Source: Motilibacter peucedani (lineage in GTDB: Bacteria; Actinomycetota; Actinomycetes; Motilibacterales; Motilibacteraceae). Taken from it: a stretch of DNA of 64,000 nt. The notes under the pieces are model-generated. The model made no database searches. It had not been told where the DNA came from and saw nothing but the letters and a program-made list of their open reading frames with translations. The stretch covers positions 434,001-498,000 of the forward strand of contig NZ_RBWV01000010.1 in assembly GCF_003634695.1 (NCBI RefSeq), read 5' to 3'. The position numbers and the translations under genes were made by a program. Shown here in pieces: positions 1 through 64,000 of this stretch (positions within the stretch are counted from its first letter, which is position 1; every line of letters begins with the position of its first letter).

Positions 1-135
1 GCGCTGCTCGGCCAGCTCGCGGCCGTGCTGCCCGGCGACCAGATGCCCGCCGGGCTCGTGCTCGACGCGAGCGTCCAGGCCGACGGGGCTACTCGGCTGA
101 GCGCAGCGACTCGTGCGACCAGCGCAGCGAGCTGA
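1..135 (+). CDS. 3' end of an unidentified gene (partial)
   Basis: Frame 1 is open from the window edge to a TGA at 133-135. Its codons end almost without exception in G or C over the first 87 bases, which is the coding pattern of this genome, so it is read as the tail of a real gene entering from the left. Only 44 residues are visible, Ala- and Leu-rich, with no motif I recognise. Its last 47 bases lie under the 3' end of the oppositely oriented EAL-HDOD gene. The product cannot be named. Confidence 0.5.
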   Translation, partial: ALLGQLAAVLPGDQMPAGLVLDASVQADGATRLSAATRATSAAS

Positions 136-1348
136 GGTAGGCCGAGGAGAGCTCGCCCACGTCGATGCCGTGGGAGCGGGCCGCGCCGAGGTCGTGGCGC
201 TCGTGGCCGAGCACCACCTCGAGCACGGCGCGCTCGGGCGTGGGCTCGCCGCGCAGGCCGTCGGCGAGGGACCCCTCGAGCGGGATCTGGGTGAGCAGGT
301 CGGCGCCGCTCATCCCCAGCAGGCCGGCGACGCCCTCGAGGATCCCGAGCGTGAACGCGGTGTCGGGGCTCGCCCGCGGCACGCGGTCGGCGAGCAGCTG
401 GCAGGCGCGGGCCCGCGCGGTCACGGCCTCGATGTCGGAGCCGCCCGAGCCGGCCGCGACCGTCGAGACGCTCAGCAGCATCACCCAGGCACGGAGCTGC
501 GCCAGGCCCACCCGCACCATCGCCTCGCGCAGCGAGCCGATGCTGCGGTTGGCCGCCGAGCCGGCCGAGTTGGCGACCCGCAGCAGCTTCCAGGTGAGGG
601 CGGGGTCCTGGGCGACCAGGCGCTCGACGGCGTCGAACTCGACGGCCGGGTCGGCCAGCGCCGCGAGCAGCTGCACGGCGGCGAGCTGGGCCGGCGCGAG
701 AGTCTGGGTCGTCATGGTCTGCGGGCGGCCGAGGTGGTAGCCCTGGAACAGCTCGAAGCCGAGCGCCCGGCAGCGCTCGAGCATCGCGGCGTCCTCGATC
801 TTCTCGGCGAGGAGGACGGCGCCGTGGCCCGCCGACACGCCGGCGACGCGGACGACCTCGTCCCACGTGGTCTCGAGCACGTCGACCTTCACGTAGTCGG
901 CGAAGGGCAGCAGCGGCTCGGTCTCGGCGCAGAGCACGAAGTCGTCGAGCGCGATGCGGTAGCCGGCCGCCTTGAGCCGCTCGACACCGGCGAGCAGCTC
1001 GTCGTCGACGACCAGGGACTCGAGGATCTCGAGCACCGCCACGTCGGGGGAGAACGGCACGGGCAGCTCGCCGACCGCAAAGGCGCGGCTGAGGTTCACG
1101 AACCCCCGGCGGCCGCCCAGCAGCAGCGAGGCGTCGAAGTCGGCGAAGGCGGCGACGATGACGGCCGTGGTCGCCCGGTCGGCGTCGGCCGTGGCCACCT
1201 GCGCGGCCGAGGCGTCGGTCGCCGAGCGGAAGAGCAGCTCGTATGCCTGCAGGGTGCCGTCGGCGTCGTAGATGCCCTGGCGCCCGACGTGCACGGGTAC
1301 GCCGGTGGCAGTCTCGCTGGTGGCTGCCCGGGCGCTCTTCTGTGCCAT
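89..1348 (-). CDS. EAL-HDOD two-domain signalling protein
   Basis: 419 residues. The N-terminal half is an EAL domain of the YuxH type, associated with cyclic di-GMP turnover or binding: YELLFR (the EAL position), FVNLS, LEILES, LDDF, VKVDV, AEKIE and FQGYHLGRP are all visible, so most metal and substrate ligands are kept although EAL itself reads ELL. The C-terminal half (from about residue 210) is an HDOD domain, with LLRVANSAG and a conserved helix after it. Proteins with this pairing usually act in signalling or motility control; whether this one cleaves c-di-GMP is unknown. The ATG at 1348 was chosen because the EAL domain starts shortly after it; an in-frame GTG three codons upstream is possible. 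It overlaps the partial gene at the window edge tail to tail. Confidence 0.85.
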   Translation of the reverse strand: MAQKSARAATSETATGVPVHVGRQGIYDADGTLQAYELLFRSATDASAAQVATADADRATTAVIVAAFADFDASLLLGGRRGFVNLSRAFAVGELPVPFSPDVAVLEILESLVVDDELLAGVERLKAAGYRIALDDFVLCAETEPLLPFADYVKVDVLETTWDEVVRVAGVSAGHGAVLLAEKIEDAAMLERCRALGFELFQGYHLGRPQTMTTQTLAPAQLAAVQLLAALADPAVEFDAVERLVAQDPALTWKLLRVANSAGSAANRSIGSLREAMVRVGLAQLRAWVMLLSVSTVAAGSGGSDIEAVTARARACQLLADRVPRASPDTAFTLGILEGVAGLLGMSGADLLTQIPLEGSLADGLRGEPTPERAVLEVVLGHERHDLGAARSHGIDVGELSSAYLSSLRWSHESLRSAE

Positions 1349-1398
1349 GGGCCTCACGTCGGCCGCGAGGGCGCGCTCCTGAGGAGAACGCTGCCGGA

Positions 1399-2295
1399 TC
1401 AGCGCGCCTGCAGCAGCCCGCGGCGGCGCAGCACGAGCCGCTCGACCGGGGCGAAGATCGCCAGCTCGACGACGATGCCGACCACGAGGATGCAGAGCAC
1501 GCCGGAGAAGACCCACGGCAGGTCGTTGAGGTCGCGCCCGTTGTTGAGGAACGAGCCGAGGCCGAGCTTGATGTCGCTCGTGCGCACGATGAGCTCGGCG
1601 GCCATGAGCGAGCGCCACGAGAACGCCCAGCCCTGCTTGAGCCCGGCCATGTAGCCCGGCAGCGCCGCGGGGAGCACCACGTGCCAGACCGCGCGCAGGC
1701 CGCGGGCGCCCAGCACCCGGCCGACCCGCAGGTAGAGCGGGGGCACCTGGTCGACGCCGGCGAGCAGGCCGTTGGCGATCGAGGGCACCGCGCCGAGCAG
1801 GACGACGGTGAGCATCGCCTTCTCGGTCAGGCCGAACCAGATGACGGCCACCGGCACCCAGGCGACCGAGGGCAGCACCTGCAGGCCGGTGAGCAGCGGG
1901 CCGAAGCCGGCGCGGACGAACCTCACCTGCGCGAGCAGGACGCCGAGGACGGTGCCGACCAGCAGCGCGAGCAGGAAGCCGACCAGCGCGCGCTCGAGGC
2001 TGCCCTGGAACGCCTCGGGGATGGTGCCGAGCTGCCACTGGTGCCGGAAGCTGCTCCAGACGTCGGCCGGACCGGGGAAGACGTTGGAGCCCGGCCGGAA
2101 CGCGGCGACGTAGACGTTCCAGACGACGAGCAGCCCGACGGTGACGGCGACCGGCGGGAAGGCGGCGGTGGAAGCGCGCCGCCACCACGGCGCCCGGCTC
2201 TCCGCCTCGGTCGCCAGCGCGTCGAGGCCTGCCTCCAGCCGGTCGTCCTCAGCACTCACGGGCGCGCCTCGCAGGATCTCTTCATCGACGGACAT
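1399..2295 (-). CDS. ssuC: Sulfonate/nitrate-type ABC transporter permease (SsuC-like)
   Basis: 298 residues with about six membrane segments and the permease loop (LGARGLRAVWHVVLPAALPG) that docks on the ATPase, as in the SsuC/TauC/NrtB family. It would form the membrane channel of an importer for organosulfur compounds. The substrate is inferred from the next-door sulfur assimilation genes, not from the permease itself. The ATG at 2295 overlaps the end of the ATPase gene by 14 bases, so the two are probably translationally coupled. A longer reading frame exists upstream, but it lies inside the ATPase gene. Confidence 0.88.
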   Translation of the reverse strand: MSVDEEILRGAPVSAEDDRLEAGLDALATEAESRAPWWRRASTAAFPPVAVTVGLLVVWNVYVAAFRPGSNVFPGPADVWSSFRHQWQLGTIPEAFQGSLERALVGFLLALLVGTVLGVLLAQVRFVRAGFGPLLTGLQVLPSVAWVPVAVIWFGLTEKAMLTVVLLGAVPSIANGLLAGVDQVPPLYLRVGRVLGARGLRAVWHVVLPAALPGYMAGLKQGWAFSWRSLMAAELIVRTSDIKLGLGSFLNNGRDLNDLPWVFSGVLCILVVGIVVELAIFAPVERLVLRRRGLLQAR

Positions 2296-3085
2296 CGAGG
2301 GGCTCCTCGGTTCGGGACGATCCTGCACCGTTGGCGCTGGCGTGGCGACGGATCTCGGCGCTGAGGTGCTCGGTGATCTCACCGGCGAGCCGGGAGACGC
2401 CCTCGGACTCGATGCGCCGGGGCTGCGGGAGGTCGACCTGCCACTCGCGCAGCACCCGCCCGGGGCGCGAGGAGAGCAGCACGACGCGCTGACCGAGGCG
2501 TACGGCCTCGCGCACGTTGTGGGTGACGAAGACGACTGCGAGCCCGGTCTCCTCCCACAGCCGCACGAGCTCGGTGTGCAGCGCGTCGCGGGTGATGGCG
2601 TCGAGCGCGGAGAACGGCTCGTCCATGAGCAGGACCTGGCGTTGCTGGGCCAGCGCCCGGGCCAGGGCCACGCGCTGGCGCATGCCGCCTGACAGCTCGT
2701 GGGGCCGCTTGCCGTAGGCGCCCTCCAGCCGCACGAGGCCGAGCAGGCGCTCGGCCTCGGTGCGGCGCTCGGAGCGGCCCATCCCGCGCAGGCGCAGAGC
2801 TAGCTCGACGTTGCGCCCGGCGGTCAGCCAGGGGAAGAGCCCGCCCTCCTGCGGCATGAGCGCGGCGCCGTCCCCGGCCACCGCGATCGAGCCGGCGCTC
2901 GGCTCGTCCAGGCCCGCGATCAGCGAGAGCAGGGTCGACTTGCCGCACCCGGACGCGCCGAGCAGCGCCACGAACTCGCCCGGCGCCACGTCGAGCGAGA
3001 CGCGGTCGAGCGCGAAGACGGCGGAGGCCCCGCGGCCGAAGGCCTTGCGGACGTCCTTCACCGACACGACGGGTGCGGCAGTCAT
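2282..3085 (-). CDS. ssuB: ABC transporter ATP-binding protein (SsuB-like)
   Basis: 267 residues, the usual length for SsuB/TauB. Walker A GASGCGKST, Q-loop MPQEGGLF, signature LSGGMRQRV, Walker B LLMDEPFSALD and the switch histidine in VFVTHNVREA are all intact. It powers import by the neighbouring permease. A strong ribosome site (GGAGGAG) stands just before the ATG. The gene is third in the leftward sulfur block, 12 bases after the binding-protein gene. Confidence 0.9.
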   Translation of the reverse strand: MTAAPVVSVKDVRKAFGRGASAVFALDRVSLDVAPGEFVALLGASGCGKSTLLSLIAGLDEPSAGSIAVAGDGAALMPQEGGLFPWLTAGRNVELALRLRGMGRSERRTEAERLLGLVRLEGAYGKRPHELSGGMRQRVALARALAQQRQVLLMDEPFSALDAITRDALHTELVRLWEETGLAVVFVTHNVREAVRLGQRVVLLSSRPGRVLREWQVDLPQPRRIESEGVSRLAGEITEHLSAEIRRHASANGAGSSRTEEPLDVRR

Positions 3086-3097
3086 CTGGTCTCCTCC

Positions 3098-4225
3098 TCA
3101 GACGCCGAGACCGGCGGCGTCCACCGCAGGCTCGCCGTGCTCCTGCAGCACCTGGTCGAGCAGGCGCAGGTCGTAGATGCCGGAGAGGTCCGGCGGGTCG
3201 AGCAGGCCGGCCGAGACCGCGTTCTGCGCCGACTGCTTGAGCGAGCTGGCGATCGGGTCGTCGGTCACCGCGATGTTCTTCCAGGCGGCGTCGAGGACGT
3301 CCTGCTCGAGGGCCTTCCCGGAGATGTCGGGGTCGGCCAGCTGGGCGTTGACGTCGGCCTTCGCCTTGTCGGGGTTGGCCTTGATCCAGGCGGTGGTCTC
3401 GACCTGGCCCTCGAGCAGCTTCTTGACGGTGCCGGGGTACTTGTCGAGGAACTCCTGCGACACGACCAGGTGGGTCGTGACGAACTTCCCGGCGGGCCAC
3501 AGCGTCTTCTCGTCGACCAGCACCTTCGCGCCGGCCTCGATCACCAGGCGCGAGGCCCAGGGCTCGGGCAGCCAGGCGCCGTCGATCGCGCCGGCCTGGA
3601 ACTGCTGGAGGGTCGTCGCGTTCTCGGCGTTGATGATCGAGACGTCGCCCTTGCCCGACACGGGCACCTTGAGCCCGTGGGTGTTGAGGAACGCGCGGAG
3701 CGCGACGTCCTGGGTGCCGCCGAGCTGCGGGGTGGCGAGCTTGGCGCCCTTGAGCTGGGCGACCGAGGTGATCGAGGGCTTGACGACCAGGGCGGCTCCG
3801 CCCGAGGTGGCACCGGCGATGATGCGCAGCAGCTTGCCCTTGCTCTTGACGTAGCCGTTGATCGCGGGGTTCGGGCCGAGGTAGGCCGCGTCGAGCGAGC
3901 CGCCCGTGATCGCCTCGACCGCGGCAGGGCCGGCGTTGAAGATCTTGGTGGAGATCGTCGTAGAGCCAAGGGCCTTGGCGTAGATGCCCTCCTTGAGCCC
4001 GACCAGCGGCGTGGCGTGCGTGACGTTGCCGAAGAAGCCCAGGCGCAAGGTCTTCGACTCCGCGAGCGGGGCGGCGGAGTCGGTCGTGGAGGCGGCGGCC
4101 GGGGTCGAGGCCGACGAGCCGGACTGCGGCTTCGAGTCGGCGCTGGCGCAGGCGGCCAGCGCCGAGACCAGGGGGACGGCGGCGGCGAGGGCGAGCGTGC
4201 GTCGCCAGCGGGTCGTGCGGGTCAT
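3098..4225 (-). CDS. ssuA: ABC transporter substrate-binding lipoprotein (SsuA-like)
   Basis: 375 residues. The N-terminus has an Arg-rich start, a hydrophobic core and a lipobox ending ALAAC (Cys near residue 26), followed by a Ser/Ala-rich tether, so it should be a membrane-anchored lipoprotein. The rest matches the SsuA/NMT1 periplasmic-binding fold, with LRLGFFGNVTHA early on and the phrase GAIDGAWLPEPWASRL, typical of aliphatic sulfonate, taurine or nitrate binding proteins. First gene of the importer, with 134 bases and an inverted repeat between it and cysH. The ligand is inferred to be a sulfonate from context. Confidence 0.88.
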   Translation of the reverse strand: MTRTTRWRRTLALAAAVPLVSALAACASADSKPQSGSSASTPAAASTTDSAAPLAESKTLRLGFFGNVTHATPLVGLKEGIYAKALGSTTISTKIFNAGPAAVEAITGGSLDAAYLGPNPAINGYVKSKGKLLRIIAGATSGGAALVVKPSITSVAQLKGAKLATPQLGGTQDVALRAFLNTHGLKVPVSGKGDVSIINAENATTLQQFQAGAIDGAWLPEPWASRLVIEAGAKVLVDEKTLWPAGKFVTTHLVVSQEFLDKYPGTVKKLLEGQVETTAWIKANPDKAKADVNAQLADPDISGKALEQDVLDAAWKNIAVTDDPIASSLKQSAQNAVSAGLLDPPDLSGIYDLRLLDQVLQEHGEPAVDAAGLGV

Positions 4226-4249
4226 GGAGTGGCCCTTCGCGAGGTGCTA

Positions 4250-4290
4250 AGTTGACTGGACGGGTCAGGTTTGAACTCGCCCAGTCTACT
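4250..4290 (-). promoter_or_regulatory. Promoter with operator-like inverted repeat before ssuA
   Basis: Read on the minus strand, a -10 like TAGACT (4288-4283) sits in the first arm of a 10-bp inverted repeat, AGTAGACTGG (4290-4281) and CCAGTCAACT (4259-4250). The arms match at nine of ten positions and are separated by 21 bases. The placement across and just after the -10 suits a repressor site. No known regulator is assigned. Confidence 0.35.
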
Positions 4291-4359
4291 GAAGTGGTGT
4301 GGTTGGAGCGCCAGACCTGCTGGCCGCCGTGTCGTCGTGCTCATCGGGAGAGGAGGGGC

Positions 4360-5085
4360 TCAGAGGTGGATGCCGCACTCGGACTTCGCCGAGCCTGCCC
4401 AGCGCCCGCTCCGGGCGTCCTCGCCGGGCTCGACGCGACGGGTGCAGGGTGCGCAGCCGATGGAGGTGTAGTCGTCCCACACCAGCGGGTTGACCAGCGT
4501 GCCGTGGGTGGCGGCGTAGGCCTCGACGTCTGCGGCGCTCCAGCGGGCCAGCGGGCTCACCTTGACCTTGCCGCGCTTGGCGTCGAACCCGACCACGGGG
4601 GTGAGGGAGCGCAGCGGGGACTCGTCACGGCGTACACCGGTGCCCCAGGCGTCGTAGTCGCCGAGCGCGGCGTCGAGCGGCGCGACCTTGCGCATCGAGC
4701 AGCAGAGGTCGGGGTCGCGGTCGTGCAGGCGGGGGCCGTAGGCCGCGTCCTGCTCGGCGACGCTGAGCATCGGCAGCAGGGTGCGCACGCGCACGTCGTA
4801 GACCGCGTCGACCGCGTCACGAGTGCCGAGCGTCTCGGCGAAGTGGTAGCCGGTGTCGAGGAACAGCACGGTGATGCCCGGCACCACGCGCGAGGCGAGG
4901 TGGGAGAGCACGGTGTCGGTGCCCATCGAGCCGGTGACGGCGAAGCGGTCGCCGAAGGTCTCGGCGGCCCAGCTCAGCACCTGCTCGGCGGAGGCGTCCT
5001 CCAGCTCGCGGCCGGCGGCCAGCGCGAGCTCGCGCAGCTCCTCGGGCGTGCGCAGGCCGCTGTGGGCGTCTGCAGCGCAGGTCAT
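4360..5085 (-). CDS. cysH: Assimilatory adenylylsulfate (APS) reductase
   Basis: 241 residues. Reduces APS to sulfite with thioredoxin. The adenylyl-binding loop FAVTGSMGTDTVLSHL and LFLDTGYHFAET are present. Two cysteine pairs, DLCCSMRK and GCAPCTRR, would bind the [4Fe-4S] cluster that marks APS rather than PAPS reductases, and the catalytic tail is SECGIH. The ATG at 5085 has a textbook ribosome site (GGAAGGAGG) and overlaps the stop of the zinc-ribbon gene as ATGA. No ATP sulfurylase gene follows, so APS synthesis must be encoded elsewhere. Confidence 0.93.
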   Translation of the reverse strand: MTCAADAHSGLRTPEELRELALAAGRELEDASAEQVLSWAAETFGDRFAVTGSMGTDTVLSHLASRVVPGITVLFLDTGYHFAETLGTRDAVDAVYDVRVRTLLPMLSVAEQDAAYGPRLHDRDPDLCCSMRKVAPLDAALGDYDAWGTGVRRDESPLRSLTPVVGFDAKRGKVKVSPLARWSAADVEAYAATHGTLVNPLVWDDYTSIGCAPCTRRVEPGEDARSGRWAGSAKSECGIHL

Positions 5086-5258
5086 CGGGCCTCCTTCCCT
5101 GCTGAGTCGGCACTGATCGCGAGCAACTGGACCTCGAAGACCCGACGGCACGCGCCGCACGTCCACGCTCGGGGACTCGCCTCCGACGGGCGGAGGTCCT
5201 CCTCGGCGCAGTAGGGGCAGTGGAAGACCACTGCCCGCTCGTCGGGTGCAACGCTCAT
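5082..5258 (-). CDS. Small zinc-ribbon protein between sir and cysH
   Basis: 58 residues with two CxxC knuckles, CPYC (residues 14-17) and CGAC (34-37), the layout of a small zinc ribbon, followed by a short hydrophobic tail. It starts within the stop of the sulfite reductase gene (ATGA) and ends within the start of cysH (ATGA), so it is clearly part of the operon and translated with it. From memory, short ORFs sit in the same place in other actinomycete sulfate-reduction operons, but I cannot name a function. A metal- or redox-related accessory role for Sir or CysH is a guess from position. Confidence 0.75.
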   Translation of the reverse strand: MSVAPDERAVVFHCPYCAEEDLRPSEASPRAWTCGACRRVFEVQLLAISADSAGKEAR

Positions 5259-6931
5259 GTCAGGTCGGCTTCTTCCGCCCGGGCGACCCAGGCGGCGAAC
5301 GCCTCGTCGCCCTGGCGCTGCTGGGAGAAGCGGGTGGTGACCCGCTCGATGTAGTCGGGCAGCTCCTCGGCGGTGACCTTGAGCCCGCGCAGCTTGCGCC
5401 CGAAGCCGGCGTGCAGCCCGAGCCCGCCGCCCAGGTGGACCTGGAAGCCGTCGACGTGCTCGCCGTCGGCGCCGGTCATGACCATGCCCTTGAGCCCGAT
5501 GTCGGCGGTCTGGGTGCGCGCGCACGCGTTGGGGCAGCCGTTGAGGTGCACCGAGAGCGGGGCGTCGAACTCCGGCATGCGCCGCTCGAGCTCGTCGATG
5601 ACCGCGCTGGCGCGCGCCTTGGTCTCGACGATCGCCAGCTTGCAGAACTCGATGCCGGTGCAGGCCATCGTGCCGCGGCGGAACGAGGACGGCCGGGCCG
5701 GCAGGTCGAGCGCGGCGAGGGCCGCGACGAGCTCCTCCACGCGGTCGCCGGGGACGTCGAGGACGAGCAGGTGCTGCTGCGGGGTGAGCCGGACCCGGTC
5801 GCTGCCCACCGACTCGACCAGGTCGGCGACCTGCCCGAGCAGGGTGCCGTTGACCCGGCCGGTGCGGGGGGCGACGCCGACGTAGAAGAGGCCGTCCTTC
5901 TGCGGGTGGACGCCGATGTGGTCGCGCTCGTCGGCGCGCGGGGGCGTCGGAGCCGGCCCGTCGAGCATCGGGCGGTGGAGGTACTCGGTCTCCATCACCT
6001 CGCGGAAGCGCTCGACGCCCCAGTCGGCGACGAGGAACTTCAGGCGCGCCCGGTTGCGCAGGCGGCGGTAGCCGTAGTCGCGGAACACCGAGACGACCGC
6101 GGCCCAGACCTCGGGCACCTCGTCGAGCGGGACCCACGCGCCGAGCCGCTTGGCGAGCATCGGGTTGGTCGAGAGACCGCCGCCGACCCACACGTCGAAG
6201 CCGGGGCCGTGCTCCGGGTGCTCGACGCCGACGAACGAGACGTCGTCGAGCTCAGGTGCGACGTCCTGGCGGGGTGAGCCGCTGACCGAGGTCTTGAACT
6301 TGCGGGGGAGGTTCGAGAACTCCGGGCTGCCGATGTAGCGGCGCCGGATCTCCTCGAGCGCGGGGGTGCCGTCCAGGATCTCGTCGGCGGCGATGCCGGC
6401 GACCGGCGAGCCGAGCATGGTGCGCGGGGTGTCGCCGCAGGCCTCGGTCGTGATCAGGCCGACCAGCTCGAGCCGCGCCCACACCTCAGGCATGTCCTCG
6501 ATGCGGATCCAGTGGTACTGGATGTTCTGCCGGTCGGTGATGTCGGCGGTGCCGCGGGCGAAGTCGGTGGAGATGCCCGCCAGCACCCGCAGCTGGGCGA
6601 GGCTCAGGCCACCGCCGTCGATGCGCACCCGCAGCATGAAGTACTCGTCGTCGAGCTCGGCCGGGTCGAGCGTGGCGGTCTGGCCACCCGGGATGCCCTG
6701 GCGGCGCTGGGTGTAGAGCCCCCACCAGCGCATCCGGCCGCGCAGGTCCTGCCCGTCGATCGACTCGAAGCCGCCGCGCGCGTAGACGTCGAGGATGCGG
6801 GCGCGCACGTTGAGGCCGTCGTCGTCGCGCTTGACCTGCTCGTTGGCGTTGAGCGGCGTGCGGTAGCCGAGGGCCCACTGGCCCTCGCCCTTCTTGCGCC
6901 GCGGAGTGGTCGACGGCTGTGCAGGCGGCAC
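5255..6931 (-). CDS. sir: Ferredoxin-dependent sulfite reductase (SirA type)
   Basis: 558 residues. Reduces sulfite to sulfide using siroheme and a [4Fe-4S] cluster. Ferredoxin-type half-domains are seen at DITDRQNIQYHWIRIED and RLTPQQHLLVLDVPG. The four cluster cysteines lie in ACTGIEFCKLA and NGCPNACART. The call as sulfite rather than nitrite reductase rests on cysH and the sulfonate importer downstream. The GTG at 6931 is preferred because GAAGGAA lies about nine bases before it; an ATG 15 codons upstream is less likely. A Cys-ended leader peptide is encoded 150 bases upstream. Confidence 0.92.
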   Translation of the reverse strand: MPPAQPSTTPRRKKGEGQWALGYRTPLNANEQVKRDDDGLNVRARILDVYARGGFESIDGQDLRGRMRWWGLYTQRRQGIPGGQTATLDPAELDDEYFMLRVRIDGGGLSLAQLRVLAGISTDFARGTADITDRQNIQYHWIRIEDMPEVWARLELVGLITTEACGDTPRTMLGSPVAGIAADEILDGTPALEEIRRRYIGSPEFSNLPRKFKTSVSGSPRQDVAPELDDVSFVGVEHPEHGPGFDVWVGGGLSTNPMLAKRLGAWVPLDEVPEVWAAVVSVFRDYGYRRLRNRARLKFLVADWGVERFREVMETEYLHRPMLDGPAPTPPRADERDHIGVHPQKDGLFYVGVAPRTGRVNGTLLGQVADLVESVGSDRVRLTPQQHLLVLDVPGDRVEELVAALAALDLPARPSSFRRGTMACTGIEFCKLAIVETKARASAVIDELERRMPEFDAPLSVHLNGCPNACARTQTADIGLKGMVMTGADGEHVDGFQVHLGGGLGLHAGFGRKLRGLKVTAEELPDYIERVTTRFSQQRQGDEAFAAWVARAEEADLT

Positions 6932-7286
6932 GCGGGAAGTTCCTTCGTCAGGGGTGGTGCACCGCGGCGCCGCCACTCTGCGGCCGACCGCGTGCGGCGC
7001 GAGCCGCTGTGCGGGGGAGGAGGTGCCTCAGGGCACGCGCAGTGCCCGTCAGCCGCGCAGGGGGGAGTGAGCCTGCCGTCTCAGCAGGGCAGACAGACCG
7101 CGCTCGACACGTGACCGAGGTCGACGTGGAGACGCGCCACGAGGCGCAGGCCTGTCATGCTCCCCAGAGTGCTCGCTCCGGCCCCGGAACGGCAACTCGG
7201 GTCCGCATGCTGAGACCGGCCGTCCACGACCGGCCGCGTGCGTGCGGCGGGCGGGTCAGGCACGGTGCTGTGGGTACCGTAGCGCT
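6932..7286. other. 355-base divergent intergenic region between sir and the YihY-like gene
   Basis: Contains the short leader peptide for the sulfur operon (minus strand, 7081-7158), the untranslated stretch from it to sir, a direct repeat GACCGGCCG at 7214-7222 and 7228-7236, and at the right edge a -10 box TACCGT (7275-7280) for the YihY-like gene. No other gene is apparent. Confidence 0.6.
7081..7158 (-). CDS. Sulfur operon leader peptide, Cys-ended
   Basis: 25 codons, ATG at 7158 to TGA at 7081. The peptide contains RLHVDLGHVSSAVC and ends in a second Cys just before the stop. The pattern R-x-H-V-D-L-x-x-V-(S/A)-S-A-x-C matches, as I recall, short 'putative leader peptides' found before sulfate and sulfite assimilation genes in streptomycetes and relatives. 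A GGGGAG run precedes the ATG but is too close for a good ribosome site, so translation may begin close to the transcript end. Ribosome stalling at the terminal Cys codons could report cysteine supply to sir-cysH. Function is inferred. Confidence 0.6.
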   Translation of the reverse strand: MTGLRLVARLHVDLGHVSSAVCLPC

Positions 7287-8210
7287 GTGTCGTCGGGTGC
7301 GCGGAGGGTCATCGCCGACACCGTGCGCGCCTGCTTCAAGTACCGCGTCACCGGGCTGGCCGCCGAGGCGGGATTCTTCGCACTGCTCTCGCTGCCCCCG
7401 CTGCTGCTGGGGCTCGTCGGCTCGCTCGGCTTCTTCGTGCGCCCGGTCCTCGGCGACGCGGTCGTGGCCGAGATCCGCAGCTCGATCGTGCGCGCGGCGT
7501 CCTCGGCGCTGAACCAGAGCACGGTCGACGACGTCATCGCCAAGACCTTCGACGACGTCCTCAACAGCAGCGGGCGCATCGACATCATCTCCGTCGGCTT
7601 CCTGCTCTCGCTGTGGTCGGGCTCGCGGGCCCTCAACGTCTACATCGACACCGTGACGATCATGTACGGCCTGGGCGGGCACCGCGGCATCATCCGCACG
7701 CGGGCGCTGAGCTTCACGCTGTACGTGCTCGCCCTCCTCGTCGGGTGCGCGGCCCTGCCGCTGGTGGTGGCCGGGCCCGGCCTGGTGGGCGACGCGCTGC
7801 CCCGGGGCTTCGGCGTCTGGGTCAACGCGGCCTACTGGCCGACGGTGCTGCTGCTGTGCGTGCTGTTCCTCGCGACGCTCTACCACTTCGCGGTGCCCGT
7901 ACGCGGTCGCTGGCGCCGCGACCTCCCGGGCGCCGGGCTCGCCGTCGCGCTCTGGCTCCTGCTCAGCTGGGTGCTCCGCACGGTCATCGCGGCGAGCGTG
8001 GGCGGCGCTTCGATCTACGGCCCGCTCTCGGCGCCGATCGTGGTGCTGGTGTGGCTCTACTTCCTCGCCATCAGCGTGCTCATCGGTGCTGCGTTCAACG
8101 CGGCGATCGACGCGGGCCGGCTGCGCGAGGAGCACCCCGAGGCGGCTGCTGCGCCGTCGGCGCCCGCGCTCGCCGAAAACCCGCTGACACCGGTGCACAC
8201 CGAGCGCTAG
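7287..8210 (+). CDS. YihY/BrkB family membrane protein
   Basis: 307 residues with about six hydrophobic helices. The start (TGLAAEAGFFALLSLPPLLLG) and later ALWLLLSWVLRTVIA and YGPLSAPIVVLVWLYFLAI match the YihY/BrkB family of inner-membrane proteins, once called ribonuclease BN; their real function is unsettled. The GTG at 7287 is chosen because a TACCGT -10 box ends six bases before it, which fits a leaderless transcript. The C-terminal 30 residues are Ala/Pro-rich and cytoplasmic. It is transcribed away from the sulfur operon. Confidence 0.85.
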   Translation: MSSGARRVIADTVRACFKYRVTGLAAEAGFFALLSLPPLLLGLVGSLGFFVRPVLGDAVVAEIRSSIVRAASSALNQSTVDDVIAKTFDDVLNSSGRIDIISVGFLLSLWSGSRALNVYIDTVTIMYGLGGHRGIIRTRALSFTLYVLALLVGCAALPLVVAGPGLVGDALPRGFGVWVNAAYWPTVLLLCVLFLATLYHFAVPVRGRWRRDLPGAGLAVALWLLLSWVLRTVIAASVGGASIYGPLSAPIVVLVWLYFLAISVLIGAAFNAAIDAGRLREEHPEAAAAPSAPALAENPLTPVHTER

Positions 8211-8250
8211 CGTCTCCCCGCCAGCGCAGCGACGACGAGAGGAGCCAGCC

Positions 8251-8307
8251 GTGGACACGACCTTCCGCGCGCCCGCCCACCGTCGTCGCGGCCTCCGCTC
8301 CTGCTGA
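8251..8307 (+). CDS. Possible 18-residue ORF before rsgA
   Basis: A GTG at 8251 follows a strong ribosome site (GAGAGGAGCC, six-base spacing) and opens an 18-codon frame rich in Arg, ending Arg-Ser-Cys at the TGA 8305-8307, 30 bases before rsgA. The ribosome site is the only positive evidence. It could be a translated leader, or the start of a decayed gene: in many actinomycetes aroA precedes rsgA, and it is missing here. Confidence 0.25.
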   Translation: MDTTFRAPAHRRRGLRSC

Positions 8308-8337
8308 GCGAGGCCCCTCGGGACAAGGACTCCCGCG

Positions 8338-9339
8338 TTGCCCGCTGATCCAGCACCACTCTCAGGACCATCCACCGTCACGCGCGTCGACCGCGGCTGG
8401 TGCGACGTGCGCACCCCCAGCGGACCCCTGCGCGCGGCCGTCGCGCCGGCGCTGCTCGCCCGCGCGCTCACCGAGCCGGCGGCGGCCCCCGCCGTCGGTG
8501 ACTCCGTGCTCCTCGACGACGGCCGCGTCGTCGAGGTGCTGCCACGGCGCACCTGCTTCCAGCGGCTGTCCGCGGCCCCCGGCACCAGCGCGGTCCAGGT
8601 GCTCGCGGCCAACGTCGACGTAGCTGTGGTCGTCGAGCCGCTGCAGCCTGAACCGCACGCCGGGCGCGTGGAGCGGCTGCTCGCCCTCGCCTGGGAGAGC
8701 GGCGCCCAGCCTCTCGTCGTGCTGACCAAGGCCGACCTGGCGCCCGACGCCGACGCACTGCGCGAGGAGGTGGCCGGCTGGGCACCCGGCGTCGACGTGC
8801 TGGTCACGAGCTCGAGCACCGGCGAGGGGCTGGAGCTGCTCACCGCGTACGCGTCGCCCGGCACCACGCTGTGCCTGCTCGGGCCCTCGGGAGCGGGGAA
8901 GTCCTCGCTCGTCGCCGCCCTGGGCGGCGCGGCCGTCGTGGGCGAGACCCGCGCCGACGGCAAGGGCCGGCACACCACCGTGCACCGCGAGCTCGTCGAG
9001 CTCGCCGGCGGCGCGTTCCTGCTCGACACGCCCGGTCTGCGCGGCATCGGGGTGGCGGCAGGGGAGGAGGCGCTCGCCCTGGCCTTCGCCGACGTCGAGG
9101 CGCTCGCCCAGCGGTGCCGCTTCGCCGACTGCAGGCACGCTGCCGAGCCGGGCTGCGCGGTGCAGGAGGCGATCGAGTCGGGCGAGCTGGCGGAGCGACG
9201 GCTCGCCAGCTGGCGCAAGCTCGAGCGCGAGGCCGCGTGGATCGCACGGCGCCAGGACGTGCGCCTCCAGGCCGTCGAGCGCGCGAGGTGGAAGGCGCTC
9301 CACAAGGAGGTCCGGCGCAGCGGGCGCGTGCGGCCCTGA
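8338..9339 (+). CDS. rsgA: Ribosome small-subunit GTPase A
   Basis: 333 residues. A circularly permuted GTPase that checks late maturation of the 30S subunit. An N-terminal OB-fold is followed by G4 TKAD, G1 GPSGAGKSS and G3 DTPG, in the permuted order typical of RsgA. The zinc knuckle CRFADCRHAAEPGC (C-x4-C-x-H-x5-C) follows at about residue 260. The TTG start has AAGGA eight bases upstream and places the OB-fold correctly. A perfect hairpin follows the gene. Confidence 0.92.
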   Translation: MPADPAPLSGPSTVTRVDRGWCDVRTPSGPLRAAVAPALLARALTEPAAAPAVGDSVLLDDGRVVEVLPRRTCFQRLSAAPGTSAVQVLAANVDVAVVVEPLQPEPHAGRVERLLALAWESGAQPLVVLTKADLAPDADALREEVAGWAPGVDVLVTSSSTGEGLELLTAYASPGTTLCLLGPSGAGKSSLVAALGGAAVVGETRADGKGRHTTVHRELVELAGGAFLLDTPGLRGIGVAAGEEALALAFADVEALAQRCRFADCRHAAEPGCAVQEAIESGELAERRLASWRKLEREAAWIARRQDVRLQAVERARWKALHKEVRRSGRVRP

Positions 9340-9348
9340 GGCCCTCAC

Positions 9349-9374
9349 CCCGGCCGTGCGTGAGCACGGCCGGG
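9349..9374 (+). terminator. Hairpin terminator after rsgA
   Basis: A perfect 11-bp stem, CCCGGCCGTGC with GCACGGCCGGG, and a four-base loop (GTGA), nine bases after the rsgA stop. No T-run follows, as is common for actinomycete terminators. Confidence 0.6.
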
Positions 9375-9392
9375 CAGGGCACAATCGCCCGC

Positions 9393-9590
9393 ATGAGCCA
9401 CTCGGTCGAGCAGCCCCGGTCGGAGTCGTCCGCGCAGGACCCCCTGGACACGCCCTACGTCCGGCGACAGTCCGTCGAGGACGCGTGGGACACGCTGGGT
9501 CGCGTGGCGCTCGTCGTCGGCGGCGCCGTCTTCGTGATCGCCGTGGCGGCCTACGGCGTGGTGCTCGGCCTCGCCGTCAACGGGCACTAG
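9393..9590 (+). CDS. Small single-span membrane protein
   Basis: 65 residues. A charged, Ser/Gln-rich cytoplasmic head of about 40 residues is followed by one membrane helix (ALVVGGAVFVIAVAAYGVVLGLAV) and only three residues after it. A CACAAT -10 box ends seven bases before the ATG, so the message is probably leaderless and the gene has its own promoter just after the rsgA terminator. Family not recognised. Confidence 0.65.
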   Translation: MSHSVEQPRSESSAQDPLDTPYVRRQSVEDAWDTLGRVALVVGGAVFVIAVAAYGVVLGLAVNGH

Positions 9591-9597
9591 CGCCCGC

Positions 9598-11205
9598 TCA
9601 GTCGCGCGCCGCCGGCGCGAGCCTCGGGCCCTCCGGCTCCTCGCTCCACAGCCCGGTGAGCAGGCGTAGGTCGGCGATCTGCGCGTCGAGCCACTTGGCC
9701 ACGTCGTTGCCGCGCACGACGTTGGCGGCGGCCGCCTGCCGGTCGGCCCGCTCGCGCGCCGGCATGGTCAGCGCCGCGTAGAGCGCGTCGGCCTGCTGCT
9801 GGATGTCGAACGGGTTCAGCGTCACGGCGAAGGCGCCCAGCTCGGCGTGCGCTCCCGTGCTCTCCGACAGGCAGAGCACCGCGTGGTGCCGGCTGACCGT
9901 CACGGCCTCCTTGGCCACCAGGTTCATGCCGTCGGCGAGCGAGTTGACCATCACCGCGTCGCACAGCGTGTAGGCCGCGACCGCGGTCGGGTAGTGCTCC
10001 TGGAGCCGCAGGTCGATCGGGGCGACGCCGGCCCGCGCGTGCCTGGCGTTGACCCGGGCGACGATCGCGCCGATGCGGCCGAGGTAGTCGCTGTACTCCG
10101 GGACGTCGAGCCGGCTGGGCTGCAGGAACGCGAGGAACCGCAGCGTGCCGACCAGCTCCGGGTGCTGCTCGAGCAGCAACTCGAACGCGAGGAAACCGCG
10201 CACGATGTTCTTCGAGGGGTCGGTGCGGTCGACGCGCAGCAGCAGCTGCTGGCCGTCGGGCAGCAGCTCGCGCTGCAGCTCGGCCGCGAGCTCCTCGACC
10301 TCGTCGGAGGTGGCCATCTCGACCAGGGCGTCGACGTCGATGGAGATCGGGTAGGTGCGCGCCGCGACGACGCGGCCACCCACGCGCACGGTCTTGGTGT
10401 CGAGGTCGATCGGCAGACCGAGCAGCTCCTGGCAGCACAGCAGGAAGTTGCGGGCGAAGCGCTCGGTGTGGAAGGCGACGACGTCGTTGCCCAGCAGCCC
10501 GCGCAGGATCTGCTCGCGGATGTCGGCCGGCAGGACGAGCCATGCGTCGGGCCCCGGCCACGGGATGTGGATGAAGTGGGAGAGCACGACCTCGGGGCAG
10601 CGCGCGCGGACGCGGTCGGCCACCAGGTAGAAGTGGTAGTCGTGCAGCATCACGAGCGCGCGCCCGCCGCGCGCCTCGACCTCCTCGGCGACCGCGTCGG
10701 CGAAGGCCTCGTTGACCGGCACGTAGCCCTGCTCGTAGGCGTCGCGCTCGGTGCGGCCGATGTTGGGCGAGGTCGCGAGTCCGTAGAGCCCGTGCTGGAT
10801 GAACCACAGCAGCGGGTTCGAGACCACCTGGTAGAAGTCCTCGTGCTGCTCGGGGTCGACGTCGACAAGGCGCACGCCGAGCACGGGCGCGTCGTCGGCC
10901 TCGTTGCCGTCCGCCGGCGTCGGCTCGGCCGTCATCACCAGGGGCACCGCGCCGCCGTCGTGCTCCGCGGCCGCCGCCGAGTCCTCGTCGGTCGTCGCCG
11001 CGCACACCCACACCGCGTCGTCGAGCTGCCCGGCCAGGCCGACCAGCGCCGTCACCAGGCCGCCGGCGCCCCGACGGATCAGCCGCTTGCCCTGCTCGCG
11101 CCGGAACTGCACCGGCGCGCGGTGGCTCAGCACCACCACCGGCACGTCGAGCCGCGCCGCCGCGGTGGTGTCCTGCTCTGCCTTCGCCGTGTTCGCCATG
11201 CCCAC
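9598..11205 (-). CDS. otsA: Trehalose-6-phosphate synthase (GT20)
   Basis: 535 residues. Joins glucose from UDP- or GDP-glucose to glucose-6-phosphate. The N-terminal GAGGLVTAL loop, the Tyr/Trp-rich centre (FIHIPWPGPDAWLVLP) and the nucleotide-sugar motif RVDRTDPSKNIVRGF (R-x-D-x-x-K) are those of GT20; HHAVLCLSESTGAHAEL and NPFDIQQQADAL mark the C-terminal domain. The GTG at 11205 has AGGAG five bases upstream; an ATG two codons later is nearly as good. No otsB phosphatase is nearby. Transcribed divergently from ppk2. Confidence 0.9.
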   Translation of the reverse strand: MGMANTAKAEQDTTAAARLDVPVVVLSHRAPVQFRREQGKRLIRRGAGGLVTALVGLAGQLDDAVWVCAATTDEDSAAAAEHDGGAVPLVMTAEPTPADGNEADDAPVLGVRLVDVDPEQHEDFYQVVSNPLLWFIQHGLYGLATSPNIGRTERDAYEQGYVPVNEAFADAVAEEVEARGGRALVMLHDYHFYLVADRVRARCPEVVLSHFIHIPWPGPDAWLVLPADIREQILRGLLGNDVVAFHTERFARNFLLCCQELLGLPIDLDTKTVRVGGRVVAARTYPISIDVDALVEMATSDEVEELAAELQRELLPDGQQLLLRVDRTDPSKNIVRGFLAFELLLEQHPELVGTLRFLAFLQPSRLDVPEYSDYLGRIGAIVARVNARHARAGVAPIDLRLQEHYPTAVAAYTLCDAVMVNSLADGMNLVAKEAVTVSRHHAVLCLSESTGAHAELGAFAVTLNPFDIQQQADALYAALTMPARERADRQAAAANVVRGNDVAKWLDAQIADLRLLTGLWSEEPEGPRLAPAARD

Positions 11206-11255
11206 ACTCTCTCCTAGGGCGTCCGGTCCACACGTCGCTGTGCCACGATGCGGCC

Positions 11256-12125
11256 GTGGGCAAGCACTCGCGCGCCGTCGACCCGGCGCAGCTGACCGAC
11301 CTCCTGCGGCTCGAGCCGGGGCACGGTGTCGACCTGCTGAGCACGAGCACCGGTGCGACGCCGGGCATCTCCGGCGGCAAGTCGGCGGCTCGTGAGCTGC
11401 AGGCCGACCTCGCGCCGCGGCTCGCCGACCTGCAGGAGCGGCTGTACGCGGTGGGACGCTCCGGCGGCCGGCAGCGGGTCCTCGTGGTGCTGCAGGGTAT
11501 GGACACCTCGGGCAAGGGCGGCGTGTCGCGCCACGTGCTCGGCCAGGTCGACCCGCAGGGCGTCACGATCGCCGGGTTCGGTGCGCCGACCGAGGAGGAG
11601 CGCGCCCACGACTTCCTGTGGCGCATCGAGGCCAAGCTGCCGCGGCCGGGCCAGATCGGCGTCTTCGACCGCTCGCACTACGAGGACATCGTCGCCGTGC
11701 GCGTGCACGAGCTGCTGCCCCCGGCGGTCTGGGAGGCGCGCTACGACCGCATCAACGAGTGGGAGGCCGGGCTGGTCGCCGACGGCGTCCTGCTCGTCAA
11801 GGTCTTCTTGCACATCTCGCGCGAGACGTCGAAGAAGCGGCTGCTCGCGCGGCTCGACGACCCGACGAAGTTCTGGAAGTACAACCCGGGCGACGTCGAC
11901 GACCGGGCGAAGTGGCCGGCCTTCCAGCAGGCGTACCAGGACGTGCTGGAGCGCTGCGGGACCGATGCGGCGCCGTGGTACCTCGTGCCGGCCGACCACA
12001 AGTGGTACCGCGACTTCGCCGTCACCTCGCTGCTCGTCGAGCTGCTCGAGGCCCAGCACCTCGAGTGGCCGGGCGCCGACTTCGACGTCGAGGCCGAGAA
12101 GGCGCGGCTGCTCGCGGCGGAGTAG
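11256..12125 (+). CDS. ppk2: Polyphosphate kinase 2 family protein
   Basis: 289 residues, the size of single-domain PPK2 enzymes, which move phosphate between polyphosphate and nucleotides. Walker A is GMDTSGKGG (about residue 84), then FGAPTEEERAHDFLWR, Walker B region VFDRSHYEDI, and the lid with HISRETSKKRLLARL. KFWKYNPGDVDDRAKW is characteristic of the family. Whether AMP, ADP or GDP is the acceptor cannot be told from this. A CACGAT -10 box lies six bases before the GTG, so it may be leaderless. Confidence 0.9.
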   Translation: MGKHSRAVDPAQLTDLLRLEPGHGVDLLSTSTGATPGISGGKSAARELQADLAPRLADLQERLYAVGRSGGRQRVLVVLQGMDTSGKGGVSRHVLGQVDPQGVTIAGFGAPTEEERAHDFLWRIEAKLPRPGQIGVFDRSHYEDIVAVRVHELLPPAVWEARYDRINEWEAGLVADGVLLVKVFLHISRETSKKRLLARLDDPTKFWKYNPGDVDDRAKWPAFQQAYQDVLERCGTDAAPWYLVPADHKWYRDFAVTSLLVELLEAQHLEWPGADFDVEAEKARLLAAE

Positions 12126-12256
12126 CGGGGCCTCGGTCCGGGGGTTGTCGCCAATACAGGGACAGGGCCGAACGAGTGATGGCACAGTGCACGGGCTCGG
12201 CGACAAAGGTGGGGCCTCGACCGAGGGCCGGTCGCCGTGCAGGGGAGGATCTTTCC

Positions 12257-13087
12257 GTGCGCCGACCTATCGCCGTTCTCGTCGCTCTGACAGCTGCTGG
12301 GTGTCTTGCCGTGCCCGCGGCGGCCGCGGCGACGCAACCGCAGCCAAAGCTCGTCATCCACGTGAGCCACCGAACGTCGCCGATCTTCCTGGGTGATCTC
12401 GGGCTCGCCGAACCGCAGCTCGTGAACGCCGTGTCGATCGACGCGACAGTGACCGGCTGCCGGCCTGGCTCGCACATCCAGATGACCGACGCGATGTGGC
12501 AGGACGGTCGACCGTTGACTCGTGTGGAGGGCAGCCTGGCGTTCGGAGAGTACGACTGCACGTCAGCCGGCAGCTTCCGCTTCGCGGACGAGTTCACCAG
12601 CCCGGACATCCACCCGGGCAAGGTGAGGATCAGGCTCACGGTGACTGGCGGCGCCGCGCGCCTCGACACGAAGACCTCACAGGCCACCATCCCTCCGCGG
12701 GCCCGTTCGGCCAGGACGCTCCGGATCCAGGTCAACCACCGCGCAGCCCCGATTGAGGTAACTGACGTCAACTTCTGGTCCGACCAACCTGACTTCCAGC
12801 CTGTCACTCGCGTCTGGGTCTCGGCATCCGGTTGCACCCCAGGTGCAGAGGTGGCTCTCTACGGTTCTGCCACACAGGACGGCAAGCGCCTGGACGACTG
12901 GGCGGGCACGCACCCTGGCTTCGGCATGACCGGCTGCGACGAGGACGGGGTCGCTCGCATCTCGCAGGAGTTCTTCGGGCACGACCTGCACGCGGGCAAG
13001 CTGCGTGTCGAGTTCACGGCGGAGGAGTACGGGAGCAACCCCATCCCGCCGACGTCCCGAACGACACAGGTAAGAGTCCCTGCCTGA
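12257..13087 (+). CDS. Secreted protein of two tandem copies of one unknown domain
   Basis: 276 residues, unknown family. A signal peptide (residues 1 to about 26, ending in an Ala run) is followed by two copies of a domain of about 100 residues. Copy 1 (31-133) begins KLVIHVSHRTSPI and copy 2 (154-262) begins TLRIQVNHRAAPI. Each then has V-x-V/A-(S/T)-GC, a region with DG(R/K)xL, a second Cys about 40 residues on, and (F/H)-x-x-D-(I/L)-H-(P/A)-GK(V/L)R. One disulfide per domain is likely. GGAGG lies eight bases before the GTG. Codon third positions are less GC-rich than in neighbours, which with the tRNA genes alongside hints at recent acquisition. AAGC at residue 16 is a poor lipobox. Confidence 0.75.
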   Translation: MRRPIAVLVALTAAGCLAVPAAAAATQPQPKLVIHVSHRTSPIFLGDLGLAEPQLVNAVSIDATVTGCRPGSHIQMTDAMWQDGRPLTRVEGSLAFGEYDCTSAGSFRFADEFTSPDIHPGKVRIRLTVTGGAARLDTKTSQATIPPRARSARTLRIQVNHRAAPIEVTDVNFWSDQPDFQPVTRVWVSASGCTPGAEVALYGSATQDGKRLDDWAGTHPGFGMTGCDEDGVARISQEFFGHDLHAGKLRVEFTAEEYGSNPIPPTSRTTQVRVPA

Positions 13088-13099
13088 TCGACAGACGAA

Positions 13100-13133
13100 G
13101 GAGCCCCGTCAGCCGGTGGGCTGACGGGGCTCC
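13100..13133. terminator. Perfect hairpin between the secreted protein gene and tRNA-Val
   Basis: A 15-bp perfect stem, GGAGCCCCGTCAGCC with its complement, around a GGTG loop. It sits between two converging units, so it can end transcription from both sides. Confidence 0.75.
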
Positions 13134-13153
13134 CTCATGCACATCTCGAGCGG

Positions 13154-13225
13154 TGGGCGATACTGGGATTGAACCAGTGACCTCTTCCGTGTCAAGGAAG
13201 CGCTCTCCCACTGAGCTAATCGCCC
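13154..13225 (-). tRNA. tRNA-Val (anticodon GAC)
   Basis: 72 bases fold as a full cloverleaf: acceptor GGGCGAT/ATCGCCC, D-arm GCTC/GAGC, anticodon stem CTTCC/GGAAG around TTGACAC, T-arm ACTGG TTCAATC CCAGT. CCA is not encoded. It is the promoter-distal member of three leftward tRNA genes. Confidence 0.96.
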
Positions 13226-13254
13226 GCAGAACGCACCGAGCACGGTGCCTTCGG

Positions 13255-13325
13255 AGGTGGAGACGGGATTTGAACCCGTGTAGACGGCTTTGCAGGCCGT
13301 TGCCTCGCCTCTCGGCCACTCCACC
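13255..13325 (-). tRNA. tRNA-Cys (anticodon GCA)
   Basis: 71 bases with acceptor GGTGGAG/CTCCACC, anticodon stem ACGGC/GCCGT around CTGCAAA, T-arm ACGGG TTCAAAT CCCGT. The discriminator base is U, as required by cysteinyl-tRNA synthetase. CCA is not encoded. Confidence 0.96.
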
Positions 13326-13354
13326 GAGTCGAGGTCAAGGTCCCGACCTCTCCG

Positions 13355-13427
13355 AGCGGACGACGGGATTCGAACCCGCGACCCTCACCTTGGCAAGGTG
13401 ATGCTCTACCAACTGAGCCACGTCCGC
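13355..13427 (-). tRNA. tRNA-Gly (anticodon GCC)
   Basis: 73 bases with acceptor GCGGACG/CGTCCGC, anticodon stem TCACC/GGTGA around TTGCCAA, T-arm GCGGG TTCGAAT CCCGT, discriminator U. First of the three leftward tRNA genes. Confidence 0.96.
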
Positions 13428-13527
13428 ATGCCAGCGCCCCGAGGTTCCCCTCCGGCCGAAGCGAGTGAAACTGTACCGCACCCGCGACGGCCCCTGCGAC
13501 GGGGCTCCTCCGGCTAGCGTGCGCGGC

Positions 13528-14538
13528 ATGTCGCGAGCACCGCTGGCCTGGTTCGGCGCCCGCGCGTCCGAGGGCGTCCTGGCCACCGGGCTGCGCGAGG
13601 TCGTCGACGACCCGGCGGCCCTGGACTTCGGTGGCTGGTGGGCGGTCGTCGCGACCTTCGAGGGCAGCTTCCGGGCCGCGCGGTTCGCAGACGTACGCCG
13701 TGCGCCCCTGCCGCCCGCGGACAGCTGGCGCGGACCCGCGGCGGGGTCGTGGAAGTCGTCGCTGGATCGGCAGGCCTACGTCGACGGCGTGCGCGAGGTG
13801 CGGGCGCGGATCGCGCGCGGCGAGGTCTACCAGGCCAACCTGTGCCGGGTGGTGCGAGCGCCGGCGCCGCCGGGCGCGGACGTCGTGGTGCTCGCGCACG
13901 TGCTCGCGGCGGGCAACCCGGCGCCGTACGCAGGGGTGGTCGACGTGCCCGGCGTCGGGTCGGTGTGCACCGCCAGCCCGGAGCTCTTCCTCGGCCGGCA
14001 CGGCGACCGGGTCGAGTCCCGGCCGATCAAGGGCACCGCCGCCGAGGCGAGCGGACTGAGCGCCAAGGACGAGGCCGAGAACGTCATGATCGTCGACCTC
14101 GTGCGCAACGACCTGGGCCGGGTGTGCGTGGCCGGCAGCGTCGGCGTGCCCGAGCTGCTCGCGGTCGAGGAGCATCCCGGGCTCGTGCACCTCGTGTCGA
14201 CGGTCGTCGGAAGCCTGCGGCCGGGCGTCGGCTGGGGCGAGCTGCTCGCGGCGACCTCGCCGCCAGGCTCGGTCAGCGGCGCCCCCAAGCAGGCGGCCCT
14301 GTCGCTGCTGCGGGAGCTCGAGGTGGGAGAGCGCGGGCCCTACTGCGGCGCGGTGGGCTGGGTCGACGCCGACCGGCAGGAGGCGGTCCTAGCGGTGGGC
14401 ATCCGGACCTTCTGGCTGGCCGACGGGGTGCTGCACTTCGGCACCGGCGCCGGCATCACGTGGGGCTCCGACCCGGACTCGGAGTGGCGCGAGACCGAGC
14501 TGAAGGCGGCGCGGCTAGTGTCCCTCGCATCGAGCTGA
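13528..14538 (+). CDS. pabB: Aminodeoxychorismate synthase component I
   Basis: 336 residues, shorter than stand-alone anthranilate synthase and typical of actinomycete PabB. Makes aminodeoxychorismate for folate. The chorismate-binding core is present: GEVYQANLCR, SPELFL, RPIKGTA, DEAENVMIVDLVRNDLGRV, HLVSTVVG, PPGSVSGAPK and YCGAVGW. PIKGT is the motif in which the Lys distinguishes PabB from TrpE-like enzymes. A TAGCGT -10 box ends seven bases before the ATG, so it is probably leaderless; a longer upstream frame was rejected. pabC follows 10 bases on. Confidence 0.88.
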   Translation: MSRAPLAWFGARASEGVLATGLREVVDDPAALDFGGWWAVVATFEGSFRAARFADVRRAPLPPADSWRGPAAGSWKSSLDRQAYVDGVREVRARIARGEVYQANLCRVVRAPAPPGADVVVLAHVLAAGNPAPYAGVVDVPGVGSVCTASPELFLGRHGDRVESRPIKGTAAEASGLSAKDEAENVMIVDLVRNDLGRVCVAGSVGVPELLAVEEHPGLVHLVSTVVGSLRPGVGWGELLAATSPPGSVSGAPKQAALSLLRELEVGERGPYCGAVGWVDADRQEAVLAVGIRTFWLADGVLHFGTGAGITWGSDPDSEWRETELKAARLVSLASS

Positions 14539-14548
14539 GGGAGGCGCC

Positions 14549-15379
14549 GTGGAGTCGGGCGTGACCGTCTGGGTCCAGGGCCGCATCCTGCCGGCCGAGG
14601 ACGCCGTCGTAGGGGTGCTGGACCACGGCTTCACCGTGGGCGACGGGGTGTTCGAGACCGTACGCGTCTCCGCCAACGTCCCGATCGCCCTGTCGCGCCA
14701 CCTCGCGAGGCTGACCCGGTCGGCGACCGCGCTGGGGCTGCCGGCGCCCGACCTCGGGCTGGTGCGCGCGGCTGTCGACGACCTGCTCTCCGGAGTGCCC
14801 ACCGCGTCGCCGCACCGGCTGCGCATCACGGTCACCAGCGGGCCGGGGCCGCTCGGGTCCGCCCGCGGCGACTCCGAGCCGACGCTGGTCGTCGCACTGG
14901 TGGCGGCGGCGCCGTGGCCGGCCGACTGCGCCGTCGTGACCGTGCCGTGGGTGCGCAACGAGCGCTCGCCGCTCGCGGGCGTGAAGAGCACGTCCTACGC
15001 GGAGAACGCCGTCGCGCTCGAGTGGGCGCACCAGCGCGGCGCCCAGGAGGCGCTGATCGCGAACACCCGGGGCGAGCTGTGCGAGGGCACCGGGTCCAAC
15101 GTCTTCGTGGTCGTCGACGGGCAGCTGCTGACGCCCTCGCTCCGCAGCGGGTGCCTGGCCGGCGTGACGCGCGGGCTGGTGCTCGAGGTGTCCGACGCGC
15201 AGGAGGCCGACCTGCCACTGGGCGTCCTCGAGCACGCCGAGGAGGTCTTCATCACCTCGGCGACCCGCGGCGCGATGCCGGTCACCCGCGTCGACGGGCG
15301 GGAGCTCGCAGCCGGTCCGGTGACCGCGGAGGTCGCCGCTGCGTACGCCGCGCTGCTGGAGACGACGCCCGACCCGTGA
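14549..15379 (+). CDS. pabC: Class IV aminotransferase, probable aminodeoxychorismate lyase
   Basis: 276 residues. A fold-type IV PLP enzyme: DHGFTVGDGVFETVR at the start, catalytic Lys in LAGVKSTSYAEN, and GELCEGTGSNVFVV and FITSATRGAMPV for cofactor phosphate and carboxylate binding. Branched-chain and D-amino acid transaminases share the fold, but the gene lies right behind pabB, so release of pyruvate to give p-aminobenzoate is the likely reaction. GTG start with GAGGG upstream. Confidence 0.82.
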   Translation: MESGVTVWVQGRILPAEDAVVGVLDHGFTVGDGVFETVRVSANVPIALSRHLARLTRSATALGLPAPDLGLVRAAVDDLLSGVPTASPHRLRITVTSGPGPLGSARGDSEPTLVVALVAAAPWPADCAVVTVPWVRNERSPLAGVKSTSYAENAVALEWAHQRGAQEALIANTRGELCEGTGSNVFVVVDGQLLTPSLRSGCLAGVTRGLVLEVSDAQEADLPLGVLEHAEEVFITSATRGAMPVTRVDGRELAAGPVTAEVAAAYAALLETTPDP

Positions 15380-15386
15380 GGCCGCG

Positions 15387-15809
15387 TCAGGTCGCGAGCA
15401 GCGCGGCGAGCGTCGAGTCGATGTCCAGGTAGCGGGACTCCTCGCCCGGGGGCACCACGAGCGCGGTGCGGGCGACGAAGTCGCGCAGCAGGTAGCCCGG
15501 GGCCTCGAGCAGCGCGCGGCCGTCGGGGGAGGACAGTGCCAGGTAGACGACGTCGTCGTCGTCCGGGCCCGCGCCGGGCCACATGCGGACGTCGCCCTGG
15601 CCGACCGGGCGGTTGACGCCGGCGGCGACGAGCTCGCGGGCGAAGACCCACTCGACGCCCTGCCCGCCCGTGCGGAAGGTCGCCTGGACGGCGTAGGGGT
15701 CGGCGGAGTCGTAGCGGAGGTGGACGGGCACCGGCACGGAGGCCTCGCCGGGTACGACCAGGCGTACCTCGAGCTCGCACGTGACCGTGGCTGCGGGGCG
15801 GCGGTCCAT
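15387..15809 (-). CDS. ssgB: SsgA-like sporulation/cell-division protein, SsgB type
   Basis: 140 residues, the family's normal size. The whole length matches SsgA-like proteins, closest to SsgB as I remember it: CELEVRLVV, SVPVPVHLRYDSADPYAV, GVEWVFARELV, GQGDVRMWPG, LALSSPDGRALLEAP and VPPGEESRYLDID. In streptomycetes SsgB places FtsZ at future septa during sporulation. The family is confined to actinomycetes with complex morphology, which informs the organism guess. ATG at 15809 with GAGAGG six bases upstream; an upstream extension of the frame looks non-coding. Confidence 0.88.
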   Translation of the reverse strand: MDRRPAATVTCELEVRLVVPGEASVPVPVHLRYDSADPYAVQATFRTGGQGVEWVFARELVAAGVNRPVGQGDVRMWPGAGPDDDDVVYLALSSPDGRALLEAPGYLLRDFVARTALVVPPGEESRYLDIDSTLAALLAT

Positions 15810-15927
15810 GTTCGACCTCTCAGTGCTCGACGGGCGGAGCCCGTGGCGGGGAACTCGTGGTGCACGCCGCTCGTCCGTCAAGCGACGAGTAGTGGCTGCC
15901 CGCGACCGGTCCTCGGCAAACCGCCAG

Positions 15928-15933
15928 TAGCCT
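15928..15933 (+). promoter_or_regulatory. -10 box before the PGPGW gene
   Basis: TAGCCT, 25 bases before the GTG start. With a start site about seven bases later it leaves a short leader holding the GGAGGG ribosome site. Confidence 0.35.
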
Positions 15934-15958
15934 GGTCGGCTCACACGGAGGGACCGAC

Positions 15959-16372
15959 GTGTCTGAGATGACGGCCACGGCTACGCGCATGGAGCGCTAC
16001 CGGCTCTGGCGGGACACCCACGTGGCCACCAGCCCGCTGCGCCGGCGGCTGTGGCGCGCCCTCGTCGGTGTGGTCGGCACCCTCATCTCCCTCGGCGGGC
16101 TGGCGCTCGTGCCGCTGCCGGGGCCCGGCTGGCTGGTCGTCGTGCTCGGCCTCGCGGTGCTCGCGACCGAGTTCGCGTGGGCCGAGCGCCTGCTCACGAT
16201 GCTCCGGGCGGCGCTCGACGCGTGGGCGGAGTGGCTGCGGCGCGCGCCGTGGTGGGCGCGCGTGCTCGTCGGGCTCGTCGGGCTGGTGGTCGTGGCCGCC
16301 GTGCTGGTGCTCGTGCTGCGGCTGACCGGGACGCCCGGGTGGGTGCCGGAGTGGGTGCCGTTCGTCGGCTAG
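15959..16372 (+). CDS. PGPGW-motif membrane protein (TIGR02611-like)
   Basis: 137 residues. A cytoplasmic N-terminus is followed by two membrane segments joined through the motif LPGPGWLVVVLGLAVLATEF, then an amphipathic Trp/Arg-rich linker and a third hydrophobic helix. This is the PGPGW family of small actinobacterial membrane proteins, function unknown. GGAGGG lies six bases before the GTG start. It ends 16 bases before tRNA-Val(CAC). Confidence 0.8.
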   Translation: MSEMTATATRMERYRLWRDTHVATSPLRRRLWRALVGVVGTLISLGGLALVPLPGPGWLVVVLGLAVLATEFAWAERLLTMLRAALDAWAEWLRRAPWWARVLVGLVGLVVVAAVLVLVLRLTGTPGWVPEWVPFVG

Positions 16373-16388
16373 AGTGTGCGTCGCACTC

Positions 16389-16460
16389 GGGCGATTAGCT
16401 CAGTGGGAGAGCGCCTCGTTCACACCGAGGAGGTCGGCGGTTCGAAACCGCCATCGCCCA
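16389..16460 (+). tRNA. tRNA-Val (anticodon CAC)
   Basis: 72 bases with acceptor GGGCGAT/ATCGCCC, anticodon stem CCTCG/CGAGG around TTCACAC, T-arm GGCGG TTCGAAA CCGCC, discriminator A, CCA not encoded. Acceptor and D-arm are identical to the tRNA-Val(GAC) 3 kb away. Confidence 0.96.
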
Positions 16461-16520
16461 CCCGAGACCCCTGCTCCACCGGGCCGGCAGCGACGCGGCC
16501 CCCGGCACCACCTCGCACTC

Positions 16521-16584
16521 AGCGGTAGCGACCGCGGTCCGGCGGTAGCCCAGGGGGTACCGGCCGCCGGTCCTTGCTACCGCT
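16521..16584 (+). repeat. 64-bp palindromic repeat, copy 1
   Basis: Bounded by 9-bp inverted ends AGCGGTAGC and GCTACCGCT, with a nested near-palindrome (GACCGCGGTCC...GGCCGCCGGTC) and central GGTAGCC and GGTACC. It can fold into one long hairpin. Identical to the copy at 16678 except for one base. Form and size recall REP/REPIN-type elements. Confidence 0.8.
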
Positions 16585-16629
16585 CGCCTGTTCGGTGCTC
16601 CGCTTCGCGACGTGGGCGTAGGGGTGGGG

Positions 16630-16665
16630 CTACCTCAGCGGTAGCAGCGTCGGCCAGGCGGTAGT
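16630..16665 (+). repeat. Degenerate GGTAGC repeat unit
   Basis: GCTACCTCAGCGGTAGC forms a short palindrome, followed by another GGCGGTAGT. It shares the end motif of the two 64-bp copies that flank it but lacks their core, so it is probably a decayed or partial copy. Confidence 0.5.
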
Positions 16666-16677
16666 GCTCTGGCTCTG

Positions 16678-16741
16678 AGCGGTAGCGACCGCGGCCCGGC
16701 GGTAGCCCAGGGGGTACCGGCCGCCGGTCCTTGCTACCGCT
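16678..16741 (+). repeat. 64-bp palindromic repeat, copy 2
   Basis: Same 64 bases and same orientation as the copy at 16521, differing only by C for T at internal position 18. Ends are AGCGGTAGC and GCTACCGCT. Confidence 0.8.
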
Positions 16742-16802
16742 CGCCCGGGTCACCCCGCCAGGTGGGCCGCAAACGGGTGGAGGGGTGCTGCGCGTGCCTC
16801 GG

Positions 16803-16808
16803 TAGGCT
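16803..16808 (+). promoter_or_regulatory. -10 box before thrS
   Basis: TAGGCT, 48 bases before the thrS start, with the last palindromic repeat about 60 bases upstream. Confidence 0.35.
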
Positions 16809-16856
16809 GCGGAGGGGCGCCAGTCGGGCGCGCCGCGTACGCCGAGAGGACCCTCC

Positions 16857-18836
16857 GTGCCGAACCTGCGCATCACCGTCGCGACTGCTGCCGAGCGGGC
16901 CGAGCGCGAGGTGGCGACGGGCACGACGGCGGCGGACCTGTTCGGCGACGACAAGGCGGTCGTGGTCGCCCGGGTCAACGGCACGCTGCGCGACCTGTCG
17001 CACGCGCTGGCCGAGGGTGACGTGGTGGAGCCCGTGCGTGCCGACGAGCCCGACGGCCGCCAGGTCGTGCGGCACTCCGCTGCCCACGTGCTGGCCCAGG
17101 CGGTGCAGGACATCAACCCGAGCGCGAAGCTGGGCATCGGCCCGCCCATCGTCAACGGGTTCTACTACGACTTCGACGTCGAGACCCCGTTCACCCCTGA
17201 CGACCTCGCCAAGATCGAGAAGCGCATGCAGGCCATCCAGAAGGAGGGCCAGTCGTTCGCCCGCCGGGTGGTCACCGACGACGAGGCGCGCGCCGAGCTC
17301 GCCGACGAGCCCTACAAGCTCGAGCTCATCGGGCTCAAGGGCGGGGCGGGCGACGAGGGCGACGCCTCGGTCGAGGTCGGCGGCGCCGAGCTGACGATCT
17401 ACGACAACCTCAAGCGCGACGGCTCGCTGGCGTGGAAGGACCTCTGCCGGGGCCCGCACGTGCCGACGACCCGGCACATCCCGGCGTTCGCGCTGCAGCG
17501 CAGCGCGGCCGCCTACTGGCGCGGCAGCGAGAAGAACCCGCAGCTGCAGCGCATCTACGGCACCGCGTGGGAGTCGCGCGAGGCGCTCAAGGACTACCAG
17601 ACCATGCTGGTCGAGGCCGAGAAGCGCGACCATCGCCGCCTGGGCACCGAGCTCGACCTGTTCTCCATCCCGGACGAGATCGGCTCGGGCCTCGCCGTCT
17701 TTCACCCCAAGGGCGGCGTCGTGCGCCGGGTGATGGAGGACTACTCGCGCCGCCGGCACGAGGAGGCCGACTACTCCTTCGTCAACACCCCGCACCTGAC
17801 CAAGAGCTCGCTGTTCGAGACCTCGGGCCACCTCGACTGGTACGCCGACGGCATGTACCCGCCCATGCAGCTCGACGAGGGCCAGAGCTACCACCTCAAG
17901 CCGATGAACTGCCCCATGCACAACCTGGTCTTCCGCAGCCGCGGACGGTCCTACCGCGAGCTGCCGCTGCGGCTGTTCGAGTTCGGCACCGTCTACCGCT
18001 ACGAGAAGTCCGGCGTCGTGCACGGGCTGACCCGAGCCCGCGGCTTCACCCAGGACGACGCCCACATCTACTGCACCAAGGAGCAGATGCCGGGCGAGCT
18101 CGACAGCCTGCTTACCTTCGTGCTCGACCTGCTGCGCGACTACGGCCTCTCGGAGTTCTACCTCGAGCTCTCCACCCGCGACCCGGAGAAGTCCGTCGGC
18201 AGCGACGAGGACTGGGCCGAGGCGACCGAGGCGCTCCGCGCGGCCGCCGAGAAGCAGGACCTCGAGCTGGTCATGGACCCCGGCGGCGCCGCGTTCTACG
18301 GCCCGAAGATCTCCGTACAGGCCAAGGACGCCATCGGGCGCACGTGGCAGCTCTCGACCATCCAGGTCGACTTCCAGCTGCCGCAGCGCTTCGACCTCGA
18401 GTACCAAGCGGCCGACGGCACCCGGCAGCGCCCGGTGATGATCCACCGCGCGCTGTTCGGCTCGATCGAGCGCTTCTTCGCCGTGCTGCTCGAGCACTAC
18501 GCCGGCGCGTTTCCCGCGTGGCTGGCGCCTGTGCAGGTCGTGGGCATCCCGATCACCGAGGCGCACGTCGAGCACCTGCGCGAGGTGGCCGCGGAGCTCA
18601 AGCGTCACGGCGTACGCGTCGAGGTCGACGCCTCGGACGACCGGATGCAGAAGAAGATCCGCAACGCGCAGAAGCAGAAGGTCCCGTTCATGCTGCTCGC
18701 GGGCGACGAGGACGTCGCCAAGGGCGCCGTCTCGTTCCGCTACCGCGACGGCGAGCAGAAGAACGGCGTGCCGGTCTCCGAGGCGGTCGCCGAGATCGTG
18801 GCAGCCATCGCCGGGCGCCAGGCGGCCACGCACTAG
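16857..18836 (+). CDS. thrS: Threonine-tRNA ligase
   Basis: 659 residues, full length. TGS domain (1-65), editing domain with [10 protein letters not shown] and the second zinc-site-like segment DLCRGPHV, then the class II catalytic core: motif 2 [15 protein letters not shown], zinc/threonine ligands in [26 protein letters not shown] and motif 3 near [16 protein letters not shown]; an anticodon-binding domain ends the protein. GTG start with GAGAGGA upstream. First gene of a run that continues with the HIT hydrolase. Confidence 0.96.
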
Positions 18837-18847
18837 GGTCGGGCGCC

Positions 18848-19354
18848 ATGGATGGGGACGCGTTCGACCGGCTGTGGACCCCGCACCGGATGGCCTACAT
18901 CAAGGGCGAGGGCAAGCCCGGCGACGACGGCGAGTACTGCCCCTTCTGCCGCATCCCGACCCTCGGCGACGAGGAGGGGCTGGTCGTCGCGCGCGGGCGC
19001 TCGGTCTACGCGGTGCTCAACCTCTACCCCTACAACGCCGGGCACCTGCTCGTGGTCCCCTACCGCCACGTGCCCGACTACACCGACATCGACGTCGACG
19101 AGACGGCGGAGTTCGGCGCGTTCACCAAGCGGGCGATGACCGTCATCCGCTCGGTGAGCGGCGCCCACGGCTTCAACATCGGCATGAACCAGGGCTCGAT
19201 CGCCGGTGCCGGCATCGCCGCCCACCTCCACCAGCACGTGGTGCCGAGGTGGGGCGGCGACACCAACTTCATGCCGGTGGTGGCGCAGACGCGGGTGCTC
19301 CCGCAGCTGCTCGCTGATACTCGCGACCTGCTGGCGGAGGCGTGGGCGGGCTGA
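18848..19354 (+). CDS. HIT-family nucleotide hydrolase/phosphorylase
   Basis: 168 residues. CPFC at residues 31-34 begins a zinc-binding N-terminus, LNLYPYNAGHLLVVPYRHV follows, and the catalytic histidine triad is HLHQHVVPRW. In mycobacteria the equivalent gene between thrS and pgsA codes for an Ap4A phosphorylase, so removal of diadenosine tetraphosphate is the likely role. Its last 86 bases lie under the 3' end of the oppositely oriented HTTM-like gene. Confidence 0.9.
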   Translation: MDGDAFDRLWTPHRMAYIKGEGKPGDDGEYCPFCRIPTLGDEEGLVVARGRSVYAVLNLYPYNAGHLLVVPYRHVPDYTDIDVDETAEFGAFTKRAMTVIRSVSGAHGFNIGMNQGSIAGAGIAAHLHQHVVPRWGGDTNFMPVVAQTRVLPQLLADTRDLLAEAWAG

Positions 19355-20171
19355 GGCGGGTCCACCACCGCTCGAGCGGCAGGAAGGCCGCCAGGCAGAT
19401 GATGTGCGGCCAGAACATGATGGTGATGCCGGCGTAGGTCGCGAGGTGGAAGCTGAGCCAGAACGCGACCACCCGCACTTGCCAGCGCAGGGGCAGGAAC
19501 AGCGCGACCGGCGAGAGCAGCTCGAAGGCCAGGATGACGTACTGGCCGACGTGCAGCGTCCAGGGCACGTCGAGCATCCAGTTCGAGAGGAACGTGCCAC
19601 GGCGTACCACTGCGCGCGCCAGCGTCGCCGAGTCGACCCAGCCCCAGCCACCGAAGCGGACCTTCGTCACGCCGGCGAGGAAGTACGTCGCGACCACCGC
19701 GAGCTGGATGCAGCGCAATGCCCAGCCCGCGGCCTCCGACGGGTGCGGCAGGCCGGTGGTGCGGCCTACGCGCAGCCGGCCGACCGTGGGCAGCACCGCC
19801 AGGGCGATGAGCAGGTCGAAGCGGTCGTGGTCGACCTTGCCGTAGGAGAAGGCGATGACCTGGTACTCGCCCCACAGCGCGAAGACCGTCCACCCGAGCA
19901 GGCGCGGCGCGCGCCCGGTCAGCGCGAGCAGGGCGGCGACCGCGGAGCCGTACTTGCAGACGTCGACGAGCGCGACGCTCGGCGTGGGCAGGTGGAGCAG
20001 GTCGCCGACGACCAGCGGGGTGTAGAGGTCGGGGCTCGCGCTGCCGTGCGGGTCGCCCCACGTGTGCAGCAGCAGCACGTCGACCGGGATGAACAGGTAG
20101 ACCAGCCAGCGCAACGCTGCGACGCGCTCGCGGGGAAGCGCCGGCACGAGCGCGGACACGACGCGGTTCAC
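19269..20171 (-). CDS. Multispan membrane protein, HTTM-like
   Basis: 300 residues with about six hydrophobic segments and many Trp, His and Arg in the loops (VDVLLLHTWGDP, GTFLSNWMLDVPW, HLATYAGITIMFWPHIICLAAF). The layout resembles HTTM / SdpB-like membrane proteins distantly related to vitamin K carboxylase; the match is by eye and no catalytic function is claimed. GTG at 20171 overlaps the stop of the upstream single-span gene (GTGA). The Pro/Ala-rich tail of about 30 residues runs antisense to the HIT gene. Confidence 0.6.
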   Translation of the reverse strand: MNRVVSALVPALPRERVAALRWLVYLFIPVDVLLLHTWGDPHGSASPDLYTPLVVGDLLHLPTPSVALVDVCKYGSAVAALLALTGRAPRLLGWTVFALWGEYQVIAFSYGKVDHDRFDLLIALAVLPTVGRLRVGRTTGLPHPSEAAGWALRCIQLAVVATYFLAGVTKVRFGGWGWVDSATLARAVVRRGTFLSNWMLDVPWTLHVGQYVILAFELLSPVALFLPLRWQVRVVAFWLSFHLATYAGITIMFWPHIICLAAFLPLERWWTRLSPPTPPPAGREYQRAAAGAPASAPPPA

Positions 20172-20641
20172 GGCGCGGTCCAGGTCGCGAGCGTCTCGCG
20201 GCGGACCTCGCCGGTCGGGCCGCCGTCATGGAGGACGGTCGCGACGCGGACGACGCGCAGACCGGTCCACGGCGCACCACCGGGGGCCAGACGCGCGTGC
20301 GTGGCAGCCAGGTCGCCGAGCAGCTCCGGGTCGGCCACCAGGCGGGGCAGCTGGCCCTCAGCCTCGGCGCGGTTGATGCCGACGCTGCCGGGAGTCAGCG
20401 GTGCGGGCGTCCAGCCGTCGGTGGTGCGTGCCTCGAGGGTCAGCACGGTGACGACGCCGTCGGGGTCGGTGCTGGTCGCGTACATCTTCATCGGCGCCAG
20501 GGGCCACCAGTCGTCGTAGCCCCACAGCGTGCCCGAGACGGCTCCCACGACCAGCAGCACGGTCACGGCGACCCGCCAGCTCCGGCTCGCCGGCGGCAGC
20601 GCCACCGGCTCCACGTCGGCCGCGGGCGTCGAGGTCGGCAC
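20168..20641 (-). CDS. Single-span membrane partner of the HTTM-like protein
   Basis: 157 residues. One membrane helix (residues about 22-42, VAVTVLLVVGAVSGTLWGY) is followed by an extracytoplasmic domain that opens WWPLAPMKMYATSTDPDG. A W-P-x-x-P-M-x-M-(Y/F) turn after the helix often accompanies HTTM-like neighbours. The GTG at 20641 sits six bases after a TACGCT -10 box, so it should be leaderless. Its stop overlaps the next gene's start. Function unknown. Confidence 0.6.
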   Translation of the reverse strand: MPTSTPAADVEPVALPPASRSWRVAVTVLLVVGAVSGTLWGYDDWWPLAPMKMYATSTDPDGVVTVLTLEARTTDGWTPAPLTPGSVGINRAEAEGQLPRLVADPELLGDLAATHARLAPGGAPWTGLRVVRVATVLHDGGPTGEVRRETLATWTAP

Positions 20642-20690
20642 GCTGCGAGCGTAGCCCGCGCCTGCTGGGTGGCCCGGTAGCCTGGCGGAG

Positions 20691-22073
20691 GTGAGCACGC
20701 GCTGGAAGGTCGGGGGCGCGGTCGTCGCGGTCCTCGCGATCTCGCTCACCACTGCGTACGCCACAGCTGAGCCCCGCGGCGCAGCCGTGCTCCCGCACCC
20801 GAAGACGGTCGGCATCGCCGGGCGCCCCGGCAGCGTCGTCGCCTACGCCTCGGCCCCCGAGGGCGCGAGCTGGGTGCCGCACAGCAGCGTCCTGCGCCTG
20901 GCGGACGGGTCGTACGTCGCGGCCGCGCCCCAGCCCCGCACCGGGTTCGCCACCCCGGACCCGAGCGCCGACGACGCGGCCCGCATCGCGGCCCTCGCCG
21001 AGGCGAGGTCGCAGCAGGCCTGGCTCGCGGCCGGGCACGTGCCGGGCGACCCGGGGCTGCGGCCCATGGCCGAGCGCGCCCTGCTCGACCTGCGGCTGCT
21101 GACCGCAGCCGACGGCGCGGTCGTCGCCGCGCCCTACGGCATCTGGTCCTACGTCTGGCCGCGCGACTCGGCGTCTGTGGCAGCGGCCTACGCGGTCACC
21201 GCCCACCTGCCGGAAGCGGTGTCGGTGCTCCGCTGGGTCGCGTCCCAGCAGCGCGACGACGGCACGTGGGCCGCACGCACGCGTCCGGACGGGAGCGGGC
21301 CGCCCGACGACCGGCCCGACCAGCTCGACGCCGGCGGGTGGTTCTCGTGGGCTGTGTGGTTCGTCGCGGCGGAGCAGTCCCGGTCCGGCGACCGGCGCGG
21401 CGCTGAGGCGACCCTGCGCGAGCTCGGCCCGCAGGTGCTGCTCGCGGCGCGCGCGGTCGACGCGCGTGTCGACGACGACGGCATGCCCGGCACGACGCCT
21501 GACTACTGGGAGAACGACGTCTCCGGCCCGACGCTCGGGACGGCGGCGGTGCTGCTCTCCGGCATGCGCGCAGCTGCCGACGTGGCGCGACGCCTGGGGC
21601 AGCAGTCACCGGCGAGCGAGGTCGCCTCCCGGCTCGAGGGTGCCCTCACCGAGCACTGGCTGGTCTCACCCTCGCGCTACGCCGACGGCGAGGGCGGCGC
21701 GGACGCGGCGCTGGCCTGGGCGGGTCCGCCCTTCTCGCCGGCCGGCGCCGACCGCCTGCAGCTGCTGCGCGCGGCCGAGACGGCCTTGCGCGCGCCCAAC
21801 GGCGGCCTGCGGCCGGGGGAGCGGTTCAAGGACGCGCAGACGTCCTGGACGCCTGAGACGGCGGCGTTCGCGCTGGCGCACGCGGCGCTCGGCGACCGCG
21901 ACGGAGCGCTCGCGCAGCTGCGCTGGCTGGACGCGCACCGTACGGCTCTGGGCGCCCTGCCTGAGAAGGTCGACAGCACCGGCCGTCCGGTGTCGGTCGC
22001 GCCACTCGCGTGGACCGACGCGACCGTGCTGCTGGCGCTGACGGCCCTCGAGCGCCCCTTGCCGGTGCCCTAG
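20691..22073 (+). CDS. Exported glucoamylase-like (GH15-like, six-hairpin fold) protein
   Basis: 460 residues with an uncleaved or cleaved N-terminal signal (VVAVLAISLTTAYATA). YGIWSYVWPRDSASVAAAY near residue 147 matches the conserved (W)x(R)D segment of GH15 glucoamylases, and TPDYWENDV and TSWTPETAAFALA resemble later (alpha/alpha)6 helices and the catalytic-base region. Substrate unknown; a role on alpha-glucans or a surface glycan is inferred. A TAGCCT -10 box ends seven bases before the GTG (leaderless). It converges on the EF-G2 gene four bases apart. Confidence 0.7.
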   Translation: MSTRWKVGGAVVAVLAISLTTAYATAEPRGAAVLPHPKTVGIAGRPGSVVAYASAPEGASWVPHSSVLRLADGSYVAAAPQPRTGFATPDPSADDAARIAALAEARSQQAWLAAGHVPGDPGLRPMAERALLDLRLLTAADGAVVAAPYGIWSYVWPRDSASVAAAYAVTAHLPEAVSVLRWVASQQRDDGTWAARTRPDGSGPPDDRPDQLDAGGWFSWAVWFVAAEQSRSGDRRGAEATLRELGPQVLLAARAVDARVDDDGMPGTTPDYWENDVSGPTLGTAAVLLSGMRAAADVARRLGQQSPASEVASRLEGALTEHWLVSPSRYADGEGGADAALAWAGPPFSPAGADRLQLLRAAETALRAPNGGLRPGERFKDAQTSWTPETAAFALAHAALGDRDGALAQLRWLDAHRTALGALPEKVDSTGRPVSVAPLAWTDATVLLALTALERPLPVP

Positions 22074-22077
22074 CCGC

Positions 22078-24255
22078 TCAGTGCGCGGCGGCCTCGGCGA
22101 GGACCTTCGCAGCCAGGTGCGAGGGCATGGGCTCGTGGCGGACGAACGAGCGGGTGAAGCTGCCGCCGCCGTGGGAGAGCGAGCGCAGGTCGACCGCGTA
22201 GGTCGTGACCTCGCTGGCGGGCACCTCCGCCTTGATCATGGTGCGGCCGCCGGCGACCGGCTCCTGGCCGAGGACCCGGCCGCGCCGGCCCGACAGGTCG
22301 GACATGACGGCGCCGAGGAACTCGTCGGAGACCAGCACCGAGAGCAGGTCGACCGGCTCGAGCAGGCTGACCGCGCCCGAGGACGCCGCGTCCTTGAGGG
22401 CCAGCGCACCGGCGGTCTGGAAGGCCGCGTCGGAGGAGTCGACCGAGTGCGCCTTGCCGTCGGTCAGCGTGACGCGCAGGTCGACCACGGGGTAGCCGGC
22501 CGTGAGCCCGCGTGCCATCTGGGTGCGGACGCCCTTCTCGACCGAGCCGATGAACTGGCGGGGGACCGCGCCGCCGACGACCTTGTCGACGAACTCGAAG
22601 CCGCCGCCGACGGGCAGCGGCTCGATCTCGATGTCGACGACGGCGAACTGGCCGTGCCCGCCGGACTGCTTGACGTGTCGGCCGTGTCCCTTGGCCGGCC
22701 CGCTGAAGGTCTCGCGCAGCGACATCCGCACCGGCACGGTGTCGACCGCGACGCCGTAGCGGCCGGACAGGCGCGAGAGCACGACCTCGACGTGCGCCTC
22801 GCCCATGCACCAGAGCACGAGCTGCCCGTCGGAGATCTCCGAGTCCTCGCTGCCCTGCTCGAGGCGCAGGGTCGGGTCCTCGGCGACCAGGCGGGCCAGC
22901 GCGGTGGCGAGCTTGTCCTCGTCGGCGCGTGACCGGGCGGTGACCGCCACCGGGAGCAGCGGCTCGGGCATGGTCCAGGGCTCGACCAGCGCGGGCAGGT
23001 CCTTCGCCGACAGCGTGTCGCCGGTCTCGGCGTGGGTGAGCTTGGCGACCGCCACGACGTCGCCGGCCACGGCGTACGGCACCTGGCGCTGGCTGCGGCC
23101 GGAGGGCGAGCTCAGCGCGCCCGTGCGCTCGTCGTCGTCGTGGTCGGCGTGCCCGGTCGTGCCGCCGAAGAACGACGCCGCGTGGCCGGAGACGTGCACG
23201 GGCGCGTCGGGCAGCAGCGTGCCCGAGAAGACCCGCACCAGGCTGAGCCGCCCGACGTAGGGGTCGCTCACCGTCTTGACCACCTCGGCCACCAGCGGCC
23301 CCGAGGGGTCGGCGGACTCGATGCCCAGCGGCTGGCCGGTGGGCGTGGTCACCGCCGGCAGCGGGTGCTCGAGCGGGGTGGGGAACGCGTCGACGACGAG
23401 GTCGAGCACCTCCTGCATGCCCACGCCGGACAGCGGCGCGACGGCCAGCACCGGGTGGAAGGCGCCTCGGGCCACGGCCTTCTCGAGGTCCTCGACAACG
23501 ACGCCGAGCTCGATCTCCTCGCCGGCGAGGTAGCGGTCGAGCAGCGTCTCGTCCTCGGACTCGCTGATGATCGCCTCGAGCAGCGTGCCGCGGGCGTCGA
23601 CCGTCGCGTCGACGTGCTCGTGCTCGGCGGGCCGCTCGCTGCGGGACCCGCCGCTGTAGTCGACGATGCGCTGGCCGAGCAGCTCGTAGATGCCGGCCAC
23701 GGAGCCGTCGTCGTCGAGCAGCGGCACGTGCAGCGGCACCACGCCGTCGCCGAAGACCCGCTGGCACACGGCGACCGCCTCGTCGAAGTCGGCGCGGTCC
23801 TTGTCGAGCTTGGTGACGACGACGGCACGCGGCATGCCGACCGCCGCGCACTCCTCCCACAGCAGCTGGGTCGAGGCGTCGAGCCCGTCGACGGCCGAGA
23901 CGACGAACAGCGCCGCGTCGGCGGCCCGCAGGCCGGCCCGCAGCTCACCGACGAAGTCGGCGTAGCCGGGTGCGTCGAGCAGGTTGACCTTCGTGCCGCG
24001 GTGCCACAGCGGCGCCAGCGCCAGCGAGACCGAGCGGTGGGTGCGCAGCTCGACCTCGTCGGAGTCGCACACCGTGGTGCCGTCCTCGACGCGCCCCGCG
24101 CGCGGCACCACCCCTGCCGCCGCGAGCAGCGCCTCGGCCAGCGTCGTCTTGCCCGACCCGCTGTGGCCGACCAGCACCACGTTGCGGACCTGCTCGGGAC
24201 GTTCGGCGACCGGACCGGGTCCGGTCGCCCCAGCGGGGGCGCCTGCTCTGCTCAT
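22078..24255 (-). CDS. fusA2: Elongation factor G-like GTPase (EF-G2)
   Basis: 725 residues with EF-G domain order: G domain, domain II, III, IV (FVDKVVGGAVPRQFIGSVEKG) and V. The G motifs differ from housekeeping EF-G: P-loop GHSGSGKTT instead of GHxDxGKTT, DAPGYADF instead of DTPGHVDF (the catalytic His is Tyr), and TKLDKD for NKxD. This is the EF-G2 paralogue seen in actinomycetes (mycobacterial FusA2), with unsettled function. Not next to ribosomal genes. An internal His/Asp-rich segment (HADHDDDERTG) loops out of domain II. ATG at 24255. Confidence 0.88.
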   Translation of the reverse strand: MSRAGAPAGATGPGPVAERPEQVRNVVLVGHSGSGKTTLAEALLAAAGVVPRAGRVEDGTTVCDSDEVELRTHRSVSLALAPLWHRGTKVNLLDAPGYADFVGELRAGLRAADAALFVVSAVDGLDASTQLLWEECAAVGMPRAVVVTKLDKDRADFDEAVAVCQRVFGDGVVPLHVPLLDDDGSVAGIYELLGQRIVDYSGGSRSERPAEHEHVDATVDARGTLLEAIISESEDETLLDRYLAGEEIELGVVVEDLEKAVARGAFHPVLAVAPLSGVGMQEVLDLVVDAFPTPLEHPLPAVTTPTGQPLGIESADPSGPLVAEVVKTVSDPYVGRLSLVRVFSGTLLPDAPVHVSGHAASFFGGTTGHADHDDDERTGALSSPSGRSQRQVPYAVAGDVVAVAKLTHAETGDTLSAKDLPALVEPWTMPEPLLPVAVTARSRADEDKLATALARLVAEDPTLRLEQGSEDSEISDGQLVLWCMGEAHVEVVLSRLSGRYGVAVDTVPVRMSLRETFSGPAKGHGRHVKQSGGHGQFAVVDIEIEPLPVGGGFEFVDKVVGGAVPRQFIGSVEKGVRTQMARGLTAGYPVVDLRVTLTDGKAHSVDSSDAAFQTAGALALKDAASSGAVSLLEPVDLLSVLVSDEFLGAVMSDLSGRRGRVLGQEPVAGGRTMIKAEVPASEVTTYAVDLRSLSHGGGSFTRSFVRHEPMPSHLAAKVLAEAAAH

Positions 24256-24314
24256 GACGTCAGAGCCTGCTCCGTCGCACCGCTGCGGTGCAAGGAGCCG
24301 GGCCGTCCGGCACC

Positions 24315-24320
24315 TAGCAT
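24315..24320 (+). promoter_or_regulatory. -10 box before pgsA
   Basis: TAGCAT, 35 bases before the chosen pgsA ATG. It heads the pgsA-acyltransferase-pimA-lemA-like cluster. Confidence 0.35.
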
Positions 24321-24354
24321 GGCGAGCGCGACTGACGGACGACGACGGGACGAC

Positions 24355-24987
24355 ATGCTCAACAAGTACGCGCGGGTGGCCATCGCGCGCGTGATGACCC
24401 CGCTGGCGCGCCTGCTGGTGCGTGCCGGCATCAGCCCCGACATCGTGACGCTGCTGGGGACCCTCGGCGTCTGCGCCGGCGCGCTCGGGTTCTTCCCCCG
24501 CGGCGAGCTGTTCTGGGGCACGATCGTGATCACCTGCTTCGTCTTCAGCGACGTGGTCGACGGCACCATGGCGCGCCTGTCCGGCCGCTCGTCGGTGTGG
24601 GGCGCGTGGCTCGACTCCTCGACCGACCGCGCAGGGGACGCGGCGATCTTCGGCGGCATCGCCGTCTGGGGCGCCCACGGTGGCCACGACGACTGGGTCG
24701 CCGGCCTCGCGCTCTACGGCCTGGTCGCAGGCTCGCTGGTGTCCTACGTCAAGGCGCGCGCCGAGGGCCTGGGCATGCGGGCGAACGTCGGCATCATGGA
24801 GCGCTCCGACCGGCTCGTCACCATCCTGGTCGCCGCCGGGCTCGACGGGCTCGGCGTGCCCTACGTGCTCGCCATCGCGCTGTGGGCGGTGGCGATCGGC
24901 GCCACGCTCACCGTCGTGCAGCGCACGATCCTCGTCCGCAGCCAGGCGATCGCCCTGCCCGGGGCCGACGCCGAGCGGGCGGTCTGA
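24355..24987 (+). CDS. pgsA: Phosphatidylinositol phosphate synthase
   Basis: 210 residues and about six membrane helices. Joins CDP-diacylglycerol to inositol phosphate. The CDP-alcohol phosphotransferase signature runs from about residue 65: DGTMAR, eight residues, then GAWLDSSTD (D-G-x2-A-R-x8-G-x3-D-x3-D). Followed five bases on by the acyltransferase and then pimA, the gene order of mycobacterial PIM synthesis. An ATG 12 codons upstream overlaps the -10 box, so the inner ATG is preferred. Confidence 0.9.
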   Translation: MLNKYARVAIARVMTPLARLLVRAGISPDIVTLLGTLGVCAGALGFFPRGELFWGTIVITCFVFSDVVDGTMARLSGRSSVWGAWLDSSTDRAGDAAIFGGIAVWGAHGGHDDWVAGLALYGLVAGSLVSYVKARAEGLGMRANVGIMERSDRLVTILVAAGLDGLGVPYVLAIALWAVAIGATLTVVQRTILVRSQAIALPGADAERAV

Positions 24988-24992
24988 GCCGG

Positions 24993-25901
24993 GTGCCGCC
25001 ACTGCGCGAGCGCGCGGCGCTGGCCGCCTACTCGCTGGGCTGGGCGGTCACGCGACGGGCGCCGGAACGTGCCGCGTACGCCGTGTTCGACGTCGTCGCG
25101 GACCTGGCCACCCGCCGCGGCGGGAAGGGCGTCGAGCGGCTGCGCGCCCACCTGGCGCGCGCCCGGCCGGACGCAGGGCCGGCCGAGCTCGACGCGCTCA
25201 CTCGCGCCGCGATGCGCTCCTACCTCCGCTACTGGTGCGACGCCTTCCGGCTGCCGGGCTGGGACCGCGCCCGGGTGCTCGACCGGGTCGTCGCCGTCAA
25301 CCAGGACTTCTTCGTCGACGCGATGCGCTCCGGCGGCGGCTTCGTCGGCGCGCTGCCGCACATGGGCAACTGGGACCACGCGGGCGCCTGGGCGTGCGCT
25401 GTCGGCGGGCCGGTCGCGAGCGTCGCCGAGCGGCTGCGCCCCGAGGAGCTCTTCGAGCGGTTCGTCGCCTACCGCGAGCGGCTCGGGCTGCGCATCCTGC
25501 CGCTGACGGGCGGGGGCAACGTCGTCGCCGAGCTGCGTACGTGGCTGCGCGCCGGCAACGGCGTCTGCCTGCTCTGCGACCGCGACCTCACCGCCAGCGG
25601 GGTGGAGGTCACGCTGCTGGGGGAGCCGGCGCGGCTGGCCCCCGGCCCCGCGCTGCTCGCGCTCCAGACCGGCGCGCCGCTGCACCCGATCACCGTCGCC
25701 TACGCCCCTGGCGCCCGGGCCGGTGCGCACGGCATCGTGATCACGTTCCACCCGGAGGTGCCGGTGCCGGCCACCGGGACGACGCGGGAGAAGGTGACGG
25801 CGATGACCCAGGGCGTGGCCGACGCCTTCAGCGCGGCGATCCGCGAGCGGCCCGAGGACTGGCACATGCTGCAGCGGGTCTTCAGCGCGGACGCACCGTG
25901 A
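24993..25901 (+). CDS. PIM lipid acyltransferase (PatA-like)
   Basis: 302 residues of the LpxL/HtrB-type acyltransferase family. The catalytic H-x4-D box is PHMGNWDHAG (about residue 126), with a second conserved block LLCDRDLTASGVEVTLLGEPARL and LQTGAPLHPI. Placed between pgsA and pimA it should add a fatty acyl chain to mannosylated phosphatidylinositol at the inner membrane face. GTG at 24993; its stop overlaps the pimA start. Confidence 0.88.
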   Translation: MPPLRERAALAAYSLGWAVTRRAPERAAYAVFDVVADLATRRGGKGVERLRAHLARARPDAGPAELDALTRAAMRSYLRYWCDAFRLPGWDRARVLDRVVAVNQDFFVDAMRSGGGFVGALPHMGNWDHAGAWACAVGGPVASVAERLRPEELFERFVAYRERLGLRILPLTGGGNVVAELRTWLRAGNGVCLLCDRDLTASGVEVTLLGEPARLAPGPALLALQTGAPLHPITVAYAPGARAGAHGIVITFHPEVPVPATGTTREKVTAMTQGVADAFSAAIRERPEDWHMLQRVFSADAP

Positions 25902-27058
25902 GGGTGGGGCTCGTCTCGCCCTACGCGTGGGACGTCCCCGGCGGCGTGCAGTTCCACATCCGCGACCTCGCCGAGCAGCTGCTCTCGCTCGGCCACGAGG
26001 TCTCGGTGCTGACGCCCGCCGACGAGGACACCCCGCTGCCCGACTACGCGGTGTCCGCCGGGCGCGCGGTGCCGGTGCCCTACAACGGCTCGGTGGCGCG
26101 GCTCGCGTTCGGGCCGGTCTCGGCCACGCGCGTACGCCGGTGGCTGGGTGCCGGCGACTTCGACGTCGTGCACGTGCACGAGCCCGCTTCGCCGAGCCTG
26201 TCGCTGGTCACCTGCTGGGCGGCCTCCGGCCCGCTGGTGGGGACCTTCCACACCGCCAACCTGCGCTCGCGCGCCTACTCGGCGTTCTACCCGCTGCTCT
26301 ACCCGGCGCTGGAGAAGCTCTCGGCCCGCGTGGCCGTCAGCGAGGACGCGCGCCGCACCGTCGTCGAGCACATCGGCGGCGACGCGGTCGTCATCCCCAA
26401 CGGCGTCTACGCCGACCGGTTCGCCGACGCGGCGCCGCGGCCCGAGTGGGCGGGCGCCGGGGGCACCGTCGCCTTCCTCGGCCGCCTCGACGAGCCGCGC
26501 AAGGGCCTGCCGACCCTGCTCGCCGCGTGGCCGGCGGTCGTCGCAGCGGTGCCGGGTGCCCGGCTGCTGGTCGCCGGTCGCGGCGACGCCGACGAGGCGC
26601 GCGCCACGCTGCCCGACGGCGTGCGCGCCTCCGTCAGCTTCCTCGGCCAGGTCAGCGAGGCCGACAAGGCGCAGATGCTGCGCACCGCCGACGTCTACGT
26701 CGCCCCCAACACCGGCGGCGAGAGCTTCGGCATCGTGCTGGCCGAGGCGATGGCGGCCGGCGCCGCGGTCGTGGCGAGCGAGCTCGACGCCTTCTCGCGG
26801 GTCCTCGACGACGGGCGGGCCGGCGTGCTCGTGCCGGTCGAGGACGCGGCCGCGCTCGCCGCCGCCGTCTGCGGGCTGCTGGTCGACCCGGCCCGGCGCG
26901 CGGCGCTGCAGGAGACCGGATCGGCGGTCGTCCGCCGCTACGACTGGTCAGTGGTCACCGGGCAGGTGCTCGCGGTCTACGAGACGGTGACCGCCGGGGC
27001 CGGGCACGTGCGGCCCGACGAGCCGCGCGCCGCCGACCGCCGGCGCGGGCGGCGCTGA
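25898..27058 (+). CDS. pimA: Phosphatidylinositol alpha-mannosyltransferase
   Basis: 386 residues, a GT-B fold GT4 enzyme that puts the first mannose on phosphatidylinositol. The acceptor loop SPYAWDVPGGVQFHIRDLA and nucleotide-sugar motif GRLDEPRKGLPTLL are typical, with NTGGESFGIVLAEAMAAG as the E-x7-E block. GTG at 25898 overlaps the acyltransferase stop (GTGA). The last 25 residues are Arg/Asp-rich and look disordered. Confidence 0.92.
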   Translation: MRVGLVSPYAWDVPGGVQFHIRDLAEQLLSLGHEVSVLTPADEDTPLPDYAVSAGRAVPVPYNGSVARLAFGPVSATRVRRWLGAGDFDVVHVHEPASPSLSLVTCWAASGPLVGTFHTANLRSRAYSAFYPLLYPALEKLSARVAVSEDARRTVVEHIGGDAVVIPNGVYADRFADAAPRPEWAGAGGTVAFLGRLDEPRKGLPTLLAAWPAVVAAVPGARLLVAGRGDADEARATLPDGVRASVSFLGQVSEADKAQMLRTADVYVAPNTGGESFGIVLAEAMAAGAAVVASELDAFSRVLDDGRAGVLVPVEDAAALAAAVCGLLVDPARRAALQETGSAVVRRYDWSVVTGQVLAVYETVTAGAGHVRPDEPRAADRRRGRR

Positions 27059-27594
27059 TGCCCGCGCTCGAGGAGCTGGCGGCGCTGGTCGTGCTGGCCG
27101 GGGTGCTCGCGTGGTACCTCACCTACACCGCCGGCCGGCTCGACCGGCTGCACGGCCGGGTCGAGGGCGCGCGGGCCGCGCTCGACGCCCAGCTGGTGCG
27201 CCGGGCGACCGTGACCCTCGAGCTCGCGGGCTCTGGGCTGCTCGACCCCGCGAGCAGCGTGCTGCTCGCCGACGCCGCGCACTCGGCCCGCGTCGCCGGC
27301 GACGCCGAGCGCGAGCTCGCCGAGTCGAACCTGTCCCAGACGCTGCGGGCGGCGCTCGACGACGACGCCGTGCAGGCGCTGCGCGAGGAGGAGGGCGGCG
27401 ACGAGGTGCTCGCCGACCTCGCGGCCTGCGCCATGCGCGTACGCCTGGCGCGCCGCTTCCTCAACGACGCCGTCCGCGCCACCGGGGTCGTGCGCGCCCA
27501 GCGCGTCGTGCGCTGGGCGCGGCTGGCGGGCCGGGCGGCCGCGCCGGCGGGGTTCGAGATGGACGACGAGCCGCCCCCGGCGCTCGAGGTCTGA
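27058..27594 (+). CDS. LemA-like membrane-anchored protein
   Basis: 178 residues. An N-terminal helix ([17 protein letters not shown]) leads into [32 protein letters not shown], which closely follows the start of the LemA helical core (N-terminal span, then R-V-x-x-A-x-x-x-L-D-x-Q-L-x-R-R). The rest is helical. Function of LemA proteins is not known. The ATG shares its A with the pimA stop, so it belongs to that operon. Low third-position AT supports coding. Confidence 0.7.
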
Positions 27595-27621
27595 GCAGGC
27601 TGCGGACACCGGCGCGCGGAC

Positions 27622-27627
27622 TACGAT
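27622..27627 (+). promoter_or_regulatory. -10 box before pdxS
   Basis: TACGAT, 44 bases before the pdxS GTG, leaving a leader of about 37 bases that contains the GGAAGG ribosome site. Confidence 0.4.
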
Positions 27628-27670
27628 GGAGGCCCAGCCCCGTGCCGCCCCACCCCGGAAGGTCGTCGTC

Positions 27671-28612
27671 GTGACCGAGCTCAACCAGCCCTCCTCCGCC
27701 TCTCCTGACGCCGCCGGCGGGAGCGCCGAGAGCGGTGTGGGCACCGCCCGGGTCAAGCGCGGCATGGCCGAGATGCTCAAGGGCGGCGTGATCATGGACG
27801 TCGTCACCCCCGAGCAGGCCAAGATCGCCGAGGACGCCGGCGCCGTCGCCGTCATGGCGCTCGAGCGGGTGCCCGCCGACATCCGCAGGCAGGGCGGCAT
27901 CGCCCGCATGAGCGACCCCGACATGGTCGAGGGCATCATCGGGGCCGTCTCCATCCCGGTCATGGCGAAGGCCCGCATCGGCCACTTCGTCGAGGCCCAG
28001 GTGCTCCAGTCGCTCGGCGTCGACTACATCGACGAGTCCGAGGTGCTCAGCCCCGCCGACGAGGCGCACCACATCGACAAGTGGGCGTTCACCGCCCCCT
28101 TCGTCTGCGGTGCGACCAACCTCGGCGAGGCGCTGCGCCGCATCACCGAGGGCGCGGCCATGATCCGCAGCAAGGGCGAGGCCGGCACCGGCAACGTCAT
28201 CGAGGCCACGCGCCACATGCGCCAGATCCGCGCCGACATCCGCCGGCTCGCCACCCTCGACGAGTCCGAGCTCTACCTCGCGGCCAAGGACCTCCAGGCC
28301 CCGCACGCGCTGGTCGCCGAGGTGGCGCGGCTGGGCAAGCTGCCGGTCGTGCTGTTCACCGCCGGCGGCATCGCGACCCCCGCCGACGCGGCGATGATGA
28401 TGCAGCTCGGCGCCGAGGGCGTCTTCGTGGGCTCCGGCATCTTCAAGTCCGGCGACCCGGCCAAGCGCGCCGAGGCGATCGTCAAGGCCACCACGTTCCA
28501 CGACGACCCCGACGTGATCGCCAAGGTCTCGCGCGGGCTCGGCGAGGCCATGGTCGGCATCAACATCTCCGAGCTGCCGGCGGACCAGCGCTTCGCCGAC
28601 CGCGGCTGGTGA
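27671..28612 (+). CDS. pdxS: Pyridoxal 5'-phosphate synthase subunit PdxS
   Basis: 313 residues. A (beta/alpha)8 enzyme that builds PLP from ribose 5-phosphate, glyceraldehyde 3-phosphate and ammonia. Seen: [18 protein letters not shown], the catalytic Lys in [14 protein letters not shown], the second Lys in [12 protein letters not shown] and phosphate loops [12 protein letters not shown] and FVGSGIF. An N-terminal extension of about 20 Ser/Ala-rich residues precedes the core. GTG at 27671 with GGAAGG eight bases before. Translationally coupled to pdxT. Confidence 0.96.
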
Positions 28613-29238
28613 CCGGCGCCTCCACCTCGCGGCCCGAGATCGGCGTCCTGGCACTCCAGGGCGACGTCCGCGAGCACGTGCGCGCGCTCGAGGCGGCCGG
28701 TGCGCGGGCGGTGCCCGTGCGGCGGCCCTCCGAGGTCGAGGCCGTCGACGCGCTCGTGCTGCCCGGAGGCGAGTCGACCACCATGTGGCGGCTGGCGCGC
28801 ACGTTCGACGTGCTCGAGCCGCTGCGCGCCCGCATCGCGGGCGGCATGCCGGCCTACGGCTCCTGCGCGGGCATGATCCTGCTCGCCGACCGGGTGCTCG
28901 ACGGGGTCGAGGGCCAGGAGACCTTCGGCGGGCTCGACATCACCGTCCGGCGCAACGCGTTCGGCCGCCAGGTCGACTCGTTCGAGGCCGACGTCGAGGT
29001 CGACGGCGTCCCCGGCGACGCCGTTCACGCCGTGTTCATCCGGGCGCCGTGGGTCGAGCAGACCGGTCCGGGCGTGCAGGAGCTCGCCCGCGTCAAGGGC
29101 GGCGCCGCCGACGGTAGGATCGTCGCCGTCCGCGGCGGGCCCACCCAGGGGCTGGTCGCGACCTCGTTCCACCCGGAGCTGACGGGCGACCTGCGCGTCC
29201 ACGCGCTGTTCGTCGACGTCGTCCGCCAGAGCCTCTAG
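28609..29238 (+). CDS. pdxT: Pyridoxal 5'-phosphate synthase glutaminase PdxT
   Basis: 209 residues. Class I glutaminase that feeds ammonia to Pdx[14 protein letters not shown] starts the fold, LPGGESTTM forms the oxyanion region, the nucleophile is Cys in YGSCAGMIL, and His/Glu lie in [12 protein letters not shown] at 28609 overlaps the pdxS stop as GTGA. Confidence 0.95.
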
Positions 29239-29267
29239 TCCAGCAGAAGGGCCGGTGAACCCGCGCG

Positions 29268-30020
29268 ATGAGCGGCCACAGCAAATGGGCGACCACCAAG
29301 CACAAGAAGGCCGTCATCGACGCGAAGCGCGGCAAGCTCTTCGCCAAGATGATCAAGAACATCGAGGTGGCGGCCCGCACCGGCGGGGGTGACCCCGCGG
29401 GCAACCCCACGCTCTTCGACGCCATCCAGAAGGCCAAGAAGTCCTCGGTCCCCAACGACAACATCGACCGCGCGGTCAAGCGCGGGTCGGGCGCCGAGGC
29501 CGGCGGGGCCGACTACGCGACGATCATGTACGAAGGCTACGCCGCCGGCGGGGTCGCGGTGCTCGTCGAGTGCCTCACCGACAACCGCAACCGCGCGGCC
29601 GCAGACGTACGCATCGCCTTCACCCGCAACGGCGGGTCCATGGCCGACCCGGGCTCGGTGTCCTTCATGTTCAACCGCAAGGGCCTGGTCGTCGTGCCGA
29701 AGGTCGACGGCCTGACCGAGGACGACGTTCTCCTGGCGGTCATCGAGGCCGGCGGCGAGGAGGTCACCGACGACGGCGAGCAGTTCGAGGTCGTCTGCGA
29801 GGCCACCGACCTGGTCGCCGTGCGCACCGCGCTGCAGGACGCCGGCATCGACTACGACTCGGCCGACTCGACGTTCCTGCCCACGGTCAAGGTCGAGCTC
29901 GACGAGGAGGGCGCCCGCAAGGTGTTCAAGCTCATCGACGCCCTCGAGGACAGCGACGACGTGCAGGACGTCTACGCCAACTACGACGTCTCGGACGAGG
30001 TCATGGAGGCCGTGGGCTGA
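29268..30020 (+). CDS. yebC: YebC/PmpR-family protein
   Basis: 250 residues. [28 protein letters not shown] is cut short here as [13 protein letters not shown]...KLFAK, the invariant start of the family, and [25 protein letters not shown] and the acidic C-terminus follow. YebC proteins act as DNA-binding regulators or, in recent work, help translation of proline stretches. It sits in the usual place before ruvC. Confidence 0.94.
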
Positions 30021-30072
30021 GGCGACACGCCGTGCGTCGCGCGGACGGCCTCGTTCTCGTCGGCGGGCGCGC

Positions 30073-30078
30073 TAGCGT
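30073..30078 (+). promoter_or_regulatory. -10 box before ruvCAB
   Basis: TAGCGT, 40 bases before ruvC, in the 97-base gap after yebC. The leader carries GGAGA as ribosome site. Confidence 0.4.
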
Positions 30079-30117
30079 ACGCAGTCGAACAGGCGTTCGG
30101 CTGGACGGAGAGATGGC

Positions 30118-30630
30118 GTGCGTGTGCTGGGCGTCGACCCCGGGCTGACCCGGTGCGGCATCGGCGTCGTCGAGGGCGTGCCCGGACGGCCGCCGGTGCT
30201 CGTGGCCGTCGGAGTGGTCCGCACGCCGCCCGACGCCGGCATCGGCGAGCGGCTGGTCCTGCTCGAGCAGGGCATCGAGGCGTGGCTCGAGGCGCAGCAG
30301 CCCGAGGCGGTCGCCGTCGAGCGGGTGTTCAGCCAGCACAACGTCCGCACCGTGATGGGCACCGCCCAGGCCAGCGCCGTGGCGATCACCGCCGCCGCCC
30401 GCCGCGGGCTGCCGGTCGCGCTGCACACCCCGAGCGAGGTCAAGGCGGCGATCACCGGCTCGGGCCGGGCCGACAAGGAGCAGGTGGCGACGATGGTGAC
30501 GCGCGTGCTGCGCCTGGCGGCCGCTCCGACGCCCGCCGACGCGAGCGACGCGCTCGCGCTGGCCATCTGCCACCTGTGGCGAGGTCCGGCCCAGGCGCGG
30601 CTCGCCGCGGCGCTCGGAGGCCGGCGGTGA
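30118..30630 (+). CDS. ruvC: Holliday junction resolvase RuvC
   Basis: 170 residues. Cuts Holliday junctions with RuvAB. The catalytic acids are in [26 protein letters not shown] and the C-terminal [15 protein letters not shown] start with GGAGA six bases before. Its stop overlaps the ruvA start. Confidence 0.96.
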
Positions 30631-31241
30631 TCGCCAGCGTCGCCGGTACGGTGTCGCGCCTCACGCTCGACTCCGCGGTCGTCGAGGTGGGCGGGGTGGG
30701 CCTCGCCGTGCGCTGCACGCCCGCGACCCTCGCCGACCTGCGGCTGGGGGAGCCTGCGCGGCTGTCCACCCACTTGGTCGTCCGCGAGGACGAGCTCACG
30801 CTCTACGGGTTCGCCGACGACGACGAGCGCGCGGTCTTCGAGACGGTGCAGACCGTCTCGGGCGTCGGCCCGCGGCTCGCCCAGGCGATGCTCGCCGTGC
30901 ACAGCCCCGACACCCTGCGCCGCGCGGTCGCCGCCGAGGACCTCACCACGCTCATGCGCGTCCCGGGCATCGGCAAGAAGGGCGCCCAGCGGCTCGTGCT
31001 CGAGCTGCGCGACAAGCTGGGCGCGCCGGCCGACGCTGCCGCCCCCGTCCCCGTCGGCGCCGAGCCGGCGTGGCGGGTCCAGCTCGCCGAGGCGCTGACC
31101 GGGCTCGGCTACGCCGCGCGCGACGCCGAGGCTGCCCTCGACGCGGTGGCGCCCCAGGCCGACGAGGCGCTGGCGGAGGGCCGCACGCCCGACACCGCGG
31201 CCCTGCTGCGCGCCGCACTGCGCGGGCTGAGCCGGGCGTGA
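30627..31241 (+). CDS. ruvA: Holliday junction helicase subunit RuvA
   Basis: 204 residues. The OB-fold ([25 protein letters not shown]) is followed by helix-hairpin-helix motifs ([29 protein letters not shown]) and a C-terminal UBA-like domain that touches RuvB ([23 protein letters not shown]). GTG start within the ruvC stop (GTGA). Confidence 0.96.
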
Positions 31242-31248
31242 GGCGCCG

Positions 31249-32310
<1,062 letters not shown>

Positions 32311-32312
32311 CC

Positions 32313-32318
32313 TAGACT
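32313..32318 (+). promoter_or_regulatory. -10 box before yajC-secDF
   Basis: TAGACT two bases after the ruvB stop and 61 bases before yajC. It suggests the secretion genes can be read independently of ruvCAB. Confidence 0.4.
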
Positions 32319-32378
32319 CCTCGCCGGCGAGCCGCAGGCCGTCGTCCGATCGCTGCACCTCCCGGAGGCGTCCCCCTC

Positions 32379-32699
32379 GTGCGTGGCCTGGCCAACCTGC
32401 TTCCGCTGCTGCTGATCGCAGGCGTGTTCTGGCTGCTCGTGCTGCGCCCGGCACAGGCCAGGCGCCAGCAGGCCGCGCAGGTGCAGGCCGAGCTCGCGCC
32501 CGGCGCGCGCATCGTGACGACCTCGGGGCTGTTCGCCACCGTCCTGGCGGTCGAGGGCGACGTGATGCTGCTCGAGACGGCGCCCGGGGTGACCAGCCGG
32601 TGGGCGCGCGGCGCCCTGGGCCGGGTGCTCGACCCTGACGACTCCCTCCACCCCGACGACCGGCTCGACCCCGACGACCCGCCGCCCGACGGCGGCTGA
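32379..32699 (+). CDS. yajC: Preprotein translocase subunit YajC
   Basis: 106 residues. One N-terminal membrane helix (LLPLLLIAGVFWLLVLRPAQARR) and a small soluble domain with PGARIVTTSGLFATVLAVEGD, the family pattern. Accessory part of SecDF-YajC. GTG start with GGAGG upstream. The tail is a run of Asp/Pro repeats (DPDDSLHPDDRLDPDDPPPD), which is unusual and probably disordered. Confidence 0.9.
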   Translation: MRGLANLLPLLLIAGVFWLLVLRPAQARRQQAAQVQAELAPGARIVTTSGLFATVLAVEGDVMLLETAPGVTSRWARGALGRVLDPDDSLHPDDRLDPDDPPPDGG

Positions 32700-32840
32700 C
32701 GGCGGCTCAGGGCGCGGCGGCGTACGACGCCCCGGCGCACTGCGTCACACTGTCCTGATGTGCCCACCGGCGAGAGCCGGTGGCGAACGGTCGGCCTCGA
32801 CGGTCGCGGCCGATCCCGACGACGTGCAAGGAGACGACCG

Positions 32841-34700
32841 GTGGCGAAGAGCCAGCAGTCGCGCAACATGAGCCCCGGACGGGCTCTCGCGCTCATGGCC
32901 CTCGTGGTCGCCGTGCTGTTCGGGGCGATCGGCATCGGGGTCGCCACGAGCGACGACCGCGGCTGGACCCCGAAGCTGGGCCTCGACCTCGAGGGCGGCA
33001 GCACGCTGACGCTGACCCCGCTGCCCGGCCAGGGCAGCAAGGTGACGACGGACAACATCAACGAGGCCGTCAGCATCATCAGCCAGCGCATCAACGCCTC
33101 GGGCGTCGGCGAGAGCGAGGTCACCAGCCAGGGCACCGGCTCAGGGCGCAGCATCGTCGTCTCGGTCCCCGGCAAGCAGAACAACAAGCTGCTCGAGGAC
33201 GCCGCGCGCACCGCCCAGCTGCGCATCCGCCAGGTGCTCGTGCAGACCTCGGCCGCCGCGACGCCGGCGACGAGCACGGAGCCCAGCGCCGCGGCGACGC
33301 CCGTGCCGAGCTCCTCGGAGACCGCCGGCTCGTCCGCCTCGCCCTCGCCGTCCACCAGCACGCAGGGCCGCACCGTCTCGCAGGGCCTGCTCTCCGCGGC
33401 GGCCGCCGCGACGCCGGCGTCCTCCGCCGCAGCGACGCCCGCGTCCTCTGCCGCCGCGACGCCCGCAGCGACCCCTGGCGCGACGCCCGCGCCGTCGCCC
33501 GGGGCCACGGTGACCGCCGACGAGGTGCAGAAGGAGCTGTCGGCCTACGCAAAGCAGCTCGCGACGCAGTACGCCGCCGGCACCGACGTGACCGCGCAGC
33601 TGCAGGCCGCGCCGTGCCCGCCCGGCAACCGGATCGACCCGACGTACGACTCCGAGAACGACCCGGTCATCGCCTGCGACGGCGCGCAGAAGTACCTCCT
33701 GGCCAAGGCCGACCTGGTGGGCCGCGACATCAGCGACGCGTTCGGCGAGCCCGAGACCAACTCCCAGGGCCAGTCGCTGAGCAGCTGGCAGGTGAGCCTC
33801 AACTTCACCGGCTCGGGCTCGAAGAAGTGGAGCGCGCTGACCAAGCGCGTGGCCGCGCTCACCGGCACTGCGAAGCCGAACCTGATCTCCATCGAGCTCG
33901 ACGGCGGCATCATCTCGACCGCGACGGTCGAGCAGCAGCTCTCCGACAACTCGCGCATCACCGGCTCGTTCAGCGCGTCGGAGGCCAAGACCCTCGGCCG
34001 CCAGATCAAGTTCGGCGCGCTGCCGATCTCGTTCGCGCCCGGCAACGTCCAGACGATCTCGCCGACCCTCGGCAACGACCAGCTCACCGGCGGCCTGCTC
34101 GCGGGCGGCATCGGGCTCGCGCTCGTCGTGCTCTACTCGCTGCTCTACTACCGCGGGCTCGGGCTGGTGAGCGTCGCGAGCCTGGCCTGCTCGGCGCTGG
34201 TGACCTACGGGATCATCACCTTCCTGAGCAACCAGCAGGGCCTGGCGCTGAGCCTGTCGAGCATCGCCGGTCTCATCGTGGCCATCGGCATCACCGCCGA
34301 CTCGTTCATCGTCTACTTCGAACGACTGCGCGACGAGGTCCGCGAGGGCCGCACCCTGCGCGTGGCGGTCGAGACCGGCTGGACCCGCGCCCGGCGCACG
34401 ATCCTGACGGCCGACTTCGTCTCGTTCCTCGCCGCCGCCGTGCTCTACGTGCTCTCGGTCGGCAGCGTCCGCGGCTTCGCCTACACCCTGGGCCTCACGA
34501 CGATCGTCGACGTCATCATCGTGTTCCTCTTCACCAAGCCACTGGTCACCCTGGCTGCGCGCAGCTCGTTCTTCACCGGCGGCCACCCGTGGTCCGGGCT
34601 CGACCCGCGCAGGCTGGGTGCGAAGCCCAGGCCGGCCGCCCCCGTGCGCACCCGCCCGCGCGCCACCGACCCCAGCACCGTCCGCGGACAGGAGGCCTGA
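32841..34700 (+). CDS. secD: Protein translocase subunit SecD with a low-complexity insert
   Basis: 619 residues. Uses proton flow to help pull exported proteins out. TM1 near residue 20, then GLDLEGGSTLTL, then about 85 residues of Ala/Ser/Thr/Pro (roughly 137-221) with repeated AAATPA, then the rest of the periplasmic P1 domain, and six membrane segments ending with the SecD-SecF hallmark GIGLALVVLYSLLYYRGLG and VAIGITADSFIVYFERLRDEVREG. The insert is much larger than I expect in SecD. GTG start with AAGGAG six bases before. Confidence 0.94.
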   Translation: MAKSQQSRNMSPGRALALMALVVAVLFGAIGIGVATSDDRGWTPKLGLDLEGGSTLTLTPLPGQGSKVTTDNINEAVSIISQRINASGVGESEVTSQGTGSGRSIVVSVPGKQNNKLLEDAARTAQLRIRQVLVQTSAAATPATSTEPSAAATPVPSSSETAGSSASPSPSTSTQGRTVSQGLLSAAAAATPASSAAATPASSAAATPAATPGATPAPSPGATVTADEVQKELSAYAKQLATQYAAGTDVTAQLQAAPCPPGNRIDPTYDSENDPVIACDGAQKYLLAKADLVGRDISDAFGEPETNSQGQSLSSWQVSLNFTGSGSKKWSALTKRVAALTGTAKPNLISIELDGGIISTATVEQQLSDNSRITGSFSASEAKTLGRQIKFGALPISFAPGNVQTISPTLGNDQLTGGLLAGGIGLALVVLYSLLYYRGLGLVSVASLACSALVTYGIITFLSNQQGLALSLSSIAGLIVAIGITADSFIVYFERLRDEVREGRTLRVAVETGWTRARRTILTADFVSFLAAAVLYVLSVGSVRGFAYTLGLTTIVDVIIVFLFTKPLVTLAARSSFFTGGHPWSGLDPRRLGAKPRPAAPVRTRPRATDPSTVRGQEA

Positions 34701-34701
34701 C

Positions 34702-35937
34702 ATGTCGAGGCTCGGCAACATCGGCAACGGCCTCTACCGCGGCGAGGTCTCCTACGACTTCGTCGGCAACCAGAAGCGCTGGTACGCGATCAGCGGGCTG
34801 ATCCTGCTGATCACCGTCGCGGCGCTCGTCTTCCACCCCCTCCAGCTCGGCATCGAGTTCAAGGGCGGCGCGGAGTTCCAGGTCAACGGGACCTCGTCCT
34901 GCTCGGTCGCCGACGCGCGAGCCGCTGCCTCCGACGTCACCGGCACCGAGGTCATCGCCCAGCGCATCGGCAGCGGCGGCTCGGCCAGCGTCCGGGTGCA
35001 GACCAAGGAGCTCGCGACGCAGGAGCTGCGCGTCGAGGTGCAGGAGGCGATCGCCAAGGCGTGCGGCGTCCAGGCCGACGACGTCAGCAGCAGCCAGGTC
35101 AGCGGCAGCTGGGGCGCCGACATCTCCAAGAAGGCGCTGCGCGGCCTGATCGTCTTCCTGGTGCTGGTGGCCCTCTACATGGCCGCCGCCTTCCGCGAGT
35201 GGAAGATGTCGGTCGCCGCCCTCGTCGCGCTGGCCCACGACCTCGTGATCACCGCCGGCGTCTACGCGCTCGTCGGCTTCGAGGTCACGCCCGCCACGGT
35301 CGTCGGCATCCTGACCATCCTCGGCTACTCGCTCTACGACACCGTCGTCGTCTTCGACAAGGTCCGCGAGAACACCGCCGGCATCCAGGGCGGCAGCCGA
35401 TACACCTACAGCGGCGCAGCGAACCTCGCGGTCAACCAGACCCTGGTGCGCTCGATCAACACCAGCGTCATCGCCCTGCTCCCCGTCGCGGGCATCCTGT
35501 TCGTCGGCGTCGGCATCCTGGGCGCCGGTGCCATGAAGGACATCGCGCTCGCGCTGTTCGTCGGCATCGCGGCCGGCACCTACTCCTCGATCTTCATCGC
35601 CACCCCGCTGCTCGCCGACCTCAAGGAGCGCGAGCCGGGGATGCGTGCGCTGGCCAAGCGGGTCGCGGCGCGCAACGCCGCCGTGTCGAAGGGCGCGCCG
35701 GCTGCGAGAGGTGGCGCGACGAGCGGCGCGGCCGCGCCGGCCCGCTCGGGCGGTGCCACGGCGCTGCTCGTCGACCCCGACGGCGAGGTGGAGCCGGTCG
35801 TGACCGACGCGGAGGCGCCCGTCGCGGAGCCGACCGCTCCGTCCGACGGTGCCGCACGCGTGCGCCGCCCGGCCTCTGCCGGCCAGCGCTCGCAGCCGCG
35901 GCGCAACGGCCCGAACCGACCGGGCAAGCGGCGCTGA
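34702..35937 (+). CDS. secF: Protein translocase subunit SecF
   Basis: 411 residues. Six membrane segments; LGIEFKGGAEFQV in the first loop, TILGYSLYDTVVVFDKVREN and NQTLVRSINTSVIALLPV in the core are SecF signatures. A C-terminal tail of about 100 Ala/Pro/Arg residues extends beyond the core. ATG directly behind AGGAGG, one base after secD. Works with SecD at the membrane. Confidence 0.95.
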   Translation: MSRLGNIGNGLYRGEVSYDFVGNQKRWYAISGLILLITVAALVFHPLQLGIEFKGGAEFQVNGTSSCSVADARAAASDVTGTEVIAQRIGSGGSASVRVQTKELATQELRVEVQEAIAKACGVQADDVSSSQVSGSWGADISKKALRGLIVFLVLVALYMAAAFREWKMSVAALVALAHDLVITAGVYALVGFEVTPATVVGILTILGYSLYDTVVVFDKVRENTAGIQGGSRYTYSGAANLAVNQTLVRSINTSVIALLPVAGILFVGVGILGAGAMKDIALALFVGIAAGTYSSIFIATPLLADLKEREPGMRALAKRVAARNAAVSKGAPAARGGATSGAAAPARSGGATALLVDPDGEVEPVVTDAEAPVAEPTAPSDGAARVRRPASAGQRSQPRRNGPNRPGKRR

Positions 35938-36467
35938 GCGCGCCGGCGGGGGAGGACGCGGCCCGCCTCGCGTCGCTGGTCGCCGACTTCCCGGACTTCC
36001 CGCGCCCCGGCGTGCTGTTCAAGGACATCTCGCCGCTGCTGGCCGACGCCGACGCCTTCGCCCGCGTGGTGGCCGCGATGGCCGCGCTCGCCGAGGACGT
36101 CGACCTCGTGGCCGGCGTCGAGGCGCGGGGGTTCGTCGTCGCCGCGCCCGCCGCGCACGCGGCCGGGCGCGGCTTCGTCGCGCTGCGCAAGGCGGGCAAG
36201 CTGCCCGGGCGCACGCTGCGGGCGAGCTACGCGCTGGAGTACGCGACGGCCGAGCTCGAGGTGCGCCCCGACGTCGTGCCCGCCGGAGCTCGCGTGCTCC
36301 TCGTCGACGACGTGCTGGCGACCGGCGGCACCCTCGTGGCGGGCGCCTCGCTTCTCGAGAGCTGCGGCGCGCAGGTCGTGCGGGTCGCGGTGCTGCTCGA
36401 GATCGCGGCCCTCGGCGGGCGCGCGCAGCTGGCCGGCCGCGAGGTGCACGCGCTGCTCCAGGCCTGA
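35934..36467 (+). CDS. apt: Adenine phosphoribosyltransferase, probable CTG start
   Basis: 177 residues. Salvages adenine to AMP. DFPDFPRPGVLFKDISPLL opens the fold, VAGVEARGFVVAAPAA and LRKAGKLPG are substrate loops, and VLLVDDVLATGGTL is the PRPP-binding motif. No ATG, GTG or TTG lies in frame before DFPDFPRPG. The only position that keeps the domain whole is CTG at 35934, overlapping the secF stop as CTGA. A GTG at 36010 would remove conserved residues. The ribosome site is weak, so coupling to secF is probable. Confidence 0.85.
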   Translation: MSAPAGEDAARLASLVADFPDFPRPGVLFKDISPLLADADAFARVVAAMAALAEDVDLVAGVEARGFVVAAPAAHAAGRGFVALRKAGKLPGRTLRASYALEYATAELEVRPDVVPAGARVLLVDDVLATGGTLVAGASLLESCGAQVVRVAVLLEIAALGGRAQLAGREVHALLQA

Positions 36468-36516
36468 GCTGTGCGGCGGTCCGACGGCCGGCTGACGCAC
36501 GGGTGCAGTACACGCA

Positions 36517-36522
36517 TAGACT
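36517..36522 (+). promoter_or_regulatory. -10 box before relA
   Basis: TAGACT, 30 bases before the relA start, with CTGACG about 19 bases upstream as a possible -35. Confidence 0.4.
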
Positions 36523-36546
36523 GACCGCACCGGGCAGGAGGTGCGA

Positions 36547-38913
36547 GTGGCGGACGAGCGTGCGGTCGTCGCGGTCGAGGCAGACCGTTCGGGTCCCGCT
36601 GCGCCCCTCGAGGTCACCGACGTCCCTGCACCCGCGCCTGAGGCGCCCACGACCACGCGGATGCGCAAGCGGCTGGCCCGCCTCGGCGCCCAGCGCAGCA
36701 CCAACCCCGTGCTCGAGCCGCTGTTCCGCACCGTGCTCGCCACCCATCCCAAGGCCGACCTGCGCGACCTCGAACGCGCCTACGAGGTGGCCGAGCGCTG
36801 CCACCGCGGCCAGCGCCGCCGCAGCGGTGACCCCTACATCACCCATCCGCTGGCCGTGGCGACGATCCTGGCCGAGCTCGGCATGACCACGCCGACCCTG
36901 TGCGCGGCGCTGCTCCACGACACCGTCGAGGACACCGACTACACCCTCGAGCAGGTCAGCTCCGACTTCGGGCCCGAGATCGCCGGTCTGGTCGACGGCG
37001 TGACCAAGCTCGACAAGGTCAAGTACGGCGACGCGGCGCAGGCCGAGACCGTGCGCAAGATGGTCGTCGCGATGTCGCGCGACATCCGCGTGCTGGTCAT
37101 CAAGCTGGCCGACCGTCTGCACAACGCCCGCACCTGGCGCTACATCCCCGCGGAGAAGGCCGAGTCGAAGGCGCGCGAGACCCTCGAGATCTACGCCCCG
37201 CTGGCCCACCGGCTCGGCATGAACACCATCAAGTGGGAGCTCGAGGACCTCTCGTTCGCGACGCTCTACCCCAAGATGTACGACGAGATCGTGCGCCTGG
37301 TCGCCGACCGCGCGCCCAGCCGCGACGACTTCCTCGCCGGCGTGATCGACAGCGTGACCGCCGACCTGCGTGAGGCCAAGATCAAGGCGGTCGTCACCGG
37401 CCGGCCCAAGCACTACTACTCCGTCTACCAGAAGATGATCGTGCGCGGCCGCGACTTCGCCGACATCTACGACCTGGTCGGCATCCGCATCCTGGTCGAC
37501 TCTGTGCGCGACTGCTACGCGGTGCTCGGCTCGGTTCACGCGCGGTGGAACCCGGTGCCCGGCCGGTTCAAGGACTACATCGCGATGCCCAAGTTCAACC
37601 TCTACCAGTCGCTGCACACCACGGTGATCGGGCCGGAGGGCAAGCCGGTCGAGCTGCAGATCCGCACGCACGCGATGCACCGGCGGGCCGAGTACGGCGT
37701 GGCCGCCCACTGGAAGTACAAGGAGGACGGCACCCGCAGCGGGACGAGCGTCGCGGAGCCCTCCGGCAGCCAGGACATGGCCTGGCTCAAGCAGCTGCTG
37801 GACTGGCAGAAGGAGACCTCCGACCCGGGCGAGTTCCTCGACTCGCTGCGCTTCGACCTCTCGAGCGCCGAGGTCTACGTCTTCACCCCCAAGGGCGACG
37901 TCGTCTCCCTGCCGGCGGGCTCGACCCCGGTCGACTTCGCCTACGCCGTCCACACCGAGGTAGGCCACCGCACGATCGGTGCGCGGGTCAACGGCCGGCT
38001 CGTGCCGCTCGAGAGCAAGCTCGACAACGGCGACGTCGTGGAGATCTTCACCTCCAAGGCGGCGACCGCCGGCCCGTCGCGCGACTGGCTCGGCTTCGTC
38101 GCCTCGCCCCGCGCCCGCAACAAGATCCGCCACTGGTTCTCCAAGGAGCGGCGCGAGGAGGCCATCGAGCACGGCAAGGACTCCCTCGCCCGCGCGCTGC
38201 GCAAGCAGGGCCTGCCCCTCCAGCGCATGCTCTCGAGCGAGATCCTCACCGCGCTCGCGGCCGAGCTGCGCTACCCCGACATCTCCGGGCTCTACGCCGC
38301 GATCGGCGAGGGCCACGTCAGCGCGCAGTCCGTGGTCAGCAAGCTGGTGCAGTCGTTCGGCGGCGAGGAGGGCACCTCCGAGGACCTCGCCGAGGCGACG
38401 GTCCCCAGCTCGGCACGGCTGGCCCGCGGGCGGGCCCGCCCGGGCGGCGACCCCGGCGTCATCGTCACCGGAGCGCCTGACGTCTGGGTGAAGCTGGCCC
38501 GCTGCTGCACCCCGGTGCCGGGCGACCCCATCGTCGGGTTCGTGACGCGCGGCAACGGCGTCTCGGTGCACCGCGGCGACTGCGTCAACGTGGCTGCGCA
38601 GGGCCTCGACCCCGAGCGCATGGTCGGCGTCGAATGGGCGCCCACCGCGTCCAGCGTCTTCCTCGTCGCGATCCAGGTCGAGGCGCTCGACCGCTCGCGG
38701 CTGCTCTCCGACGTCACGCGTGCGCTGTCCGACCAGCACGTCAACATCCTCTCGGCCTCGGTCACCACCACCCGCGACCGCGTGGCCGTCTCGCGCTTCA
38801 CCTTCGAGATGGGCGACACCAAGCACCTGGGCCACGTGCTCAAGGCGGTGCGCAGCGTCGAGGGCGTCTTCGACGTCTACCGGATCACCAGCGCCGCACC
38901 CGCCCTGGGCTAG
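36547..38913 (+). CDS. relA: Bifunctional (p)ppGpp synthetase/hydrolase
   Basis: 788 residues. Makes and breaks the alarmone (p)ppGpp. Disordered head (1-60), HD hydrolase ([43 protein letters not shown]), synthetase ([37 protein letters not shown]), TGS ([14 protein letters not shown]), a zinc-finger region ([11 protein letters not shown]) and a C-terminal ACT domain. Both catalytic centres look intact. GTG at 36547 is preferred over GTG 36541 because AGGAGG overlaps the latter. Confidence 0.95.
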
Positions 38914-38916
38914 CCT
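38911..38916 (+). promoter_or_regulatory. -10 box before the NCS1 permease gene
   Basis: TAGCCT overlapping the relA stop, 40 bases before the permease ATG, so the following pair can be transcribed separately from relA. Confidence 0.35.
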
Positions 38917-38950
38917 GCAGCTCCCCACCTCCTCGAGCAGGGACGGCCAC

Positions 38951-40420
38951 ATGTCCACAGCCCCGACGTCGGCGGCCTCGCGGATCAGCGGTGTCGAGGT
39001 GCGCAGCATCGACTACGTGCCGCTCGACGAGCGGCACGGCAAGGTCTGGAGCCAGGGACCGCTGTGGTTCATGAGCAACGCCCAGATCGCGACGCTCGCC
39101 GTAGGCGTGACCTCGGTGACGCTGGGCGGCAACCTGATCTGGTCGCTGCTCGCCATCGTGCTGGGTGCCCTGATCGGCACGCTGTTCATGGCCTTCCACA
39201 GTGCCCAGGGCCCGCAGCTCGGCCTGCCGCAGATGATCCAGTCGCGCCCGCAGTTCGGCTACGTCGGCGCGCTGCTGGTCTGGGCGTTCGCCTACCTGCA
39301 GTACGCCGGGTTCAACATCTTCAACACCATCCTGGCCGGCGACGGGCTGCACAGCACGGTCCACGGCCCGGCCAAGATGTGGATCGTCATCGCCACGGTG
39401 CTCGCAGCGGTCGTGGCGCTGGTCGGCTACGACCTCATCCACCGCGTCGAGCGCTACCTCGCCTTCGGCTTCCTGGTCATCTTCGGTCTGCTCACGATCG
39501 GCGTGCTGACGTTGAACTACCCGCCGGGGTCGTTCGACCTGGGTGGCTTCAAGTGGACTCCGTTCCTCGCCCAGTTCGGCGTCGTGGCGGGCTACCAGAT
39601 CAGCTGGGCCATCTACGTCTCCGACTACTCGCGATACCTCCCGCCCGACGTCACGGTGCGCAAGACGTTCTACTGGACCTACGGCGGCTCGGCGCTCGGC
39701 GCCATCTGGCTGATGTGCCTCGGCTCGGCACTGGCCGCGTGGGCGGGGGAGCAGTTCGACACGATCAGCTCGCTCAAGGGCGCCGGCAACAACATCTTCG
39801 ACGGCTTCGGTCCGATAGTGGTGCTGTTCTCGACCCTCGGCCTGGTCGCCGTCACCGCGCTCAACATGTACGGCGGGTCGCTCACAGCGATCAGCGCGGT
39901 CGACTCGCTGAAGAAGGTGCGGCCCACCATGACGATCCGCGTCGTCACGGTGCTGGGCACTGCGGTCCTGAGCCTCGTGCCGGCGCTGCTCAGCGGTGAG
40001 TCGTTCCAGGAGAACTTCGAGTTCTTCCTGCTCCTGGTGCTCTACCTGTTCATCCCATGGACCGCGGTCAACCTCGTCGACTACTACGTGGTCCGCCGTG
40101 GTCACTACGCCATCGCCGAGATCTTCAACCCCGACGGCATCTACGGTCGCTGGGGCTGGAACGGCATCATCGCCTATTGCGTCGGCTTCGCTGCGATGCT
40201 GCCGTTCTTCAGCACCAGCAAGTACTCCGGCTGGGTCGCGAATGCGCTCGACGGTGCCGACCTCTCGCTGTTCGTCGGCCTGCCGGTCGCAGGCATCCTC
40301 TACTACGTGCTGAGCAAGAACCTCGACCTCGCCGGCGAGGAGCGGCTGTCGCGCGAGGAGGCCGTCGAGCTCGAGGCCGCGGCGCGGGCGCACGGGCGGC
40401 CCGAGGGCCACCACGCGTGA
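38951..40420 (+). CDS. NCS1-family nucleobase permease (cytosine/purine type)
   Basis: 489 residues with about 12 membrane helices. FMSNAQIATLAVG, GPQLGLPQMIQSRPQFGYVGA (shortened here to GLPQMIQSRPQFG), WAIYVSDYSRYLPP and VDYYVVRRGHYAI are typical of the cytosine/uracil/allantoin symporter family. Substrate cannot be read from the sequence. The amidase gene downstream overlaps its stop, so the pair probably takes up and hydrolyses one compound. Confidence 0.88.
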   Translation: MSTAPTSAASRISGVEVRSIDYVPLDERHGKVWSQGPLWFMSNAQIATLAVGVTSVTLGGNLIWSLLAIVLGALIGTLFMAFHSAQGPQLGLPQMIQSRPQFGYVGALLVWAFAYLQYAGFNIFNTILAGDGLHSTVHGPAKMWIVIATVLAAVVALVGYDLIHRVERYLAFGFLVIFGLLTIGVLTLNYPPGSFDLGGFKWTPFLAQFGVVAGYQISWAIYVSDYSRYLPPDVTVRKTFYWTYGGSALGAIWLMCLGSALAAWAGEQFDTISSLKGAGNNIFDGFGPIVVLFSTLGLVAVTALNMYGGSLTAISAVDSLKKVRPTMTIRVVTVLGTAVLSLVPALLSGESFQENFEFFLLLVLYLFIPWTAVNLVDYYVVRRGHYAIAEIFNPDGIYGRWGWNGIIAYCVGFAAMLPFFSTSKYSGWVANALDGADLSLFVGLPVAGILYYVLSKNLDLAGEERLSREEAVELEAAARAHGRPEGHHA

Positions 40421-41823
40421 GCACCGACGCGTGGGACAAGGCCGCAGACGTACGCGCCGGCCGGGTCTCGTCGGTCGAGCTGGTGACCGCCGCGCTCGAG
40501 CGCCTCGAGCAGACCCAGCCGGAGCTCAACGCCTTCACCCAGGTCTTCGCCGAGCAGGCGCTCGACGACGCGCGGGCGGCCGACGACCGCGTACGCAGCG
40601 GTCGCGACCACCCGCCGCTGCTGGGGTTGCCGGTCTCGGTCAAGGACCACATCTGGATGGCGGGGGTGCCCGCCACCAACGGATCCGTGGCGCTGCGCGA
40701 CTTCGTGCCGCCGGAGGACGCGGTGGCGGTCACGCGCCTGCGGGAGGCCGGTGCTGTCGTCGTCGGCAAGACGAACAACCCCGAGTTCTGCTACCGCGCC
40801 TACACCGACAACGCGCTCTACGGCCTGACCCGCAACCCGTGGGACCTGTCGCGCACGCCGGGCGGGTCGAGCGGGGGAGCGGGCGCCTCGGTCGCCGCCG
40901 GCGTCACCGACGTGGCGCTCGGCACCGACGGCGGCGGGTCGATCCGCATCCCGGCGGCGTTCTGCGGCGTCGTCGGGCACAAGCCGACCTTCGGCCGGGT
41001 GCCGAAGGAGCCGGGGTTCAAGGGCTGGAAGACGCTGTCGGTCGACGGGCCGCTCACGCGCTCCGTGCGCGACGCCGCCCTGGCACTGCAGGTGCTCTCG
41101 GGTGCAGCGCCAGGCGACGACATGACCTGGCCCAGCGAGGCGGTCGACCTCGCCCGCGTCGACGAGGTCTCGCTCGACCTCCGCGGCCTGCGCGTCGCCT
41201 GGTCGGCCGACCTCGGCGTCTCACCCGTCGACGACCAGGTGCGCGACGCCTTCATCGCGGTGCTCGAGGTGCTCGAGGGTCTCGGCGCGCGGCTGGAGGA
41301 AGCCGCTCCCGTCACGGAGCACCCGGCTCCGCTGTGGAACTCGCTGGCCCTGGTCGAGGGCTACTCCTCGGAAGGCCCGCTGCTCGAGCGCTTCCGCGAC
41401 GTCATGACGCCGGGGACGGCCGAGATCATCGAGGCCGGCGCCGCCGCGAGCGGCTGGGAGTACGTCGACGCCCTCCACGCCAAGGGCCGCTTCACCCGTG
41501 CCTGGGAGGAGTTCTTCACCCACCACGACCTCGTGCTGACCCCGTCGATGCCGGTCACGGCGTTCGGCGTCGAGCACCAGACGCCGCAGGAGGTGGGCGG
41601 CCGCCCGGTCGACCCCTTCTTCGACGACTGGTGCGCGCTCGCCCTGCCCGCCAACCTCGCCGGCCTGCCCGCGACGTCGGTGCCGTGCGGGCTGGCGGCC
41701 GACGGGCTGCCCGTCGGCCTGCAGGTGATGGGGCCGCGCTGGGCCGACGGGCTCACCCTCGCCTTCGCCGCTCTGGTCGAGAAGGCCGTGCCCTGGCAGG
41801 GCTTCGTCCCGTCCGCGGGCTGA
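40417..41823 (+). CDS. Amidase (amidase-signature family)
   Basis: 468 residues. The Ser-cisSer-Lys triad is present: Lys in LPVSVKDHI, then [16 protein letters not shown] with the cis-Ser, and [16 protein letters not shown] with the nucleophile. It is not obviously GatA, which would sit with gatB/gatC. GTG at 40417 overlaps the permease stop (GTGA), linking it to import of a nucleobase-like amide or ureide. Substrate unknown. Confidence 0.88.
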
Positions 41824-41830
41824 GCGGGGC

Positions 41831-43618
41831 TCACACCTCGCCGTCTCGCGCCTCCTGGACGGCGCTCGCGGCGTTGACGAGCGCGAGGTGGCTCAGCGCC
41901 TGCGGGGTGTTGCCGACCGCCTCGCCCGTCGCCGGGTCGACCATCTCGGCGAGCAGCCCGAACGACCGCGTCCGCTCGAGCGTGCGCTCCATCAGGGAGG
42001 CAGCCCGCTCGACCGAGCCGGTGAGGGCGAGCGCCTCCACCGTCCAGAACGAGCAGGCGAGGAACGCCGCCTCCTCCTCGCGCATGCCGGAGTAGCGGTA
42101 GACGAACGGGTCCTCGCCGAGCTCGTCGAGCACCGCCTCGACCGTCGAGCGCATCCGCTCGTCGCGGTCGAAGCCGTAGCGGGCGCCGAGCAGCACGCCG
42201 GCGTCGAGCGCGTCGCTGCCGGCGTAGAAGGTGTAGGACTGCCGCGCCTCGGACCAGCAGTGCTCCTCGACCCAGGCGCGCACCCGGTCGGCCTCCATCG
42301 CCCACCGGCGCGAGTCGCCCTCGAGCTGGCCGAGGTCGGCGAGCCGGCATGCCCGGTCGAGCGCCTGCCAGCAGCTCATCTTCGACAGCGTGTAGTGCTG
42401 CTCGTCGTGGAGCTCCCAGATGCCGGCGTCCCGACGCTGCCAGAGGTCGCAGCAGCGGTCGGCGAGGGCGGCGAGGCGCCGGCGCGTGCGCAGGTCGAGC
42501 ACGTGCCCGCGCTGCACGCAGAGGAACACCATCTGGAACAGGTCGCCGTAGGGGCCGAGCTGCAGCTGCTCGGCGGCGTCGTTGCCGTAGGTGACCGGCC
42601 GGCTGTGGAGGTAGCCCGGCACGTCGCGCGTGTGCGAGCCGGAGGGCAGGCTCCCGTCGAGCGCGTAGAACGGGCGCAGCTGCGGGCCGTGCCGGTCGAC
42701 GGTGGCCAGCAGCCAGGCCAGCGAGGCGTGGATCTCCTCGTCGAGGCCCATGCGCACGAAGGCGTCGAGGGTGTAGGCAGCGTCGCGCACCCAGCTGTAG
42801 CGGTAGTCCCAGTTCTTCGTGCCGCCCGGCCGCTCCGGGAGCGAGGTCGTCGCCGCCGCGGCGAGCGCGCCGCTGGGTGCGTAGACCAGCAGCTTGAGCG
42901 CGAGGGCGCTGCGGCGTACGTCGGCCTCCCACGGGCCGTCCCAGTGCAGGGTGCGCGACCAGTCGCGCCATCCTTCGGCCGTGCGCTCGATGCGCGCCTC
43001 GACGTCCTCGAGCGGCGGCAGCGGCAGCGGCTCTCGCTCGGTCGCCACGACTGCGAGCACGCCGGTCGCGCCGGCCGTCGCGGTCCAGCGGCCCGACACG
43101 CTGCGCGGACCGGTGACGGGCTCGCCGACGCCGCGGGTGCGTACGCCGATGGTGAGGTCGTCGAGGTGCAGCAGGCCGTCGGCGTCGCTCCAGGGCGAGA
43201 GCGTGCCGAGCGCGGTGCCGGGCGCCACCTCCCACGCCATCTCGACCTCGCCGTCGAGCCCCTCGACGCGGCGGGCGAGCTCCGACCACGGCAGCCGGCC
43301 GGCGACACCGGTGCAGACGGCGTCGGTCACCCGCACCGAGCCGCTCGGCGTCGTGAAGACGGTCTCGACCACGTTGGTGCCCTCGAGGTAGCGCCGCTCG
43401 ACCTCGAACTCGCCCACCGGGTGCAGCAGCACCGCGCCGCCCTCGGCGGGGTCGAGCAGCGCGGCGAACGCCGGCGGCGAGTTGAGGTCGGGAAGCGGCC
43501 ACCAGTCGACCGCGCCGTCGAGGGCCACCAGGGCGACCGAGCGCCCGTCGCCGATGCCGGAGTAGTCGCCGACCGGCGCGTAGCCCTCGACCCGGCGCGG
43601 TCGTCGCCTGTCGCTCAC
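41831..43618 (-). CDS. Glycoside hydrolase family 15 protein
   Basis: 595 residues, cytosolic, no signal. N-terminal beta-sandwich ([21 protein letters not shown]) then an (alpha/alpha)6 barrel with [37 protein letters not shown] and [18 protein letters not shown]. This is the GH15 group that includes bacterial trehalases and glucoamylases; alpha,alpha-trehalose is a fair guess because otsA is in the same chromosome. GTG at 43618 overlaps the SDR stop, so the two form an operon. Confidence 0.88.
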
Positions 43619-44508
43619 GGGGTCGGCATGCCCCCGGTGACCGAGAGGGTCTCGCCGACGACGTAGCTCGACTCCTGGCTGGCGAGGAAGACGTACGGCG
43701 CGGCCAGCTCGGCGGGCTGGCCGGCCCGGCCGAGCGGGGTCTGCGCACCGAACTCCGGCAGCTTGTCCGGCGGCTGGCCGCCGGCGGTCTGCAGCGGGGT
43801 CCACACCGGCCCGGGCGCGACCACGTTGACGCGGATGCCCTTCGGGCCGAGCTGCTGTGCCAGCGCCTTGCTGAAGGTGTTGATCGCCGACTTCGTCGAG
43901 GCGTAGTCGACCAGCGTGGGCGACGGGGAGTACGCCTGCACGGAGGAGGTGTTGATGATCGAGGAGCCCGCCGGCAGGTGCGGCAGCGCGGCCTTGATGA
44001 TCCAGAACATCGCGTAGACGTTGGTCTTGTAGGTCTCGTCGAACTGCTCGGTCGTGATGTCGGTGAGCGACTCGGCGAACTGCTGCTTGCCGCCCACGTT
44101 GACCACGACGTCGAGGCCGCCGAGCGCCTCGACCGCCTGCGCCACCAGCGACGTGCAGTAGGCCTCGTCGACCAGGTCGCCCGGCAGCGCGACCGCCTTG
44201 CGGCCCGCGGCCTCGATGAGCGCGACCACCTCGTCGGCGTCGGCCTGCTCCTCGGGCAGGTAGGACAGCACCACGTCGGCGCCCTCGCGCGCGTAGGCGA
44301 TCGCCACCGCCCGCCCGATGCCGCTGTCGGCGCCGGTCACCAGCGCCTTGCGCCCCTCGAGCCGGCCGGTGCCGCGGTAGGTCTGCTCGCCGTGGTCGGG
44401 CTCGGGGTCCATCTTCAGGGCGAGCCCAGGGCCGTCCTGGGTCTGCTCCTCGAAGGTGGGCTGGGCGTACTGCGTCGTCGGGTCCTGGAAGGTGTACTGG
44501 TCGCTCAC
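43615..44508 (-). CDS. Short-chain dehydrogenase/reductase (YghA/YhdF-like)
   Basis: 297 residues. NAD(P) motif [16 protein letters not shown], active site [21 protein letters not shown] (here cited by YASTK) with Ser, Tyr and Lys in order, and [15 protein letters not shown]-type tail ([14 protein letters not shown]). The extended N-terminus with Tyr/Gln ([13 protein letters not shown]) is typical of the YghA/YhdF branch often tied to stress. GTG at 44508 gives this; an ATG 19 codons upstream is not favoured. First gene of the leftward pair with the GH15 enzyme. Confidence 0.85.
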
Positions 44509-44584
44509 GGGCGTGCTCCACTGGCAGGTCGGGGTCCGGTGAGGACTCCCTGCCCCGCGGCGCACCGCAGCATGCAGCGGGGGA

Positions 44585-45814
44585 CTAGCGGGTGAACTCA
44601 GCCAGCGCCCGCTCGGCCTCGGCCAGCCACGAGCGGCGGGCCTCCAGCGAGGCCTCGGCGTCGGCGAGCTCGCGCTCCTTGCCCGCGGCGCGCGCCTTCT
44701 CGGCCTTGGTCTCGAGCTGCGAGATCGCCTGCTGCAGCATGCTCACCGCGGCCTCGGCACGAGCCCGCGCCTCGGGGTTGGTGCGCCGCCACTCGTCCTG
44801 CTCGGCGTCGCGCACGGCGTCCTCGACCCGGCGCAGCCGGCCCTCCACGCGGTCGCGGTCGCCGCGGGGCACGTGCCCGACCGACTCCCAGCGCTCGGCG
44901 ATGCCGCGCAGCGCGCGCCGCGCCGCCTTGTGGTCGGTGATCGGCAGCAGCGCCTCGGCCTCGGCCGCCAGCGCCTCCTTCTGCTCGAGGTTGACCTTCT
45001 GGTCCGAGTCGCGCTCGTCGAACACCGCGTTGCGGGCTGCGAAGAACGCGTCCTGCGCCGCGCGGAACCGCTGCCACAGCGACTCCTCGTCGTCGCGGCC
45101 GGCCCGCCCGGCCGCCTTCCAGCGGCTCATCAGGTCGCGGTAGGCACCGGCGGTCGGGCCCCACTCCGTGGACCCGGAGAGCTCCTCGGCCTGCCGGACC
45201 AGCTCCTCCTTGCGCGCCTTGGCCTCGCCGCGCTCGGCGTCGAGGGTCGCGAAGTGCTGGCGGCGCACCTTGTCGAACGCCGAGCGCGCGGCGCTGAAGC
45301 GCTTCCAGAGCTCGTCGTCGGTGCGGCGGTCGAGCCGCGGCGCCTTCTTCCACTCCTCGAGCAGCGCGCGGAAGCGGTCGCCGGTGGCCTTCCACGCCGT
45401 CGAGGTCGCGAGCGACTCCGACTCGGCGACGATGCGCTCCTTGTCGACGCGAGCGGCTTCACGGGCCTGGGCCTTGGCCGCATCGGCCTCGACCTGCTTC
45501 TCCGCGGCCGTGGCGGCCAGCGCGTCGAGCCGGGTGCCGAGGCCGGCGAGGTCGCCGACGGCGTTGGCGGTGGACACGGAGGTGCGCAGCCGCTCGACCG
45601 AGCTCGCGACGTCCTTGGCGGGCACCTCGGCCTTGCGGACGCGCTGCTCGAGCAGCGAGACCTCGGCGGCGAGCGCGTCGTACTTGCGGGAGAAGTAGGC
45701 GAGCGCCTCCTCCGGCGTCGCGCCGGGGTAGGAGCCGACGGCGCGCTCGTCGTCGCCGACGCGTACGTAGACGGTGCCGTCCTCGGCGACGCGCCCGAAC
45801 TCGCTGGTGGCCAT
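44585..45814 (-). CDS. DUF349-repeat coiled-coil protein
   Basis: 409 residues, almost wholly helical, charged and Ala-rich. After a short N-terminal beta region ([13 protein letters not shown]) come at least three DUF349 units, each with a W-K-x-(A/T)-G or W-x-x-(A/V)-G core: [41 protein letters not shown] and [19 protein letters not shown]. Family function unknown. Two bases after the cyclophilin gene and cotranscribed with it. Confidence 0.85.
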
Positions 45815-45816
45815 GG

Positions 45817-46662
<846 letters not shown>

Positions 46663-46730
46663 GGCCAGGCCTCCTCGCGGGGTGAGGTCCGTCGTCGACG
46701 GCCCGCGGGGTCGACCCCACGGGCCCGGAC

Positions 46731-46753
46731 AGTCTAGGCAGGGCCGGTAGGCT
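46731..46753. promoter_or_regulatory. Divergent -10 boxes between the cyclophilin and hydrolase genes
   Basis: On the minus strand TAGACT (46736-46731) faces the cyclophilin gene, and on the plus strand TAGGCT (46748-46753) faces the hydrolase-hisS-aspS operon, with 11 bases between them. Confidence 0.35.
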
Positions 46754-46823
46754 CGTCGGCGCCCAGGTCAGGACTCCACCCCGTCTGATCCTCTCTCGCC
46801 CGCACACACCGCCGGAGGCTCGC

Positions 46824-47504
46824 GTGCTCGTCGCCGGTCTCCCGGCCGCGGCCTTCGGCACCAACTGCTGGGTCCTGGCCCCCGCGCCGGGCGAGCAGTG
46901 CCTCGTGGTCGACCCGGGCGTCGGGGTCGTGCCCGGGCTCGAGGACGTGCTGGCCGAGCACCGGCTGCGCCCGGCCGCCGTGCTGCTGACCCACGGCCAC
47001 GTCGACCACACGTTCTCGGTACGCCCGGTCTGCGGGGCGCGCGGCATCCCCGCCTACCTCGACCCGGCCGACACCTACCTGCTCGAGGACCCGTTCGGGT
47101 CCATCAGCGCCGGCACCCTCGAGGCCTTCCGCGCCGCAGGGCTCGAGTGGTCCGAGCCCGACGACGTGCGCCCGCTCGAGGACGGCGGGGTCCTGGAGCT
47201 GGCCGGCCTGCGCCTGACCGTCACGTCCGCGCCGGGCCACACACCGGGCTCCGTGCTCTTCTCGGCCACCAGCGAGGCCGGCGAGCCGCTCACTCTGACC
47301 GGTGACGTCCTCTTCAAGGGCTCCATCGGGCGCACGGACCTGGCCGGTGGCAGCGGCGAGCAGATGTCCCTCACCCTGCGACATCGGGTGCTGAGCCTGC
47401 CCGACGAGACGCTCGTGCTGCCGGGCCACGGCCCCACCACGAGCATCGGCGACGAGCGCCGCACCAACCCCTACCTGCGAGAGCTCCAGGAGCACCCAGC
47501 CTGA
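46824..47504 (+). CDS. Metallo-beta-lactamase-fold hydrolase (glyoxalase II-like)
   Basis: 226 residues. THGHVDHTF carries the H-x-H-x-D-H metal motif, followed by [24 protein letters not shown] and [14 protein letters not shown], the order found in hydroxyacylglutathione hydrolase-like proteins. Mycothiol-using actinomycetes have several; the thioester substrate is unknown. GTG start behind CCGGAGG. Its stop shares a base with the hisS ATG. Confidence 0.88.
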
Positions 47505-48811
47505 TGTCCACCCTGCAAGCCCCCAAGGGCGTGGCGGAGTACGTCCCGCCCGCCTCCAGCACGTGGCTGGCGGTCCGCGAGGCGCTGGCCGAGCCGGCCC
47601 GTCGCGCCGGCTACGGCTACGTCGAGCTGCCCGTCTTCGAGGACACCGCGCTGTTCGTGCGCGGCGTCGGCGAGTCCACAGACGTCGTCAGCAAGGAGAT
47701 GTACACCTTCGACGACCGCGGCGGCCGCTCGATCAGCCTGCGGCCCGAGGGCACCGCGGGCGTCATCCGCGCGGTCATCGAGCACGGGCTCGACCGCGGC
47801 CAGCTGCCGGTCAAGCTGCGCTACGCCGGCCCGTTCTTCCGCGCCGAGCGCCCGCAGGCCGGGCGCTACCGCCAGTTCTCCCAGGTCGGTGTCGAGGCCG
47901 TCGGCAGCGACGACCCCGCACTGGACGCCGAGGTCGTGGCCATCGGCGACGAGGCCTTCCGCTCGCTGGGGCTGACCGGCTACCGGCTCGAGCTCACCAG
48001 CCTCGGCGACGCGCGCTGCCGCCCGGCCTACCGCGAGGCGCTGCTCGGCTTCCTGCGCGGGCTGCCGCTCGACGAGGCGACCCGGGCGCGCGCCGAGGCC
48101 AACCCGCTGCGCGTCCTCGACGACAAGCGCCCCGAGGTGCAGGCGCTGGTGGCCGACGCCCCGATCATGCTCGACGCCCTGTGCGACGACTGCGCCGCGC
48201 ACTTCGCGCAGGTGCGGGCCCACCTCGACGCTCTCGGCGTCGCCTACGTCGTCAACCCCCGCATGGTCCGCGGGCTCGACTACTACACCCGCACGACCTT
48301 CGAGTTCGTCCACCCCGGTCTCGGCTCGCAGTCGGGCATCGGCGGCGGCGGGCGCTACGACGGGCTGATGCAGGAGCTCGGCGGCCAGCCGCTCTCGGGC
48401 ATCGGCTTCGGGCTCGGGGTGGACCGCGCCCTGCTGGCCTGCCAGGCCGAGGGGCTCGCCGTCGGCGACGAGGCGCGCGTCGACGCCTTCGTCGTGCCGC
48501 TCGGCGCCGAGGCCAAGCGCACCGCCGTCGTGCTCGCCGGGCGCCTGCGCGCCGCCGGCGTCCGCGTCGACCTCGCCTACGGCGACCGCGGCCTGAAGGG
48601 CGCCATGAAGGCCGCCGACCGCAGCGGCGCCCGGCTCGCCGTCGTGCTGGGCGAGCGCGACCTCGCCGCCGGGGAGGCGCAGGTCAAGGACCTCGGCACC
48701 GGCGACCAGACCGCGGTCGCGCTCGACGAGCTCGCCGAACGCGTACGCGACGCGCTCTCGCGCCCCAGCAGCAGCACCGCACCCCGCACCACCGAGGAAG
48801 GCACCCAGTGA
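47504..48811 (+). CDS. hisS: Histidine-tRNA ligase
   Basis: 435 residues. Class II synthetase. Motif 1 region [18 protein letters not shown], motif 2 [20 protein letters not shown], histidine-binding [11 protein letters not shown] and motif 3 GGGRYDGLM with [10 protein letters not shown]; an anticodon domain follows. ATG coupled to the upstream hydrolase gene. The stop overlaps aspS. Confidence 0.96.
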
Positions 48812-50574
48812 TCCGCACCCACGAGGCAGGCACGCTCCGCGCCGAGCACGCCGGCACCACCGTCACGCTGGCCGGCTGGGTCGCCCGCCGGCGCGACCAC
48901 GGCGGCGTCGCGTTCCTCGACCTGCGCGACGCCTCGGGCATCGTGCAGGTCGTCGTGCGCGAGTCCGAGGTCGCCCACGACCTGCGCGCCGAGTACTGCG
49001 TCAAGGTCGTCGGCGAGGTGCGCCTGCGCCCCGGCGGCAACGAGAACCCCGACCTGCCGACCGGCGCCGTCGAGGTGGTCACCAGCTCGCTCGAGGTGCT
49101 CTCCGCCGCGGCGCCGCTGCCGTTCCAGCTCGACGACCAGCTCAACGTCAACGACGAGACCCGGCTGCGCTACCGCTACCTCGACCTGCGCCGCAAGGGC
49201 CCTGCCCACGCCCTGCGGCTGCGCAGCGAGATGAGCCGGCTCGCCCGCGAGCTGCTCGCCGAGCGCCGCTTCGTCGAGGTCGAGACCCCGACGCTCACCC
49301 GCTCGACGCCCGAGGGTGCGCGCGACTTCCTGGTGCCCGTACGCCTGCAGCCCGGCAGCTGGTACGCCCTGCCGCAGTCGCCGCAGCTGTTCAAGCAGTT
49401 GCTCATGGTCGGCGGGCTCGAGCGCTACTACCAGATCGCGCGGTGCTACCGCGACGAGGACTTCCGCGCCGACCGGCAGCCGGAGTTCACCCAGCTCGAC
49501 ATCGAGATGAGCTTCGTCGAGCAGGACGACGTCCTCGAGCTGGGCGAGGCGATCGTCCGTGCGCTGTGGAAGGGCACGCTCGGCGTCGAGCTCGGCGACA
49601 TCCCGCACATGACCTACGCCGACGCCATGACCCGCTACGGCACCGACAAGCCCGACCTGCGCTTCGGGCTCGAGCTGGTCGACCTCACCTCCTACTTCGC
49701 CGAGACGCCGTTCCGGGTCTTCCAGGCCGAGCACGTCGGCGCGGTCGTGATGCCGGGCGGCGGCTCGCAGCCCCGCAAGACCTTCGACGCGTGGCAGGAG
49801 TGGGCCAAGCAGCGCGGCGCGCGGGGCCTGGCCTACGTCACCTTCGGCCCCGACGGCGAGCTCGGCGGCCCGGTGGCCAAGAACCTCTCGGAGAGCGAGC
49901 GCGACGGCCTGCGCGAGGCCGTCGGCGCGGAGCCGGGCGACTGCGCCTTCTTCGGCGCCGGTGCGCGCCCCGACGCGCTGGCCCTGCTGGGCGCCGCGCG
50001 CCTCGAGATCGCGCGCCGCGGCGGGCTCGTCGACGACTCGCTGGCGCCCGAGGACCAGACCTGGAAGTTCCTGTGGGTCGTCGACGCGCCGATGTTCGAG
50101 AAGACCGACGAAGGCGGGTGGACCGCGGTGCACCACCCGTTCACCTCGCCCAACGCCGAGTGGCTCGACCGGTTCGAGGACGCGCCCGACCAGGCGCTCG
50201 CCTACGCCTACGACATCGTCTGCAACGGCAACGAGATCGGCGGCGGCTCGATCCGCATCCACCGCGGCGACGTCCAGCGCCGGGTCTTCGACCTGCTGGG
50301 CATCTCGAGCGAGGAGGCCGACGACAAGTTCGGCTTCCTGCTGCAGGCCTTCGCCTTCGGCCCGCCGCCGCACGGCGGCATCGCCTTCGGCTGGGACCGC
50401 ATCGCCATGCTGCTCGCCGGGGCCGAGTCGCTGCGCGAGGTCATCGCCTTCCCCAAGACCGGAGCCGGCTACGACCCGCTCACGAGCGCGCCCACTCCCA
50501 TCACGCCGCAGCAGCGCAAGGAGGCCGGCATCGACGCCGTGCCCGGGGGTGAGGCTGCAGCCGCGCGCGGGTAG
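48808..50574 (+). CDS. aspS: Aspartate-tRNA ligase
   Basis: 588 residues. N-terminal OB anticodon domain ([20 protein letters not shown]), class II core with motif 2 [20 protein letters not shown], the bacterial GAD insertion (about 290-400) and motif 3 [18 protein letters not shown] at 48808 overlaps the hisS stop. Whether it also charges tRNA-Asn depends on gatCAB, which is not in the window. Confidence 0.96.
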
Positions 50575-50621
50575 GAGCCGAAGAGGTCGAGACGACGGAG
50601 ACGAGACCAGGCGAAGGGCGG

Positions 50622-52319
50622 GTGGTGGCGGCGTGGGGTGGAGCAGGTCCGGCTTACGCGTCACGCGCGCGCTCGGAGCTGCTCACCGGGGCCGTCGCCG
50701 TGCTCGGCACGATCGTGGCGACGGCGGTGGCCCTGCTCGTCGCGTTCCGCGTCGACCGGCCGCACCCCGACGGCCCGCTCGCGACGGTGCTGTTCACCTT
50801 CGCGGTGCTGGGCTCGCTGGTCTCGGGTGGCCTGCTGTGGTGGCGGGCCGCGGTCGTCGACAGCGGCCGGCTGGGCTGGCTGGCCGCCGTCTACCTCGCT
50901 GACGGGCTGCTCCTGGCGGTCCGCACCTTCTCCTCGACCGGCGGCAGCGAACGCTTCCCGATCCCGACGGGCGGCCAGGCGCTGAGCAGCGTGCTCACCG
51001 CGTACGCGCTGGCCGGCGGCACGCTGCTGGCAGGCCGCTCGGCACCCTTCCGGGCGCTCCCGCGCGCGCTCGCCGTCGCCGGCGTGGTCGGCCTGGGCGC
51101 GCTGCTGCTCGCCAGCCGCAACGGGCTGGTGACGGCGTACTCCGCGAGCGGGCACATGGACGCTCTGCTGCGGCTGCTGTGGGTCGCCGGGACGGTGCTC
51201 ATGGTCGTGGCCGTGTGGCGCTTCTGGACGGTGGTCGGCAGCCAGGTGGCGGTCGACTGGACGCTGCGCTGGCCGCTGGTCAGCCTGGTGGTGGCGCTGG
51301 TCTCGGTCGTCACGCGCGCAGTCTCCCTGCGCCTCTACGACGCAGCGTGGTGGACCGCGGCCGCGATGCAGGCCACCACCGGCGTGGTCCTGCTCGTCGG
51401 CCTGGTCATCGGGTCGACGCGCCTGCTGCACCAGCTCGAAGGCTTCACCGAGGGGCTCGCCGTGGGCCTGGAGAACGAGGTCCGGCGGGCAGGGTCGGGC
51501 GACGCGGTGCTGCTCCAGGACGTCGACGAGCTCGCCGACCAGCCCGCCGGTGAGCGGCCCCTGCGCCGGTCCGACGATGCGGTCGCCGACCTGCTTTCCG
51601 GTCGCGAGCTCGAGGTCGTGCTCCAGGCGGTCGTCGACCTGCGCACGGGCGGGGTCACCGGCGTCGAGGCCCTCTCGCGCATCAGCGGGCCCGCGAGCTC
51701 ACCGGCGCAGTTCTTCGCCGACGCCGCAGCCGCCGGGGTCAGCCGCGAGGCGGAGCTCCTGGCGGTGCGCCGCGCGCTCGACCTGCTGCCCGAGCTGCCG
51801 GGCACCGCGTGGCTGGCGCTCAACGTCTCGCCCGCCACGGCGGCGAGCCCCGAGCTGGCCGCGGTGCTGCGCGGCCACGACCGGCGCCGCATCGTCCTCG
51901 AGCTGACCGAGCACGCCGAGGTGGCCGAGTACGACGCGCTCGTCGACGCGCTCACCCGGCTGCGCGACGCCGGTGTGCGCGTCGCCGTCGACGACGCGGG
52001 CGCGGGGTTCTCGAGCTTCCGCCACGTCGTCCGGCTGCGCCCCCACATCGTCAAGCTGGACATGAGCCTGATCGCCGGCATCGACACCGACCCGGTGCGC
52101 CGGGCGCTGGTCGCCTCGCTGATCGGCTTCGTCAGCACCATCGGCTCGACCGTCATCGCCGAGGGCATCGAGACCCGCGCCGAGCTCGAGGTGCTCACGG
52201 CGCTGGGTGTGCGCCTCGGCCAGGGCTACCTGCTCGGGCGCCCCCGCCCGGCGCCCGAGGCGCTCGTCGTGACCCTGCCCGACACCGACGCGGCCCGACG
52301 GCTGGTCCGCCGGCCCTGA
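50622..52319 (+). CDS. Membrane-bound EAL-domain protein, probable c-di-GMP phosphodiesterase
   Basis: 565 residues. About eight membrane helices fill residues 18-285; a short linker leads to an EAL domain from about 325. GVEALSRI (EAL), [26 protein letters not shown] (DDFGxG variant), [15 protein letters not shown] and GQGYLLGRP keep all the acidic metal ligands, Lys and Gln that active phosphodiesterases need. No GGDEF or HAMP domain. The membrane part may sense a ligand. GTG at 50622 or 50625. Confidence 0.88.
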
Positions 52320-52365
52320 GGCGCTCGGTCCGGGGCTGTCGGCGCGCCGGGATACGGTCGCTGCC

Positions 52366-53760
52366 GTGAGCGGCATGGACCTCTTCAGCAGCGCCGGCGA
52401 GGACGTCGCGCGCGCCAACGCCCCGCTGGCGGTGCGCATGCGGCCGCGCTCGCTCGACGAGGTCGTCGGCCAGCAGGCGCTGGTGGGGCCGGGCACGCCG
52501 CTGCGGCGGCTGGCCGAGGGCGGTCAGGCGCCGTCGAGCCTGATCCTGTGGGGGCCGCCCGGCACCGGCAAGACCACCCTGGCCACGCTCGTCGCCCAGG
52601 CCGGCGGGCGCCACTTCGTGGAGCTCTCCGCGGTCATGGCGGGGGTCAAGGAGGTGCGGGCCGTCGTCGAGGACGCGCGCCGGCGTCTCGGCTCGAGCGG
52701 CCAGGAGACCGTGCTGTTCGTCGACGAGGTGCACCGCTTCTCGCGCACCCAGCAGGACGCGCTGCTGCCGAGCGTCGAGAACCGCTGGGTCGTGCTCGTG
52801 GCCGCGACGACCGAGAACCCCTACTTCAGCGTGGTGAGCCCGTTGCTCTCGCGCAGCCTCCTGCTGACGCTGCAGCCTCTGGGCGAGGACGACGTGCGCA
52901 CGCTGGTGCGCCGCGCGGTCGACGACGAGCGCGGGCTCGGCGGCTCGGTGTCGCTCGACGAGGAGGCCGAGGAGCACCTGCTGCGGATCGCCGGCGGCGA
53001 CGCCCGGCGCGCGCTGACCGCCCTGGAGGCGGCGGCCGCCTCGGTCACCGACGGCGCGCGGCGGGCCGGCGGCCGGCCCGTCATCGACGTCGCGACGCTG
53101 AGCCGCGCGGTCGACAAGGCGGCCGTGCGCTACGACAAGGCGGGCGACCAGCACTACGACGTCACCAGCGCGTTCATCAAGTCGATGCGCGGCTCCGACG
53201 TCGACGCCGCCCTGCACTACCTCGCCCGGATGATCGAGGCGGGGGAGGACCCCCGCTTCATCGCCCGGCGCATCGTCGTGCACGCCAGCGAGGACGTCGG
53301 CATGGCCGACCCCACCGTCATGCTCACCGCCGCCGCGGCGGCCGACGCGGTGCAGCTGCTCGGCATGCCCGAGGCGCGCATCCCGCTCGCCCAGGCGGTG
53401 ATCGCGATCGCGACGGCCCCGAAGTCCAACGCCGTCGTGGTGGCCGTCGACGCCGCGCTGGCCGACGTGCGCAAGGGCCTCGCCGGCCCGGTGCCGCCGC
53501 ACCTGCGCGACGCGCACTACGCGGGTGCCTCCCGGCTCGAGCACGGGTCGGGCTACCGCTACGCCCACGACTTCCCGCACGGCGTCGTCGAGCAGCAGTA
53601 CCCCCCGGACCCGCTCGTGGGCCGCGACTACTACCGGCCCGGCACCACCGGCGCGGAGCGGGCGCTCGGGGAGCGGCTCGACCGGCTGCGCCGCGTCGTG
53701 CGCGGGCTGCCGCCGGCCGTCCCCAGCGAGCCCGCAGCGAGCGCCGGCGACGAGGGCTGA
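52366..53760 (+). CDS. rarA: Replication-associated recombination AAA+ ATPase RarA
   Basis: 464 residues. A clamp-loader-like ATPase (MgsA/Mgs1/WRNIP1) that works at stalled forks. [12 protein letters not shown], Walker [10 protein letters not shown], Walker [10 protein letters not shown], sensor AATTENPYF, then [25 protein letters not shown], cited by its core [10 protein letters not shown], and the tail [21 protein letters not shown] -10 box ends seven bases before the GTG, so it is probably leaderless. Confidence 0.94.
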
Positions 53761-53765
53761 CCGGG

Positions 53766-53771
53766 TAGGGT
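53766..53771 (+). promoter_or_regulatory. -10 box before alaS
   Basis: TAGGGT five bases after rarA and 52 bases before the alaS start. Confidence 0.35.
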
Positions 53772-53822
53772 CGGGCACGACCCGGCGGCCGGCCGGGCCC
53801 GCCGTCTGAGGGGTTGTCGCAC

Positions 53823-56501
53823 GTGGAGTCCGCCGAGATCGCGCGCCGCTGGCTGAGGTTCTTCGAGGAGCGCGGCCACACCGTGGTCCCCTCGGCCTCC
53901 CTCATCGCCGACGACCCCACGCTGCTGCTCGTCAACGCCGGCATGGTGCCGTTCAAGCCGTTCTTCCTCGGCGAGCAGGCGCCGCCCTACCCGCGTGCGA
54001 CCAGCATCCAGAAGTGCGTGCGCACCCTCGACATCGACGAGGTCGGCAAGACCACCCGGCACGCCTCGTTCTTCCAGATGTGCGGCAACTTCTCCTTCGG
54101 CGACTACTTCAAGGAGCAGGCCATCCCCATGGCCTGGGAGCTGCTGACGCGCTCCCAGTCCGAGGGCGGCTTCGGGTTCCCCGAGGACCGGCTGTGGGTC
54201 ACGGTGCTCCACGAGGACGACGAGTCGGCCGACCTGTGGCAGAAGACCGTCGGCGTCTCGCCCGAGCGCATCCAGCGCCGCGGCCCCAAGGACAACTACT
54301 GGCACATGGGCGTGCCCGGCCCCGGCGGCCCCTGCTCGGAGATCTACTTCGACCGCGGCCCCGAGCACGGCCGCGAGGGCGGTCCCGAGGCCGACGAGGA
54401 GCGCTACCTCGAGGTCTGGAACCTCGTCTTCATGCAGTACGAGCTCAGCTCGGTGCGCTCGAAGGTCGACTTCGACGTCCGCGGCGAGCTGCCGGCGCGC
54501 AACGTCGACACCGGCATGGGCCTCGAGCGCATGGCCACGCTGCTCCAGGGCGTCGACAACCTCTACGAGATCGACACGACCTGGCAGGTGCTCGACCGCG
54601 CGGCCGAGCTCGCCGGCAAGAAGTACGGCTCCGACACCCGCACCGACGTCGCGCTGCGCGTGGTCGCCGACCACGCGCGTACCGCGGTCATGCTCATCGG
54701 CGACGGCGTCGCGCCCGGCAACGAGGGCCGCGGCTACGTCCTGCGCCGCATGATGCGCCGCACCATCCGCAACATGCGCCTGCTCGGGGCGCCCGAGACG
54801 AGCATGGCCGAGCTGGTCGACGCCTCGATCGGCGCGATGGCGCCGCAGTACCCCGAGCTCGAGCGCGACCGCCAGCGCATCACGCAGCTCGCCGTGGCCG
54901 AGGAGGGCAGCTTCAACGCGACGCTGCGCTCGGGCACCGCGCGCTTCGAGAGCGCCGCCGTCGAGACCAAGGGCTCCGGGGCCGGCGTGCTGCCCGGGCA
55001 CGAGGCGTTCCGCCTGCACGACACCTACGGCTTCCCGATCGACCTGACCCTCGAGATGGCCGAGGAGGAGGGGCTCACGGTCGACACCGAGGGCTTCCGC
55101 CGCCTCATGCAGGAGCAGCGCGAGCGGGCCCGGGCCGACGCGAAGGCCAAGAAGACCGGCCACGGCGACGTCAGCGTCTACCGCGAGGTGGCCGACCGCA
55201 TCGGTCGCGCGGTCACCTTCACCGGCTACGACGAGGTCGTGGGCGAGGGCGTCGTCCGCGGCGTGCTGCGCGACGGCGTGTCCGTCCGCTCCGCCGACGA
55301 GGGCGACGTCGTCGAGATCGTGCTCGACCGCACGCCCTTCTACGCCGAGGGCGGCGGCCAGCTCGCCGACGCCGGCTACCTCCAGCTCGCCAACGGCGCG
55401 CAGGTCGAGGTCTACGACGTGCAGCAGCCGGTGCCCGGCGTCATCGTCCACCGCGGCAAGGTCATGGCCGGCGAGGCGCTCGTCGACATCGCCGCGCAGT
55501 CGACGGTCGACATCGAGCGCCGGCGGGCGATCTCGCGCGCCCACACGGCGACCCACATGGTCCACAAGGCGATCCGCGAGGCGCTCGGCGAGACCGCCAC
55601 CCAGGCGGGCTCCGAGAACGCGCCGGGCCGCTTCCGCTTCGACTTCAGCGCCGCGGGCGCAGTGCCGCCCAGCGTCCTGCGCGACGTCGAGCAGCGGGTC
55701 AACGCGCTGCTCGCCGAGGACCTCCCCGTCTCCGCGGAGGTCATGACCCAGTCCGAGGCGGTCGCGAGCGGCGCGATGGCGCTCTTCGGCGAGAAGTACG
55801 GCGACGCCGTGCGCGTGGTCTCGGTCGGCGACTGGGCCCGGGAGCTCTGCGGCGGCACCCACGCCCAGCGCTCGGGCCAGCTCGGCCTCGTGACCCTGCT
55901 CGGCGAGTCCTCGATCGGCGCGGGCGTGCGGCGCATCGAGGCGCTGGTCGGTGCCGACGCCTACGACTTCCTCTCGCGCGAGCACGTGCTGCTCGCGCAG
56001 GTCTCCGAGATCGTCAAGGCCCGCCCCGAGGAGGCGCCCGAGCGCATCTCGGCCCTGGTCGAGCGGCTGCGCGACGCCGAGAAGGAGCTCGAGAAGATCC
56101 GCTCGGCGGCGGTCCTGCAGGCCGCGGGCTCGCTCGCCGCCAGCCCGACCGAGGTCTTCGGCGTCTCGGTCGTCACCAGCCGCGCCCCCGACGGCACGGG
56201 CGCCGACGACCTGCGCAAGCTGGTGCTCGACGTGCGCTCACGCCTCGGCGACGACCGCCCGGCCGTCGTCGCGGTGGCCGCGGTCAACGCCGGGCGCCCG
56301 GTCGTCGTCGTCGCGGTCAATGCGCGAGGGCGCGAGTGGCGCCTCAAGGCCGGCGCGCTGGTGCGCGTGGCGGCGCAGGTGCTCGGCGGCAACGGCGGCG
56401 GCAAGGACGACGTGGCCCAGGGCGGCGGCACCGACGCGAGCAAGGTGGCCGAGGCGCTCGCCGCGCTCGAGCACACCGTCGGCGCGACGGTGACGGGCTG
56501 A
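53823..56501 (+). CDS. alaS: Alanine-tRNA ligase
   Basis: 892 residues, full length. Class II core with [24 protein letters not shown] (read by its centre [11 protein letters not shown]) and [19 protein letters not shown], then the editing domain with zinc motif [10 protein letters not shown] and [10 protein letters not shown], and the C-Ala domain. GTG at 53823 starts the usual [10 protein letters not shown] and has GAGGGG about eight bases upstream; the in-frame TTG nine bases earlier is less suitable. Confidence 0.96.
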
Positions 56502-56521
56502 GCGGCGGGTCCGCCCCGGGC

Positions 56522-56971
56522 GTGCGCCTGGGGGTCGACGTCGGCAGCGTACGCATCGGCGTGGCGGTCAGCGACCCGCGCGGCACCGTCGCGGTGCCGC
56601 TCGAGACGGTCGCGCGGGCCAGCCGGCGCTCCGGCGCCGACCTCGCCCGCCTGCGCGAGCTGGTGCAGGAGTACGACGCGGTCGAGGTGGTCGTCGGGCT
56701 CCCGCTCTCGCTCTCGGGCGCCGAGGGCGCGGCGGCCGAGGCGGCCCGCGCGTTCGCGGTGCGGCTCGCGCGGGCGGTCGCACCCGTGCCCCTGCGGATG
56801 GTCGACGAGCGGCTCTCGACCGTCGCGGCGCACCGCGGGCTGCGCGCCGCTGGCGTGACCGAGCGCCAGGGACGTGGCAGAGTGGATGCTTCTGCGGCCG
56901 CGTTCCTCTTGCAGGCCGCCCTGGACGCCGGGCCGGCGCCCGCGCCCGACGATCCCGAGGTGGAGGCATGA
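56522..56971 (+). CDS. ruvX: Holliday junction resolvase-like RuvX (YqgF)
   Basis: 149 residues. RNase H-like fold with GVDVGSVRIGVAVSD, VVVGLPLSLSG and the active-site run MVDERLSTVAA and GRVDASAAAFLLQ. YqgF proteins process pre-16S rRNA ends. GTG is 20 bases after alaS; the stop overlaps mltG (ATGA). Standard alaS-ruvX-mltG-aroE order. Confidence 0.93.
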   Translation: MRLGVDVGSVRIGVAVSDPRGTVAVPLETVARASRRSGADLARLRELVQEYDAVEVVVGLPLSLSGAEGAAAEAARAFAVRLARAVAPVPLRMVDERLSTVAAHRGLRAAGVTERQGRGRVDASAAAFLLQAALDAGPAPAPDDPEVEA

Positions 56972-58095
56972 GCACGACTCGAGAGGTCGGCCCCAGCCGA
57001 CGCGACGACTCGTCGCGCAGCCGGCGCCCGGCCGAGGGCTACGACGGTCCGAGCGCGGGCGACCGCGTCAAGAACCTCGTCGCGGTGCTCGTCGCCGTGG
57101 CCATGCTGGCCGGCCTCGGCGGCGGTGCCTGGTACGCCGTGCACCGCACCTTCGGCGGCATCGGCAGCGTCACCAACGACTACGCCGGCGAGGGCACCAG
57201 CTCGACGGTCGTCATCAAGATCACCAAGGGCAACACCGCCGCCGACGTCGGGCGCACGCTGAAGGCCAAGGGCGTCACCAAGAGCGTGCAGGCCTTCGTC
57301 GACGCCGCCCGCGCCGACGACCGCTCCTCCGAGCTCCAACCGGGCAGCTACAAGCTGCACAAGCAGATGTCGGGCGCCGCCGCGTTCGCCGCGCTGCTCG
57401 ACCCCAGCAGCAAGGCCGAGGTCAAGGTCGTCATCCCCGAGGGCCTGACCGTCGCCGAGATCGAGGCCAAGCTGGTCAAGCAGACCGGCATCGCCAAGAA
57501 GCAGTTCGACACCGCCCTCGCCAGCCCGAAGCTCGGCCTGCCCGACTACGCCAAGGGCAAGCCCGAGGGCTTGCTCTTCCCCGCCACCTACCTGTTCGAC
57601 CCTGACTCGACCGCCCTGCAGGTGCTGCAGAAGATGGTCGGCCGGATGAAGCAGGAGGTCACCGCGCTCAAGCTCGACGCCGACGGCAAGGACCCCTACC
57701 GCACGATCACCATCGCCAGCATGCTGGAGAAGGAGGTCAACAACACCTCCGACTACGGCAAGGCGGCGCGGGTGGCGGAGAACCGGCTCGACCAGGGCAT
57801 CGCCCTCGGCTTCGACTCGGCGCTGCACTACGACCTCGGCCAGGACGTGCAGCTGACGACCGACGTGATCGAGAACAAGGAACGGGACAACCCCTACAAC
57901 CTGCGCCGTCGCGCCGGACTGCCGCCGACGCCCATCAGCAACCCCGGAGCAGCGACGCTCAAGGCCGCGCAGAACCCGACGCCGGGCGACTGGACCTACT
58001 TCCTGACGATCGACCCGAAGTCCGGCAAGACGCTGTTCTTCGACAACAACCGCGACTTCGTCAACGCCAAGATCAAGTACGGCATCGACTACTGA
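56968..58095 (+). CDS. mltG: Endolytic transglycosylase MltG
   Basis: 375 residues. Cytoplasmic head of 35 residues, one helix (LVAVLVAVAMLAGLGGGAWYAV), a LysM-like part, then the YceG domain with the catalytic Glu in IASMLEKEVNN and the late motif NPYNLRRRAGLPPTPISNPG. It cuts nascent glycan strands and sets their length. ATG inside the ruvX stop; the stop shares a base with the aroE start. Confidence 0.95.
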   Translation: MSTTREVGPSRRDDSSRSRRPAEGYDGPSAGDRVKNLVAVLVAVAMLAGLGGGAWYAVHRTFGGIGSVTNDYAGEGTSSTVVIKITKGNTAADVGRTLKAKGVTKSVQAFVDAARADDRSSELQPGSYKLHKQMSGAAAFAALLDPSSKAEVKVVIPEGLTVAEIEAKLVKQTGIAKKQFDTALASPKLGLPDYAKGKPEGLLFPATYLFDPDSTALQVLQKMVGRMKQEVTALKLDADGKDPYRTITIASMLEKEVNNTSDYGKAARVAENRLDQGIALGFDSALHYDLGQDVQLTTDVIENKERDNPYNLRRRAGLPPTPISNPGAATLKAAQNPTPGDWTYFLTIDPKSGKTLFFDNNRDFVNAKIKYGIDY

Positions 58096-58937
58096 TGCCG
58101 CGGGCCGCGGTCCTCGGGTCCCCGATCCGGCACTCGCTCTCCCCGGTGCTGCACCGCGCCGCCTACGCGGCGCTCGGGCTCGAGGGCTGGTCCTACGACG
58201 CCTGCGAGGTCGACGAGGCGAGGCTGCCCGGCTTCGTGGCGTCGCTCGGCGCCGAGTGGGCGGGGCTCTCGCTCACCATGCCGCTCAAGCGCGCCGTGCT
58301 GCCGCTGCTCGACGAGGCGAGCGAGGTCGTGCGCCAGACCGGGGCGGCCAACACGCTGGTGCTGCGCGGCGGACGCCGGGTCGGGGACAACACCGACGTG
58401 GCGGGCATCGCCGCAGCGCTCGCCGAGCGGGGCGCCGGCGTCCCCCAGCGTGCCGTCGTGCTCGGCGGGGGAGCGACCGCGGCGTCGGCGCTGGCGGCGC
58501 TCGCCGCGATGGGCGCCGGCCAGGTGACGCTGGTGACCCGGCGCCCGGCGTCGGCGCACGAGCTGGCCCCTGTGGCGGCGGCCGCGGGCGTACGCGCCGC
58601 CCCCGCCGCCTGGGACCCGCCCTCGGTCGCGACCCTCCTGGGCGGTGCCGACGTCGTCGTCGCCGCAGCGACGGCGGGTGCCGCCGACGGCGTCGCGGCG
58701 GCGCTGCGCGCGCCGGTCCGGGGGGTGCTCCTCGACGTCGTCTACGACCCGTGGCCGACCGCCCTGGCGGCAGCCTGGGAGCGCGCCGGGGGAGAGGTCG
58801 CGAGCGGGCTCGACCTGCTCGTGCACCAGGCGACGCACCAGGTGCTGGCGATGACCGGCGCGCAGGCCTCCACCGCCGCGCTCGTCGAGCCGATGCGTAC
58901 GGCGGGGCTGGCAGCGCTCGCAGCCCGCGCGGGCTGA
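58095..58937 (+). CDS. aroE: Shikimate dehydrogenase
   Basis: 280 residues. Reduces 3-dehydroshikimate with NADPH. GSPIRHSLSPVLHRAAY holds the two shikimate-binding Ser, LTMPLK the catalytic Lys, VGDNTDVAG the catalytic Asp and VVLGGGATAASALAAL the nucleotide site. Last gene of the alaS operon; pilus genes follow. Confidence 0.93.
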   Translation: MPRAAVLGSPIRHSLSPVLHRAAYAALGLEGWSYDACEVDEARLPGFVASLGAEWAGLSLTMPLKRAVLPLLDEASEVVRQTGAANTLVLRGGRRVGDNTDVAGIAAALAERGAGVPQRAVVLGGGATAASALAALAAMGAGQVTLVTRRPASAHELAPVAAAAGVRAAPAAWDPPSVATLLGGADVVVAAATAGAADGVAAALRAPVRGVLLDVVYDPWPTALAAAWERAGGEVASGLDLLVHQATHQVLAMTGAQASTAALVEPMRTAGLAALAARAG

Positions 58938-58941
58938 CTGC

Positions 58942-58968
58942 TCAAGCCGGCGCCCCACCTGCCGATGC
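58942..58968 (+). promoter_or_regulatory. Sigma-28 (FliA/WhiG)-like promoter before pilT
   Basis: TCAAGCCG (58942-58949), exactly 11 bases, then GCCGATGC (58961-58968). Compare the sigma-28 consensus TAAAGTTT-N11-GCCGATAA. A start about seven bases on would give a leader of about 48 bases with GGGAGGGA before the pilT GTG. The same design precedes the pilin gene. Confidence 0.6.
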
Positions 58969-59022
58969 GGACGGTAGTCGCAGGAGCAGCGTGCCCTGTG
59001 CCCGACGCCAGGGAGGGACCTC

Positions 59023-60267
59023 GTGGAGCAGAGCCAGCCGGCCTCGGACCCCTCGGCGTACTCGTTCTTCGACGCTGCGCCCGCTGCGCCGTCGCTCGCA
59101 CCGATCGCGCTCGAGCCGCTCGGCCTGGCACCGGCCACCACGCCCGTGCCCGCAGCCCGGCTCGCCGAGCCGGCGAGCGGTGCAGCTCAGCCCAGCGGCG
59201 GGCCGCTCGACCTGCACGAGCTGCTCGACCTCATGCTCGCCGCCGGCGCCTCGGACCTCCACCTGACCTCCGGCGCCTCCCCGGCGCTGCGCGTGCACGG
59301 CGTGCTCGAGCAGCGGCGCGACCTGCCGATGATGACGCCGCCCGTGCTCCAGCAGATGGTCTACAGCATGCTGACGCAGCGCCAGCGCGAGCGCTTCGAG
59401 CAGGTGTGGGAGCTCGACATGTCCTACAGCCTGCCGGGCCGGGCGCGGTTCCGCGTCAACGTCTACCGCCAGCGCGACTCCATCGGCGCGGCCTTCCGCC
59501 TCATCCCGTTCGAGATCCAGCGGCTCGAGACCCTCGGCGTGCCGCAGTCGATCGCCGAGTTCGCCGGCCTGCCCCGCGGCTTCGTCCTGGTGACCGGTCC
59601 GACCGGCTCCGGCAAGTCGACGACGCTGGCCTCGCTGGTCGACCTGGCCAACCGCACCCGCGAGGACCACATCCTCACCGTCGAGGACCCGATCGAGTTC
59701 CTCCACCGCCACCAGCGCTGCATCGTCAACCAGCGCGAGGTCGGCTCCGACACCCAGAGCTTCACCGCCGCGCTGAAGCACGCGCTGCGCCAGGACCCCG
59801 ACATCGTCCTCGTGGGCGAGCTGCGCGACCTCGAGACCATCAGCGTCGCGCTCACGGCCGCCGAGACCGGCCACCTCGTCTTCGCCACCCTGCACACCCA
59901 GGACGCCGCGCAGACGATCGACCGCGTCATCGACGTCTTCCCGCCGCACCAGCAGCAGCAGGTGCGCGTCCAGCTCGCCGGTGCGCTGCAGGGCGTGGTG
60001 TCCCAGACGCTCGTGCCGCGCAGCGACGGCTCCGGCCGTGTGGTCGCCGCCGAGGTGCTGACCGTGACGCCTGCGATCCGCAACCTGATCCGCGAGGGCA
60101 AGACCCACCAGATCTACTCGGCCATGCAGGCGGGCGCCGCCCACGGCATGCAGACGATGGACCAGGCGCTCGCCGAGCTGGTGCGCCACAACGTCGTCAG
60201 CTACGAGACGGCGCTCACGAAGTGCCACCACGCGCAGGACTTCCAGCGGCTGACCGGCCGGGCCTGA
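59023..60267 (+). CDS. pilT: Type IV pilus retraction ATPase PilT
   Basis: 414 residues. A Pro/Ala-rich N-terminal extension of about 60 residues precedes the PilT core: LLDLMLAAGASDLHLT, Walker A GPTGSGKST, Asp box region TVEDPIEFLH, Walker B VGELRDLETI, His box AAETGHLVFATLHT and the C-terminal AIRNLIREGKTHQI. The last motif supports PilT over PilB. It hexamerises at the inner membrane base and pulls pili back. GTG behind GGGAGGGA; preceded by a sigma-28-like promoter. Confidence 0.92.
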   Translation: MEQSQPASDPSAYSFFDAAPAAPSLAPIALEPLGLAPATTPVPAARLAEPASGAAQPSGGPLDLHELLDLMLAAGASDLHLTSGASPALRVHGVLEQRRDLPMMTPPVLQQMVYSMLTQRQRERFEQVWELDMSYSLPGRARFRVNVYRQRDSIGAAFRLIPFEIQRLETLGVPQSIAEFAGLPRGFVLVTGPTGSGKSTTLASLVDLANRTREDHILTVEDPIEFLHRHQRCIVNQREVGSDTQSFTAALKHALRQDPDIVLVGELRDLETISVALTAAETGHLVFATLHTQDAAQTIDRVIDVFPPHQQQQVRVQLAGALQGVVSQTLVPRSDGSGRVVAAEVLTVTPAIRNLIREGKTHQIYSAMQAGAAHGMQTMDQALAELVRHNVVSYETALTKCHHAQDFQRLTGRA

Positions 60268-60278
60268 GGGACGGGACC

Positions 60279-61511
60279 ATGTCAACTCTCACCTTCGAGT
60301 ACGTCGGCCGCGACACCGCCGGCAAGGCGGTCAAGGGCAAGGTCGAGGCGGACTCCGCCTCGTCCGCCGCCGGGCAGGTGCGCCAGCTCGGCGTCACCGC
60401 GTCGAGCATCACCGAGGCCAGCAGGACCGGGCTCAGCCGCGAGGTCAAGCTGCCGTCCTTCGGCGCCAAGGTGAAGCTCAAGGACCTCGCCGTCTTCTCA
60501 CGGCAGTTCTCCACGATGATCAATTCGGGCCTCTCGCTGCTGCGTGCCCTGGTGATCCTCGAGAACCAGACCGAGAACGAGGAGCTGGCGAAGGTCCTCG
60601 GTCAGGTGCGCGCCGACGTCGAGACCGGTGTCTCGCTCTCGAGCGCGATGGGCAAGCACGTACGCATCTTCCCGCCGCTGATGGTCAACATGATCCGCGC
60701 CGGCGAGGTCGGCGGCTTCCTCGACTCCGTGCTCCTGCAGATCGCCGAGAACTTCGAGTCCGAGGTCAAGCTGCGGGGCAAGGTCAAGGCCGCGATGACC
60801 TACCCGGTCGTCGTCTTCGTCCTCTCGATCGTCATGTCGATCGGCATGCTGCTCTTCATCGTGCCGACCTTCTCGGGCATGTTCGCCTCGCTGGGCGGCA
60901 CCCTGCCGCTCCCGACGCGCGTCCTCATGGCGATGAGCGCCTTCCTCAAGGTCGGCATCATCCCGCTGACGCTGCTGGCCGTCGGGTTCGCCGTCTTCAT
61001 CGGCAAGGTGAAGCACACCGACCGCTTCCACGCCATCGTCGACCCGGTCAAGCTCAAGATGCCGGTGTTCGGGCCGCTGTTCCACAAGATCGCGCTGTCG
61101 CGGTTCTCGCGCAACCTCGGCACCATGCTGCGCTCCGGAGTGCCGATCCTGCAGGCGCTCGACATCGTCGCCGACACCACGGGCAACGTCGTCATCGGCG
61201 CCGGCGTGCGCGGCATCCAGGAGTCGGTGCGCCGTGGCGACTCGATCGCGAAGCCGCTCGAGCAGCACCCGGCGTTCCCCTCGATGATCGTGCAGATGCT
61301 CGCCGTCGGCGAGGACACCGGCGCGCTCGACTCGATGCTGCTGAAGATCAGCGACTTCTACGACCAGGAGGTCGAGGCGACCACCGAGTCGCTGACCGCC
61401 CTCATCGAGCCGCTGATGATCGCCTTCCTCGGCGCGGTGGTCGGCAGCATGATCGTGGGCCTCTACATGCCGATCTTCAAGATCTTCGACCTGGTGGGCA
61501 AGCAGGCCTGA
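60279..61511 (+). CDS. pilC: Type IV pilus inner-membrane platform protein PilC
   Basis: 410 residues. Two repeats of the GspF/PilC domain, each ending in membrane helices: LAVFSRQFSTMINSGLSLLRAL and LSRFSRNLGTMLRSGVPILQAL (quoted by FSRQFSTMINSG and FSRNLGTMLRSG), with VKAAMTYPVVVF and MLAVGEDTGALDSML. Three membrane segments in all. It links the ATPase to the growing pilus. ATG 11 bases after pilT, same operon. Confidence 0.94.
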   Translation: MSTLTFEYVGRDTAGKAVKGKVEADSASSAAGQVRQLGVTASSITEASRTGLSREVKLPSFGAKVKLKDLAVFSRQFSTMINSGLSLLRALVILENQTENEELAKVLGQVRADVETGVSLSSAMGKHVRIFPPLMVNMIRAGEVGGFLDSVLLQIAENFESEVKLRGKVKAAMTYPVVVFVLSIVMSIGMLLFIVPTFSGMFASLGGTLPLPTRVLMAMSAFLKVGIIPLTLLAVGFAVFIGKVKHTDRFHAIVDPVKLKMPVFGPLFHKIALSRFSRNLGTMLRSGVPILQALDIVADTTGNVVIGAGVRGIQESVRRGDSIAKPLEQHPAFPSMIVQMLAVGEDTGALDSMLLKISDFYDQEVEATTESLTALIEPLMIAFLGAVVGSMIVGLYMPIFKIFDLVGKQA

Positions 61512-61553
61512 CGGGGGAGCGGGACAGGCGACAGGCCTGTTCCAGCGGGACGT

Positions 61554-61595
61554 CAAGCGACTCCCAAGCCGCTCGCAAGTCCCTGGTCCCAGGAT
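61554..61595 (+). promoter_or_regulatory. Promoter with three 11-bp direct repeats before the secreted-protein gene
   Basis: CAAG recurs at 61554, 61565 and 61576, exactly one helical turn apart, in units CAAGCGACTCC, CAAGCCGCTCG and CAAGTCCCTGG. CAGGAT (61590-61595) follows as a possible -10, so the repeats cover the -35 zone, as in promoters activated by OmpR/PhoB-family regulators. Confidence 0.4.
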
Positions 61596-61646
61596 CGCAG
61601 CGCACCCGGTCAGAGCGGCCGGGACGATGCCGAACTGGAGAAGACC

Positions 61647-62213
61647 ATGCGTTCCCTGCCCGCCCGCCTCTCTGCTGTCGCGATCACCGCCGCGGCCCTG
61701 CTCAGCGTCGCCGGCCCGGCCTCCGCCCACGGTGGCGAGGGCACCGACGGTCCCGCGCCCGGCGAGCACCTGACCAACGCCCAGCGCCACGCCATCGTCG
61801 AGGCCACCCGCCAGTTCAAGGACCTGCACGCCGCCGAGGCGGCGGGGTACGTGCCGGCGAGCGAGTGCACGGAGCTGCCCGGCGTGGGTGGCATGGGTGT
61901 GCACTACCTGAACCCGGCCTACGCCTCCGACGCGGTCGTCGACCCCCTCAAGCCCGAGGTGCTCGTCTACTACCCGACCAAGCACGGTCGCCTGCGCCTC
62001 GGCGCGGTCGAGTACTTCGTCGCCGATGCCGACCAGGACCTGGCCACCGACGACGACCGGCCCAGCCTGCTGGGCCACGAGTTCAACGGCCCCATGCCCG
62101 GCCACTCCGCGGACATGCCCATCCACTACGACCTGCACATCTGGCTCTACGAGAAGAACCCGCTGGGCCAGCTGCAGCCGTGGAACCCGGACGTCTCCTG
62201 CGCCGGGAGCTGA
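61647..62213 (+). CDS. Secreted protein of unknown family within the pilus locus
   Basis: 188 residues with a clear signal peptide cleaved after PASA (residue about 27), leaving a mature N-terminus HGGEGTDG. Conserved-looking segments are VEATRQFKDLHAAEAAGY, GVGGMGVHYLNPAY, LLGHEFNG, and the tail IHYDLHIWLYEKNPLGQLQ with NPDVSC. Several His (HY, GHEF, HYDLHIW) could bind a metal. Two Cys remain in the mature part. I recall similar exported proteins of unknown function in bacteria. GGAGAAG lies before the ATG; its own promoter and a strong terminator bracket it, so it is not simply part of the pilC transcript. Confidence 0.75.
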   Translation: MRSLPARLSAVAITAAALLSVAGPASAHGGEGTDGPAPGEHLTNAQRHAIVEATRQFKDLHAAEAAGYVPASECTELPGVGGMGVHYLNPAYASDAVVDPLKPEVLVYYPTKHGRLRLGAVEYFVADADQDLATDDDRPSLLGHEFNGPMPGHSADMPIHYDLHIWLYEKNPLGQLQPWNPDVSCAGS

Positions 62214-62233
62214 CCTGCCAGCCCGCCGACGCC

Positions 62234-62281
62234 CCTGAGGGAGCGGCCCCGTTCCTCGGGGCCGCTCCCTCAGGTCTTTTT
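62234..62281 (+). terminator. Rho-independent terminator between the secreted-protein gene and pilA
   Basis: A perfect 18-bp stem, CCTGAGGGAGCGGCCCCG with its complement, five-base loop TTCCT, then GTCTTTTT. The clearest intrinsic terminator in the window. Confidence 0.92.
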
Positions 62282-62283
62282 GC

Positions 62284-62310
62284 TAAAGCCCCGGTTCCCG
62301 ACGCCGATGA
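62284..62310 (+). promoter_or_regulatory. Sigma-28 (FliA/WhiG)-like promoter of the major pilin gene
   Basis: TAAAGCCC (62284-62291), 11 bases, GCCGATGA (62303-62310). It matches TAAAG at -35 and GCCGAT-A at -10 of the sigma-28 consensus with exact spacing. It begins just after the upstream terminator and gives a leader of about 65 bases before the pilin ATG. Confidence 0.65.
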
Positions 62311-62381
62311 GGAGTGTGTCAACGAGCAGTGCGGTCGACTACCCGGCGCGCAGCTCACTACGTAGAGAAGGGTTCACCGCA

Positions 62382-62798
62382 ATGCTCGCTCGCATCCGCA
62401 AGAGCATGGAGAACAAGGAGCAGGGCTTCACCCTCATCGAGCTCCTCGTTGTCATGATCATCATCGGCATCCTCGCCGCGATCGCCATCCCGACGTTCCT
62501 CAACCAGCGCAAGAACGGCTACCGCACCGCGCTGAAGAGCGACCTCAAGAACGCTGCGACCGCATTCGAGACCAAGGCCGTCGACAACTCTGGCGACTAC
62601 TCCGGTCTGACCATCACCGCGGGCGCCACCGGCGACTACCAGGTCTCCAACGGCGACACCATCAGCGTCCAGAAGACCGGCACCACCGGCTACTGCCTCA
62701 AGGGCGTCTCGCCGAAGCTCGACACGACCGACGTCCTCTACTTCGACAAGAAGACCGGTCTGATCACTGCGACCGACTGCAGCGCCTTCACCTACTAG
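62382..62798 (+). CDS. pilA: Type IV major pilin
   Basis: 138 residues. A 15-residue charged leader ends at Gly15, cut by prepilin peptidase before Phe16 (QG/FTLIELLVVM), with Glu at mature position 5. The hydrophobic spine (FTLIELLVVMIIIGILAAIA, residues 16-35) is followed by a small head with Cys105 and Cys133, which could close a C-terminal disulfide loop. Codons are of the strict GC-ending kind used for highly expressed genes, with AAG and AAC dominant. AGAAGG precedes the ATG. Hairpins on both sides isolate it. Confidence 0.94.
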   Translation: MLARIRKSMENKEQGFTLIELLVVMIIIGILAAIAIPTFLNQRKNGYRTALKSDLKNAATAFETKAVDNSGDYSGLTITAGATGDYQVSNGDTISVQKTGTTGYCLKGVSPKLDTTDVLYFDKKTGLITATDCSAFTY

Positions 62799-62813
62799 GC
62801 CTCGATCAGTCGT

Positions 62814-62856
62814 CAGAGAGGGAGTGGGAGCGCCTGTCGCTCCCGCTCCCTCTCTG
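62814..62856 (+). terminator. Long hairpin after pilA
   Basis: A 19-bp stem with one G-U wobble, CAGAGAGGGAGTGGGAGCG against its complement, loop CCTGT, 16 bases after the pilin stop, with no T-run. It probably stops most transcripts or protects the pilin mRNA end while letting some read on into the minor pilin. Confidence 0.7.
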
Positions 62857-62900
62857 CGCAGCACCACCGACCACGCAGTGCCACACCGGGAGGAGGAGCC

Positions 62901-64000
62901 ATGAAGCTCGCAGCGACCAGGTCCGACGACGGCTTCTCCCTCGTCGAGGTGCTCTGGGCGATGGTCATCTTCGGGGTCGTCTCGACCGCCGTCATCTCGA
63001 CCGTGCTGGTCACGCAGACCCGCACCCTCGACAACACCCGGCGCAGCCAGGCCTCCAGCGTCGCCTCGACGACAGTCGACACGCTGCGGGCGCAGGCTGC
63101 CGGCAACGGGTTCCGCGACACCCTGCGCACCACAGGGCGCACGACGAAGGACGTCACCGTCAACGGCTCCGTCTACCACGTGGTCACCGACACGGTCTGG
63201 CAGACGCGGTCGCAGGCTGCCAGCGGCTGCGGCGCGGCCGTCGACCGCTCCTACGTCCAGGCCCACGTGCAGGTCACCTGGGACCGCATGGGCTCCACCC
63301 AGCCCGTCCGCGCGGACACGATCCTCACGCCGCTCGCCGGCACCTACGACGACACGCTCGGCTCGATCTGCCTGAAGGTCACTGACCACAACGGCGCGCC
63401 GGTCGCCGGTGCGACGGCCGTGCTCGACGGCAGCGCGACGCAGGTCACGACCGCCCAGGGCGTGACGCTGTTCCCCTACCTCACCGCAGGCAACCACAGC
63501 GTCTCCGTGTCGGGCTCCGACCTGGTGACCCGCCAGGGCGCCACCGCCACCGCCGCCACGGCAGCGGTCACGGCCGGCGCCACGACGAGCATCCCGCTCG
63601 ACATGGACCACGCCGCAGCCGTGCAGCTCGTCGGCACGAACTTGCTGCCTGCCAGTGTCAACGTCGCCCTGACCGCCTCGAACAGCGGCATGAGCCCGAC
63701 GTGGCGCGCCATGGGCACGCTGACCCGCACTCCCGGTGACAGCACGCTGCTGACGGGCCTCTACCCGTTCGCCAACGGCTACGCGCTGAGCGTCGGCGCC
63801 TGCACGACGCCGTCGGTGCCCGCGGCCCAGACGCCCGCCGGTGCGATCGGCTCGGTCGCCCTGCCCAAGGTGACGCTGACGACGACCGCGTCCGTCGTCA
63901 CGGCGACCTACTGCCCCGGTCCCGGCCCCGGCCCTGGTCCCGGGCAGACCGTCGTGTCCATCCCCGTGACGCCGAACGTCCCCACGACCGTCGCGCTCTG
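62901..64000 (+). CDS. Large minor pilin/pseudopilin, cut by the window end
   Basis: Open from ATG 62901 to the edge, over 366 residues. An 11-residue leader ends at Gly11 before FSLVEVLWAMVIFG, the prepilin cleavage site and spine with Glu at mature position 5. Then a helical stalk with TLDNTRRSQASSVA, a segment with Cys pairs, a domain like carboxypeptidase-regulatory/Ig-type beta folds (SICLKVTDHNGAPVAGATAV and LFPYLTAGNHSVSVSG, each about 20 residues at most) and a run of Pro-Gly near the end (about residue 345). Far larger than normal minor pilins, so it could be a tip adhesin. GGAGGAGG lies before the ATG. Confidence 0.85.
   Translation, partial: MKLAATRSDDGFSLVEVLWAMVIFGVVSTAVISTVLVTQTRTLDNTRRSQASSVASTTVDTLRAQAAGNGFRDTLRTTGRTTKDVTVNGSVYHVVTDTVWQTRSQAASGCGAAVDRSYVQAHVQVTWDRMGSTQPVRADTILTPLAGTYDDTLGSICLKVTDHNGAPVAGATAVLDGSATQVTTAQGVTLFPYLTAGNHSVSVSGSDLVTRQGATATAATAAVTAGATTSIPLDMDHAAAVQLVGTNLLPASVNVALTASNSGMSPTWRAMGTLTRTPGDSTLLTGLYPFANGYALSVGACTTPSVPAAQTPAGAIGSVALPKVTLTTTASVVTATYCPGPGPGPGPGQTVVSIPVTPNVPTTVAL

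Follow-up and report, generated by a model that had tools for sequence, protein, structure and literature searches.

Dispersed four-box palindromes of Motilibacter peucedani and the AbiEi-nuclease family gene that they bracket point to a partnership of repeats and nuclease

The closest described counterparts of short palindromic repeats such as those treated here are the REP/REPIN elements with their RAYT partners, which are Y1 HUH transposases. A REP is a stem-loop of 20-40 bp tagged at one end by an unpaired GTAG or CGTC, and a REPIN is an inverted doublet in extragenic space which can form one hairpin. In PMC3116915, REPINs are described as occurring in tandem clusters including their flanks, with RAYT genes beside the repeats. 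The authors of PMC3733652 place REPs behind genes, describe RAYT genes flanked by terminal inverted repeats in species lacking REPs ('TIRtrons') and give no known mover for CGTC REPs that occur without a RAYT. In a different system, the AbiE type IV toxin-antitoxin, the AbiEi proteins are autorepressors which bind inverted repeats at their own promoters, as stated in PMC7319586.

The stretch of DNA analysed here, called the window throughout, comprises 64,000 nucleotides of Motilibacter peucedani (NZ_RBWV01000010.1, positions 434,001 to 498,000). The gap between tRNA-Val (CAC; 16389-16462, plus strand) and thrS (16857-18836, plus strand; named threonyl-tRNA synthetase from the sequence-only reading and the translation) contains a repeat cluster at 16512-16745 (plus strand). 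Sequence comparison and folding delimited two palindromes of 64 bp, at 16521-16584 and 16678-16741, both on the plus strand and 157 bp apart, the sole difference between them being T/C at 16538 versus 16695; the wider match around them covers 77 bp at 95%. Their 9-bp ends, AGCGGTAGC/GCTACCGCT, are exact, and the first copy folds with -41.3 kcal/mol (z -3.4), a stability reached by none of 200 shuffles. The boxes of this copy lie at 16521-16529 and 16541-16549 in forward and at 16556-16564 (diverged, GGTACCGGC) and 16576-16584 in reverse orientation. Thus the sequence-only reading, which had reported two nearly identical palindromes in the same orientation, a long hairpin with 9-bp ends and an adjoining tRNA gene, was borne out on these points. 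The decayed unit which it had reported proved to be a lone half-unit, whose two boxes point the same way at a distance of 20 bp (16637-16664, plus strand). The two copies are a 157-bp unit duplicated locally in tandem, a situation found at several other loci too. Rfam matches in the window were restricted to tRNAs. The tRNA neighbour looks incidental, since among the element loci scanned for tRNAs no second one was found next to such a gene. In G001, a species of the same genus, the tRNA-Val/thrS gap is only about 100 bp long and carries no box.

A genome-wide count of the palindrome, as proposed in the sequence-only reading, was carried out on the M. peucedani assembly (G000; 4.19 Mb, 17 contigs, completeness 100%). 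The pattern AGCGGTAGCN{20,50}GCTACCGCT gave 20 forward matches, some of them overlapping, and none with the reversed control. A profile built from 25 sequences without the use of structure, run on 60 genomes, detected 27 full-length copies, distributed over 16 gaps between genes, all with E 1e-9 or better. Outside M. peucedani the best match was partial, with E 7.9e-4; the remaining 59 genomes include one from its genus and three from its family. The exact 64-bp pattern was likewise present in one of the 60 genomes, hence the palindromes form a dispersed, species-private family. A scan of named genomes, which may omit G000, for GCTACCGCCN{11}GCTACCGCT yielded eight single matches in unrelated taxa, which were treated as chance. 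Twelve matches in viral contigs were also treated as chance, one being a perfect tandem repeat of 20 bp that includes GGGGCTACCGCC (L154:13000-13110) which was judged unrelated.

Each copy is composed of four inward-facing 9-bp boxes (A/G)GCGGTAGC in a 20-bp phase, joined by variable linkers, the start-to-start distances of GCGGTAGC being > 20 > 14 < 20 <. Some loci extend into direct arrays of boxes at 19-21 bp spacing, and loci often contain local tandem duplications, with two or three nearly identical copies spaced at 125-180 bp and repeated together with their flanks. Conservation was evaluated on 14 copies from nine loci, chosen by outer boxes and length alone, using one copy per locus. 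The majority base reached 89.5% in the inner boxes, 66.7% in the linkers and 45% in random columns, a difference between boxes and linkers of the kind expected from selection. The two linker arms of one copy resembled each other no more than arms taken from different copies did (5.2 and 5.27 of 11, respectively; p 0.47), and helix covariation was not found (81.8% vs 81.2% in shuffled sets), although, of five covariation measures, two pointed indecisively the other way: changes on both sides numbered 33 vs 27.2 (reached by 32 of 500 shuffles), and the score was 0.133 vs 0.120 (reached by 49 of 500). A hairpin selected as such, in RNA or DNA, was therefore rejected. Since the boxes are more conserved than the linkers, the arms are no more complementary within copies and covariation was not detected, the boxes rather than the hairpin look constrained, and the hairpin follows from their mirror placement.

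Two observations on word usage stand beside these results: the words GCGTACGC / CGGCGTAC are strongly over-represented (z 17.9 in the intergenic DNA of M. peucedani, and z 52 overall in G001), and GGTAGC is the top intergenic word of M. peucedani, a rank that is not independent, the stretches having been chosen around the elements. Separately, the element pair at C2:53611-53873 adjoins a gene for a DUF222 protein (L097:7064-8740; C2:54063-55742).

One gene of this genome is bracketed by the elements. C13:72713-73681, coding for 322 amino acids, has one copy on its left side (72587-72650, 63 bp upstream) and three copies together with half-units on its right side. Its product appears to combine an AbiEi-type DNA-binding N-terminal part with a C-terminal part resembling the Vsr/MTES_1575 nucleases of the PD-(D/E)XK type; Pfam recognizes AbiEi_4 alone (E 1.1e-10), and the nuclease end was assigned through the family alignment. 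The closest matches in G001 share 43-51% identity with it, and at the counterpart site of G001 the flanking genes stand about 1.6 kb closer together, with neither the gene nor the boxes between them.

The protein family is common in the class, with 77 matched places in 20 of 21 genomes. For testing 62 of these places were taken, of which three were dropped because of short flanks, leaving 59; four poor gene models (G002_C8, G002_C7, G003_C1, G012_C107) were kept among the 59 and left out of the DnaA-box count (n=55). The family tree holds 57 of the 62 members, and the alignment 22, picked for good gene models and mostly also for flank repeats. Within these 22, Pfam matches were AbiEi_4 in 13, MTES_1575 REase in 13, AbiEi_1 in nine and DUF559 in five, the AbiEi models of PADLOC matched all 22, and E212, D244, E255, G258 and R280 are invariant, D257 nearly so. 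The family profile matched the 'endonuclease-like protein' 3hrl with E 1e-5 and, weakly (E 0.02-0.07), PvuRts1I, the mobile intron protein 3r3p and Vsr (1vsr). The members are mostly unannotated and recorded under names such as 'DUF559', 'AbiEi family antitoxin domain-containing' or 'hypothetical'. None was found in phage records, and none was confirmed in viral contigs.

The bracketing of genes by repeats recurs, with other boxes, in many members of this family. The flank score, defined as the inverted 10-mers shared by the two 350-bp flanks of genes of 600-1500 bp, was compared with that of 766 control genes (stretches of G000-G004 and G016, paralogs and near neighbours removed). A score of at least 8 was reached by 25 of 59 family members vs 15 of 766 other genes (p 1.8e-21), and within the genomes supplying the controls by 15 of 27 members (p 1e-16); a score of 20 was reached by no control, and in a blind ranking of 810 genes ranks 1-9 were all occupied by the family. 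The four best controls, when inspected, belonged to other protein families and shared simple, G+C-rich words. The remaining 34 of the 59 members fall below the threshold. The C13 gene itself (own_C13) scored only 2 because the shared box is short, and the case for it rests on the mapped elements and not on the flank score. Among 11 named loci, from Tsukamurella tyrosinosolvens, Arthrobacter, Rhodococcus ruber and Nonomuraea gerenzanensis, a score of at least 8 was obtained with inverted words in six, with direct words in six and with either in eight; R. ruber WP_029540190.1 has a 47-bp palindrome on each side. At the locus of Tsukamurella WP_074850915.1 (L337) both flanks of the gene consist of long direct arrays of the CCCCCA type (direct score 43).

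Dispersal of the flank words is the exception, and the repeats of most members are not dispersed. When 13 members in five genomes were tested, a clear genome-wide excess was obtained for own_C13 and G001_C2_101, a weaker one for G003_C2_138 and G003_C2_224, and none for the others. The word CCGTACGG of G003 looked like a dispersed family belonging to G003_C7, but was rejected when the counts disagreed.

Upstream of the family genes a further signal was recognized. The octamer TTRTCCAC, in either orientation, occurs in the zone of 220 bp upstream plus the first 30 bp of the gene in 21 of 55 members vs three of 730 controls (p 1.6e-23), the controls being additionally freed of all stretches L276-L295, while downstream it was found in one of 55; L276, L290 and L293 are examples of upstream occurrence, and the C13 gene has only a relaxed form (GTGGACGA). 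This octamer matches the actinobacterial DnaA box.

Comparison with relatives revealed other pairs of gene and repeat. A private repeat of G001, GTGATCATGCRNRTCYTGG, has 187 exact matches there and none in G000 and 58 other genomes (listed as GTGATCATGC, with examples at L216:1001-2230, L111:503 and L113:8995); its copies lie behind stop codons, both direct (30-35 bp) and inverted. Around the family member G001:C2:101239-102018 the same boxes occur four times on one flank and, inverted, three times on the opposite flank; CGATCATGC boxes, four and six at 22 bp spacing, flank its ortholog G003:C2:137905-138633. Among intergenic words GATCATGC leads in G001 and CGATCATG is raised in G003, while G002 and G004 show no strong word. 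G001:C2:101239, G003:C2:137905, G002_C6 and G004_C256 group in a single clade (support 100/100); at 42-56% protein identity the orthologs of G001, G003 and G004 keep GATCATGC in mirror image, and that of G002 retains only a remnant on the left. A second repeat of G001, TTGATCGGGG, was seen to flank another member (L279; G001:C3:378967-379887), with eight occurrences outside this locus in the G001 stretches examined (including L198, L200 and L216) and none in the G000 stretches.

The ortholog clade adjoins a DUF349 gene, in G001 between DUF349 and RelA/SpoT. In the window the corresponding gap, at 38914-44584, has the RelA/SpoT gene (36547-38913) on one side and the DUF349 gene (44585-45814) on the other; it holds four other genes and, by tblastn, no relative, whereas G001, G002, G003 and G004 all hold the ortholog beside DUF349/RelA at this position. 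The GATCATGC repeats are absent from the whole M. peucedani genome as well, and thus the DUF349-linked gene and its repeat are jointly absent. In general, boxes are shared by five of 80 protein pairs at 40% identity or more vs 12 of 1405 below (p 0.0015), one of the five being a near-duplicate pair, and by one of 17 pairs at 50-70%; most related pairs have no common box, therefore the boxes change fast. In two further orthologous gaps G001 has different palindromes. The G001 gaps are empty of the element, but the intergenic sequences of the two species cannot be aligned, so that no insertion bordered by a clean target-site duplication could be resolved. We also considered whether genes were gained at the element loci: at eight of 11 loci the neighbours were not simply conserved relative to G001, but 20 of 55 gaps of the window, and about nine of 17 among those over 100 bp, are not conserved either, and no claim is made.

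These results point to repeats and nuclease as partners in a system not yet described. In our judgement the 64-bp palindromes are probably, with somewhat better than even confidence, the recognition elements of a partnership with the C13 protein, which would work like RAYT and REP with a different enzyme. It is quite likely that the C13 protein binds the box (A/G)GCGGTAGC in 20-bp-phased arrays and dyads; that elements are copied by cut-and-repair is held with slightly less than even confidence. In the proposed mechanism the AbiEi part would bind the box arrays and the Vsr-like part would nick or cut at or near the element, whereupon repair of the break may copy the element into new gaps and may also duplicate it in tandem with its flanks, giving the units of 125-180 bp present at most loci. 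The DnaA-box-like site upstream could tie the expression of the gene to replication. The outcome would be the arrangement described, a gene bracketed by elements with further elements dispersed over gaps between genes, in most cases directly behind a gene.

According to another explanation the boxes are operators of an AbiEi-family regulator, those upstream serving autorepression and the dispersed ones constituting its regulon, with no mobility involved. Upstream boxes alone could be explained in this manner because AbiEi autorepressors bind inverted repeats at promoters (PMC7319586), and the conservation of the boxes resembles protein recognition. However, the boxes stand in mirror image on both sides of the genes, the proteins retain the nuclease site and the copies are absent from the sister species. 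The position of the dispersed copies also disagrees with operators: all 14 clusters inspected are intergenic, apart from an overlap of a few bases with the end of one called ORF at C11:285.9k; seven loci are convergent and the remaining seven follow a 3' end, as judged by gene orientation and, for two neighbours, by eye. A 15th gap, C13:72587, is divergent. Taken together, the operator explanation is unlikely, even if it keeps a minor share of the probability.

The partnership of repeats and C13 protein has also to be distinguished from classical REP/REPIN elements, that is, from palindromes moved as non-autonomous elements by a RAYT. The resemblance to these elements as described in PMC3116915 and PMC3733652 is considerable: the copies are intergenic, they are inverted doublets capable of forming one hairpin as REPINs are, they form tandem clusters with flanks, lie mostly behind genes, carry GTAG inside each box and belong to a species-private repeat type, and a single-copy gene is flanked by repeats. 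But this gene is AbiEi-Vsr-like and not a RAYT, and the elements consist of four short boxes with variable linkers in place of a tagged hairpin. The search for a TnpA-REP (Y1/RAYT) gene, which the sequence-only reading had recommended, gave no PF01797 match in this genome of 100% completeness, vs matches in five of 14 control genomes including E. coli, by which a RAYT partner is largely refuted; no HUH transposase was found. The GTAG lies inside the box that pairs with its mirror copy instead of being unpaired at the end of a stem-loop of 20-40 bp, and half-units fold no better than shuffles (mean -5.0 vs -5.6 kcal/mol, 32 arms), thus the element is not the classical GTAG-tagged REP hairpin. 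Of the REP/REPIN-like interpretation made from the sequence, the dispersed, intergenic and hairpin-capable nature of the repeats, beyond local duplication, was upheld, while the Y1 partner was not. Since two defining features of that family, the Y1 transposase and the tagged hairpin, are missing, the system is considered as working like REP/REPIN-RAYT without being a member of it, and a classical REP/REPIN origin has very little probability.

A site family with a host function, for example in chromosome organisation, appears similarly improbable. The contig bearing dnaA (C9, 740 kb; dnaA at 487686-487886) has none of the 16 loci, which are located on six contigs totalling 2.56 Mb, but the chance of finding none of 16 on C9 is about 0.04, the contigs are unordered, and the family is confined to a single species and missing from its congener. 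It is equally hard to see the elements as transcription terminators spread by selection: their position behind genes and the strong hairpin would suit this role, but C2:37.8k and C12:429.9k have a separate G+C hairpin between the stop codon and the element, and the pairing of linkers is not kept. Finally, a local duplication confined to the thrS gap, suggested by two copies one base apart and named in the sequence-only reading as the case that only local copies would indicate, is refuted by the 27 full-length copies.

The recognition-element partnership which we favour also differs from the known relatives of its protein. With the AbiEi antitoxin the family shares N-terminal DNA-binding and C-terminal AbiEi regions, and AbiEi binds inverted repeats; the family differs by the extra nuclease domain, and no AbiEii nucleotidyltransferase toxin gene is annotated beside eight annotated named members, as judged by annotation. 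With the Vsr-fold endonucleases (Vsr, MTES_1575/DUF559 and the 'mobile intron protein' 3r3p) it shares the invariant E...D...E(x)D...R pattern and the profile matches, but it joins the nuclease part to an AbiEi region and has repeats particular to each gene at its flanks. The elements themselves resemble MITEs in being short, non-coding and dispersed with inverted ends. In open-licence literature, at the level of titles and abstract openings, no link of AbiEi, DUF559 or MTES_1575 proteins to flanking or dispersed repeats was found, and novelty is unproven.

More tentatively, the AbiEi-Vsr-like genes might represent actinobacterial elements of a new class, which propagate repeats and in which an autonomous core gene would carry flanking arrays as its private recognition ends. 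In some lineages these ends could escape and multiply as REP-like families, species would keep differing pairs and lose both partners together, and the copying by cut-and-repair, timed to replication through the DnaA box, would proceed with no known transposase. A widespread and mostly unannotated protein family, entirely different from the RAYTs, has genes with repeats of their own on either flank. Should the partnership prove real, it would give the AbiEi-nuclease proteins a role, would explain species-private intergenic repeats in high-G+C actinobacteria and would provide a testable non-HUH route for the spreading of short palindromes.

Follow-up and report, generated by a model that had tools for sequence, protein, structure and literature searches.

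The window, a stretch of 64,000 nucleotides from Motilibacter peucedani, ends in a type IV pilus gene cluster, in which pilT and pilC are followed by the major pilin gene pilA and a minor pilin-like gene (Table 1). The interval between pilC and pilA also contained a gene for an apparently secreted protein of 188 aa (61647-62213) without a Pfam or NCBIfam match. A long GC-rich inverted repeat lacking a T-run lay in the gap that separates pilA from the minor pilin-like gene (62816-62856), and a membrane protein with an EAL domain of the c-di-GMP phosphodiesterase type was encoded approximately 6.6 kb upstream of the pilT promoter (50622-52319).

Table 1. Features at the pilus end of the window, with riboswitch examples from the pilA leaders of relatives
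Feature	Position	Strand	Basis
Predicted sigma-28/WhiG-type promoter of pilA, CTAAAG N14 GCCGATGA	62283..62310	+	consensus match, matrix rank, family conservation
Intrinsic terminator, 18 bp stem and T-run, between the preceding gene and pilA	62234..62274	+	
Short pilA leader with Shine-Dalgarno; TGTCAACGAGC stretch kept, c-di-GMP riboswitch absent	62311..62381	+	
Gene of the major type IV pilin, pilA; product of 138 aa with methylation motif at the N-terminus	62382..62798	+	PF07963, E=3.6e-10
Second predicted sigma-28-type promoter, CTCAAG N14 GCCGATGC, aroE-pilT gap	58941..58968	+	window rank 1
Retraction ATPase gene pilT, which opens the pilT-pilC unit	59023..60267	+	TIGR01420, 489 bits
pilC, inner-membrane platform protein	60285..61511	+	PF00482; NF052607
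Minor pilin-like gene 3' of pilA, extending past the window end	62901..64000	+	PF07963
c-di-GMP-I riboswitch (examples), between sigma-28-type promoter and pilA	L150:8447-8526; L163:8478-8563; L174:6506-6591; 16 other loci		

The sigma-28 (FliA/WhiG) type was defined here by a -35 box TAAA, a spacer of 15-16 nt and a -10 box GCCGATAA. The plus strand at 62284-62310 reads TAAAGCCCCGGTTCCCGACGCCGATGA, that is, TAAA-N15-GCCGATGA, which differs by one base from the consensus TAAA-N15-GCCGATAA; the two boxes thus agreed with it at 11 of 12 positions, at the required spacing. The first-pass annotation had described this element as TAAAGCCC-N11-GCCGATGA, with sigma-28 spacing and most of the consensus bases, lying between a terminator and pilA. 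The element was indeed present as described, following the terminator and ending 71 nt upstream of the pilA ATG. No sigma-70-like site was found in the pilA upstream region. When the window was scanned with a matrix built from relatives only, the site ranked second of 127,942 positions, and both boxes were found at the identical N14 spacing in the source genome and four genomes of the same family.

A single site taken alone is weak evidence, and GCCGATGA is frequent in high-GC coding DNA, so that the match might have arisen by chance in the intergenic region, with pilA expressed from an unrecognised housekeeping promoter or another promoter. The first-pass annotation had itself noted that many equally good matches at random places would count against the reading. 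The pattern TAAA-N15-GCCGATRA was, however, found only once in the whole genome (pattern search, 4,187,555 bases), at the pilA site, and allowing one mismatch added three further sites, compared with two for the reversed control. This uniqueness, the conserved spacing in the family and the lack of a recognisable sigma-70-like site all argue against a chance match, as do the relatives described below.

A second site of the same type, overlooked in the first-pass annotation, was detected in front of pilT. The sequence CTCAAGCCGGCGCCCCACCTGCCGATGC lies in the gap between the end of aroE (58937) and the pilT start, matches as well as the pilA site, and held the first rank with the relatives-only matrix. 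A third site was located beyond the window, 85 nt before pilM (C10:501857). The relaxed pattern CTMAAG-N14/15-N-CCGAT occurred at 15 places in the genome, compared with two for the reversed control. Three of them were the sites before pilT, pilA and pilM, within the type IV pilus cluster of approximately 10 kb, and one preceded a flagellin gene (C9:265108); the remaining 11 were mostly intragenic or lacked a convincing downstream start. The enrichment before pilus genes for which a genome-wide scan had been proposed was seen in these pattern searches, and the placement was non-random, with a coherent set of genes downstream (pilT, pilA, pilM and flagellin here, and pil genes in 22 of 34 loci when relatives were included). 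Upstream of a second pilin gene, unlinked to the cluster (on C12), CTAAGC-N14-GCCGATAG nearly matched the motif at a distance of 61 nt from the gene start. No dgc or pde target carrying the strict motif was recognised in the source genome. A looser pattern (CTMA-N16-GCCGATRM with one mismatch) gave 166 matches compared with 121 for the control and was discarded as uninformative.

The genome encoded two sigma factors of the appropriate family, in agreement with the expectation of a whiG or fliA gene. One is a WhiG ortholog (C10:27896; NF004935, 424.8 bits with a cut-off of 343), whose best PDB match was WhiG of Streptomyces venezuelae (6pfj_A, E=5e-116) and whose gene lies between those of a recombinase and an M23 peptidase. 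The other is a FliA-like factor encoded inside the flagellar cluster (C9:276733). A gene for the anti-sigma factor RsiG was also present (C9:97824-98435), its product matching the S. venezuelae RsiG chain 6pfj_T with E=2e-30. This RsiG is of the twin-motif type, with ESDLSYVRRLLQGRLD and EDEVSHSRRDVQTVVD as intact copies of the c-di-GMP motif E(X)3S(X)2R(X)3Q(X)3D. The presence of the WhiG ortholog and the enrichment of the motif before pilus genes supported the reading of the pilA element as a sigma-28-type promoter. Elsewhere in the genome (C11, around 173.7k, L105), another RsiG-like protein, in which just one c-di-GMP motif is intact, was encoded near nth and a Crp-family gene.

The analysis was extended to the type IV pilus loci of 33 relatives, making 34 with the source genome; these are related genomes and not independent samples. 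When TMAAG-Nx-CCGAT was counted in the relatives over x=0-40, the sense strand gave 12 pairs at x=15 and 38 at x=16, while other spacings gave 11 at x=18, 8 at x=9 and at most 6 elsewhere, and the antisense strand gave at most 2 at any spacing. With stricter boxes, 44 sense sites and no antisense site were found in the 34 pilus loci, compared with a mean of 1.1 at wrong spacings, and at least one strict site was present in 22 of the 34 genomes, belonging to 13 families. The proteins encoded downstream of the 44 sites matched PilT/PilB, PilA, minor pilin or PilM in 35 cases (BLAST), roadblock-type proteins in six (Robl_LC7 confirmed for two) and a pilin-like protein in one. One further site, near a contig end, had no called gene, but a riboswitch and then the start of a pilin lay after it, and another was doubtful, as it preceded an O-antigen-ligase-like frame (G015, position 1770). 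De novo search upstream of pilT returned CTCAA-N17-CCGAT as the top dyad, in 11 of 29 regions of relatives, compared with at most 6 in shuffled sequences. Some genomes with WhiG had no strict motif, and of these the same-family genomes G002 and G004 carried one-base variants. The sense-only spike at a fixed spacing and the de novo recovery of the dyad made a chance match before pilA highly improbable, and the counts are evidence, at the level of sequence, that putative sigma-28-type pilus promoters recur within the class, in 13 families or more. In relatives, genes for Roadblock/LC7 proteins repeatedly followed a sigma-28-type site within the pilus cluster (L154:878-1606, L155:533-1576 and similar cases), and these proteins are perhaps MglB-like polarity regulators.

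Judged from the source genome alone, either of the two sigma factors might read these promoters, as it is flagellated (four flagellins and a fifth flagellin-domain match) and possesses the second sigma-28-like factor. The FliA-like factor might read the pilA promoter so that pili are produced together with flagella, as reported for Actinoplanes zoospores, with RsiG and c-di-GMP acting indirectly or not at all. Besides the position of its gene among the flagellar genes, this is favoured by the flagellin promoters of this genome, which have boxes and spacing nearly those of the pilA site (CTCA- or TTCA-N16/17 followed by a CCGATGN-like -10); indeed, neither the -35 sequence nor the spacing cleanly separated flagellin from pilus promoters. 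In 16 genomes without flagellin, however, where WhiG was the only FliA/WhiG match above 140 bits, the motif was retained before pilus genes in 14 of the pilus loci, and four flagellated genomes having FliA-like sigmas and no strong RsiG match (G016, G038, G057 and G065) lacked the motif in their pilus loci. Reading by the FliA-like factor was thus considered unlikely, and WhiG is the likeliest reader because most of the motif-bearing relatives possess WhiG and lack flagellin. The motif was present in 22 of 27 genomes with a strong RsiG match compared with none of the seven without (p=1.5e-4, without correction for phylogeny). Its association with the presence of WhiG alone was weak (p=0.07), since WhiG occurs in almost every pilus genome sampled, and the presence of RsiG separates them better. 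Two MAGs with the motif (G053 and G031) yielded no full WhiG, perhaps owing to assembly gaps.

Taken together, it is likely that the pilA element functions as a promoter of the sigma-28 family, that the pilus cluster has three or more such promoters, that WhiG is the most probable reader, and that RsiG and c-di-GMP gate it. We infer that transcription starts at the pilA site and that WhiG, rather than the FliA-like factor, acts there under RsiG; the gating of WhiG by RsiG in this organism is proposed by analogy with the biochemistry of Streptomyces and Rubrobacter (PMC8325347). RNA polymerase with WhiG would transcribe the pilT-pilC, pilA and pilM units together. At high c-di-GMP, RsiG would bind the messenger and sequester WhiG, turning the pilus units off, and falling c-di-GMP would release WhiG so that the units are again transcribed together.

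Control of type IV pili by RsiG-(c-di-GMP)-WhiG is known from Rubrobacter radiotolerans, where the role of WhiG was supported by start-site mapping (PMC8325347), and the first-pass annotation described this work correctly. Sigma-28-type promoters within the pilus cluster, a WhiG ortholog and several pil units under one sigma factor (predicted here) are common to Rubrobacter and the source genome. The two differ in that the RsiG of Rubrobacter is a single-motif homodimer while that of the source genome is twin-motif as in Streptomyces, that the -35 is TAAA in Rubrobacter and mostly CTCAAG in the source lineage, and that Motilibacter is flagellated and had no recognised dgc or pde target with the strict motif. 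The suggestion that the pilA site is a further case in a different actinomycete order held with respect to a WhiG-type pilus promoter, but not as an isolated case, as the pattern is class-wide (22 of 34 pilus loci). In Actinoplanes missouriensis, the type IV pili of zoospores are under FliA-family sigma factors, according to Kimura 2019 as cited in PMC8325347. Like Motilibacter, this actinomycete has both flagella and type IV pili and places the two under WhiG-like flagellar sigmas (predicted here), but it lacks RsiG (PMC8325347), which the source genome has. The Streptomyces sporulation switch consists of WhiG and a twin-motif RsiG orthologous to those of the source genome, but drives whiH and whiI, unlike the pilus role proposed here. 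The four sampled Streptomyces-like genomes (family f19) lacked pilT; when they were scanned for calibration on known WhiG targets, none of the inspected matches could be recognised as whiH or whiI.

In the relatives, a second element was found in the pilA leaders. A c-di-GMP-I riboswitch (RF01051 or RF03167), counted when the aptamer score exceeded the Rfam gathering cut-off, was present in the pilA leaders of 17 of the 34 genomes, and also in those of two additional MAG loci (L013 and L018), 21-33 nt after the promoter -10. A sigma-28-type dyad was located within 75 nt upstream in 17 of these 19 leaders, compared with a mean of 0.07 in shuffled sequences and none on the reverse strand. The seven genomes that lacked a strong RsiG match showed no riboswitch in their pilus loci. 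In the source genome, by comparison with these relatives, none was detected in the window at the cut-off, nor at the pilA locus (L040) with a relaxed threshold. Its pilA leader retains only the TGTCAACGAGC stretch that precedes the aptamer in relatives, which suggests that the riboswitch was lost by deletion.

WhiG is known above all for its part in sporulation, yet many actinobacteria bearing WhiG do not sporulate. According to a 2013 review, what WhiG does in simple motile actinobacteria had yet to be analysed (PMC4255298); an answer came from the 2021 study, for Rubrobacter only (PMC8325347). The pattern observed here points to type IV pili as a general target of WhiG across the class, constituting a testable regulon, and to the riboswitch as an additional layer at which many relatives also sense c-di-GMP. 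A broader proposal, for and against which we regard the chances as evenly balanced, is that across the class WhiG-RsiG originally controlled type IV pili, its use in Streptomyces sporulation being derived. In most pilus-bearing lineages, pilA would then be under two stacked c-di-GMP sensors, a promoter-gating anti-sigma factor and a c-di-GMP-I riboswitch in the transcript, so that pilin output could follow a band of c-di-GMP concentration and not a simple threshold; the source genome would have kept the promoter layer and lost the riboswitch. The promoter arrangement with a twin-motif RsiG in a lineage other than Rubrobacter, the recurrence in at least 13 families and the stacking on a riboswitch at the pilA of relatives are what this analysis adds. 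In the literature searched, which included few subscription journals, the class-wide reach and the stacked c-di-GMP sensing appear unreported.

A hairpin of the form GGNCC-CACGGAYG-GGNCC was observed before the Shine-Dalgarno in flagellin leaders of several families (L035-L036 here and L192-L208 in relatives), although two flagellin leaders folded no better than shuffled sequences. Its ACGGA loop resembles a CsrA site, and a csrA-like gene is located in the same cluster (C9:281039).
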